Shown: positions 1-41,383 of the stretch, one piece after another
Numbering within the stretch: the first letter of the stretch is position 1
Layout of the letters: each line of letters begins with the position of its first letter
Source: Bacteriovoracaceae bacterium
GTDB taxonomy: Bacteria > Bdellovibrionota > Bacteriovoracia > Bacteriovoracales > Bacteriovoracaceae
Assembly (NCBI GenBank): GCA_028101965.1
Contig: JAOHMI010000014.1
Span: 1-41,383 of the forward strand
Direction: 5' to 3'
Length of the DNA: 41,383 nucleotides
Program-made: the position numbers and the translations under genes
The notes under the pieces: generated by a model
Told to the model about the DNA's origin: nothing
The model's input: only the letters and a program-made list of their open reading frames with translations
The model's database searches: none

Positions 1-1
1 C

Positions 2-577
2 ATTCACCATCATCGATTCGACGATGCGAATCACTGGTCAAAAATTTTTGAAGATCCCACTAGAGACAAGTGGCAAAAGCCTAATTATGTAATCAAAAAA
101 CTAAATATTGAAAAAAATTTTATTATTGCTGATATTGGGTCTGCCACAGGCTATTTTCCGATCAGACTATCAAAAGTTGTTTCTCAAGGCAGGGTTTGGG
201 GAATTGATGTGGAACCAAATTTAATCAATTACCTCAATAATCGAGTCAAAAAAGAAAAGATCACCAACCTTTTTAGTATTCTGGGAACTTTTAAGGATCC
301 TCTTATTCCAGAACCAGTGGACTTAGTTATTATGGTTAATACTTACCACCATATAACTAATAGAATTAAATACCTAAAAACGATAACTCCACATTTAAAA
401 TCAGGTGGGAGAATCGCAATTATAGACTTCAAAGCAGGCGATCTACCAATCGGGCCGAAAAAAGAAATGAAAATTTCAAAAAATAAAATTATCCAAGAAT
501 TTAAATCAGCTAATTATAAACTCTCCTCTGAAGATGTTGACCTCCCCTATCAATTTATCCTTATTTTTAAACTTTAA
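2..577 (+). CDS. Class I SAM-dependent methyltransferase (5' end outside window)
   Basis: The frame is open from base 2, well before the first internal ATG at 209, so the gene starts upstream of the window. The visible N-terminal part reads HRFDDANHWSKIFEDP followed by ADIGSATGYFPIRL, which is the glycine-rich SAM-binding motif I. The acidic end of strand 2 follows (GIDVEPN), then a motif-IV-like stretch (VDLVIMVNTYHHI) and a post-motif strand (SGGRIAIIDF). This is the order of a class I Rossmann methyltransferase. The HRFDDA.W...F.DP opening resembles small methyltransferases often annotated as acting on small molecules. The substrate cannot be read from sequence. No terminator hairpin is evident in the 84 bases before the next gene. 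Confidence 0.85.
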   Translation: MHHHRFDDANHWSKIFEDPTRDKWQKPNYVIKKLNIEKNFIIADIGSATGYFPIRLSKVVSQGRVWGIDVEPNLINYLNNRVKKEKITNLFSILGTFKDPLIPEPVDLVIMVNTYHHITNRIKYLKTITPHLKSGGRIAIIDFKAGDLPIGPKKEMKISKNKIIQEFKSANYKLSSEDVDLPYQFILIFKL

Positions 578-661
578 TATCTCAAAGGTTCATTCTCGGA
601 AAAATAGTTCTGTTTACCTTTTAGACTACTCAAATGACTAATTTTAAACGATAAGCCTAGG

Positions 662-1768
662 GTGAAACTCAAGTTTTGTTTTTTAAGAAATACACTAACT
701 GTTTTTTTATTGCTGATTTACTCAGCAAGTATTTTTCCTTTTGCTAAAGAACTAGAAAGATGCATAAAACAACAACAACCTCCGCATAGCTCTTTTGATA
801 ATCTGGCCGGTAAAAAGAAGCCAACGCAGAAATATATTGATTTTCTAAAAGGCGATATTGATAAATTACCTTCCTGTGGCAACTGTTTTGTAAGAGTTCT
901 TCATGGAAAAAGCGAAGACTTTGACTTCCTTGTTTCAAAAGGTAAGCTTGGGAAACGTAAAATAGCTTTTGTCACAAATACCACTTCTCTTAAAGACTAT
1001 AAGAAATTAAAAGACGACCCAGAAATGCTTTTACGATCCCTTGGGTATCCTGAAAAATCAATTAGAGATATTACTAAAGCACGCGAAGATCTTCGTATTC
1101 TTATTTTCCAAGCAGATGAATCAGAGGAAATTATCGAAGGAACCTGGATGAATGCAAAGAAAATGATTCGTGAAGAGTACCCAGGAAAAAAAGGGGAAAT
1201 AGCCGATCTTATTTATGGAGTAAAAGGAAATCATAATTTTGAAAACTTAGAGAACGTTTATTCAACACTACTTAAAACAAAGGAATATGCATCACCAAAG
1301 AGTATTTTTGAACTACTGGTTAATCGATCCGCAAAAGACATCCAATCGGAGCTAAAGATATATGGAATAGAAATTTCAATTGCTAAAATAAATGAATTAA
1401 AGAAACTTAGAATGTATTTAAACTCACAAATTAATTTCAACCCTCTCTATCGTGGGGATGGTTTCGTTCATGATCCAATCAAAAATAAGCCAACCAATAA
1501 GGAGTATTTAATTGCCACTGATAGAAATGGAAAGAATAAGCTAGAAGATCGCTTTAATGACAACTACGATTTCTACCCTATCAATCATATTAGTAAAGAT
1601 TTAACACCTGAGCTAGTTTTTGTCAGGAAACAAATAATGCAATTTTTAAATGACTATCAACTAACCGACAGATTTCGTTTGAAAGTTTTTGAGAAACTTC
1701 AATCGAAGTTTGACCCCACCTTACTTCAAAAAATAAAAGATGCCATGAAGGATGCTCCATGCAAATAA
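662..1768 (+). CDS. Secreted protein of unknown function, coupled to a phosphoesterase gene
   Basis: I do not recognise this 368-residue protein. It begins with a GTG codon and has a clear Sec signal peptide (basic MKLKFCFLR, hydrophobic core TVFLLLIYSASIF, cleavage near PFA), so it should be periplasmic or outer-surface. The mature part is charged and helical, with a CGNC pair near residues 72-75 and a C-terminal Cys. No transmembrane segment follows the signal. Its last 10 bases overlap the start of the phosphoesterase gene at 1759, which implies co-translation and suggests a shared role. The Shine-Dalgarno is weak, so the start is less certain than the frame. No catalytic motif could be identified. 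Confidence 0.75.
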   Translation: MKLKFCFLRNTLTVFLLLIYSASIFPFAKELERCIKQQQPPHSSFDNLAGKKKPTQKYIDFLKGDIDKLPSCGNCFVRVLHGKSEDFDFLVSKGKLGKRKIAFVTNTTSLKDYKKLKDDPEMLLRSLGYPEKSIRDITKAREDLRILIFQADESEEIIEGTWMNAKKMIREEYPGKKGEIADLIYGVKGNHNFENLENVYSTLLKTKEYASPKSIFELLVNRSAKDIQSELKIYGIEISIAKINELKKLRMYLNSQINFNPLYRGDGFVHDPIKNKPTNKEYLIATDRNGKNKLEDRFNDNYDFYPINHISKDLTPELVFVRKQIMQFLNDYQLTDRFRLKVFEKLQSKFDPTLLQKIKDAMKDAPCK

Positions 1769-3954
1769 AAATCCTTTTACCATTTTTATTTTTGATTAAA
1801 CTATTTGCACAGGATATCTATCACATTTCAGACTTAGAGGGTAATGCTGACCTATTAAATAATTATGATCCCCCCTTAGAAATAATTTGGAATGAAGATA
1901 AGCAATTACAATTAAAGCTGCGACCGGGATATGAGAACTCTAGGATTGTCTTTAACGGTGATATAATTGGTAGTTTCCCTGGCAAGCAAGGAACTTCTTC
2001 CATACAATTAATATCGGCCATATCGGATTTACAGCAATCTAATCCCCAAAATATTTTACTAAATTTAGGTAATAAAGATCTCTATCTGGTTGAGTTAGTA
2101 AAATACTTAATTGAAAGTGAAACACTAAGAAAATATCGACGTAAGCCAAAATCCTATGAAGATATGTTAATTCGAAAAATTGATGAATGGGCAGAAACAT
2201 TTGCGCTCGAAGCAGATATTGACTCCCTAAGAGGAGAAATTCAGAAGATCTATGGAATAGAGGATAGAAAAAAACAATTGGTAAAACTAGTAGATTGGTT
2301 AACGGATAAAAAATCAACTTACCTAAAGTTCATCGAAAATGCAGAAATCATGCGCGGGATAGACTCATTTGATAACTATGTCCTGGCGGTCCATGGGGGA
2401 ATTGATCATTATAACTTTGGACTAGTTCCCGCTTACCATGATCCGAAATCAAAAAAACTTATTAATCAACGTGAACGAATATTAGATGTGGATATATGGA
2501 TGGAGGAATTAGAGAAGTACAAGAAAGCTCAAAACTATTGGTATCGAAAGATGATCGAAACTAACGATCCAAAGTTCCTAAACTATGTAAGCCTAGGAGC
2601 TTATGGAGACTCGGATTGGGATGTAATGGCCTATAAAAACTTCTCCAATGGAATGAGTGTCATTTACCCCTACCGACCAAATGACTTGAATGGAAATGTA
2701 TCACTTCCGAAAGAGGAAGTTCTAAAACTCTTACGAAATCATGCCAAGAAAAAAGGATTAAAAGGTGAATATATTATTGCTCATGGGCATACTCCCTCGG
2801 CAATGGTTGAATTAAAAGACCCAAAGTCTAAGATCTCTTTTTACTATTTAGATCCGACTTATCAAAATGCTTATGATAGACAACAATATTTTGTTCAATT
2901 CACAGAGGAAGGAGTCAAAAGAAGCGCTCCTGTTGGTATTCGAAAAAAAGCCCAAATTAAATTTACTCCTTTCTCAAAACATAAAGTTACAAAGGATCCT
3001 CAAAGCTGGATAGGCCATGGAATTTTATACGCTTCAGAAGCAGAGGAGAAAAAATTATTCCATATTCAAGAAGTGAGTAATGAATCTGGAATAATACAAC
3101 TGACACTTTATCGTATGGGAGAAGGATTTAAAAAAGTTTATAAAACAGTAAGTATTAATAATAATTATGTCGATGATTTCATCGAAAAAAATATTCGACC
3201 ATTCTCCTATCAAGGAAGTAACGAATATAATGCCGCCGCTAAATACCTACAAGAATTCTTTGATTCTCGTTTTAAAAACCGACTCCATCAAGATATTAAC
3301 TCTATTCTCGACAATGATCCTAAATTAAAAAAGATGACTCCGCTTTTTGTTACAGGCTCATCGGAAGGTTCAATGACTGGGATCGAAAATATAAAAAAAC
3401 TTAAGCAAACCATAAATACGATGCTCGACCAATGCGGTTCCCCCCCGAGTTGCTATATTGTGGCAGGGGCCAGCCGAAATAGTGTAGATGCATTAGTTCT
3501 TAAAGCAGCAACAATGAGAGGAATTCCTACCGTTGGCTTAGTAACTGATCAAAGTAGACCTAAGGACATTCTTGACTTGGATTATTATATCCATGCCGGT
3601 GAAACCTGGGACGACTTTCCTAAACATTACCATGAGTTATTTAAACAAAGCTTTGCTCAAGCCAAAGATTCTCCAATACTTTTCTCTTCAGGAGGTGGTC
3701 CAATTACTAAACAAATTTTAGAAGCAGTTCAAAACACCGATATATATTTAGGAGAAGATAAAATAGTTCAAGCGTACTTAGATTCTTATAATGAGGGATC
3801 GAGTAAGGAGTTTCTCAGGAATAATTTAGAACTTGATCACTATAGACTATTTACCCCTGGGGATAACCTCAGATTAAAAGATAAACATGCGATTCAAAGA
3901 AAAAAAATAAATAATAAATGTTCTCAATTGATCAGATCTCTCATATTTCAATAA
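1759..3954 (+). CDS. Secreted metallophosphoesterase with variant motifs and an extra C-terminal domain
   Basis: The protein has 731 residues. A signal peptide (about 1-18) is followed by a calcineurin-type phosphoesterase domain: HISDLEGN (D25), FNGDII (D68), LNLGNKD (N105), VHGGID (H212) and AHGHTP (H342, H344). Two normally conserved histidines are replaced: the DxH motif reads DLE and the GNHD/E motif reads GNKD. The metal site is therefore not canonical, and the enzyme may be altered or inactive. Residues 528-675 look like a separate alpha/beta domain with glycine-rich turns at FVTGSSEGSMTG and LFSSGGGPIT, possibly a Rossmann-like nucleotide-binding fold; this is inference. The gene overlaps the secreted-protein gene upstream by 10 bases. 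Calcineurin-like enzymes hydrolyse phosphomonoesters or diesters; the substrate is unknown. Confidence 0.75.
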   Translation: MQIKILLPFLFLIKLFAQDIYHISDLEGNADLLNNYDPPLEIIWNEDKQLQLKLRPGYENSRIVFNGDIIGSFPGKQGTSSIQLISAISDLQQSNPQNILLNLGNKDLYLVELVKYLIESETLRKYRRKPKSYEDMLIRKIDEWAETFALEADIDSLRGEIQKIYGIEDRKKQLVKLVDWLTDKKSTYLKFIENAEIMRGIDSFDNYVLAVHGGIDHYNFGLVPAYHDPKSKKLINQRERILDVDIWMEELEKYKKAQNYWYRKMIETNDPKFLNYVSLGAYGDSDWDVMAYKNFSNGMSVIYPYRPNDLNGNVSLPKEEVLKLLRNHAKKKGLKGEYIIAHGHTPSAMVELKDPKSKISFYYLDPTYQNAYDRQQYFVQFTEEGVKRSAPVGIRKKAQIKFTPFSKHKVTKDPQSWIGHGILYASEAEEKKLFHIQEVSNESGIIQLTLYRMGEGFKKVYKTVSINNNYVDDFIEKNIRPFSYQGSNEYNAAAKYLQEFFDSRFKNRLHQDINSILDNDPKLKKMTPLFVTGSSEGSMTGIENIKKLKQTINTMLDQCGSPPSCYIVAGASRNSVDALVLKAATMRGIPTVGLVTDQSRPKDILDLDYYIHAGETWDDFPKHYHELFKQSFAQAKDSPILFSSGGGPITKQILEAVQNTDIYLGEDKIVQAYLDSYNEGSSKEFLRNNLELDHYRLFTPGDNLRLKDKHAIQRKKINNKCSQLIRSLIFQ

Positions 3955-4030
3955 ATCCAAGCAAGTTAAAAAAAAACTCTCTTAAGTAAATTAATTTATT
4001 TATAAAATAAGTATAGGCGAGAACAATTGA

Positions 4031-5548
4031 TTAAGAATTAGCTTTAAAATCTTTACCATCGTAGGAAAACACTACTTCTTTATCATCGTAGACAGTGGCT
4101 AAATTAACAGGACGTTTCCAAATAAAATAGAGGTTTCTCAAAGTCTCTTGAGCGTAATTTACATCAAGGTCCACTCCATAATGAACATGCTTTAAGAGTA
4201 GCTCGCGGCGATTTTTGTAGTTAGCTTCGGCAACTTCAATAGTCGGTTGACCAAAGTTGGTTAACTGCGAGAGCAACTTCTGCTTAATCGCTTGAAAATC
4301 TCGAGAATCAATTTCAAAGCGACCACTTCGAGGATTATACTTATAAGTGAAAATCTGTTGCCGCATGCAAAATTCTTGAGTTAGGAATTCATCAATGAAA
4401 GTGACATCATTATGCGTTCGACGAACTTCAAATATTTTCTCTCTTCCTTTCATGAGTTTCGTATCCCAGTTTTCTTTATCATGAAGAGAAGGGCATTCGT
4501 TATAGTCTTTACCAAAGCGGCCAGTATCCCAACGATATTCAATATCACGCATCAGCTCAATTCCCACTTTATAGGGATTGATCTGCTTACGACTCATGGC
4601 CATGACTCCTGCGTGTTTATCAGCAAAGTCGATTATTTCAGAAGCATCCGCAGCTCTTTTGGTCATAATGGTTGAGTGCCAATAGCTGGCCCAACCTTCA
4701 TTCATAATTTTAGTCATTCCTTGAGGTAAGAAATAATAAGCCTCTTCCCTAAGAATTCCTAATATATCTGCTTCCCATTCTTTAAGCGGAGCAAAATGGA
4801 TAAGAAACCGCAGAATATCCTTTTCTCCTTGGGCCAAGAGTTTTTCCGCCACCACATTTTGTTCTTCATCGTTTTTTTTCGGGTTAGAGTCTATGTCCTT
4901 ACGCTTTTTATTTCGCATAAAAGTTTTCAGGCTTTGTGAGCGATCATCATAGAGAAACTCTCCCATATCGGCTTCTGCCTTAGCTTGCTTCTCTAGCTTT
5001 TCTCTATTTCTCTTTCCTTCAAAAGTTTCAAAGAGTACATTCGTATCTAAGAGGTTTTCTAATGATAAGACTCGGTCAATAAATTTTTCCACTGTATCTT
5101 GGCCATACAAATCAATATAACGGCGAACTTTTGTTCCATGATTTGCCATCACATCCATCATTTTACGATTGGTATGCTTAAACCAGTAATTATTTTTGAA
5201 AAAATCATTGTGTCCATACACATGGGCCATCACGATTTTTTGATCCACCCAATTATTAACCTCTAATAAATAGGCATAGCAAGGGTTGGTATTAATCACC
5301 ATTTCGTAAATTTTTTGTAACCCGTAACGATAACCTTTTGACAGCTGATCGTATTGCATTCCAAATCGCCAATGGGGATAGCGGTTGGGAAATCCTCCTA
5401 AGGAGGCAAGAATATTAATCGTATCGTAATCGCAAACTTCAAAGATTTGCTCGAAATAATCCAAGCCATACTCATCAGCGTAGCCTTGTATTTCTTTTTG
5501 CAATTTTTTTAAATCAGGAGTAATAGCTTTGGTTCGTACCATGGACAT
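4031..5548 (-). CDS. spoVR: SpoVR family protein
   Basis: This 505-residue protein matches the SpoVR/YcgB family over its full usual length. Family-typical stretches include YGLDYFEQIFEVCDYDTIN near the N-terminus, LGGFPNRYPHWRFGM, and later NEGWASYWHSTIMTK. SpoVR was named for a role in Bacillus spore cortex formation; in non-sporeformers it travels with yeaH and prkA and is associated with stationary-phase or starvation responses, but its biochemistry is unknown. The start ATG follows AAGGGAAG and lies only two bases after the yeaH stop, so translation is probably coupled. It is the last gene of the prkA-yeaH-spoVR operon and converges with the phosphoesterase gene across a 76-base AT-rich gap. 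Confidence 0.92.
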   Translation of the reverse strand: MSMVRTKAITPDLKKLQKEIQGYADEYGLDYFEQIFEVCDYDTINILASLGGFPNRYPHWRFGMQYDQLSKGYRYGLQKIYEMVINTNPCYAYLLEVNNWVDQKIVMAHVYGHNDFFKNNYWFKHTNRKMMDVMANHGTKVRRYIDLYGQDTVEKFIDRVLSLENLLDTNVLFETFEGKRNREKLEKQAKAEADMGEFLYDDRSQSLKTFMRNKKRKDIDSNPKKNDEEQNVVAEKLLAQGEKDILRFLIHFAPLKEWEADILGILREEAYYFLPQGMTKIMNEGWASYWHSTIMTKRAADASEIIDFADKHAGVMAMSRKQINPYKVGIELMRDIEYRWDTGRFGKDYNECPSLHDKENWDTKLMKGREKIFEVRRTHNDVTFIDEFLTQEFCMRQQIFTYKYNPRSGRFEIDSRDFQAIKQKLLSQLTNFGQPTIEVAEANYKNRRELLLKHVHYGVDLDVNYAQETLRNLYFIWKRPVNLATVYDDKEVVFSYDGKDFKANS

Positions 5549-5550
5549 AA

Positions 5551-6669
5551 CTACTTCCCTTTTCCTAAGAAATCTTTAATTGAATCTAAAATTGCATCTT
5601 TATTTTTAATCTTACTTAGGACTAACTTTTCATTGGTGGCCGTGTACTTGGCCACTAAATCTTTATAGAACTGACCCGAACCGTAACGAGATTCAACCTG
5701 TCCATAGCAGAACATATTGGAAACCGGAATTATTTCTTCATCTAATAATCGTAAGCAATATTTTGTATCATCTGCCGACCAGTTATCACCATCGCTAAAA
5801 TGAAAAGGATAAATATTCCAATCATTTGAATTATAGTCTTCATGTATGATTTGCTTACATAGATTATAAGCGGAAGAAATTAAAGTTCCCCCAGATTCAC
5901 GGGTACGGAAAAAAGTTGTTTCATCAACTTCCTTCGCTGTAGCATCGTGAATAATATAGCGAATATCAATATCTTTATATTGGTGCTTGAGCCATAAATT
6001 GATCCAAAAAGACTCTGTTCGAACAATTTCTTTTTGCTCATCCCCCATGGATCCAGAAACATCCATCATATAAATAACGACGGCCGCATTTTCCATTTCA
6101 ATTTTTGTATCAGAAGAACGGTAACGAAAGTCACGACGAATTGGAATGACCGCTGGAGAATTCGGGTCGTAACTTCCCATGGAAATTTGCCGCTTTAGAG
6201 CTTCTTTATATGTTCTTTTTAAGTGTTTAAGAGAGTCTGGGCCAACGATACCAATACTAGTATATTTATCAACAGTAGACTGAATTTGCTTTTTGCCTTT
6301 CGGTTCAATATTAGGGAGTTCTAATTCCTCTCCTAAGATCGATGCCAGCTCATCAATTTTCATATCCACTTCAAGTTCTTTATTTCCTTCACCTTCTCCG
6401 GCGTCACCTTGTCCTGGTTCACCATTCGGATCTGGTTTCCCCTCTACTGGATCCCCTTCACCACCCTGGCCTTGTCCGGTTCCTCCTTGTGACTTATCAC
6501 CAAATTTAAAGCGAGGAATATCAATACTAGGCATAGGAACTTTAAAAGAATCATTTCCTTTAGGAATAATCGACTGTCCAGAGGATACATACTTGCGTAA
6601 ATTTTCTCGGATTTTCCCCTTAACTATTTTACGAAAGCGTGAATGGTCTCTCTTTATTGGATGATCCAA
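5551..6669 (-). CDS. yeaH: YeaH/YhbH family (DUF444) VWA-like protein
   Basis: This is a 372-residue DUF444 protein. The N-terminus is basic ([20 protein letters not shown]). A Gly/Asp/Glu-rich linker ([10 protein letters not shown]...) follows at about residues 80-115, then a von Willebrand A-like domain with a MIDAS-type motif, [11 protein letters not shown], near residues 201-211. The start codon is TTG preceded by an AAGGA-rich Shine-Dalgarno; no in-frame ATG occurs until MPSIDIP, which lies inside the conserved region, so TTG is the likely start. In enteric bacteria YeaH is co-regulated with the YeaG (PrkA) kinase in starvation. It lies 21 bases downstream of prkA and 2 bases upstream of spoVR. 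It may act as an adaptor or substrate of the kinase; that is inference. Confidence 0.92.
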
Positions 6670-6690
6670 AATCTTTTCCTTTTCCTAAAA

Positions 6691-8748
6691 TTAGGAATTT
6701 TTAATATCGCCTTTGGCAAAGATACTGGCCACAAAGTTAAGAGCATCCGTGGCACAAATATCACAATAGTCAAAATTCTTGATTAAGCGTGTTTTAATAA
6801 CATCGATTTTTTCTTGAGTTTGCTTATCAATAACATTTGAAATAATTGTGGTGAGCTTAATCGAATCTTTTTGATCTTCAAACAGTTTTAATTCTAAGGC
6901 TCGATGAAGTCTTTCGTTTGTTTTATAATCAAAGGACTTTCCTTCTATGGCCAATGCTCCAATATAATTCATAATTTCTCGTCTAAAGTCATCTTTTCGA
7001 GATTCCGGAATATCAATTTTTTCTTCAATTGATCTCATAAATCTTTCATCTGCATCTTCTAGTTTATTAGAGTATTTATTTCTAATTTTCTCTTTTTGAG
7101 TATAAGCCTTTACATTATCAATATAGTTTCCGCATAACATTTGAATAGCAGCTTCATCAACACTAATAGCTTTCATGACATCGTTTTTAACGGTGTCTTC
7201 ATACTCTTGCCGAGATATGGCCAGCATTTCTTTATAGAAGTCTTGTTGATCGACCGAACTAATTAGACCATGATGTTTTAAACCTGATTCAAGTTCATTA
7301 AAAACCATAAAAGGATTTAAACATCCAGTATGCGCATGCTTAACGAGTGCATTTGAAATTTTATCCTGTATATATCGTGGAGAAATACCTTCAAGACCTT
7401 CCCGAATCGCTTCCTTACGAAGTTCTTTAACATTATCTTCATTATAACCAGGTAGAGTTTTTCCATTATATAATTTTAGTTTTTGAAGTCGTGTAAGATC
7501 CGCTTTTTTTGGTTCCTCTAATCTAGTTAAAATCGCCCAAGTGGATGCCATCTCTAATGTATGAGGAGCAATGTGGACCGGAAGAGTATCAGCATTAAAA
7601 TCTTTTTGATAAATCTTAACTTCGTTTTCTAATCGAGAAATATAAGGCACATCAATTTTTACTGTTCTATCTCGAAGAGCTTCCATAAATTCATTGGATT
7701 GAAGTTTTTTAAATTCGGGCTCATTTGTGTGACCCAAGATCACTTCATCGATATGGGTTTGTGCAAACTTCTTAGGTTTAATTGATTGCTCTTGAGAGGC
7801 CCCTAAAAGGTCATACAAGAATGCCACATCTAATTTAAGCATTTCGATAAATTCCACAATTCCACGGTTGGCAATATTAAACTCACCGTCAAAATTAAAA
7901 GCTCGTGGGTCTGAATCAGATCCATATTGAGCAATTTTACGATAGTTAATGTCTCCGGTTAGTTCAGTGGAATCTTGGTTTTTCTCATCTTTAGGTTGAA
8001 AAGTCCCAATTCCCACTCGATCTTTTTCTGATAATAATAACCTTCTGATTCGAATATGATTTGTCACAACAGCATTCCAGTCGCCATCATACTTCTTCAA
8101 GTATTCGTTCATAATAAAGCGGCATGCAGGATTTACATCCCCTTTAATTTTTATTTTATAAGGCCCATCATTATCTTTATTTAATTTTTCTACTAATTTT
8201 TGCCGAGCTTCAATTGGTATCAGCTTGAGTGGTTCCTCATGCATTGGAGAAGGAAATAATTTTGCTCCCCCTAATATTTCACTTTCTTCTGAATCATACC
8301 ATTCGTAGGTGTAGAGTGCGCCTACATCTGTTCGAGAATAATGTTCCAATCCTTTTTTCATTAACCTTGCTATGGACGATTTAGCAGATCCCACCGGGCC
8401 ATGAAGAAGAAGAACCCTCTTCTCAGTTCCGTATCCTAAAGCCGCCGACTTAAAAAAGTTTACTAACTTCATTAGATGAACATCTATTCCAAAAATTGCA
8501 TCTTTTCCATTCTCAATGGAATCATCAAAAAAGTGATACCGAGTAATTTCTTTTTTATATTCAACGTACTTTGAAGTTCCATAACTCATGATCACATCAT
8601 GAATTCTTTGAAAGGCGTTTCTCGCCACTAAAGGATTCTTACTAACAATGTTCATATAATCTTGAAAACCTCCCTCCCAATGAAGATGAGAAAAGTCTTT
8701 CGAGTTATAATTTTCTTTAATAAATGAACTGATATCTATTTTGGTCAT
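6691..8748 (-). CDS. prkA: PrkA family serine protein kinase (YeaG-like)
   Basis: This 685-residue protein has the length and layout of PrkA. The N-terminal AAA+ domain carries a Walker A motif [12 protein letters not shown] (residues 114-125). Further conserved stretches are the YEWYDSEE region, [19 protein letters not shown]-like sequence, and [16 protein letters not shown]. The C-terminal part matches the PrkA kinase domain. Family members phosphorylate serine in stress or starvation physiology. ATG follows GGAGG with five bases of spacing. It leads the operon with yeaH and spoVR and is divergent from a PP2C phosphatase across a 309-bp region with a long dyad. A neighbouring Ser/Thr phosphatase suggests, but does not prove, that the two act on the same targets. 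Confidence 0.94.
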
Positions 8749-8849
8749 GAGTGCCTCCGAACCGATTTTTCTTTTATAATTTTATCACAAAACAAATATT
8801 TAAGGTATACCTATCGTTGATTCCTTACAAGGTTACTAAAAAAGAGTAC

Positions 8850-8889
8850 TTTGGTTTAGAATTTGCAATATTGCTTTTTACAAACCAAA
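8850..8889. promoter_or_regulatory. Interrupted 40-bp dyad, candidate operator
   Basis: A perfect central palindrome GCAATATTGC (8865-8874) is flanked at exactly equal distances by outer arms TTTGGTTT (8850-8857) and AAACCAAA (8882-8889). All three elements share one centre of symmetry between 8869 and 8870. The nested symmetry fits two dimers of a DNA-binding protein, or an RNA hairpin. It lies upstream of both divergent genes. No regulator can be assigned. Confidence 0.5.
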
Positions 8890-8986
8890 AAAGCGAATAA
8901 AATATATTTCAATTGAGCGTTTTATTCAGATTTCTCACTCGGTACAAGTCAAAGTATAAAAAAAACAAATTAATATCCTCAAAAAA

Positions 8987-9015
8987 TTGACAATTATTCT
9001 ATGTCTTAACAAAAT
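8987..9015 (+). promoter_or_regulatory. Sigma70-like promoter for the PP2C gene
   Basis: A perfect -35 box TTGACA (8987-8992) is followed after 17 bases by CAAAAT (9010-9015), a weaker -10 match. Transcription would start about 35 bases upstream of the PP2C start codon. The -35 is convincing; the -10 assignment is tentative. Confidence 0.45.
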
Positions 9016-9057
9016 ATTAATAGAAGAATTAAGAATTGATGAAGATTAAGGAATACG

Positions 9058-9801
9058 ATGTCACTTTTAAGCGCAGGTGTATGCGATATTGGTCGTGTCA
9101 GAAAAAGCAACCAAGATAGTATTTGTTTAGTTCCGGATAAACGTTTTTTCGCCGTTGCCGACGGAATGGGCGGTCACAACGGAGGAGACATCGCTTCGAA
9201 GATGGCCACGGATTTACTTGGCCATAACATTCAAGTAAGTAATCCTGAAAATAAGCGGGAATTTCTTTTTGGATTACTTCGAAGAGTCAATGATAAAATT
9301 TACCAAACTTCTTTAGATCATCCTGAATTACAAGGAATGGGTACTACCCTAACTGGAATTTATTTTGATGAGAAACACCTAAATATTTTTAATATAGGCG
9401 ACTCTCGTGTTTACTTGGTTAACGATCAACAACTATACCAATTAACTCGAGATCATTCCTTGATTCAAGAAAAATTAAACTTAGGAATTTATGATCGAGA
9501 AATGGCACACGCAGACAAGCAAAAAAATGTTTTAGTCAAGTCTGTTGGATTTGAGCCAAAGGTAGAAGCGGATATTTTTCGTTATCGATATTCCAAAAAT
9601 GATATGTTCCTCATTTGCAGTGATGGGCTTCATGGTAAAGTCAGTGATCGCGATATCCTTTTCCTGGTCAATAACATGATTTCCTCCCCTTTGACTGCTA
9701 CCAGTGAAGATTTAAACAGAGTGGCAAAAAAACTCGTGGACCAAGCAAATCACAATGGTGGACAGGACAATATATCGGTCATTCTCGTTCTGATTAAATA
9801 A
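9058..9801 (+). CDS. PP2C-family Ser/Thr protein phosphatase
   Basis: At 247 residues this is the size of bacterial Stp/PrpC enzymes. All main PP2C motifs are present: GRVRKSNQDS (residues 12-21), VADGMGGHNGG (33-43) with the metal-binding Asp, GMGTTLTG, NIGDSRVYL, ICSDGLHGKV and GGQDNISVI near the C-terminus. The protein should be a soluble, Mn/Mg-dependent phosphatase removing phosphate from Ser/Thr of protein targets. ATG follows AAGGAA with four bases of spacing. It heads a rightward group with a LytM peptidase and secA. The divergent prkA kinase gene makes antagonism between the two enzymes plausible. Confidence 0.93.
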   Translation: MSLLSAGVCDIGRVRKSNQDSICLVPDKRFFAVADGMGGHNGGDIASKMATDLLGHNIQVSNPENKREFLFGLLRRVNDKIYQTSLDHPELQGMGTTLTGIYFDEKHLNIFNIGDSRVYLVNDQQLYQLTRDHSLIQEKLNLGIYDREMAHADKQKNVLVKSVGFEPKVEADIFRYRYSKNDMFLICSDGLHGKVSDRDILFLVNNMISSPLTATSEDLNRVAKKLVDQANHNGGQDNISVILVLIK

Positions 9802-9887
9802 GCTAATCTTCCCCTTCAATTAGATGACATTTGCTTTCCTTTCTTGGCATAATGAGAGCTTAGCTTGCCGGAAAAAAGAATAGATAT

Positions 9888-10964
9888 ATGGAAAAATATT
9901 ATACCCTCATGCTCATTCCCGACAAAGAGAAGAAAATCAAAAGTGTTAAGATACCTTCTTTTGTCTTCAAATCTCTGGCCTTCATCTCGGCTTGTTCCAT
10001 TTTGCTGGTCATAATCCTTGGATACGACTACTGGAAGATCCTCCAGCAAGTTTATGAGAACAAGCACCTTAGTTTAGAAAACCAGCAACTACGGGATCAA
10101 ATTCAAATATTCCAAATGAAAATGAATAATTTAATCGAAGATTTTGATCGAATTAATTCTATTGAACGAAAGCTTAGAACTATTTCTGGAGTAAAAAATC
10201 TAGAAGACAACGCAACCAAACCTTATATGGACCAAGACAAACCAGATGGGAAAAATGGAATTAAGCGCTCTCCAAACTCAATTAAAGACCTAAAAAACAT
10301 TGAGCTAAACATAAATAGTTTAACCAATGATGTGGACTATAAAAAGCTTAAAAATCTCTATACACAAAAGATCGCTAATTTCTTTGGTATTAAGCAAGAT
10401 TATTACTGGGCTAAAAACTGGTCACAATTAATTAAGCAAAGTTTTAACTTGAGCCATGATTTTGCTCTTTTTGACTTTAAATTTAACCGTTTAAAAAGTT
10501 TTTCCAGCGACCTTGAAATGAGAATAAACTCCTTGGACCAAGTCCTTTTGGACAAGCAGTCATTCCTCCGCTCAACTCCCACAATTTTGCCCACAAATGG
10601 CTGGATTACCAGTTATTATGGCCAGCGTTTTTCCCCTTATTCCGGTGTGTTAAAAATGCATGAAGGGATTGATGTGGGCGCTCCGTATGGTACAACTATT
10701 TTCGCACCCGCGGATGGTGTTGTGGTCTATTCTGGGCAAAAAGCCGGATTCGGAAAATTCGTCCAAATTGACCATGGCTATGGGATTGAGACAATTTATG
10801 CTCACTCTAAAGAATTATTGGTCAAGGCCGGAAATAAAATCAAACGTCGTGACCCCATCGCTCGTGTTGGCTCAACTGGCCACTCTACCGGACCTCACCT
10901 TCACTATGAAGTTCGAGTTAACGGAATAGCAGTTGATCCACTTTACTTTATTTTAGAAAACTAA
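9888..10964 (+). CDS. Membrane-anchored M23 (LytM) peptidase with coiled coil
   Basis: This 358-residue protein has a cytoplasmic N-terminus, one transmembrane segment (about residues 28-46), a periplasmic coiled coil (about 52-100), a less ordered middle and a C-terminal LytM domain. Zinc-ligand and catalytic residues are intact: HEGIDVG (H258, D262), AHS (H306) and HLHYE (H337, H339). That predicts an active endopeptidase cutting peptidoglycan cross-links. The layout resembles MepM-type cell-wall hydrolases. It could serve growth, division or, if the organism is predatory, wall remodelling; context does not decide. It lies 86 bases after the PP2C gene and 38 bases before secA. Confidence 0.9.
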   Translation: MEKYYTLMLIPDKEKKIKSVKIPSFVFKSLAFISACSILLVIILGYDYWKILQQVYENKHLSLENQQLRDQIQIFQMKMNNLIEDFDRINSIERKLRTISGVKNLEDNATKPYMDQDKPDGKNGIKRSPNSIKDLKNIELNINSLTNDVDYKKLKNLYTQKIANFFGIKQDYYWAKNWSQLIKQSFNLSHDFALFDFKFNRLKSFSSDLEMRINSLDQVLLDKQSFLRSTPTILPTNGWITSYYGQRFSPYSGVLKMHEGIDVGAPYGTTIFAPADGVVVYSGQKAGFGKFVQIDHGYGIETIYAHSKELLVKAGNKIKRRDPIARVGSTGHSTGPHLHYEVRVNGIAVDPLYFILEN

Positions 10965-11002
10965 AATTTAATCAAAAATTATATTTATAAGGAACTTTAG
11001 TA

Positions 11003-13555
11003 ATGTTGAACTCTCTCAAGAAAATCTTTGGCACCAAACAAGATCGTGACATCAAAGCGATCAAGCCCATGGTGCAAAATATAAATCAGCTTGAAGCAAA
11101 TATGCAAAAGCTTAGTGATGAGGAGCTACAAGCACAAACTCCAAAATTTCGAGAGAGAATCGAAAAAGGTGAAACACTTGATAGCTTATTGCCTGAAGTG
11201 TTTGCCACGGTTCGAGAAGCCAGTGTTCGAGTTCTCAAAATGAGACACTTTGATGTGCAAATTATGGGCGGAATTTTTCTTCACCGAGGAATAATCGCAG
11301 AAATGAAAACCGGTGAAGGGAAAACACTAACGGCGACTCTCCCTTTATACCTTCATGCCTTATCCGGAAAAGGTGCTCACTTAGTCACTGTTAACGATTA
11401 TTTGGCGGAGAGAGATGCTAATGAAATGGGTGTCCTCTATAACTTTCTCGGTTTAAGCGTTGGCTGTATTCTTGCCAATATGGATGATGAAGATCGAAAG
11501 CAAGCTTATATTTCAGATATCACTTATGGAACTAATAACGAATTTGCCTTCGATTATCTTCGAGACAATATGAAATTTGACCTCGATGACTACGTCCAAA
11601 GAGATCATAATTACTGTATTGTAGATGAAGTTGACTCAATTCTCATCGATGAGGCGCGGACTCCTCTTCTTATTTCAGGACCATCTGAAGGAAATACTGA
11701 TCTATATAACGTGGTAAACCGGTTAATTCCAAAACTTGAAGCTGACAAAGATTATAATGTGGATGAAAAGTCTCACACTGCAGTTTTAACAGATGACGGT
11801 GTCGTAAGAGTTCAAGATTTACTAAACGTACAGAATTTATTTGATGTGGCAAATATAGAACTCCTTCACCATGTGAACCAAGCCTTACGTGCTCACTCAT
11901 TATTTAAAGTTGATACTGATTATGTAGTAAAAGAAGGCAAGGTTATCATCGTTGACGAGTTTACTGGACGTTTAAAGGAAGGTTCACGTTGGTCTGATGG
12001 CCTCCATCAAGCAATCGAGGCAAAAGAAGGCGTGCCAATCAAATCAGAAAACCAAACTTTAGCCTCTATCACTTTTCAAAATTACTTCCGACTCTACTCA
12101 ATTCTGGCCGGGATGACAGGGACCGCGGATACAGAAGCAGAAGAATTTATGAAAATCTACAGCCTTGACGTTGTTGTAGTTCCCACTAACCTACCAATGG
12201 TTAGAGATGATCAAGCTGATGTGGTTTACGCCACCAAAGAAGGAAAATACGATGCCGTTGCAGCTTTAATTAAAGAAGCTACCGATGAAGGACAACCAGT
12301 TTTGGTTGGAACAATTTCCATTGAATCATCTGAGGAGCTCGCTAAAGCTCTTAATAAATATAAAGTAAAGCATGAGATTCTAAATGCGAAACAACACGCA
12401 CGTGAAGCAACCATTATTACAAATGCTGGTCAAAAAGGATCTGTTACCATCGCAACCAACATGGCCGGTCGGGGAACTGATATTAAGCTTTCAGAAGAAA
12501 CTAAAGCTTTAGGTGGTTTATTTATTATAGGAACAGAAAGACATGAGTCCCGGCGAATTGATAATCAGCTCCGAGGTCGTTCTGGACGTCAAGGGGATCC
12601 TGGCCGCTCTAAGTTTTTTATGTCTTTAGAAGATGATCTTATGCGAATTTTCGGATCAGATAAAATTAAAAACCTAATGACTAAAATGGGTCTTAAAGAT
12701 GATGAACCAATAGAGCACAAAATGATCTCTAATGCCATCGCGAAAGCTCAGAAAAAAGTTGAAAACCATAACTTTGATATTCGTAAGCATTTACTCGACT
12801 TTGATAATGTTATGAATGAACAGCGGAAAGTCATCTATAAGCTTCGTCGTGATATTCTCAATGATTTAGAAAACCACGAATTAGTTCTCGACTTCATCGA
12901 TGATCTATCTTTTCACTTAATGGAAACTTATCGTCCGGAAAAGAAAGTCTCCCTTAATGAATGGAATTGGGAAGAAATCAATTCTGGGTTTCATAATATT
13001 TTTAAACTAGATAAAGTCACTCTTTCGGTAAATGAGTGCTCTGAGAAATATAATTCAGATCTTTCTCACTATATTAAAGAAATCCTTATCACAAATCTTA
13101 AAGATAAATTTTCTAGTTATGATGAAGAACAAGTAAAATTGACTCTAAGAGAAGTCCTACTATCAACTTTTGATGCTGCTTGGAAAGACCATCTTCTTAA
13201 TATGGATCATTTAAAAGAAGGGATTAACTTACGATCTTACGGACAAAAAGATCCTTTGGTTGAATATAAAAGAGAAGCATTTGAACTTTATGAAGCGATG
13301 AGAACAAGAATTAAACAAACCGTTCTTGAAAGGCTTTTCCGAGTACGCATGTATACTCCAGAAGAAATTGATGAATTAAAGAGACAGCATGAAGAAATGC
13401 TTCAAGCTCAACTTGATGCCCATAAGCACCAGCAAGAGCTCAACCAGAAAGGTTCAAAAAAAGAACCTATCAAACGTGGGAAAGTAAAGGTTGGAAGAAA
13501 TGATCCTTGCCCATGCGGTTCTGGGAAAAAGTTTAAGCAGTGTCATGGGGCTTAG
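11003..13555 (+). CDS. secA: Preprotein translocase ATPase SecA
   Basis: This is full-length SecA, 850 residues. The N-terminal motor shows Walker [11 protein letters not shown] (101-110) and Walker B VDEVDS (207-212). Other family landmarks are [20 protein letters not shown] and the arginine-finger region [13 protein letters not shown]. The C-terminus carries the SecB/phospholipid-binding zinc motif [16 protein letters not shown]. SecA drives export of unfolded preproteins through SecYEG. ATG follows AAGGAA with eight bases of spacing. The gene ends against a strong hairpin and converges with a secreted-protein gene. No sign of transfer or damage is seen. Confidence 0.98.
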
Positions 13556-13570
13556 ATAATTCAAATTCAA

Positions 13571-13621
13571 ATTCAAATTATAGATATTATAGTCTATAAC
13601 TCTAATATCTATAATTTGAAT
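13571..13621. terminator. Bidirectional terminator-like hairpin after secA
   Basis: Perfect 19-bp inverted repeat: left arm 13571-13589, right arm 13603-13621, with a 13-base loop. It sits between the convergent ends of secA and the gene at 13639. The stem is AT-rich with no U-tract of note, so efficiency is uncertain. The left arm is preceded by a short direct repeat of TCAAAT units (about 13561-13579). Confidence 0.6.
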
Positions 13622-13638
13622 CTAAGATAAATTAAAAT

Positions 13639-14301
13639 TTAAAAATCAAAACTAACTGCACACTTTGGTGCATCCTCAGATATCACTTTATAAGCTTTTG
13701 AAACAATGACGACCCTTCGCAAAAGACCTTCAAACTCATTTTTGATATGATCAAACTCTTCAATTTTCTTGCTCCAAAGACCCAACAATTTATCATATTG
13801 CTCTAGTTCCTCACTCATCCCAGGAAGATTCTCATCAAGCTTAGTATGACATTTAAAAACATAATATGACTCCCCATCATCTGATGAGAATTCAGAGCAA
13901 TAATTGTCTATTATATCTTTAATCTTATTCGCTCCAAGAAGAAGTTTCTTTTGAGTATCATAATCTTCATATCGAACTAAAGGTGATGTTATTTCTGGTA
14001 TGTAGTAAATTTCTTGATTTAATAGAAAAACATCCAATAGAGTAACGGCTTCTGTAATACTTTGATCATTGATAAAACAATCTTCAATTTTTTCTATATA
14101 AATTGAACTTTTACTCATTTCTGATCTATACTTTGCGTGTTTTTGACTGGCCACAAGTACTACTTCATGAGTTTTTACGTTGATCTCATGAAGAAATTTT
14201 TTTGAATCAGAGAGATGACTTATTTCATAATCTTTCAACTTGTCTTGTGAATATAAATTTATAGAAATAAGCCCTATTAGAAAAATAAATATATTGTTCA
14301 C
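13639..14301 (-). CDS. Secreted protein of unknown function
   Basis: This 220-residue protein is not recognised. It has a short signal peptide (MNNIFIFLIGLISINLYSQ) and a mature part rich in Asp, Glu and Lys, with four cysteines (near DCFIND, NYCSEF, FKCHTK and PKCAVS) that could form two disulfides in the periplasm. A helical region (EELEQYDKLLGLWSKKIEEF) may be a coiled coil. The start codon is GTG, placed six bases after AAAGGA, and that Shine-Dalgarno lies in the arm of a small hairpin (14308-14330). The next gene upstream also encodes an exported protein, but each appears to have its own promoter. Confidence 0.7.
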   Translation of the reverse strand: MNNIFIFLIGLISINLYSQDKLKDYEISHLSDSKKFLHEINVKTHEVVLVASQKHAKYRSEMSKSSIYIEKIEDCFINDQSITEAVTLLDVFLLNQEIYYIPEITSPLVRYEDYDTQKKLLLGANKIKDIIDNYCSEFSSDDGESYYVFKCHTKLDENLPGMSEELEQYDKLLGLWSKKIEEFDHIKNEFEGLLRRVVIVSKAYKVISEDAPKCAVSFDF

Positions 14302-14307
14302 TTTCTA

Positions 14308-14330
14308 TCCTTTAATTGTAATTTAAAGGA
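14308..14330 (-). promoter_or_regulatory. Hairpin that could sequester the Shine-Dalgarno of the 13639 gene
   Basis: Perfect 8-base arms TCCTTTAA and TTAAAGGA flank a 7-base loop. Read on the minus strand, the downstream arm contains AAAGGA, the Shine-Dalgarno for the GTG start at 14301. The stem would block ribosome binding when formed. Confidence 0.4.
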
Positions 14331-14335
14331 ATACT

Positions 14336-14362
14336 ATTATAGGTGTAGGACAATTCAATCAA
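14336..14362 (-). promoter_or_regulatory. Sigma70-like promoter for the 13639 gene
   Basis: On the minus strand TTGATT (14362-14357) is followed after 15 bases by a perfect TATAAT (14341-14336). Transcription would begin close to 14329, at the foot of the Shine-Dalgarno hairpin, which supports the two being one regulatory unit. The spacer is shorter than the optimal 17. Confidence 0.4.
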
Positions 14363-14393
14363 TACTGAAATGTTTATAAAAACAATTTATCAA

Positions 14394-15119
14394 TCAACAA
14401 AAAACTCGTCTTAATATTACATAATAGTGATAGTCTAGCGCTACTCCCTGTCTGGACTTACACATAATTGATTTCTGATTGCAATGCTTAGAGCTAGGAT
14501 TAAAAGGTCGATTTTTATACTCATCATCTAAGCCCATTACATGAGCAAATTCATGTGCATGAGTATTGCGAGAATTCTTCAAACTCCAACGCCAAAAATA
14601 AGGCCCTCGAGAGTGTCTTGAGACTATTTTAGTTTTAACATGCTTTTTTTCTTCAGTAATTCCAAACTCAAACTTAACGGGAAAAGTAAATTTCTGACTA
14701 TGTCCAAAGTACCTGGCAGCTGAGTCAAATTTAACTTGTAACTTTTTTAAATCATCGCGACTAACTCTCTTTAGGTTCTTCACCCTAATATCTGCTTGAA
14801 CAGTTAAAGTATCTTTTTCCCAATAAACTTTGTATAAATATTTGCCTGGAACAAAACCTAGGTAGCGAATTCTTCCTTTTATCACCTTAGGATTATTTCG
14901 AGTATATTTTTTAGAAAAATATCGATCGAGCTTCTTAATATATTTTGGGTGAGGTGCACATTTTTTAGAATCACGTTTTAAGTGTTTTTCTACATATTTT
15001 GAGTAAAGTGGATCAATTTGATGATAATAATTCTTTACCACCTTAATTTTCTCTTTATAACTTGAATAGGCTAAATTGCTCACTAGAAGCAAAAAAATTA
15101 AAATTGAATAGTTTGACAT
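14394..15119 (-). CDS. Small exported metzincin-like zinc protease
   Basis: The likely start is the ATG at 15119, just after GGGAGGG, not an upstream in-frame codon at 15161; this gives 241 residues. A signal peptide (MSNYSILIFLLLVSNLAYS) directs export. The zinc motif HEFAHVMGLDD (H189, E190, H193, D199) has the metzincin HExxHxxGxxD spacing, with Asp as third ligand as in snapalysin-type enzymes. SIM at 218-220 fits a Met-turn. The Cys at 53, 213, 220 and 241 may form disulfides. A perfect -10 TATAAT lies at 15143-15138 on the minus strand. An extracellular or periplasmic peptidase is expected; a role in host or prey degradation is inference. Confidence 0.8.
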   Translation of the reverse strand: MSNYSILIFLLLVSNLAYSSYKEKIKVVKNYYHQIDPLYSKYVEKHLKRDSKKCAPHPKYIKKLDRYFSKKYTRNNPKVIKGRIRYLGFVPGKYLYKVYWEKDTLTVQADIRVKNLKRVSRDDLKKLQVKFDSAARYFGHSQKFTFPVKFEFGITEEKKHVKTKIVSRHSRGPYFWRWSLKNSRNTHAHEFAHVMGLDDEYKNRPFNPSSKHCNQKSIMCKSRQGVALDYHYYVILRRVFC

Positions 15120-15250
15120 GGATTCCCTCCCTTCATAATTATAAGAAAGGAAGGTGTGCAAACTGTAAAGGGGAAAAAGACTCTCCTCTATTTCCCTGAA
15201 GATAAGAACTTTTTACATTGACAGTCTAAAAAAATCTCACTTATCTTCTT

Positions 15251-17377
15251 TTAAGAAGCCATTTTCTCGGAAGATTTTTCTTCTAAGACCTTCTGAGCAT
15301 AACTAAATTTTTTAAATTTCAATTTGAAAGTTGATCCTTCTCCTTCCACTGAATCACATATAATAGATCCATCAAACTTCTCTAATTCTTCTTTTATGGC
15401 AGCAAGTCCGACTCCTCGACCAGACAAATCAGTCACTTTATCTGCGGTAGAGAATTCATCTTTAAAGATCATATTTATTAAATCATTCTTACCTTCAGGA
15501 ATTGGTAAATTCTTCTCAGTTAACTTAGATTTAATTTTTTCTAAATCTATTCCATTTCCATCATCTTTAAATTCTAAATTATAAAATTTCTCATCTTCGC
15601 TCATGGTAATTTTCAGATTTCCATTAGCTTCTTTCCCAATCATTTCTCTAATATCAGGAGTTTCGATCCCATGGTCAACGACATTTTTAACGAGATGAAG
15701 AAGAGATTTAAATAAATCATTATAGACATATGAAATGATTTTCGAATCAGACACAAACTGAATAGGGTTTAGCTCTTTCATTAACTTCTCCCCAGTTTTT
15801 AAATAAGCTTCATTTAACCAATTAAACTCATCTTCTAAGTTTGTCATCATTAGGTTATCCAGTTTAGCTACTAAATCATAATTTGAAGAGACCTGCCCAA
15901 TATCTTTTATTGTTTCATTTAATTCTTCTAATTTAATTTCGATAACTTTTCGATTTTTATCAATTTTTAGAATTTTATTATTTTCTTCTATAAAGCTATT
16001 TAGTCCCGTTTCTATTTTGGATATGCATTGATTCAGTAATTCTTCTGAAAAACCTTGCTCAATAAATTCCGACTCACAATCATGACACAATTGAGAAAGA
16101 TCCTTTAAATCGAGATACGCTAAGGCACCTTTTAATGTATGAAGTATTCGTTTAACAGATACTTCTTTAATATGAGTAACTTTTAAACTTTCCACTAAAT
16201 CAAAACACTCCATAAAGTCTGACTTCGCGGAAAGAATTTTGACCAAGGCTTGATTTTTAACTATTTCTTGATTTTTTTGATCTTCAAACAACTTTCTTTC
16301 TGTAATATCTGAAAATACTAAGAGCAGACTAGTTAGATTATCACCCTCATAAATTGGACCATACTCAATCGTAATATATTTTTGGTTTAAGTTTAATTCT
16401 GAAGGTAGAAGAGAAAAAAGAGAATCAAGCGGAATCGCTTCCTCTTTAATCATGCCTAATAATTCTTCCCAATCAGTTTTTGTATCTAATAAAACATCCT
16501 TAATATTTTTCCCGGAGATGTCTGTCTGTAGAATTTTCTTGCAGGCTTCAGAAATATTTCCAACAAAGTTCCCTTCAAAATCAACTGCGACGAGACCTTG
16601 ATCAACTGAGTTTAGAATAAGTTCCATGCTCTTTTTTTCTTTATCCAGTTCAGCAGTTCTATCTTTAACCTTCTCTTCTTCAATTGACTTTTGAAACTCA
16701 ACTTCAGCGTAACTTTCAGCAGTAATCTTCATTTCTTGCATTGATCGCAAGCAAGCATAGACAAGAAAAAAATCTTCAAACACAACCCAAGCAGCATGCT
16801 CTAACCATCTCCATTGAGACGGATGAGCTATACCAAACACAGAAAGTGGAAACCAAACACCCCTAACTAAATGATCAATTGCCACTACAGCAGTTCCAAC
16901 CAGTAAGACTTTGACATCACGATAAAAAGCAAAGAAAGCTAATGAACCAAATACATGAAAATGTGTATCAATTCGACCACCAGTTAAATGAATGATCATA
17001 GCAGAGAACAGCCCCTGACAAATAACATTAACATACCTATTTAAAGTTCCACCCGGATTATAAAGATAGAGCATAAAGGGAGCTAAGGTGAGAGCTCCTC
17101 CAAAATAGATGGCCATATAGACATGAAAGTGAAGCTTCTCGGTAGTACCTATATATGTCATTGGAGTGATTGCATAGGCAATAAAAATACAAAACGCCCA
17201 TTGTATAAACATGAGAAGAACAAAAACTTTATCACAATCTTCCACTAACTTTTGATACTCATCTTTAAATTTAGATTCTTTTATCTTGATAATTTCTGGA
17301 TTTGTATTTGTTTTTCGTTTATGAAACCTGAAAAAATCTAAATAAAAAAGGTTCTTGATTGATGATGGCAATTTCAT
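15251..17377 (-). CDS. Membrane sensor histidine kinase of CheA-like type (TM-PAS-Hpt-HATPase)
   Basis: The best start is the ATG at 17377, six bases after GGAG, rather than a TTG at 17389; this gives 708 residues. Residues 50-212 form about six membrane helices including the motif DTHFHVFGSLAFFAFYRD. A coiled coil (220-255) leads to a PAS domain (250-362). An Hpt-like helical bundle has phospho-acceptor H413 in ILHTLKGA. The HATPase domain has an N box HLVKNVVDHGIE (561-572), DDGNGI (605-610) and SGRGVGL (652-658). This is CheA-type catalysis without the CheY-binding P2 and the CheW-binding regulatory domain. No response regulator lies nearby. The CxC thioredoxin-like gene sits 23 bases upstream and is probably co-transcribed. 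Confidence 0.85.
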   Translation of the reverse strand: MKLPSSIKNLFYLDFFRFHKRKTNTNPEIIKIKESKFKDEYQKLVEDCDKVFVLLMFIQWAFCIFIAYAITPMTYIGTTEKLHFHVYMAIYFGGALTLAPFMLYLYNPGGTLNRYVNVICQGLFSAMIIHLTGGRIDTHFHVFGSLAFFAFYRDVKVLLVGTAVVAIDHLVRGVWFPLSVFGIAHPSQWRWLEHAAWVVFEDFFLVYACLRSMQEMKITAESYAEVEFQKSIEEEKVKDRTAELDKEKKSMELILNSVDQGLVAVDFEGNFVGNISEACKKILQTDISGKNIKDVLLDTKTDWEELLGMIKEEAIPLDSLFSLLPSELNLNQKYITIEYGPIYEGDNLTSLLLVFSDITERKLFEDQKNQEIVKNQALVKILSAKSDFMECFDLVESLKVTHIKEVSVKRILHTLKGALAYLDLKDLSQLCHDCESEFIEQGFSEELLNQCISKIETGLNSFIEENNKILKIDKNRKVIEIKLEELNETIKDIGQVSSNYDLVAKLDNLMMTNLEDEFNWLNEAYLKTGEKLMKELNPIQFVSDSKIISYVYNDLFKSLLHLVKNVVDHGIETPDIREMIGKEANGNLKITMSEDEKFYNLEFKDDGNGIDLEKIKSKLTEKNLPIPEGKNDLINMIFKDEFSTADKVTDLSGRGVGLAAIKEELEKFDGSIICDSVEGEGSTFKLKFKKFSYAQKVLEEKSSEKMAS

Positions 17378-17400
17378 TCCAAACTCCAATTAGTTAATAA

Positions 17401-18018
17401 TTATTTATTCACTATAGTTTTATTTAAATTATCGCAGCCAAAGACATCTACATCCTTACTAGCAAGCCCACGCTTATTTAAAGTATTGATAATAAAATCT
17501 TCGCCTTGATTGTACCCAATATGACCACGAGAATCCGTAATTCCTCCATTAAACAAGAGATCCTTTGAGGGGGAAAATAAAAATGCTTGGCCACTTGTTT
17601 TAGCATCAAACCTTTTAAATTCTTCAGAACTTTGATCAAAAATCAACTGAATACTTCCCGCTTCTTTGACTTCTTTGACCAATGCCGAATTTATCCATTC
17701 TTTTTCTTTTTCTTTAGGCATCGTAAAAATAATTTTCGAATCTAAATTATCATGTTTAATTTCAGATAAAATTTCTTTAAAATGAAAAAGACTTGCCTTG
17801 GAGCAAGTACACTCAGGGTGAAGAAACATGACGAGGTTATATTTACCAGGATTAAATTTAAGAGAAGATTCATTGGGCCAAGAAGATTTTAATTGGCTTT
17901 TCTCTCCTGATCCTAAGGAGTATTCATAAGTAATCACTAGCCCAGAAATTATTCCGATTGACCAAATACAAATAAAAATGAATTGAGTAGTTACCGACTT
18001 ATTTACTTTTATTTGCAT
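17401..18018 (-). CDS. Membrane-anchored thioredoxin-fold protein with CxC motif
   Basis: This 205-residue protein has one N-terminal membrane anchor (residues 11-30) and a periplasmic domain that starts with a thioredoxin-like strand and redox site, MFLHPECTCSKASL (C70, C72). The SGQAFLFSPS stretch sits where thioredoxin folds carry the cis-Pro strand. The CxC spacing differs from the usual CxxC. Proteins of this kind have been annotated as RedB in some predatory or gliding bacteria; I recall this only loosely. The start codon has no visible Shine-Dalgarno and lies in the loop of a strong hairpin. The downstream kinase gene follows after 23 bases, so the protein may feed redox information to it. 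Confidence 0.75.
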   Translation of the reverse strand: MQIKVNKSVTTQFIFICIWSIGIISGLVITYEYSLGSGEKSQLKSSWPNESSLKFNPGKYNLVMFLHPECTCSKASLFHFKEILSEIKHDNLDSKIIFTMPKEKEKEWINSALVKEVKEAGSIQLIFDQSSEEFKRFDAKTSGQAFLFSPSKDLLFNGGITDSRGHIGYNQGEDFIINTLNKRGLASKDVDVFGCDNLNKTIVNK

Positions 18019-18038
18019 GAGTAAACATGTCGGTAACT
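17989..18038 (-). promoter_or_regulatory. Strong hairpin with the start codon in its loop
   Basis: Arms 18021-18038 and 17989-18006 pair over 18 positions on the minus-strand RNA: 16 Watson-Crick pairs, one G-U and one mismatch, closing a 14-base loop (18007-18020). The ATG of the thioredoxin-like gene (18018-18016) is in the loop. No Shine-Dalgarno is seen upstream. The 3' arm is part of the coding sequence, so the symmetry is kept across a coding boundary. Confidence 0.65.
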
Positions 18039-18087
18039 TATCAGAAAATTTAAGAATTAAATGAGTTTATTAAATAATTTCAAATAA

Positions 18088-19551
18088 TTAGATATGTGTA
18101 ACTCCTAGTAAATTTGCAGAGACCCAGCCAGTAAAACTTTTTCCTGCTTGATCTGAAATTTTAACCTTCAACCACAACCACGATTCCCATAGATCATTGC
18201 CATCTTTATGACGATTCACTTGTGTGTAGTCTAGAAGATCAATAGTTTTAATTTCATCAATTTTAACATTAAAAATCATATTACCCATTTTCCCATCTTG
18301 AGGTATCATTCTAATATTTAGACTTTTATCGCTATTTCCGTTTATAGGATTAGCTGCTGATAATTTAATTCCTTCCAATTCTAAATTTTTTCTAGCCTTG
18401 GTTTTATCAAAGACAATTTTGACTCTCGACTCTTCATCTGAGTCCATTTGGACTGTTTTCTTTTCGCTATAAAGCTTTGCTGTTTTTGAAAGAAGCTCAT
18501 CAAAAGTTGTTTGCCGTTTAAAAGTTGTATACGTTTCATCTTCAAAGCCAGTTTCAGTGGTTGTCCCTGCATCAAGCCTAGAAAAAACAACTGATGTATA
18601 AAGACTTTCAATAACTAACTTATCTTCTCTTTCAAAGTTATTCATAATTAAAAAAGGAACATCACAATCACAGCCATTAGGATCTAGATCATAGGCTCTC
18701 TCATCTTTAGGCCCATAGACTCCTTGCTTTACTGCTGCAGCCCAACTATAAAGATTTTTCTCTTCAGAGTTTGGGTCAACTGCTTGAACGATAATTAAAT
18801 GCTTTCCGTTACTAAAACGATAGATTTTAGGATTGATTAAATTGGCCAATGTGGAATTAACTTTCTTTCCGTTAATTCGAGATTTTCTTAGATTTAACGA
18901 GAACTGAACTCTTTGTCTTGGATAGAATCGAAAGCGATACTTTACCAAATCCAATTTTTCTTCTTCATTTTCAAGTAAAGGCTGAATTGTATCATTTAGT
19001 GAAACAGCGGAGTATTGGCTTCCCCACTGTCCCTTAAAGAAACCAAACTCGTTTTTAGTGACTAACATTTCATTCATATTCTTTAGAGGATAAAAATCGA
19101 TGGCTTGTTCTTTTTTATAAGTCGTGATGATCATGACAGCTTCATCAAGAATATTGTAGTCCACTCGTTCGTCCTCTTTTTGATAGCACATATAAAAAGA
19201 TTTTTCTGACTTTAGTACTCTACCTTGTTGTGAGCGATGAAAGATCGATTTATTATAAATCCCATCTGCTAATTCAAATTCATGAAAGTTTATGCAAAAC
19301 AAATTAAAATCGAATGAATCATCACCCACATCAAAACTCACACCAAGTAAACCTGTTGAGTTATCCTCATTTGTTTCGTATATATTAAATCTCAAATTAG
19401 ACTTAGATAAAACATCTGGAGTAATTGTACCGTCGGCCACCTTAATGGTTTCTTCGCTTCCAGCGGATAGATAGTAGTTATCTGAGGTTTGGGTCTCTTG
19501 TCCAAAGCAAAATAAATTTATAAACAAGCACAATACACTTAATTTTTGCAT
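18088..19551 (-). CDS. Secreted protein of unknown function, possible SH3-like C-terminus
   Basis: This is a 487-residue protein with a signal peptide (MQKLSVLCLFINLFCFGQ). The mature part is beta-rich by residue pattern. Its last 60 residues (DLWESWLWLKVKISDQ... SFTGWVSANLLG) resemble the end of a bacterial SH3 domain, where a W-V pair follows a turn. Bacterial SH3 domains often bind peptidoglycan; here this is only suggestive. CDCDVPF in the middle may be a metal or disulfide site. ATG follows AAAGGAG with five bases of spacing, and a good promoter lies just upstream. It is divergent from the YbjQ-like gene. Confidence 0.7.
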   Translation of the reverse strand: MQKLSVLCLFINLFCFGQETQTSDNYYLSAGSEETIKVADGTITPDVLSKSNLRFNIYETNEDNSTGLLGVSFDVGDDSFDFNLFCINFHEFELADGIYNKSIFHRSQQGRVLKSEKSFYMCYQKEDERVDYNILDEAVMIITTYKKEQAIDFYPLKNMNEMLVTKNEFGFFKGQWGSQYSAVSLNDTIQPLLENEEEKLDLVKYRFRFYPRQRVQFSLNLRKSRINGKKVNSTLANLINPKIYRFSNGKHLIIVQAVDPNSEEKNLYSWAAAVKQGVYGPKDERAYDLDPNGCDCDVPFLIMNNFEREDKLVIESLYTSVVFSRLDAGTTTETGFEDETYTTFKRQTTFDELLSKTAKLYSEKKTVQMDSDEESRVKIVFDKTKARKNLELEGIKLSAANPINGNSDKSLNIRMIPQDGKMGNMIFNVKIDEIKTIDLLDYTQVNRHKDGNDLWESWLWLKVKISDQAGKSFTGWVSANLLGVTHI

Positions 19552-19591
19552 AACAACTCCTTTTAGTCGGTCTTTATAATTATTAAGCTGG

Positions 19592-19619
19592 AGTATAGAA
19601 AGTGCCCAACTCGAATCAA
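19592..19619 (-). promoter_or_regulatory. Sigma70-like promoter for the 18088-19551 gene
   Basis: On the minus strand TTGATT (19619-19614) is separated by 16 bases from TATACT (19597-19592). The predicted transcript would start about 35 bases before the ATG. Confidence 0.5.
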
Positions 19620-19754
19620 GCCGTTAAGTAAGAGTTGACGACTTTTTAAAAACCTTTCGTGGCAATCATCTGATACAAATACTTTTTTCACATGATCAAA
19701 GTAATCAAGTTAAACCCCTGAAATTATACTATTAATAGACATTCAAGAGGATTC

Positions 19755-21449
19755 TTGAGAATCTTTAATGAGCAAAATACTATTCTCACGCCTTATGGAG
19801 GAGTCGTGTCCGATAATAAAGATGATGATCTAACCCGTATAGAAGATATGGCTTCCTTTGAACATGAAGAAGAAGCAGATATACCTCCTTTTCAAAACTT
19901 AGACGAAGGTGATGAAGAATTTAATTCTAATGAACTTCCTCCTAACCTTGAAGACGACCAAACCTTTCCAAACTCAACTTTTTCTCAGGACGATGAAAGC
20001 TTTAATGATGGGCCCCCTGATGAAGAAAGCTTTGGTTCAGAGGAATTTACAACAGGAGATGATGCAGTTTTTGATCAACCAGATGATTCTATTTTTGAAG
20101 AGCCAACCGACCCTAATATCGAATTTCCAAGCGATGCTAACTTTGGTCAAATTGAAGATGATGAGCCTTTAACAGACTTCTCTGCAGATAGTGATCAAGA
20201 ATTTTCCTCTAATGATTCAGTATCAGTAAATGAAGAACTAAACCAAGAAGAACTTAATCCAGTAGAAGAAGATATTGAAGAACCTGGAATGTTTCAAGAG
20301 ATGACTAGAGAATCAATCGATTCTCTAACACTATCAAATGATATTGAGGACAATACCAAACTAAAAAACAAAGAAGAAATTAAAGTCAAAGAAATAGAAG
20401 ACTCTCCTCAACCGCAAGCTCCTAAGGTAGAAAAAAAACCAGAACCCATTAAGCTAGATCCCATTAAAGCTTCAGAAATTAGCGAACCGGCAAAAAAATT
20501 AGTCATCCATTCAAATATTCTTGATGAAAAAAAACAAAAACAGGCCACTCCTCAACCGACTGAAAAATCCTTTGAAAGTACAAAGAAAATGGCAAATTCA
20601 GATAGTTTTGCCTACGCTCAAATTGCAGCAGAGGGGAACCCAGCTTTTTCAGTTATTCTCAAGGATATAAAGTTTCAAGAAGATGCTGATGATATTTTAA
20701 GATTGCTAAAAGAGTTTAAGGTAATAAAAAGTGCTGATGAGGAAAAAACTCGTACCGCGCTTAATCGTGGTTCTTTTTTAATTCCACGAGTTGGCGAGTA
20801 TGTCGCCATCTATCTATGCCAAAAACTAAGAAAGTATAATATTAATATTTTAATGGGACTATCTGACGAAATCCATGCTAGCGATCTCTACGACCGACAT
20901 GAGGAAATCGGTTTGATGAGTAAAGAGAATGTTTTTCAAAACAGACAAGATTATATCGACTTTGTTCAACGTCCCTATGGTGTACCTGAAAATATTATCG
21001 TCTCCACCAGTAACTATTTAGAGAGTTATAAGGTGCTTGAGCACCTCGGAGTCATTACTGAATACACTATCATAGATACAAAGTCTTCACCTCATTATCT
21101 TTCAATGGAAGATGATTTAATTGAGCACGCTCCCTTTATTCATCAAGACAAGCTCAAGCAACAGCAGATGATTAGGTTAAATCAAGAATCGTCTCAATCC
21201 ACACATGGCGGTTTAGAGCAAATATTCTCATCTTCATCTCAGGCCAGACATCAACAATCACCTAGTATAAATGATGTCTACAAAGACTTAACTGAAAAGC
21301 TCAAGCAGAATGCTATTAGTAGTGGCGCCAATGGAATAATAGGTATCAGCTTTCATATCACTCCTATATTTGCTCACGAAACTCAAGCCTTTGATAATAA
21401 ATATAGAATTACAGCAACAGGAAACTTAGTATGGTTGAAAAAGAAGTAA
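19755..21449 (+). CDS. Acidic multidomain protein with C-terminal YbjQ-like domain
   Basis: As drawn the protein has 564 residues starting at TTG 19755 (after AAGAGG). A GTG at 19806, behind GGAGGAG but with tight spacing, is an alternative that removes 17 residues. Residues 1 to about 200 are strongly acidic and low complexity, followed by a Lys/Pro-rich linker to 282. A compact domain spans 283-375 (FSVILKDIKF... SFLIPRVGEYVAIYLCQKLRKYNINILMG). The C-terminal part (about 413-564) resembles YbjQ/UPF0145: VSTSNYLESYKVLEHLG and ISSGANGIIGISF...YRITATGNLVWL, split by a 60-residue Gln/Ser-rich insert. Function is unknown; YbjQ proteins form ring-like pentamers. Its end overlaps the next gene by 19 bases. 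A TATACT at 19725-19730 may be the -10. Confidence 0.75.
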   Translation: MRIFNEQNTILTPYGGVVSDNKDDDLTRIEDMASFEHEEEADIPPFQNLDEGDEEFNSNELPPNLEDDQTFPNSTFSQDDESFNDGPPDEESFGSEEFTTGDDAVFDQPDDSIFEEPTDPNIEFPSDANFGQIEDDEPLTDFSADSDQEFSSNDSVSVNEELNQEELNPVEEDIEEPGMFQEMTRESIDSLTLSNDIEDNTKLKNKEEIKVKEIEDSPQPQAPKVEKKPEPIKLDPIKASEISEPAKKLVIHSNILDEKKQKQATPQPTEKSFESTKKMANSDSFAYAQIAAEGNPAFSVILKDIKFQEDADDILRLLKEFKVIKSADEEKTRTALNRGSFLIPRVGEYVAIYLCQKLRKYNINILMGLSDEIHASDLYDRHEEIGLMSKENVFQNRQDYIDFVQRPYGVPENIIVSTSNYLESYKVLEHLGVITEYTIIDTKSSPHYLSMEDDLIEHAPFIHQDKLKQQQMIRLNQESSQSTHGGLEQIFSSSSQARHQQSPSINDVYKDLTEKLKQNAISSGANGIIGISFHITPIFAHETQAFDNKYRITATGNLVWLKKK

Positions 21450-22615
21450 AAAGCGGAGAACACTTTGATGTTATCATCGTTGGTGGTGGCATCACAGGTG
21501 CAGGACTTCTCAAAGATATATGCTCTAATGGAAAGAAAGTTCTCATGATTGATAAGCATGAGTTTATGTCCCAAACGAGCTCACGTTCCTCAAAGATGCT
21601 TCATGGTGGTATTCGCTATCTTGAATCTCTTGATTTCAACTTAGTTAACGAAGCTTTGCAAGAGAAAATCTTATGGACAAAGTTAACTCCAAAGTATGCC
21701 AAGAGAATACCTTTTATTCTTCCAATTTTTAAAACTTCTAAATACCCTTTTTGGTTTTACCAACTTGGACTTGAGCTATATGACTTTTTATCTGAATACA
21801 AAAATGGTCAGCATCAAATTATTAGGCAAGATGAAATTTTATATTACGCACCAGATATACTTCAGTTAAATTTAAAGGGAGCTGGTATATATTTTGATGC
21901 AGTCATGAATGATAAAATGATTGGTATTCATGTCATAAAAAGAGCACTTAATAATTATCAAAATGCTGTTGCGCTAGAAAAGACCTCTATCACTTCCATC
22001 AAAAATGAAAATGATCAAGTCAGAATTAAAACTGCTGGAGAGAATAATCTAGAACTAACAGCTTCAGATATTGTTTTTGCCACGGGTCCTTTTACCGATC
22101 AACTTCTCAAAGATTTAAATATCCCTTGGGAAGATAAGATGCTTCTAAGCAGAGGATCCCACCTTTGGCTAAAAAAAGATGCTCTCAATATCAAGTATCC
22201 AATCGTCATTCAATCTTATGATGATAGAGTCATTTTCGTAATCCCCCACTCTGATCGAATATTAGTCGGGACAACAGAGCTTCCTTATTCGGGAGACCCG
22301 GCAAAAGCAGAAATTACTGAAGAAGAAATTAATTATCTTATTGATGAAGTTAATTTCTTTTTTCCAGGAAAAAAAGTTGATAAAACTAGCATTATTGATT
22401 CCTACTCAGGAGTCCGCCCACTAGTTAAAGAAGAAGGGAAGAAGCATGGGAAAGTTAGTCGAACGCATAAACTCTTCCATCCTTACCAAAACACCCATGT
22501 AATTATTGGTGGAAAATACACCACTTTCAGAGTCATGGCCCAAGATACAACTAAGCATATTTTCAGCAAAAATAAGTGGTCTTATCGTGAGAACGGTTTT
22601 TTTGATTATCTCTAA
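21431..22615 (+). CDS. Short FAD-dependent glycerol-3-phosphate dehydrogenase-like protein
   Basis: This 394-residue protein belongs to the GlpD/DAO family. The FAD-binding dinucleotide motif VIIVGGGITGAG is at residues 14-25. GlpD-typical stretches follow: SSRSSKMLHGGIRYLE, DRVIFVIPHSDRILVGTTE and IGGKYTTFRVMAQD. It ends right after that last motif and lacks the roughly 120-residue C-terminal cap of classical GlpD, so it is a short form; quinone coupling and substrate are less certain. Its ATG lies inside the preceding YbjQ-like gene, a 19-base overlap that implies coupled translation. A weak hairpin follows the stop. Confidence 0.85.
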   Translation: MVEKEVKSGEHFDVIIVGGGITGAGLLKDICSNGKKVLMIDKHEFMSQTSSRSSKMLHGGIRYLESLDFNLVNEALQEKILWTKLTPKYAKRIPFILPIFKTSKYPFWFYQLGLELYDFLSEYKNGQHQIIRQDEILYYAPDILQLNLKGAGIYFDAVMNDKMIGIHVIKRALNNYQNAVALEKTSITSIKNENDQVRIKTAGENNLELTASDIVFATGPFTDQLLKDLNIPWEDKMLLSRGSHLWLKKDALNIKYPIVIQSYDDRVIFVIPHSDRILVGTTELPYSGDPAKAEITEEEINYLIDEVNFFFPGKKVDKTSIIDSYSGVRPLVKEEGKKHGKVSRTHKLFHPYQNTHVIIGGKYTTFRVMAQDTTKHIFSKNKWSYRENGFFDYL

Positions 22616-22637
22616 ACTTTAGTTAAAGAATCTCAAG

Positions 22638-22664
22638 GTTTCTGAGTGAAGAAAAGACAGAAAC
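22638..22664 (+). terminator. Weak hairpin after the GlpD-like gene
   Basis: Arms GTTTCTG (22638-22644) and CAGAAAC (22658-22664) are perfectly complementary with a 13-base loop. No U-tract follows directly, so this is only a candidate terminator. Confidence 0.25.
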
Positions 22665-22739
22665 ACGTTTAAATTTTGAGCAAATCCAGTAGTTTCTACA
22701 GAAAAACATCTTTTTTTAGTGAACTCCATTGATTCTTAC

Positions 22740-22745
22740 TATAAT
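22740..22745 (+). promoter_or_regulatory. Probable -10 box for the secreted phosphatase gene
   Basis: A perfect TATAAT lies 19 bases before the ATG at 22765. No good -35 box was found at 16-18 bases upstream. The Shine-Dalgarno AGGGG (22753-22757) follows. Confidence 0.35.
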
Positions 22746-22764
22746 AGTTCTAAGGGGTTAAAAC

Positions 22765-24162
22765 ATGTCTTTAAAATATTACTTACGAGTAATCTTTCTT
22801 TTTTGTCTATCCAATCTTGCATTCTCAAATAATGCGATGAAGACCTATTATGTTATTGGAGACCTTCACGGAAACTTCAAGGCGATGAAGCTCGCCTATT
22901 CTTATACCGAAGTTATTAATTTAGACTCAATACAAATCAATCATTTTGATTGCTTCAACAATAATTACTACTCTCAAGAGAGTCAGAAATGTATGAATGA
23001 TTTAGTCGATTTAGTTCAGGTTAATTTTGATGAAAACAAACTGATTGAGACTTATATTTACCAAATGGGAGATCTCTTCGATAAGGGTCAATTTGATATT
23101 GAGCTCTTATTGATATCTGAGGCCATTCTCAAAAAAGTTGCCCAGCAGAACTTTCAAAACCTTCATGTAAAATTCTTTATCGGAAACCACGAATATTTAC
23201 GCTCAACAATCTCTAATGAGGTCTACCGACAAAGTTTAATAGATGTTTACGGAAGAAGGTTTGGCACTCAAATGGTTACGTCTCGTGCAAGGCACTTGAC
23301 CCCATTAAAGAAATCCGAAAAACCTCCACTGTTTGATACTTTAAACTTCCTCAAGATTTCTCCAATAAATAATATGAATAAGGGTGGGTACGCTAGCCTA
23401 TTAAATAATCCTTACTATCGTCCAACAATTCTCCAAAGTGATAGGATTATATTCAGTCATGGGGGAATCAGTGACCATTTTATTCAAAGTAATATTTCAG
23501 AACCAGAAGATGCAGATGATACATTTGAAGAAATCAATTCTAAAATAGCTGATTGGTTTACCACTCATTCTTTTGCAGGAGAAGATAAACACTACCATGA
23601 AACTATTTTGAACAATAAACCATTGCATAAAGCTGGCCCACTTTTTTACCGTGTTAGAGATAATAAGCAAATTTATAGCGAAAGCAATAAAGATCAAAAG
23701 AAACGTCACAATTTAGAGAATCCAAATCATAGTTGTGAAGTTATGCATGGAGATAAAACTAAAATTACTCCAGGGTCTATGTATGACAAGCTAAAACTAA
23801 AATTAAATACTGACTTTCTTATTGTTGGCCATACTTCTCGCGATCCAAATGATGAATTTGATGGAAAAATAAGAGGAAAATGTTTTTATCGTTCTCTTCG
23901 GCCATTTAAAGAAAATCCTTTTAGAATTCCCCTTGTTTATATTACTGATACAGGAATCAATGGGAAAACCACAGGAAAAGAATTAGAAAGAAGGTCGCAA
24001 ATTCTTAAAATTGATATTTGCTCAAATGATGTGAAAAAATTCTCAATTCTTCCAAGTTCGCCTTATAAGGGTACTAAGTTTTCAAACTTGGCCTCCTCCC
24101 CCTACGAGGGACAAGAAGAATATTTTGGTTTTGCCAAAGATCCTTCTTGTCCAGATAAATAA
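22765..24162 (+). CDS. Secreted PPP-like metallophosphatase
   Basis: This 465-residue protein starts with a signal peptide (about 1-21) and keeps the full calcineurin/PPP motif set: IGDLHGN (D33, H35), MGDLFDKG (102-108), IGNHEYL (140-146), FSHGGISD (H232) and IVGHTSRD (H356). The order and spacing resemble the Shewanella-like branch of PPP phosphatases, with Lys replacing Arg in the usual GDxxDRG. It is likely an active periplasmic or secreted phosphatase. The C-terminus carries two copies of L-x-SSPY-x-G spaced 13 residues apart. ATG follows AGGGG with seven bases of spacing. It converges with the Hsp20 gene with only 8 bases between stops. It is the second exported phosphoesterase in the window. 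Confidence 0.85.
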   Translation: MSLKYYLRVIFLFCLSNLAFSNNAMKTYYVIGDLHGNFKAMKLAYSYTEVINLDSIQINHFDCFNNNYYSQESQKCMNDLVDLVQVNFDENKLIETYIYQMGDLFDKGQFDIELLLISEAILKKVAQQNFQNLHVKFFIGNHEYLRSTISNEVYRQSLIDVYGRRFGTQMVTSRARHLTPLKKSEKPPLFDTLNFLKISPINNMNKGGYASLLNNPYYRPTILQSDRIIFSHGGISDHFIQSNISEPEDADDTFEEINSKIADWFTTHSFAGEDKHYHETILNNKPLHKAGPLFYRVRDNKQIYSESNKDQKKRHNLENPNHSCEVMHGDKTKITPGSMYDKLKLKLNTDFLIVGHTSRDPNDEFDGKIRGKCFYRSLRPFKENPFRIPLVYITDTGINGKTTGKELERRSQILKIDICSNDVKKFSILPSSPYKGTKFSNLASSPYEGQEEYFGFAKDPSCPDK

Positions 24163-24170
24163 GAATCATT

Positions 24171-24599
24171 TTAATCCAAAGTTATTTTTCGTGACGTGGG
24201 CGAACTCTTTTTTCCAATCTCTAAATTTAATTCTCCGTTGTTAAATTCAGCTTTTATTCTCTCGATATCCATATCTTCTGAAATTTTAAAACTTCGTTCA
24301 AATTGCCCATATCTTCTCTCGGTATAGTCATTAGACTTTACTTCGGTATGCCTCTCACCTTTAATATTTAGATATCCATCTTTAACTTCCACATCAACAT
24401 GCTCTTTGTTAACTCCTGGCAAATCTAGACTAATAAGAAAAAAATCACCTCGGTCTGAAATATGACAGACTGGAGCATGCCGTTTTTCAGCAACTTCATT
24501 TCCATCTCGACCATTGAATGCTTGATAAAACAAAGAAAAGGGATCATGATCCCAAAAAGAATTTAAGTCACGTTGTCTATTTCTCATTAAATTATTCAT
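24171..24599 (-). CDS. Small heat shock protein, Hsp20/alpha-crystallin family
   Basis: This 142-residue protein has a short N-terminal arm (NSFWDHDPFSLFYQAF) and an alpha-crystallin domain: SDRGDFFLISLDLPGVNKEHVDVEVKDG... YLNIKGERH... YGQFERSFKI... FNNGELNLEIGKK. The G-x-L signature appears as NGELNLEI. The C-terminal IxI-type anchor is not obvious (RKITLD). Such proteins form oligomers that hold unfolding proteins. ATG follows GGAGG with six bases of spacing. No convincing heat-shock sigma promoter was seen upstream. Confidence 0.95.
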   Translation of the reverse strand: MNNLMRNRQRDLNSFWDHDPFSLFYQAFNGRDGNEVAEKRHAPVCHISDRGDFFLISLDLPGVNKEHVDVEVKDGYLNIKGERHTEVKSNDYTERRYGQFERSFKISEDMDIERIKAEFNNGELNLEIGKKSSPTSRKITLD

Positions 24600-24739
24600 C
24601 TAAAACCTCCGTCAGATGTGTTAAAAAAAGTTTTAGGCGCCTTTTCTATTATTAAGTTAAGAGCAATTATTTGTTTTGCAAGGTTTTAGATCGAAATTTT
24701 TTATGATAGATTGTGTTTTTAATATTTTAGAGGATAAAA

Positions 24740-25150
24740 TTGAAAAGCATAGTCATTTACTTTTTAGCAGCTTTTTTTCTTTTGCAATCATATGCCCAAG
24801 CAAACTTTGGAAGGCAATATATCCAATGCTCACGAAAACCAGGGAATGAATCTTTGGTGATCAATTTGCAGAAACACAATCACAACTTAACTTATCACTC
24901 TGGAAGTAAAGAATCGAAAATATTAAAATCACCTTTAACTCAAAAAATGTATTTAATCAGCAGTACCGGTCGATATATAACCTTCTCAAATAACCAATCG
25001 CCTATCCAAGAAACAGTTAAAATCCCCACACCAAACTATGGAAGAAACCAAAGAGGTTTTGAAGTCATTTATGAACGATTTAATATCGTCAATGATATCA
25101 TTTCAGAAGTTAACTTTCTGTGCTTCTCTAAACTATTGGGAGAATTATAA
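24740..25150 (+). CDS. Small secreted protein of unknown function
   Basis: This 136-residue protein starts at TTG behind AGAGGA and has a clear signal peptide (MKSIVIYFLAAFFLLQSYAQA). The mature part of about 115 residues is basic, with two Cys (IQCSRK and FLCFSK) placed so that they could bridge the two ends. No family is recognised. The next gene on the same strand encodes a lipoprotein, 184 bases further on. Confidence 0.65.
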   Translation: MKSIVIYFLAAFFLLQSYAQANFGRQYIQCSRKPGNESLVINLQKHNHNLTYHSGSKESKILKSPLTQKMYLISSTGRYITFSNNQSPIQETVKIPTPNYGRNQRGFEVIYERFNIVNDIISEVNFLCFSKLLGEL

Positions 25151-25303
25151 CCCTTGATCGAATGACTAAAGCCAGAGAAAATCTTTCCTAAGACATGTAA
25201 AAATTTCAACATTTTACCGATGAATAGTTTCATTGTATGAAAAGTTAGTATCCCAGAATCCGTAATCATTTCATTCAATTTTCCTCTAATTTTAGATAGA
25301 GAA

Positions 25304-25309
25304 TATAAT
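25304..25309 (+). promoter_or_regulatory. Probable -10 box for the lipoprotein gene
   Basis: A perfect TATAAT lies 25 bases before the ATG at 25335. The sequence at -35 (TTCCTC at 17 bases) is poor, so only the -10 is claimed. Confidence 0.3.
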
Positions 25310-25334
25310 GTCTGTCCCAAGGTAAAACATAAAT

Positions 25335-25940
25335 ATGAAACAAAAATCATGGCTAAAGTTGGCCCTAATATTGAGTGCTGTAGGATGTGGTAAGGCTTTT
25401 AAGCTTAAGCCCAAAAATAGCAGCAAAAATAAGCCCACTTCCTCTAAGAAGGATGAGTTGCTAAGTACATTACATTATAGTTGGCATAAGCTGGACACTT
25501 ACAATTCAGATGAAGAGAACAAAGGGATTGGCTATACTCAGAGTACATCATATAAGGAAGAAACTCCTTTATCTGATACTTCTGAAAGTACAGAAGAAAC
25601 TACTTTTTTCTACGACCAATCGGACAGATTGATCAAGGTAAAATCTAAATTATTCAAGTTGGCCAAAGATTCAAAGCTTAAAACAAAAATATTTGAGCAC
25701 ACGGGAATGTTTTCAGAAGTTGTTGAGCTTTTAGATGGAAAAAATAAGCTTTCTCCTAGAGCAATTAAACAGTTTTATCAGGAATGCGAAGATATCATAA
25801 AGAAATATGGTGACCGCCCCAAATTTGAAATTAAACTTTCACTCAATCCTCTTCAATTAATTAGGCGCTGTTTTTCTAAAAACAAAAAAGATGATAGCAA
25901 GGATGGAGTTGAAGATATCGATATGTTCGTTTGGCGTTAA
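25335..25940 (+). CDS. Predicted lipoprotein of unknown function
   Basis: This 201-residue protein has a type II signal peptide: basic MKQKSWLK, hydrophobic LALILSA and lipobox SAVGC, so Cys18 should be lipidated. The mature N-terminus is Lys/Ser-rich (KPKNSSKNKPTSSKKDE), a flexible tether, followed by an acidic and then helical domain. No family match is apparent. It probably sits on the outer membrane facing the periplasm. It converges with the ALDH operon, with 74 bases between stops and no clear terminator. Confidence 0.65.
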   Translation: MKQKSWLKLALILSAVGCGKAFKLKPKNSSKNKPTSSKKDELLSTLHYSWHKLDTYNSDEENKGIGYTQSTSYKEETPLSDTSESTEETTFFYDQSDRLIKVKSKLFKLAKDSKLKTKIFEHTGMFSEVVELLDGKNKLSPRAIKQFYQECEDIIKKYGDRPKFEIKLSLNPLQLIRRCFSKNKKDDSKDGVEDIDMFVWR

Positions 25941-26014
25941 TGCTAAATTAAATATCCAATACTGAAGTTTTTCGACACTAAAAGTTTAAAGTTATTTAAG
26001 GTTCTATTAAAAGA

Positions 26015-26860
26015 TTAGATTCCTATGGGATGCCAAACAGTTTTGACTTCAACAAAATTAATAACACGATTTATATCTTGAGTGGTTTTTGAAGTAATAT
26101 TATTAATTCGCTTCATATTTTCAACACCAAGAAGTTTTATTTTGGCCAATAGATCTTTTCGCTCAGATTGAAAATAAATTCCTTGGACTTCCATATGTGA
26201 CCCAATAGTTTCAGCTAATTCTTCTAAATCTCCGGAAAGAAGGTTAATCGTCCCTGCAGGCACGTCAGAAGTCGCAAAAATCTCCCCTAAAATCGTCGTC
26301 ATAATAGGGTTTTCTTTGTTCAACAAAGCAATTACTGAGTTTCCAGTACAAAGTAGTGAAAAGATGTGGTCTATTAGACGAACGAAAGAAAAGTTTTCAT
26401 TCTCTATATAAGCAATAATCCCCATAGGCTCTGGGGTTGAAAAGTTATGATAATTAGAGTTTACAGGATTTACTGCTCCTAAAACTTGCGTATACTTATC
26501 ACATAATCCTGCATACCAAACCATGGTATCAATGGCCTTTTGAATTTCCTCTTTTGCAGCTTCTTCTGGCATTCCCAGAACTTCAACAAAGTTATCGACT
26601 AAGTCTAGATATCTTCCTTGGGTCATTTCAGCAACTCGATAAAGAATTTGAGATCGGTTATAAGCTGTCCGAGAAGACCAATTCTTAAATCCGCCTTTTG
26701 CTTTGTCCACAGCATTTCGAAAATCTTTTCGAGTTGCTCCGCAAACACGAGCATATTCAATATTATTAAAGGGACAAAAAGAATAAGTTCGCCCTGATTC
26801 TGAACGAATAAATTCTCCACCCACAAACATTTTAACTGTTTTTAAAACTTCAATATTCAT
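26015..26860 (-). CDS. Truncated aldehyde dehydrogenase-like protein without catalytic Cys
   Basis: This 281-residue protein aligns by motif only with the N-terminal part of aldehyde dehydrogenases: MFVGGEFIRSESG, YNRSQILYRVAEMTQ, a degraded substrate/NAD region EPMGIIAYIENENFSF (PWNFP in active enzymes), and PAGTINLLSGD. It ends before the region holding the catalytic Cys and Glu. Its ATG shares one base with the stop of the full ALDH (TAATG), so the two are coupled and probably form a complex. Paired ALDHs next to deoC occur in other bacteria. It is more likely a structural or regulatory subunit than a decaying pseudogene, since the frame is clean; that is inference. Confidence 0.8.
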   Translation of the reverse strand: MNIEVLKTVKMFVGGEFIRSESGRTYSFCPFNNIEYARVCGATRKDFRNAVDKAKGGFKNWSSRTAYNRSQILYRVAEMTQGRYLDLVDNFVEVLGMPEEAAKEEIQKAIDTMVWYAGLCDKYTQVLGAVNPVNSNYHNFSTPEPMGIIAYIENENFSFVRLIDHIFSLLCTGNSVIALLNKENPIMTTILGEIFATSDVPAGTINLLSGDLEELAETIGSHMEVQGIYFQSERKDLLAKIKLLGVENMKRINNITSKTTQDINRVINFVEVKTVWHPIGI

Positions 26861-28539
26861 TATTTCACCTCTACGTAAGGAAACATTCCCATTCGACCGC
26901 CCTCACGGCCAAAACCTGATTCTTTAAAACCACCAAACGGACTTGCAGCATCAAACTTATTATATGTATTGGCCCAAATAACACCTGCTTTAAGTTTAGC
27001 GGCCACATGATGAATTTTTGATCCTTTTTCAGACCAAATACCTGCAGCTAAACCATAGTTCGTATCATTGGCTTTTTGGATAGCCTCTTCTGTGGTTCTA
27101 AAAGTCATGATCGAAAGAACGGGGCCAAACACTTCAGTTTTTGAAAGTGTACAACTTCCCGATTGGTCCCAAAAAATAATAGGATTAAAGAAGTTTCCAG
27201 TTTTAGGAACACTTCCTTCTCTTTCCCAAAACTCTCCCCCCTCTTTTTTACCTAACTCCACTAACATTTTGATCTTCTCAAGCTGCTCTTTGGAATTTAT
27301 TGCTCCAAGGTCAGTATTTTTATCTAGAGGGTCTCCAATTCTAATTTGATTGATTCTTCTTTTTAACTTTTTAATCACTACATCTTTAATCGATTCTTCT
27401 ACTAATAAGCGAGAACCAGCACAGCAAACATGTCCTTGGTTAAAAAAGATTCCATTAATTACACCTTCAATAGCTGAGTCAATTGCCGCATCTGCAAATA
27501 TGAGGTGAGCACTTTTTCCGCCTAATTCCATGGTTAATTTTTTACCTGTATTTGATACGTTTCTTAAAATCAATTTTCCAATATCAGTTGAACCAGTGAA
27601 AGCAATTTTATTTACATCATGATGCTCAGCTAAGTGTGCTCCAGTTTCACCTTCTCCTGTAATAATATTTACCACTCCAGGAGGGAGCTTCGCTTCAGAA
27701 AAAATTTCTGCTAATCGCAGAGCTGTTAGCGATGTTTGCTCAGCTGGTTTCAAAACCACAGTATTACCTGCCGCCAATGCTGGTGCAATTTTCCATGCGG
27801 CCATCATCAATGGAAAGTTCCAAGGAATTATTTGAGCACAAACCCCAATTGACTCCACTTCTTGACCTGGAATTAAATAATCAAGTTTATCGGCCCATCC
27901 TGCATAATAAAAAAAGTGTTGGGCCACTAAAGGCATATCAACATCTCGACTTTCTTTAATTGGCTTCCCACTATCAAGAGTTTCAAGCACAGCTAGTTCA
28001 CGAGATCGTTCTTGTATAATTCGCGCAATTCGAAAAAGATATTTTGCTCTCTCTGTTCCTGTTAGTTTAGACCAGGTATTTTCATAGGCAGACCGAGCAT
28101 TTTCAACTGCGATGTTCACATCTTCTTTACCGGCCACGGCAATTTGTGAAATTTCTTTTTGATTAGCTGGATTTACACAAGGAATATATTTTTTTGTTCG
28201 AGGAGAAACAAACTCTCCACCAATATAGAGATTATATTTGGATTGAATCTCTACTTTCGTCGACTCAGGAGCAGGAGCATAATTAAAGATCATTCCCTTT
28301 TTCACTGACTTCGTCTTCGTTTTAGTTGTATTTTTAGTTGTCTTTACATTTGCTGCTTGAATTACTTTAGTCGTTGTAACAGCTTTTATCGTATTTTTCT
28401 TAGCCACCTTTTTTGTCACTTTTTTAGTGACTTTTTTAGCTGCTTTCTTAGTTTTCTTTTTTATTCCACTAGTTTTCTTTGAAGACTTAATCAACTTAAT
28501 GGGAATTTTCTTATTTTTCTTTTCGATCTTAGCTTTCAT
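26860..28539 (-). CDS. Aldehyde dehydrogenase with lysine-rich N-terminal tail
   Basis: Three ATG codons stand in a row; the third (28539) has the right seven-base spacing from AGGA, giving 559 residues. Residues 1 to about 81 are extremely Lys/Thr/Val-rich with KKVTKKVTKKVAKK, like a histone H1 or Hc1-type tail. The ALDH core begins near YNLYIGGEFVSP. Motifs: IIPWNFPLMMAAWK, FTGSTDIGK, TMELGGKSAH (general base Glu, about residue 338) and FNQGHVCCAGSR (catalytic Cys, about 372). With DeoC upstream, the likely substrate is acetaldehyde released from deoxyribose-5-phosphate. Gap to deoC is about 20 bases; the next gene overlaps by one base. The tail is not part of the family fold. Confidence 0.9.
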   Translation of the reverse strand: MKAKIEKKNKKIPIKLIKSSKKTSGIKKKTKKAAKKVTKKVTKKVAKKNTIKAVTTTKVIQAANVKTTKNTTKTKTKSVKKGMIFNYAPAPESTKVEIQSKYNLYIGGEFVSPRTKKYIPCVNPANQKEISQIAVAGKEDVNIAVENARSAYENTWSKLTGTERAKYLFRIARIIQERSRELAVLETLDSGKPIKESRDVDMPLVAQHFFYYAGWADKLDYLIPGQEVESIGVCAQIIPWNFPLMMAAWKIAPALAAGNTVVLKPAEQTSLTALRLAEIFSEAKLPPGVVNIITGEGETGAHLAEHHDVNKIAFTGSTDIGKLILRNVSNTGKKLTMELGGKSAHLIFADAAIDSAIEGVINGIFFNQGHVCCAGSRLLVEESIKDVVIKKLKRRINQIRIGDPLDKNTDLGAINSKEQLEKIKMLVELGKKEGGEFWEREGSVPKTGNFFNPIIFWDQSGSCTLSKTEVFGPVLSIMTFRTTEEAIQKANDTNYGLAAGIWSEKGSKIHHVAAKLKAGVIWANTYNKFDAASPFGGFKESGFGREGGRMGMFPYVEVK

Positions 28540-28564
28540 CATCATATCCTTTAATCTTACTCAT

Positions 28565-29524
28565 TTAATCTAAAGAGAAGAGGTCCTCATAGTAGTACCG
28601 ACCAGTATATTCTTTAAAAAGTTGTTTTAGTAAATCATTTAGTAGAGATGAAGCCCCAAAGCGAAATAAGTCAGGTGTCAACCAATCTGGTCCTAATGTT
28701 TCATTCACCATACAAAGATAATGAATAGCTTGTTTTGAGTTCCGAATGCCCCCTGCTGGCTTCATTCCTATCTTCTTTCCTGAATATTCATAATAGTCTG
28801 AAATTGCTTGAAGCATAACGAGGGTAACTGGCATAGTTGCTGCTGGTTGAACTTTACCAGTGGAAGTCTTTATGAAGTCTGCACCGGCTTCCATGGCCAA
28901 CCATGAAGCCAAACGAACCTTATCAAATGACCTTAATTCTCCAGTCTCTAAAATTACCTTTAGATGAGCTTTATCTTCACAAGCCTCTTTTATCTTGACT
29001 ATTTCATCAAAGACTTTTTGGAACTTCCCTTCTAAGAAGGCTCCTCGATCTATCACCATATCAATTTCATTCGCACCGTACTTAATCGCTGACTTTACGT
29101 CTTTAATTTTTATTTCCATAGGAGATAATCCTGAAGGAAATGCAGTGGCCACTGAGGCAATATTAATATTTGTTCCCGCTAAAGCTTCCTTCGCGTAAGG
29201 AACCATATTTGGATAAACACAAATACAAGCTACTTGAGGAACAGGAGTGTATTGAGGATGATCCATAAATTGTTTTTGAGTCTCTGGAGAAACAACGTTA
29301 CGAGCCTTACCACACAACTGCTTAACTTTACCTGGAGTATCCATTCCTTCCAATGTTGTTAGATCGATCATTTCAATGGCCGTATTAATAGCTTGAACTT
29401 TTGATGCTTTTTTTATGGATCTCTTAGTAAAGGATGATGCTCTCTCGTTAGTCGCCATCATATCGATAGGACTATAAGGTATCGTGGTCTTCTCCCCTAC
29501 GCCTTTAGAAACTGTGACTTGCAT
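28565..29524 (-). CDS. deoC: Deoxyribose-phosphate aldolase
   Basis: At 319 residues it is longer than E. coli DeoC and close to the size of the animal enzyme, with about 50 extra N-terminal residues. Class I aldolase motifs are clear: IDLTTLEGMDTPGKV, NEIDMVIDRGAF, VILETGEL, DFIKTSTGKVQPAAT with Schiff-base Lys219, and MKPAGGIRNSKQ. It cleaves 2-deoxyribose-5-phosphate to acetaldehyde and glyceraldehyde-3-phosphate. It heads the operon with two ALDH genes and lies downstream of a TIGR02147 regulator gene on the same strand. Together they suggest catabolism of DNA-derived deoxyribose. A gap of 132 bases separates it from the regulator and includes arms ATACTAG/CTAGTAT that could form a terminator. 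Confidence 0.95.
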   Translation of the reverse strand: MQVTVSKGVGEKTTIPYSPIDMMATNERASSFTKRSIKKASKVQAINTAIEMIDLTTLEGMDTPGKVKQLCGKARNVVSPETQKQFMDHPQYTPVPQVACICVYPNMVPYAKEALAGTNINIASVATAFPSGLSPMEIKIKDVKSAIKYGANEIDMVIDRGAFLEGKFQKVFDEIVKIKEACEDKAHLKVILETGELRSFDKVRLASWLAMEAGADFIKTSTGKVQPAATMPVTLVMLQAISDYYEYSGKKIGMKPAGGIRNSKQAIHYLCMVNETLGPDWLTPDLFRFGASSLLNDLLKQLFKEYTGRYYYEDLFSLD

Positions 29525-29656
29525 AATTTTCTGCCTTCTTGAATACCCTTACAAAACGCAGGGATTTATTGAAAAATATGATTTCTAATACTAGTTACCT
29601 TTCTGCGTTATGTAAATTAGTAATCTAGTATAATTACCAGAATACATAGAGGTATT

Positions 29657-30577
29657 TCAGAGTTTTAGCTCAGGTAATTCATTCAGTGAAAACATCTTTT
29701 GATTTTTGATGAATTCTAGCTCTTTTTCATCCGTGGTCGCTAGGAAATGTTCCAAAATAGACTCTTTAAGTGCTTTTCCATCCTCGCTTGTGCTTAAAGG
29801 AACAAAGCCTAAATTAAATTCATATAATTCATCTGATTTGTCATCACTGTGCTTCGACTCAATCTCTTCAAAGAACTCTTCAAAAACTTCTTGCAGCTCA
29901 TTTGATTTATTTGGATCCATATTGAAAGTCATATAACTATGATTTCGTATTGCGATATCATCATTAAACAACGCTCTTTCTGAATGATCCAAGAGATCAT
30001 TTCTCTTTTTAATATTATTTACATGATCTTTGGGAATTGAATTGAAGCTAAGGTCTTCTGAAATACGAGAAAGAGTTCCTCCTTCTTCTTTGACGAAACC
30101 AACCTTAACTAAGTCACGAATTACTTGATGAAGAATACCATAAGGTATGTCTAAATCTTTTTGAATTAATTCTATATTCTTTCGATAAGAATTCTTCTTT
30201 AACAAAACAAACACTGCTTCATGCATCCAAGTTGAGCAAGTTTCAAACTCTTTAACTGTTACTTCTCGAACCCTTCGAAAATTATTTAGATAATTATAAA
30301 GTAATTCAACTTCATCGTATCTTCTTTGCTCAATATTCGCTTCTAAAACGGAATGAAAAAATTGCTTCTCACCTTCATAGTTTAAATCAAGATTTTTTGT
30401 TAGTTTAAGTGCAATATTAAGAGTGGGAATTTTTTCTTGAGAAAGTATCCGAGAAACAGACCCTGGATCAAGACCTAAAAATCGAGCAAAGCTCCGTAAA
30501 CTATACCGAGAATTCCTTTCCTGCTTATCTGTTAAAAGCTTCTTTAACACATCTAAAAAATAATATCTCTCACTCAT
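29657..30577 (-). CDS. TIGR02147-family transcriptional regulator
   Basis: This 306-residue protein has an N-terminal helix-turn-helix (SLRSFARFLGLDPGSVSRILS, about residues 26-46) and a long C-terminal domain characteristic of TIGR02147, with stretches EAVFVLLKKNSY, LQKDLDIPYG-like sequence and NHSYMTFNMDPNKSNELQEVFEEFFEEI. This family is enriched in Bdellovibrionota and Fibrobacteres. Its targets are not known. Position upstream of deoC-ALDH-ALDH' on the same strand makes control of that operon plausible. A 14-bp palindrome sits 73 bases before its start codon and could be its operator. Confidence 0.85.
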   Translation of the reverse strand: MSERYYFLDVLKKLLTDKQERNSRYSLRSFARFLGLDPGSVSRILSQEKIPTLNIALKLTKNLDLNYEGEKQFFHSVLEANIEQRRYDEVELLYNYLNNFRRVREVTVKEFETCSTWMHEAVFVLLKKNSYRKNIELIQKDLDIPYGILHQVIRDLVKVGFVKEEGGTLSRISEDLSFNSIPKDHVNNIKKRNDLLDHSERALFNDDIAIRNHSYMTFNMDPNKSNELQEVFEEFFEEIESKHSDDKSDELYEFNLGFVPLSTSEDGKALKESILEHFLATTDEKELEFIKNQKMFSLNELPELKL

Positions 30578-30649
30578 AAATAAGGATTATGAAGAATTTT
30601 TAAAATTGATCCAATTGAATTGTATAAATTACACTCAAAAAGACCTACT

Positions 30650-30663
30650 TCTAACCGGTTAGA
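30650..30663. promoter_or_regulatory. 14-bp perfect palindrome, candidate operator
   Basis: TCTAACCGGTTAGA is perfectly self-complementary. It lies 73 bases upstream of the TIGR02147 gene. It could bind a dimeric regulator, possibly the gene product itself. Confidence 0.35.
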
Positions 30664-30787
30664 GCTTTATGAAAGACTAAACCCTTTATTATGGTTTTGA
30701 GACTGGATATAATCAATTTTTTACAATTAATTTAAGTCTTATAGAATTTACCCAAGCCCCTAAGTCATATACTGTTTAAGCGTAACT

Positions 30788-30893
30788 AACTGGCCGACTA
30801 TATTTCTGGTCTATCTAAATTCAATTAATTACCACTTTTGAAAACTAAGTATTTCAGTAACTAAGAAGATACCAGAAGTATAGTCAGCCAGTT
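30788..30893. repeat. Large inverted repeat, possible structured RNA
   Basis: Arms 30788-30810 and 30871-30893 match at 21 of 23 positions and enclose 60 bases. On either strand the RNA would form a long stem with one G-U wobble and one mismatch. The interior is AT-rich without a reading frame. It could be an sRNA, a leader structure or a remnant of a small mobile element; no flanking target duplication was seen. Confidence 0.5.
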
Positions 30894-30983
30894 TATAAGT
30901 GTTATTAAGTTTTCTAAGTTGAGTTTTTTCTAATAGATACCTCATTAAAGGACTTATGGGAGGCTTTTTTAAACTCTAGGCAC

Positions 30984-31018
30984 TTGAATTTTAAAAAGGT
31001 ACAAGTATATTAATACTT
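30984..31018 (+). promoter_or_regulatory. Promoter and overlapping dyad before the 31040 gene
   Basis: TTGAAT (30984-30989) and TATATT (31006-31011) are 16 bases apart. The -10 overlaps a dyad with arms AAGTAT (31003-31008) and ATACTT (31013-31018), which could serve as an operator. A Shine-Dalgarno AAAGGAAAG precedes the ATG. Confidence 0.45.
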
Positions 31019-31039
31019 AGATTTTATGAAAGGAAAGAA

Positions 31040-31939
31040 ATGAAAACCTCACTCTTCTATCAGAATGTAACTGTACTTGATTATGCTTATTTAGATGATA
31101 ATTATGGTCTAGTTGGTGATGCTCTTCATGTTAATGTTGAATTTATAGGTGAGACTGATGAGGAAGGCATTTTATTCGATTTTTCTCATGCAAAAAAGAA
31201 AGTAAAATCTATAATTGATCAAATTTGCGATCACCGATGCGTGCTTCCCAAAAGTGCTTTGAACATAGTCGATGGTAAGGGTAAGGTCCATTTTAATTAT
31301 GGCCCCAATGACACTTATTTGGATTATGAAGCTCCCTTGGAAGCGTATTGTGCGATTCCCTATTCTCATATAAACAAAACAACAATCTCCTCTTATCTAG
31401 AAACAGAAATCCTTAAAGAAATGCCTAAAAATGTAAAGTCAGTTTCAATAGAATTAACAGATGAAGATAAAGTTCAAGAGAACCCATTCTTTCATTATAC
31501 TCATGGCCTAAAAGATCATTATGGTAATTGCCAACGTCTATTTCATGGCCATAAAAATATTGTAGACATCTTCGTCAATGGAAAGAAAAGTCCCATTTTA
31601 GAAAAAAAACTTTGTGAAGATACCTTTAAAGGCTCTATTCACTTTGCCTATTGGGAAAATGTTCAAAACAAAGATGAAATTCTAAACCACATTAATTCAT
31701 CAAACTTTTTTGGATTGCATCCAGAGCTGCCTAAAGTTGAAATTAAATACACATCCTCTCAAGGTGAGTTTTCTTGTCAACTCCCTGGTCGTGAAGTCTT
31801 TTTCTTAGAGATCGAATCAACGGTTGAAAACCTCTCATTTATTTTTGCTAATATAGTAAAAAAATGGATTGATAAATCAGATAAATTAGAAGTGCGTGCC
31901 TATGAGGGAATTGCCAAAGGTGCCAGAACAATTCTTTAA
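31040..31939 (+). CDS. Two-module 6-carboxytetrahydropterin synthase-like protein
   Basis: This 299-residue protein is about twice the QueD length. The first module contains GLVGDALHVNVEF, GILFDFSHAKKKVKSIIDQ and CDHRCVLP, which correspond to the DF and DH motifs of QueD, but its N-terminal zinc histidines are missing. The second module has HYTHGLKDHYGNCQRLFHGHK, matching the zinc-binding H...C...HGH part, without the later DF/DH motifs. The two halves look complementary, so one composite active site is plausible. QueD converts 7,8-dihydroneopterin triphosphate to 6-carboxytetrahydropterin in queuosine synthesis. A similar double form occurs in gammaproteobacteria. No other que gene is in the window. 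Stops overlap by four bases with the convergent gene. Confidence 0.75.
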   Translation: MKTSLFYQNVTVLDYAYLDDNYGLVGDALHVNVEFIGETDEEGILFDFSHAKKKVKSIIDQICDHRCVLPKSALNIVDGKGKVHFNYGPNDTYLDYEAPLEAYCAIPYSHINKTTISSYLETEILKEMPKNVKSVSIELTDEDKVQENPFFHYTHGLKDHYGNCQRLFHGHKNIVDIFVNGKKSPILEKKLCEDTFKGSIHFAYWENVQNKDEILNHINSSNFFGLHPELPKVEIKYTSSQGEFSCQLPGREVFFLEIESTVENLSFIFANIVKKWIDKSDKLEVRAYEGIAKGARTIL

Positions 31940-32550
31940 AAATGAACAGTTAATAAAACCCTTGCCATGTGCAAATCGAGTGTATTGTCCATTTCAATTT
32001 CGTAATTCCCATTATCTTCCTCTAGAAACTCTTCCACATCATCTGAGATGAAGTGATAAAGATACTCGATCGAAAGATCCACATGTTCATTGATAGGAAA
32101 CGTCCCACCAACTTGTGCTCCATAATACTCTCCATAAGACTCTGAAACTTCCTCATCATTAGTTGAATCAATATAGGTAAACCTTCGAGCCGCCTGGCCA
32201 GTATTTCCTCCAAAATAAAATAAAAAAGATTCAAACCTTAAAAAATCATAAGTAAAATAGACTCCTGTTAAAAAAGTTTTATTTTCTATTCCAGTTGGTT
32301 CATCATTCGCTTCAGCGATATTATCGTCTATTCTGTCATAACCAAGACTTCGGTCCCATTGCACCTGTTCGACCTGAATACCTATTTTCAAATGCTCAAA
32401 TTTAGCAAAAGCTCTAAAGTCCAGCTCCATAATCTGGCTTTGATCAAGTGAATAAAGGAGAGGAGATCCAAGTTCTATTGATGCTCCTAAATCAAACGCT
32501 AAAATAGATTTTGCAGATACTACCATGAAGAAAAAGATAATTTTATTCAT
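31936..32550 (-). CDS. Small outer-membrane beta-barrel-like protein
   Basis: This 204-residue protein has a signal peptide (MNKIIFFFMVVSAKSILA) and alternating-residue strands typical of an eight-stranded barrel (for example KIGIQVEQVQW, FLTGVYFTYDFLRFESFLFYFGG, VDLSIEYLYHF), ending in the aromatic residue F that outer-membrane proteins commonly carry. Loops are acidic. No specific family is recognised. Its ATG overlaps the stop of the MscS-like gene by four bases (ATGA), so the two are co-translated and may function together at the envelope. Confidence 0.65.
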   Translation of the reverse strand: MNKIIFFFMVVSAKSILAFDLGASIELGSPLLYSLDQSQIMELDFRAFAKFEHLKIGIQVEQVQWDRSLGYDRIDDNIAEANDEPTGIENKTFLTGVYFTYDFLRFESFLFYFGGNTGQAARRFTYIDSTNDEEVSESYGEYYGAQVGGTFPINEHVDLSIEYLYHFISDDVEEFLEEDNGNYEIEMDNTLDLHMARVLLTVHF

Positions 32551-34307
32551 TGCTGAGCCCCTACATGATGGACTGTTAACTGATTAAAAGGAATGACATA
32601 TTGGTTTTCATTGCAAAGATCAACTAATTTTGCTTGAAACTTTCTTTCTAAGCTCCATTTTTTTCCCGCCAGTGAACCAATTAACTTGAGAGCGAATCTA
32701 AAATCAAGTGAAGATGAATTTGCTTTTGCAAATTCAAATTTAAAGTCTAGAACTTTACTCGCAGCTATTTCTTTATCAATAAATCTTTTTAACTCTTTTT
32801 CAAATAAATTGTGAATATCTAGAGTTATTCCTGGTTGGTGAGTATAATCGATCCCGAAAATAATCTCGATGGTGAATCCATTCTCACTTAAATTGATTGG
32901 AGTCATTCCTAAAAACTCTTTAGAGTGATAGAATTTCTTCTCGCCTCCAATTAATTTCAGAATAACAGTCTCAGGTGTTTGCATGACCACTTCGCCATTG
33001 GTTCCATCATTCAATGAAACCCAATTGCCAGTTTTAGTGGGAAACCAAGGTTCTTTTTTTTTGATAGGCCTGGAGTAAATTTCTAATAATGTCTTCGAAT
33101 GAACTCTTAACTCTCCTCCATATAAAAAAGGATTAATAATTTTACAATAAATTCCTATTCCTTTTACTAAATAAGGAATTCCATCATAAACAATTCTTTC
33201 CCCCTCTCTGACTGAACCAACATTTAGCAATAATTTAAACTGTTCAACGTATTGAGGAAGATAGTTTCGAGTACTCCATATTACTCCTCCAAAAATAATA
33301 ACCGAGATGGTAACCAGTAACCAATCGTTTAAGATATATAAAAGAAGAATGGCAAATAATGTAGAGAGAAAGATAGCAAAGAATGAGTATAGAACTCGTA
33401 TCGAACGAATAGCCCAATGTGGTCCATCATCATCAATCGTGTGTAAGAATTTAGCCGAATATTTTAATACTTTTGGCTTGCCTAAATTGAACACCCAGAG
33501 AAGAGAGAAAAAAGCCAAAAGGGACAAAAAGAGATTTTTCCCTTTAGTTCGCAAAAACCCTCGGCTCATTTTTGAGATTTCTTCGATTAAACTTCCCGTA
33601 TTTTTTAATTTTAGTAATTGAAACTGTAGATCTTCCTTTTTTAATAAAAGATCAGAACGCATAACCTCGATAATCTTTTTAGAAGATGAAATTGAATTAG
33701 TAAGATTAATAACTTTCTTGTCTTTTTCTTCAATTTCTACATCTTTATAATTTGTTAGTGAAGTTTGAGTATCTTCAAGGATATCAATTTTATCTTTAAC
33801 ATCCTCAAGTTGCTTTTTAATTTTCTCTATTTTTCTTGGACGTTGGGAAGCCCTCTTCAGACTATTTAGTACAGGTTCAAGTAAATACTGAAGTTCCTCT
33901 AGGAATGTTTTTTTTGGTAAAACCTTATTTTGATGAAAGTCTAAGTTATAGCTAGTTAAAGTCTCTATAAAATCAATTTGCTCAATTTTCAACTCATCTT
34001 TTATACGGTTAACTAACTTGTAGTTCCTTGACGATTTTTTTGCTTTAAGTTTTTTATCTGCCTGTAGTAAGTCTCTTTTCAACTTCACCACTTTTTTATG
34101 TATTCTTTTTAACCTTTGTTCTTTCAAATCGGAAAAGGAAGATTTAGTTTCACTCTCCCCTTCGCTTTCGATATCAGGCTTTGGAGTATCTTTATTCTCC
34201 TTAGACACTTTCTTACCACTCGTAATCTTTTTAGTTTGAGCTATACTCTCTGAGGATAAGAAGATGAAAAAATGAGCAATCAGACAAGAGTAAATTATTT
34301 TATGCAT
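32547..34307 (-). CDS. MscS-like mechanosensitive channel with periplasmic coiled coil
   Basis: The preferred start is ATG 34307, six bases after AAGGAA, giving 586 residues. A signal peptide (MHKIIYSCLIAHFFIFLSSESIAQ) is followed by a Lys/Glu-rich coiled-coil region to about residue 240. Three or so membrane helices come next (LFLSLLAFFSLLWVF, YSFFAIFLSTLFAILLLYIL, WLLVTISVIIFGGVIW). A soluble C-terminal domain begins with NVGSVREGERIVYDG, resembling the MscS beta domain, and ends with alpha/beta sequence like the MscS C-terminus. The layout recalls MscK/YbiO-type channels with large periplasmic parts. The pore helix lacks the clear Gly/Ala pattern of E. coli MscS, so gating is uncertain. 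It is co-translated with a beta-barrel protein. Confidence 0.65.
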   Translation of the reverse strand: MHKIIYSCLIAHFFIFLSSESIAQTKKITSGKKVSKENKDTPKPDIESEGESETKSSFSDLKEQRLKRIHKKVVKLKRDLLQADKKLKAKKSSRNYKLVNRIKDELKIEQIDFIETLTSYNLDFHQNKVLPKKTFLEELQYLLEPVLNSLKRASQRPRKIEKIKKQLEDVKDKIDILEDTQTSLTNYKDVEIEEKDKKVINLTNSISSSKKIIEVMRSDLLLKKEDLQFQLLKLKNTGSLIEEISKMSRGFLRTKGKNLFLSLLAFFSLLWVFNLGKPKVLKYSAKFLHTIDDDGPHWAIRSIRVLYSFFAIFLSTLFAILLLYILNDWLLVTISVIIFGGVIWSTRNYLPQYVEQFKLLLNVGSVREGERIVYDGIPYLVKGIGIYCKIINPFLYGGELRVHSKTLLEIYSRPIKKKEPWFPTKTGNWVSLNDGTNGEVVMQTPETVILKLIGGEKKFYHSKEFLGMTPINLSENGFTIEIIFGIDYTHQPGITLDIHNLFEKELKRFIDKEIAASKVLDFKFEFAKANSSSLDFRFALKLIGSLAGKKWSLERKFQAKLVDLCNENQYVIPFNQLTVHHVGAQQ

Positions 34308-34435
34308 TAAAGTTCCTTCCATTGAACATATCAAAGATCATTTATTTAGAATCTCTTACATAATTTTAACTTTTTCCATATGAATATTTAATGATTTTAT
34401 GTTGGACTATCCCACTCAGTTTTAATCAGAACAAG

Positions 34436-34460
34436 TGTAGACACGTTGGAAATATCTACA
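34436..34460. promoter_or_regulatory. Small dyad upstream of fabH
   Basis: TGTAGA (34436-34441) and TCTACA (34455-34460) are perfect inverted repeats with 13 bases between them, 45 bases upstream of the fabH -35 box. Distance and shape fit an activator site; the OxyR-type gene downstream of fabH is one candidate ligand. Confidence 0.3.
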
Positions 34461-34505
34461 TAAAATCGGGATGTGTAATTATTTTGGTGTTAAACAGATT
34501 AGCCT

Positions 34506-34533
34506 TTGATAAGACCCTTTCTAATCGTATATA
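34506..34533 (+). promoter_or_regulatory. Sigma70-like promoter for fabH
   Basis: TTGATA (34506-34511) is followed after 16 bases by TATATA (34528-34533). The predicted leader is about 38 bases with the Shine-Dalgarno AAAGGAAG before the ATG at 34578. This promoter lies inside what would otherwise be an N-terminal extension of fabH, which supports the later start. Confidence 0.55.
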
Positions 34534-34577
34534 CACCACTAAAGAATTTTACTCGATTCAATATCGAAAGGAAGATC

Positions 34578-35591
34578 ATGACAAATTCTATAAAATCCAA
34601 AATAGTGGGGACTGGACGCTATCACCCTAAAAAAATCTACACTAATGATGACTTAACCAGCATGATGGATACTTCCGATGAGTGGATTAGAGAAAGAACG
34701 GGAATAAAAAAGCGACATATCATTGATCTAGAAGCAAAAGAATACCCGTCATTTATGGCCCAAAAGGCCACAGAACAGGCCCTTGAGATGGCCAATATGG
34801 ATAGAAACGAAATTGATCTTATTCTTTACTCAATTACCTACTCTGAAATGAGCTTTCCAAATACGGCCTCACTTACTCAGCTTGCCTTAGGAATAACTAA
34901 TAAGTGTCCCTGTTTAGATATTAATGCCGCCTGTACAGGCTGGGCTTACGGCTTAGAACTTGTGGACTTATATTTAAAGTCTGGCCGTTACAAGAATATT
35001 TTATTAATTGGCTGCGACGTTCCCTCCTCCTTTTTAGATTGGGAAGATCGAAATACGGCCGTTCTGTTTGGAGATGGATGCGGGGCCATGATTTTTCAAG
35101 GCGTAGAGAACTCTTCTGAGGAACATGATATCCACTTAACCAAACTCGCATGCGATGCCACTCATGCTATGAATTTAGCCCTTATGACTGGAGGGATTAG
35201 AAATCCAATTACTAAGGAAATTCTTGATGCTAAAAAATATCCTCAAACTCTTCATATGGATGGAAAGGTTATATTCAAGAATGCCGTTAAGACAATGACT
35301 GACTTAGCCTCTTCAATTTTAGATAAAATGAACTTAAATCAAGAACAAATTGACTGGTTAGTCCCTCATCAAGCCAATATTCGAATAATTGAAGCCATCG
35401 CTCGTCGTTTTGATTTCCCTATGGAAAAGGTCATTACCAATATTGAAGATTATGGAAACACCTCTTCCGCGACGATCCCTACAGCATTTGATGAAGCTGT
35501 CAGATCAGGGAAAATTCAAAGAGGAAATAAGATTCTCTTTACAAGCTTTGGCTCTGGATTAACCAGTGCTGCTGGGCTAATTACTTACTAG
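34578..35591 (+). CDS. fabH: 3-oxoacyl-ACP synthase III (KAS III)
   Basis: The ATG at 34578 follows AAAGGAAG and opens with KIVGTGRYHPKKIYTNDDL, the usual FabH start; an in-frame upstream ATG at 34506 would add 24 unrelated residues across the promoter. The 337-residue product has the catalytic triad C119 (NAACTGWAYG), H264 (VPHQANIRI) and N294 (DYGNTSSATI), plus DTSDEWIRERTGI and FGDGCGAM. It condenses acetyl-CoA or another primer with malonyl-ACP to start fatty-acid synthesis. No other fab gene is adjacent; the OxyR-type regulator gene follows after eight bases. A role in a special fatty acid or other acyl product is possible. Confidence 0.94.
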   Translation: MTNSIKSKIVGTGRYHPKKIYTNDDLTSMMDTSDEWIRERTGIKKRHIIDLEAKEYPSFMAQKATEQALEMANMDRNEIDLILYSITYSEMSFPNTASLTQLALGITNKCPCLDINAACTGWAYGLELVDLYLKSGRYKNILLIGCDVPSSFLDWEDRNTAVLFGDGCGAMIFQGVENSSEEHDIHLTKLACDATHAMNLALMTGGIRNPITKEILDAKKYPQTLHMDGKVIFKNAVKTMTDLASSILDKMNLNQEQIDWLVPHQANIRIIEAIARRFDFPMEKVITNIEDYGNTSSATIPTAFDEAVRSGKIQRGNKILFTSFGSGLTSAAGLITY

Positions 35592-35599
35592 ATAAATTT

Positions 35600-36556
35600 A
35601 TGACTTTAACCCAAATCGAATATGCCCTCGCAGTTTATAAGCATAAGAATTTCTCTAAAGCAGCAAAGTCTTGCCATGTAACTCAACCAACACTTTCCGC
35701 ACAAATTCAAAAGCTAGAAGAAGAATTAGGAATCATCCTTTTTGATCGAGATAAACAGCCTATAAGAGAGACTATAGACTTCAAAAAAATCTACCCCTCT
35801 CTAAAAAGAATGATTCTAGAGCAAAAACAAATTATAGACTTCGCAAATGACAAAGATAACGTTCTTGATTTTAGTGGTGAAATTAAAATAGCGATTTTGC
35901 CTACACTTTCCCCATATCTAACGCCAAAAATATTTCATCCCTTATCTGAAGCATTTCCTAAAGCAAAAATTCACCTTTATGAATTAACCACTCAAGAAAT
36001 TATCTCTTCTTTGCAACGGGATGAGCTGGACTTGGCCATTCTTATAACTCCCTTGGAGGATACACATCAATTTTTTACCCAAGTTCTTTTTTATGAGCCT
36101 TTTCTTTTGTATTGCTCAAAAAAATCTAGTTTCTATAAACAAAAGCAAGTTCAATTTAAAGACTTAGGTAAAGAACCAATTTGGCTACTCAACGAAGGTC
36201 ATTGCTTTCGCAATCAAGTAATGAATATATGTCATTCCATAAAAGGATTACAAAAAGGTAAAAAACAAAATTTCGAATTCCTTTCATTGGAAACTGGTCA
36301 ATTTGAAACTCTTCGAAATATCGTTAAAGAAAAAGGTGGGATTACACTTATACCTTATCTGTCCACTGAATACCTTACCGAAAAAGATAATATAAAGCAC
36401 TTTTCATCCAATGTCCCAGTTCGAGAAGTATCCCTTATTAGTGATCGTTTCTTTGAAAAGGAATCCATTTTAAAACGTATACAAGATATCATATTAAAAG
36501 AGATTCCTTCAGATCTTCATTCTCCGAAAAAAAAGAAGATTATTAGTTTAGACTAG
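35600..36556 (+). CDS. oxyR: OxyR-type LysR transcriptional regulator
   Basis: This 318-residue LysR protein has the N-terminal winged helix (YALAVYKHKNFSKAAKSCHVTQPTLSAQIQKLEEELG). The effector domain has WLLNEGHCFRNQVMNIC: C202 and C211 are nine residues apart and in the same context as C199 and C208 of E. coli OxyR, so peroxide sensing by disulfide formation is expected. It starts eight bases after the fabH stop with no evident Shine-Dalgarno, which suggests coupling to fabH. No catalase or peroxidase gene is in the window. The C-terminal end is Lys-rich. Confidence 0.88.
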   Translation: MTLTQIEYALAVYKHKNFSKAAKSCHVTQPTLSAQIQKLEEELGIILFDRDKQPIRETIDFKKIYPSLKRMILEQKQIIDFANDKDNVLDFSGEIKIAILPTLSPYLTPKIFHPLSEAFPKAKIHLYELTTQEIISSLQRDELDLAILITPLEDTHQFFTQVLFYEPFLLYCSKKSSFYKQKQVQFKDLGKEPIWLLNEGHCFRNQVMNICHSIKGLQKGKKQNFEFLSLETGQFETLRNIVKEKGGITLIPYLSTEYLTEKDNIKHFSSNVPVREVSLISDRFFEKESILKRIQDIILKEIPSDLHSPKKKKIISLD

Positions 36557-36559
36557 AAC

Positions 36560-36955
36560 CTAACGATTGCAGTGACGAGAAGATTGTTGCTGACAATAAG
36601 GCACCGTGACTTTTACGATATTGCCTTTTCTTCCACTCTTTCGTCTCATTTGAAAAAAAGCCTCGAGCTCTTGTATGCATCCAAATCCATTCATGAATTT
36701 AATCGAAACACCAGGTGCAGTAATTAAAGAAAAAGCATGCCCATCATAAAGAGCGTCGAAGTCCTTAATCACCATTGGATCATTTCCCGAACCATCATCA
36801 ATTATAATAGGATCTCCAGCCTGGCTCCCAATATTAATGCTAACCTTACCATAATCGTTTACAATCTTGCCGCCAGTGCAAACTGTATCCTGAGTGGAAG
36901 AATATAGATTGAATGATAAAATTATAAAAAATGAAAAAAGTTTTTTATTGAGCAT
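36560..36955 (-). CDS. Small secreted Cys-containing protein of unknown function
   Basis: This 131-residue protein has a signal peptide (MLNKKLFSFFIILSFNLYSS) and a mature part with four Cys (TVCTGG, FGCIQE, PYCQQQ, RHCNR). An acidic segment (DDGSGNDPMVIKDFDALYDG) and a basic segment (MRRKSGRKGN) follow each other. ATG follows AAGGGGG, a strong Shine-Dalgarno, suggesting good expression. No family is recognised. It converges with oxyR with only three bases between stops. Confidence 0.65.
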   Translation of the reverse strand: MLNKKLFSFFIILSFNLYSSTQDTVCTGGKIVNDYGKVSINIGSQAGDPIIIDDGSGNDPMVIKDFDALYDGHAFSLITAPGVSIKFMNGFGCIQELEAFFQMRRKSGRKGNIVKVTVPYCQQQSSRHCNR

Positions 36956-37046
36956 AAGTCCCCCTTTTTGCTGTCATAAAATTCTCACAAGAGAATCTAT
37001 GCTTCAAATAAGAATCACTTATTCATAAAATAAAAAAAATTTATGC

Positions 37047-37739
37047 TTAACATCCTCTCGAATAATACCAAATATTTGGTCGCCCCTTTAGATTGGTGGC
37101 CGGAACCCAATAAGTTCCAACCATGGAGGGCACAGTTTCCCCGCATCCATTTGACGTATAAACCTCAACTTTAAAGAAACTTCCTTTTTTATCAACCACT
37201 TTAATATCTACTTTATTTTTAAAGTTAAGGTTTTCTATTTTTACTTTTACTCTTCTATTTGGCCCTTTGTACAAGTTACCATTAAAAGCAAATGGGTCTA
37301 AATAGGTCATATTAGATTTCAGCAATTTTTGATAAGGGTGAAATGCTCCAGTGTCGGTCTTTTTTATCCAAACATATCTTGTTTTATATTTTTTAATGAA
37401 TTCTAAGTTTATAATCTCGATCTTATACCAATTCTCTTTAATCCCAAAAACATCTAATCCTTGATATTCATACTCAAATTCATGCCCCCTAAGTTTAGTA
37501 ATCAATAAATTTCTATTCTTATCATTTAGAACAAATAGCGCCTTAGAGTTTTTATTTGCTTCTTGGTAAATCTTTAGTTCACCTTTCACAATTTCAACAC
37601 TACCAGGAGGACCTTTCAGAACTCTTTTTCCAAATAATTTAGGAACTTCAACTATTCCTTGAAAAGAGTTAAACCCTGTGGTTCCCTGCAAATTAATGTT
37701 GAAAAAAAAGCTTAATAAACAGATAAATAAAAATTTCAA
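37047..37739 (-). CDS. Secreted protein with possible SH3-like domains
   Basis: This 230-residue protein starts at TTG five bases after AGGAG; that Shine-Dalgarno contains the stop codon of srkA, so translation is coupled. A signal peptide (MKFLFICLLSFFFNINLQG) is followed by beta-rich sequence. LKIYQEANKNSKALFVLNDKNRNLLI and KENWYKIEI... RYVWIKK have the spacing of a bacterial SH3 domain, and a second, weaker copy may start near NMTYLDPFAF and end in GTYWVPATNLKGRP. Such domains often bind cell-wall peptides. Function is otherwise unknown. Confidence 0.65.
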   Translation of the reverse strand: MKFLFICLLSFFFNINLQGTTGFNSFQGIVEVPKLFGKRVLKGPPGSVEIVKGELKIYQEANKNSKALFVLNDKNRNLLITKLRGHEFEYEYQGLDVFGIKENWYKIEIINLEFIKKYKTRYVWIKKTDTGAFHPYQKLLKSNMTYLDPFAFNGNLYKGPNRRVKVKIENLNFKNKVDIKVVDKKGSFFKVEVYTSNGCGETVPSMVGTYWVPATNLKGRPNIWYYSRGC

Positions 37740-37747
37740 ACTATCTC

Positions 37748-38776
37748 CTAGTAATTAGAGATGGATTTTTGCTGCCATTCCATTAAAGCTAATCTTAAGT
37801 CTCCCACAAAAATTTCCCAAAAATTTCCCTGATTAAACTGGGGAAAGCCACGCTGGAACGCCAAATCTTCGTGCCTTTTAGAAATCCAAACTTGATAATT
37901 TAGTTGGCGCAATATCCTCAATAAAGGAATCAATTTTTCTTCATGAAAAGGGTACTCCCGAAATAACTCATATGAATCAATGAAGCTATCCCTTAGATCT
38001 GGCCAAGTCGTTTCAATATTTTGATGAATAAAAAAAAGATCCTGAATCGATGGAGCCATTAACATATCATCAAAATCAATTAAATAATGCGACGTATCTC
38101 TCCAAATGATATTTCCAAAATGCAAATCCCCATGGGCTCTTAGGTATTTTGCATTTTTAAAGGGATCATCCACAATTGTTTTTTCAAACTCATCACAAAA
38201 ATAATTAAATTGACCTAGAAAAACTGAATCATTACTTTTAAATTCTAATAAAAATGCCTTATTCGCATGATAAAAAGTATCCAAATCTAGCCGAGATCGA
38301 TTTTTCGCTGGTTTCATTTCACCTATATTATGCATACGAGCAATGGTTCTTCCAATAGACTCAACTTTATCTTTAGTCAGCTCAGAGTCAATTCTTCCAC
38401 CAAAGCGTTCATAAAAACAATAATATAGACTGAGCTCTTCATTAAAAAAGAGAGACTCACCGTCAATCTGCGATGGCGCAACAATAGGTATCTCTTGCTC
38501 TTTTAAGTCAAACATAAAATCATGTTCATCTTGTAAGGTTTCCAACCCCCATCGTCCCGGACGGTAGAATTTAGCCACAATACTGCCCTGCTCTACTTCC
38601 ATTTCATACACTCTGTTTTCCATGGAATTGAGAGTTAAAACTCTTCCTGTGGTCTTAAATCCGTGAGAGTCGGCAATATCTAAAATCACCTCTGGTAAGA
38701 GTTGAGTAAAAAGTAAAGTTTGCTGATCGCCCCAAATTGATTTATTTTTATTTTCTTCATTCATAATTTTTACCAT
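37748..38776 (-). CDS. srkA: Stress response kinase A (YihE/SrkA family)
   Basis: This protein has 342 residues from ATG 38776, or 338 from a second ATG at 38764; neither has a clear Shine-Dalgarno. E. coli SrkA has 328. Family features are FTQLLPEVILDIADSHGF at the N-terminus, ENRVYEMEVEQGSIVAKFYRPGRW with the ATP-binding Lys, FYERFGGR, the catalytic loop RAHGDLHFGNIIW and the metal-binding LIDFDDM. It is a Ser/Thr kinase of the aminoglycoside-phosphotransferase fold linked to envelope and oxidative stress survival. It is coupled to the secreted SH3-like gene downstream, an uncommon partner. It is divergent from the zinc-finger/histone gene. Confidence 0.92.
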   Translation of the reverse strand: MVKIMNEENKNKSIWGDQQTLLFTQLLPEVILDIADSHGFKTTGRVLTLNSMENRVYEMEVEQGSIVAKFYRPGRWGLETLQDEHDFMFDLKEQEIPIVAPSQIDGESLFFNEELSLYYCFYERFGGRIDSELTKDKVESIGRTIARMHNIGEMKPAKNRSRLDLDTFYHANKAFLLEFKSNDSVFLGQFNYFCDEFEKTIVDDPFKNAKYLRAHGDLHFGNIIWRDTSHYLIDFDDMLMAPSIQDLFFIHQNIETTWPDLRDSFIDSYELFREYPFHEEKLIPLLRILRQLNYQVWISKRHEDLAFQRGFPQFNQGNFWEIFVGDLRLALMEWQQKSISNY

Positions 38777-38789
38777 TTTAATAGATAAA

Positions 38790-38801
38790 CTATCTTGATA
38801 G
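38790..38801. promoter_or_regulatory. GATA-type dyad between srkA and the histone-fold gene
   Basis: CTATCTTGATAG is an inverted repeat with 5-base arms, and a further GATA...TATC pair overlaps its left side (38784-38794). The divergent region is only 72 bases, so a protein bound here would affect both genes. Confidence 0.3.
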
Positions 38802-38848
38802 AATTTCCTAATTAAATTTGATTAAAGCCTAAATTAGGAGTCGACACA

Positions 38849-39307
38849 ATGTATTTTAAAAAATGTGGAAAATGTGCCAAAGAAATCCCTTTTGGAGGTC
38901 TCTATTACGTTTGCTCAGTCTCTTCATGCCGAAAACATACATACTGTAGCGTAGATTGCTGGCAATTGCATAATGAAGTTTTATCTCACAAAGCTGCCTG
39001 GTCCGAAGAAAACCGAGCTCCAAAATTTAATCCTAATACTACAGAAAAAAAGCCAATCGAAGGAAAAAGAAGAATTATCTCTTCACCAAAACCCAATATT
39101 TCATCAACAACCAATAACGCGAATGTACCTATGGATATATTAGTGGTCGTCTCTAAAATGAAAGCTTACGTGAAGGCGAAGCATGATATTAACGTCTCAG
39201 GAGGAGTTAATGATGCTTTATCCGATATCATTCGTCATGCTTGCGATCAGGCGGCTGAAAAAGCAAAAATTGCAGGAAGAAAAACGTTAATGGATCGAGA
39301 TTTTTAA
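38849..39307 (+). CDS. Zinc-finger/histone-fold fusion protein
   Basis: This 152-residue protein has two parts. Residues 1-50 form a treble-clef-type zinc finger of the MYND/ZZ kind: C6-x2-C9, C22-x4-C27, C33-x3-C37 (TYCSVDCWQLH), H41 and H47. A Lys/Arg-rich linker (60-90) follows. Residues 93-152 look like a histone fold: a helix with VVVSKMKAYVKAKHD, then VSGGVNDALSDIIRHACDQAAEKAKIAGRKTLMDRDF, where GRKT...D is the loop-2 signature of archaeal and bacterial histones. The chain stops there, so the third helix is missing or very short. Histones are known from Bdellovibrio (Bd0055). ATG follows AGGAG with eight bases of spacing. The stop shares one base with the next start. Confidence 0.75.
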   Translation: MYFKKCGKCAKEIPFGGLYYVCSVSSCRKHTYCSVDCWQLHNEVLSHKAAWSEENRAPKFNPNTTEKKPIEGKRRIISSPKPNISSTTNNANVPMDILVVVSKMKAYVKAKHDINVSGGVNDALSDIIRHACDQAAEKAKIAGRKTLMDRDF

Positions 39308-40089
39308 TGAAAAAAATAACATTAGAAAACCTCGAAAATATCTTTAACGATCTACTCCATGCAAATTCTTTTAAAGATTATGGTCCAAATGGTGTACAAG
39401 TAGCTTCATCTCCCTTTTGCAGTTCAATACTCTTTGCAGTTAGCTCTGACCAAACCACCATTGATTACGCTATTAAACATAATTTTGATACAATAGTGGT
39501 TCATCATGGACTCTTTTGGACTTACCAAGGGGCCAAACCTATCAAGGGCTTTCATGGAGAAAGAATAAAAAAGCTTATTCGTAATAACATTAATTTGATC
39601 GCGTATCATTTGCCTTTAGACGGACATGATAAAGTAGGAAATGCAGCAACTCTGGCCAAAAAACTTAACCTAACTAATATCGAGCCATTTGGTGAATATA
39701 AAGGGAGTCTCGTTGGAGTCAAAGGCGAATTTGAAAAGCCAATTAAGCCGCTTCAATTCAAAGGTCAATTAGAAAAATCCGTACGCCCCATTATTTTTCA
39801 TGCCTCACCAAGCACAGACAAAATAAAAAATATTGGAATAGTTACCGGCGGGGCAAATGAATATTGGAAGCAAGCAAAAGAAGAAGGACTTGATGCTTTC
39901 CTGACTGGTGAAATTAGTGAATATAACTATTTTGAAGCCATTGAGAATAATATTCATTATTTTGCTTGCGGACACCATGCCACAGAAAAATATGGAGTCC
40001 AGGCATTAAAGAGTCATCTAATAAAAAACTATTCTAAGAGCTTTAAGTTTCATCAACTGAAGTTTTTTGATAGTAAGAATCCAGTCTAA
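39307..40089 (+). CDS. Nif3-like dinuclear metal-centre protein
   Basis: This 260-residue Nif3/YbgI-family protein has metal-ligand motifs VVHHGLFW near residue 60, IAYHLPLDGHD near 100, TGEISEYNYFEA and CGHHATEKYGVQAL near the C-terminus. The family forms hexameric rings with a two-metal site; YbgI-type members have been annotated as GTP cyclohydrolase I type 2, which is not well established. Its ATG overlaps the stop of the zinc-finger/histone gene (TAATG), so the two are co-translated. Confidence 0.9.
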   Translation: MKKITLENLENIFNDLLHANSFKDYGPNGVQVASSPFCSSILFAVSSDQTTIDYAIKHNFDTIVVHHGLFWTYQGAKPIKGFHGERIKKLIRNNINLIAYHLPLDGHDKVGNAATLAKKLNLTNIEPFGEYKGSLVGVKGEFEKPIKPLQFKGQLEKSVRPIIFHASPSTDKIKNIGIVTGGANEYWKQAKEEGLDAFLTGEISEYNYFEAIENNIHYFACGHHATEKYGVQALKSHLIKNYSKSFKFHQLKFFDSKNPV

Positions 40090-40424
40090 CCCAGTCTTCC
40101 TTTAAATCTCTTTCAGCAAACTAACATCAGCATGCACAAAGTATAGATTAAGACTTACCCACTTCAATAATTTTTTTATTTCTTTAAAATAGAAATTGAG
40201 TAAGGACTAACCGTATTAAAACTATTATCCACAATGACATTTAAATATGTCTTTCCCATTAAAGGAAAGGTGAATAAAAGAATAAAAAAAACAAATACTA
40301 TGCGCACAACCCCAACCTAATTAAAGAGTAACCAAATACTAATAAGTGTTGATCATTAATACTTAGAGCGCACTTGTAATTATTTTGTTTACATAAACCT
40401 TTAACAGCTTGGAATTAATCAGAA
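40090..40424. other. 335-bp convergent intergenic region with no gene
   Basis: AT-rich sequence between the stops of the Nif3-family and MltA-type genes. It contains a weak dyad (TAAGTGTT/AATACTTA, about 40340-40364) and a 28-codon frame (40234-40320) without a Shine-Dalgarno. No convincing terminator, tRNA or small RNA was recognised. Confidence 0.5.
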
Positions 40425-41383
40425 TTAAGGTTTCTTCACTAAAAAATAATTCATTCCCATTTCATGAACATGATTAGCAGCAAGTTCCGCTTGATCTCCA
40501 AATCCAAAATAGATATCCATTCTTCCCGGACCGCGAATAGCTCCTCCAGTGTCTTGAGCAATTCTAAACATATTCATTGACTTAAACTTCAACTCACCAG
40601 AGTCATCTAAATAGGGTCTTCGGGCTTGAATAAAGTTTAAATAGCCAGAGAACTTATAAATTCGGCGATCAATCGCCACCGATCTTTCGACTGTTAAGGG
40701 AATAGAGTCGATTCCCAATGGCTCACTATCTGTTATTTTAAAAAACGTATAACTTGGATTTGAAGTCATCACTTCTCTTTCTAAATGTGGATTTTCTAAT
40801 AAGAAGTTTCTTTGATTCCGAATAGAAAGTTTATCTCGAGTCATATAGCCCTTCGCGAGCAAATACCTTGAAATAAAATTTAACGGATGTTTATTTGAAC
40901 CATCATAAGATAAATACTTATACTTTACACCATTCTTTGTTGGTATGATTAAGCGACCTCCTCCTTCAACCATCATGAGGTATAAATCAAAGTGAGAGTT
41001 CTTGGTATAAGCAATTTCTAAGTTTTTTCCGGAAAGTTTATTTTTATAATCAATTTCATCTCGGCTAAGAAAGAGGTCCCTTGGACTTTTTACTTTAGGA
41101 TTCTTATATACAGGGTTTTTGTTTTCCTTTGTTTTATTTAACCCTCCATAGATATCCGGAGAATAGTAAGCAGTAAATTTTGTTTGATTACCTTTTCCGG
41201 AATCAGGAAGATAGAGATTGAAATCTTGGTTAATTGATAAATTAAACTTGGTCATGCAATTTTGTTGTTGGATTTGCTCAAGACAATTCTTATAGCGGTT
41301 CAAGATTTGCTCAAAATGGAGCAAACTCTCCTTCAGTACACTTACGGGATAAACTTGATTCCCAAATTGAAGTTGTTTTACAT
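40425..41383 (-). CDS. mltA: MltA-type murein lytic transglycosylase (5' end outside window)
   Basis: The frame is open to the right edge (reading ...KQLQFGNQVYPVSVLKESLLHFEQ), so the start lies beyond the window and an internal TTG at 41324 is not the true start. MltA features are FTAYYSPDIYGG, MVEGGGRLIIPTKNG and YDGSNKHPLNFISRYL. The C-terminal 3D domain has the conserved RIAQDTGGAIRGPGRMDIYFGFGDQAELAANHVHEMG, including the catalytic-type Asp in MDIYFG. The enzyme cleaves the glycan strand of peptidoglycan to anhydromuropeptides. About 319 residues are visible. Confidence 0.93.
   Translation of the reverse strand, partial: VKQLQFGNQVYPVSVLKESLLHFEQILNRYKNCLEQIQQQNCMTKFNLSINQDFNLYLPDSGKGNQTKFTAYYSPDIYGGLNKTKENKNPVYKNPKVKSPRDLFLSRDEIDYKNKLSGKNLEIAYTKNSHFDLYLMMVEGGGRLIIPTKNGVKYKYLSYDGSNKHPLNFISRYLLAKGYMTRDKLSIRNQRNFLLENPHLEREVMTSNPSYTFFKITDSEPLGIDSIPLTVERSVAIDRRIYKFSGYLNFIQARRPYLDDSGELKFKSMNMFRIAQDTGGAIRGPGRMDIYFGFGDQAELAANHVHEMGMNYFLVKKP

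What the first reader, a model, noticed from the sequence alone, without database searches (positions are those of the whole stretch)
38849..39307. Zinc finger fused to a short histone fold in a bacterium
Seen: an N-terminal Cys/His cluster (C6, C9, C22, C27, C33, C37, H41, H47) followed by a C-terminal helix-rich segment ending in AGRKTLMDRDF. Known: archaeal histones have A-GRKT-x-x-x-D at loop 2, and Bdellovibrio uses a histone (Bd0055) as a chromatin protein. I recall a described bacterial group with a ZZ-type finger joined to a histone fold lacking helix 3; this may be a member. Inference: a chromatin protein with a targeting or dimer-bridging finger, coupled to a Nif3-family gene and divergent from the stress kinase srkA.
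Basis: partly seen in the sequence, partly recalled or inferred. Interest (0 to 1): 0.8.

Follow-up and report, generated by a model that had tools for sequence, protein, structure and literature searches.

The report
A zinc-finger histone from predatory-type bacteria
This gene encodes a real, conserved small bacterial histone with a zinc finger at its front end. It is a new member of the "ZZ histone" group described in 2024, and its job in the cell has not been worked out.

Summary
The domain matches Bdellovibrio histone HBb (Bd0055) by sequence (phmmer E=1.4e-7; family profile E=1.1e-18) and by predicted fold (Foldseek top hits, TM 0.72-0.76). Helix 3 is reduced to one short turn. Nine of ten DNA-contact residues of HBb are identical. 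All eight zinc ligands are invariant in 26 homologues. This makes it a member of the known "ZZ histones" (alpha3 family, Schwab 2024), found here in Bdellovibrionota, Myxococcota and Binatota.

The proposed coupling to Nif3 and srkA does not hold up: among 86 distinct homologues with a visible downstream gene only the window has Nif3 next door. The commonest partner is a NadD-like gene (16 of 86). The "ZZ" label rests on fold only; no Pfam ZZ match was found. The finger was lost in place in several relatives and occurs alone in others, so it is a separable module.

Most likely it is a DNA-bending histone dimer carrying two tethered protein-binding fingers, a scarce adaptor rather than bulk chromatin; the finger's partner is unknown. 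Family genomes also hold a DNA-binding-type histone doublet that I did not find described.

The parts
38849..39307 (+). CDS of the zinc-finger (ZZ) histone, 152 aa plus stop
   Evidence: homologous full-length ORFs in about half of 129 family genomes
38836..38840 (+). AGGAG, likely ribosome-binding site, 8 nt before the ATG
   Evidence: read directly
38849..39022 (+). zinc finger, aa 1-58: sites C6/C9/C33/C37 and C22/C27/H41/H47 (pairing inferred from the cross-brace described for ZZ histones), followed by the invariant E-x-x-x-[AS]-P end (aa 52-58, a predicted strand)
   Evidence: fold match to p62 ZZ domain, E 0.11, prob 0.91
39023..39124 (+). flexible basic linker, aa 59-92 (7 K/R, 2 D/E; aa 77-89 pLDDT below 50)
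39065..39079 (+). KRRII, the window's copy of a recurrent [RK][RK]x[ILV] linker motif
   Evidence: 54 of 88 homologues against 9.0 expected in shuffled linkers
39125..39304 (+). alpha3-type histone fold, aa 93-152: alpha1 101-112, alpha2 121-141, alpha3 only 149-151; RKTxxxxD loop 2
39307..40089 (+). DUF34/NIF3 family gene, start overlaps the histone stop by one base; neighbour, not shown to belong
   Evidence: adjacency not conserved
37748..38776 (-). SrkA-type kinase, divergent; neighbour, not shown to belong
   Evidence: adjacency not conserved

Best explanation
It is a ZZ histone. Shown here: a zinc-finger module with eight invariant ligands, a flexible basic linker, and a C-terminal alpha3 histone fold nearest to Bdellovibrio HBb. 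Inferred: two copies pair through the histone fold and bind the DNA backbone without sequence preference, bending it as HBb does. The two fingers hang on about 35-residue tethers and each grips another protein through the conserved surface next to the zinc sites. The protein would thus be a low-abundance adaptor that brings a partner to bent DNA, not a bulk packer of the chromosome. My odds: ZZ-histone identity 0.97; DNA binding as a dimer 0.8; finger acting as a protein-binding adaptor 0.5.
For: Histone half: HBb 8cmp/8fvx E=1.4e-7, profile E=1.1e-18, Foldseek 9f0e TMt 0.76. Nine of the ten HBb residues ranked as DNA contacts (PMC11317129) are identical, against 25 of 56 positions overall (hypergeometric p=0.0019). 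Across 88 finger+histone proteins S9, R51, T53 and D58 (HBb numbering) are 88/88 and K12 and K52 are always K/R. Finger: all ligands invariant in 26, E..[AS]P end in 88/88, model pLDDT about 95, fold match to p62 ZZ. Modularity: histone-only proteins nested inside the ZZ tree, some at the same locus; stand-alone fingers in genomes where a histone query found nothing. Low expression of the Bdellovibrio ZZ histone (PMC11390915).
Against: No DNA binding, zinc content, dimer or partner has been measured for any ZZ histone in the papers found. The finger model has no complex. HBb contact T8 is A or V in nearly all ZZ histones (V101 here), and position 23 is V here, so DNA affinity may be lower. The finger could itself bind nucleic acid. 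Schwab et al. report that the H3-tail pocket of eukaryotic ZZ domains is not conserved.
Confidence: 0.6

Rival explanations
1. General chromatin protein: the ZZ histone is a main nucleoid packer, like HBb, with the finger bridging neighbouring dimers.
For: DNA-contact residues conserved. No second histone was found in the window's own genome, so it may be the only one there.
Against: The genome is only 66.6% complete. The Bdellovibrio ZZ histone is weakly expressed (PMC11390915) and Bd3044 does not compensate for Bd0055 (PMC10627809). Many relatives carry another histone as well.
Confidence: 0.2
2. The histone fold serves as a dimerization or heterodimerization platform (as in TAF or NF-Y-like proteins) and the finger is the main functional part; DNA bending is incidental.
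For: The finger occurs alone in a fixed operon in family f3, in genomes where the histone query found nothing, so it has work of its own. The finger is about as strongly constrained as the histone.
Against: DNA-contact residues, not just the dimer core, are the most conserved part of the histone half. Several lineages lost the finger but kept the histone with RKT.
Confidence: 0.15
3. Finger and histone both bind nucleic acid, the finger adding a second DNA or RNA contact so that one dimer bridges two duplexes.
For: The finger is mildly basic (8 K/R, 5 D/E) and the linker is basic; several zinc fingers bind nucleic acids (general knowledge).
Against: The invariant region after the last His is acidic (WAEE...AP); cross-brace fingers of ZZ and MYND type are known as protein binders (general knowledge); the fold match is to a peptide-binding ZZ domain.
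Confidence: 0.1
4. Functional operon with Nif3, for example zinc delivery to the finger or joint control with the dinuclear-metal protein.
For: One-base stop/start overlap in the window; DUF34 proteins often neighbour zinc-binding proteins such as COG1579 (PMC8469502).
Against: Adjacency unique to the window among 86 distinct homologues; a NadD-like gene takes that place in 16.
Confidence: 0.03

Closest known systems
ZZ histones (alpha3 histone family; Schwab et al. 2024, PMC11390915), e.g. D0LYE7 of Haliangium ochraceum; probably Bd3044 of B. bacteriovorus (inference)
   Same: N-terminal C4 + C2H2 zinc finger, linker, C-terminal bacterial-dimer-like histone fold with short alpha3
   Different: Only in detail: V116 replaces a near-universal Thr; Nif3 is the downstream gene
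HBb / Bd0055 bacterial dimer histone (8cmp, 9ezz, 9f0e)
   Same: Histone fold, short alpha2, one-turn alpha3, 9 of 10 DNA contacts
   Different: HBb has no finger or linker, is abundant, and has T8 where ZZ histones have A/V
Eukaryotic ZZ domains (p62, HERC2, p300, ZZZ3)
   Same: Cross-brace fold by model (Foldseek E 0.11, prob 0.91 to p62 ZZ), C4 + C2H2 ligands
   Different: No detectable sequence match to Pfam ZZ; usually C-x4-C at ligands 3-4; invariant WAE..[AS]P end
MYND-type zinc fingers
   Same: Sub-threshold Pfam match in 8 of 26 homologues; YCS..C motif
   Different: Last ligand is His instead of Cys; below Pfam cut-off
Archaeal nucleosomal histones (HMfB)
   Same: RKTxxxxD loop 2 and RD clamp
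   Different: Full alpha3 and tetramer/hypernucleosome assembly; weak profile match here (1a7w E=0.19)

Membership tests
ZZ histone (alpha3 family, Schwab 2024) | N-terminal ZZ-type finger with C4 and C2H2 sites | tested here: met
   eight ligands present and invariant in 26 homologues; fold match to p62 ZZ
ZZ histone (alpha3 family, Schwab 2024) | C-terminal bacterial-dimer-like histone fold | tested here: met
   HBb best hit by sequence and fold
ZZ histone (alpha3 family, Schwab 2024) | truncated alpha3 (3-4 residues) and shorter alpha2 | tested here: met
   alpha3 149-151, alpha2 121-141 in the model
ZZ histone (alpha3 family, Schwab 2024) | binds two zinc ions | not testable with these tools
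   needs ICP-MS or a structure
Histone (DNA-binding) | RKTxxxxD motif and DNA-contact residues | tested here: met
   9 of 10 contacts; family-wide
Histone (DNA-binding) | dimerises and binds DNA | not testable with these tools
   no multimer prediction or assay available
Eukaryotic ZZ domain, Pfam PF00569 | sequence match to the Pfam ZZ model | tested here: not met
   no hit in 26 proteins or 17 isolated fingers; so ZZ-like by fold, not filed under PF00569
MYND finger, PF01753 | match over the curated cut-off | tested here: not met
   11-13 bits against 22.7
Archaeal histone NF043032 / PF00808 | match over the curated cut-off | tested here: not met
   14.3 against 50 bits; 16.4 against 21.4 bits
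Nif3-coupled system | conserved adjacency | tested here: not met
   1 of 86

The most novel reading that the evidence does not exclude
ZZ histones are bacterial chromatin adaptors: DNA-bending histone dimers that display two protein-reading fingers. The same finger also works without any histone in other Bdellovibrionota, so it recognises a ligand widespread in these bacteria and is plugged onto DNA by histone fusion.
Probability: 0.25. Interest if true: 0.65.

Novelty: new member of a known kind. Interest (0 to 1): 0.36.

Why it matters
ZZ histones were named from predictions in 2024 and none has been studied experimentally in the papers found. This member confirms the group is widespread and strongly constrained in Bacteriovoracaceae. 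Natural finger-loss, finger-only and full-length versions allow a clean test of what the finger adds to a bacterial histone.

Tried and rejected
Nif3/srkA operon as a functional clue: rejected, not conserved. NadD-like downstream gene as a partner: recurrent (16 of 86) but a minority and concentrated in Bacteriovorax-like genomes, so not built on. Pfam, NCBIfam and PDB sequence searches to class the finger as ZZ, MYND or other: no significant match, only cytochrome c3 CxxC chance hits. Phage origin: no match in 50,697 phage records. Second histone in the window's genome: none found, but the genome is 66.6% complete. Promoter and terminator scans were at chance level. One letter next to the finger in one row of alignment A3 was mistyped (G for T, not a ligand); A3 is used only for the negative searches.

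Full report
1. What is there. Window 38849-39307 (+) is a 152-aa ORF with an ATG start and an AGGAG 8 nt upstream. The window is contig 46 of a 2.78-Mb draft genome, 66.6% complete. Several contigs of same-family genomes coincide in length with named records (e.g. 34,777 and 361,554 bases) called Deltaproteobacteria, Halobacteriovoraceae or Bacteriovoracaceae, so I place it near Bacteriovoracaceae (inference).

2. Histone half. phmmer against PDB sequences gives the Bdellovibrio histone HBb/Bd0055 (8cmp, 8fvx) at E=1.4e-7 over aa 96-151, then the Leptospira histone HLp (9qt0, 0.0011). A profile of 26 homologues matches HBb at 1.1e-18. The AlphaFold2 model has alpha1 101-112, alpha2 121-141 and a three-residue alpha3 at 149-151; the linker 77-89 is disordered. 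Foldseek ranks the HBb structures first (E 1.6e-3, prob 1.00, TMt 0.72-0.76), then HLp and HTkC.

3. DNA-binding residues. The HBb-DNA structures and simulations name N22, R57, S9, T53, T8, S24, K10, K12, K52 and K16 as main contacts (PMC11317129). Nine of ten are identical in the window protein; only T8 differs (V101). Overall 25 of 56 positions are identical, giving a hypergeometric p of 0.0019. In 88 distinct finger+histone proteins S9, R51, T53 and D58 are 88/88, K12 and K52 always K/R, while T8 is A or V in 86. DNA binding is thus strongly inferred, not shown.

4. Finger. C6, C9, C22, C27, C33, C37, H41 and H47 are invariant in 26 aligned homologues. Two relatives have C-x2-C in place of C-x4-C at ligands 3 and 4 (L102, L110). 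Directly after the last ligand every one of 88 proteins has an E..[AS]P stretch (WSEENRAP here), a predicted strand. This extension is not a zinc ligand and is a good candidate for a binding surface. No Pfam ZZ match exists; MYND, VATC and others appear only below threshold. At fold level the p62 ZZ domain appears (E 0.11, prob 0.91). "ZZ-like cross-brace finger" is the accurate wording.

5. Linker. aa 59-92 is basic. A [RK][RK]x[ILV] motif (KRRII here) occurs in 54 of 88 linkers against 9.0 expected by shuffling, maximum 18 in 200 shuffles. It persists in histone-only relatives (e.g. SPRRILVK in L050). Its role is unknown.

6. Distribution and evolution. 121 of 129 family genomes hold some relative of the profile, and full-length ZZ histones occur in about half (my count of the match rows). 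The genome-collection scan confirmed 447 relatives; the best 80 lie in Bacteriovoracaceae, Bdellovibrionales, Oligoflexia, Myxococcota and Binatota. A tree of histone domains (only 56 columns, so coarse) puts the window in a supported set of nine ZZ histones (95/96). Histone-only proteins are nested inside the ZZ part. Some sit at the same locus as full-length ones (L052/L053 against L024, L057 against L136), so the finger was lost in place more than once. Conversely six f3-family genomes (91-98% complete) have a 72-75-aa finger alone; a doublet-histone query found no histone in any of them. One of them, G088, did give a weak histone-like match to the window protein.

7. Neighbourhood. In the window the next gene is Nif3, sharing one base, and srkA is divergent. 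Among 86 distinct full-length homologues with a visible downstream gene, Nif3 is next only in the window; a NadD-like gene (some with a Nudix domain) is next in 16; the downstream gene is on the opposite strand in 31.

8. Known or new. Schwab et al. 2024 (PMC11390915) define ZZ histones as an N-terminal ZZ finger with a C4 and a C2H2 site plus a bacterial-dimer-like alpha3 histone; all testable features are met here. They report low expression in B. bacteriovorus and judge binding to H3-like tails unlikely. No functional study was found in the paper library. Verdict: a new member of a known kind, real, function open.

9. Mechanism. Best reading: a non-specific DNA-bending dimer that carries two tethered protein-binding fingers, a scarce adaptor. 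Shown: domain make-up, constraint, loss and independence of the finger. Inferred: dimer, DNA bending, partner binding.

10. Side result. 46 of 129 family genomes carry one gene for a histone doublet: two HBb-like folds in one chain of about 130-140 aa, with SK.K and RKT intact in both halves. The model is confident (pLDDT 92.1, pTM 0.86). Its best matches are histone pseudodimers and H2A-H2B chimeras, and one half fits HBb at 0.7 A. Each half forms one clade, so one origin is likely. The papers read describe bacterial pseudodimers as DUF1931 proteins lacking DNA-binding residues (PMC12701072, PMC13088155); these doublets are below the DUF1931 cut-off. They may deserve their own study.

Noticed in passing
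L142 3086-3472(-), L144 3016-3420(-), L146 2991-3392(-), L149 2482-2886(+) and others; 46 of 129 family genomes: Histone doublets: two HBb-like alpha3 folds in one ~130-140-aa chain, both with intact SK.K and RKT DNA-contact motifs; AF2 pLDDT 92, pTM 0.86. Unlike the DUF1931 pseudodimers described for bacteria, which lack these residues; not found described in the papers read.
   Followed up: partly
L059-L061, L160, L161 (Bdellovibrionota family f3): The same finger as a stand-alone 72-75-aa protein directly upstream of a membrane H+ pyrophosphatase, usually followed by ExbB and ExbD, with a sugar epimerase, a type IV prepilin peptidase and an ABC-2 permease upstream where the contig reaches; a doublet-histone query found no histone in these genomes.
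   Followed up: partly
L159 3066-3347(-), L156 323-607(-), L157 3028-3306(-), L052 11233-11493(+): Singlet histones with long Lys/Ala/Pro-rich, H1-like N-terminal tails in the same family (L052); probably the tailed FtF histones mentioned by Schwab et al.
   Followed up: no
L049, L050, L052, L053, L054: Finger-less orthologues of the ZZ histone, four of them at the same locus type as full-length ones (divergent c3 gene upstream; NadD-like gene downstream, in L050 and L054 a few genes further); the linker RRILV motif is kept in most.
   Followed up: partly
L057 (histone, 103 aa) and L058 (finger, 105 aa), both genome G086: Finger and histone on different contigs of one genome, while L136 has them fused at the locus matching L057: a natural split.
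   Followed up: partly
L024 6544-7278, L029 6457-7479, L049 6275-7342 and 13 more: Divergent NadD-like adenylyltransferase, sometimes fused to a Nudix domain, immediately downstream of the ZZ histone in 16 of 86 distinct loci, often with overlapping ends.
   Followed up: partly
literature: PMC11318664 versus PMC10627809: A review states that deletion of Bd3044 is lethal; the passages read in the primary paper report deletion attempts only for Bd0055.
   Followed up: no
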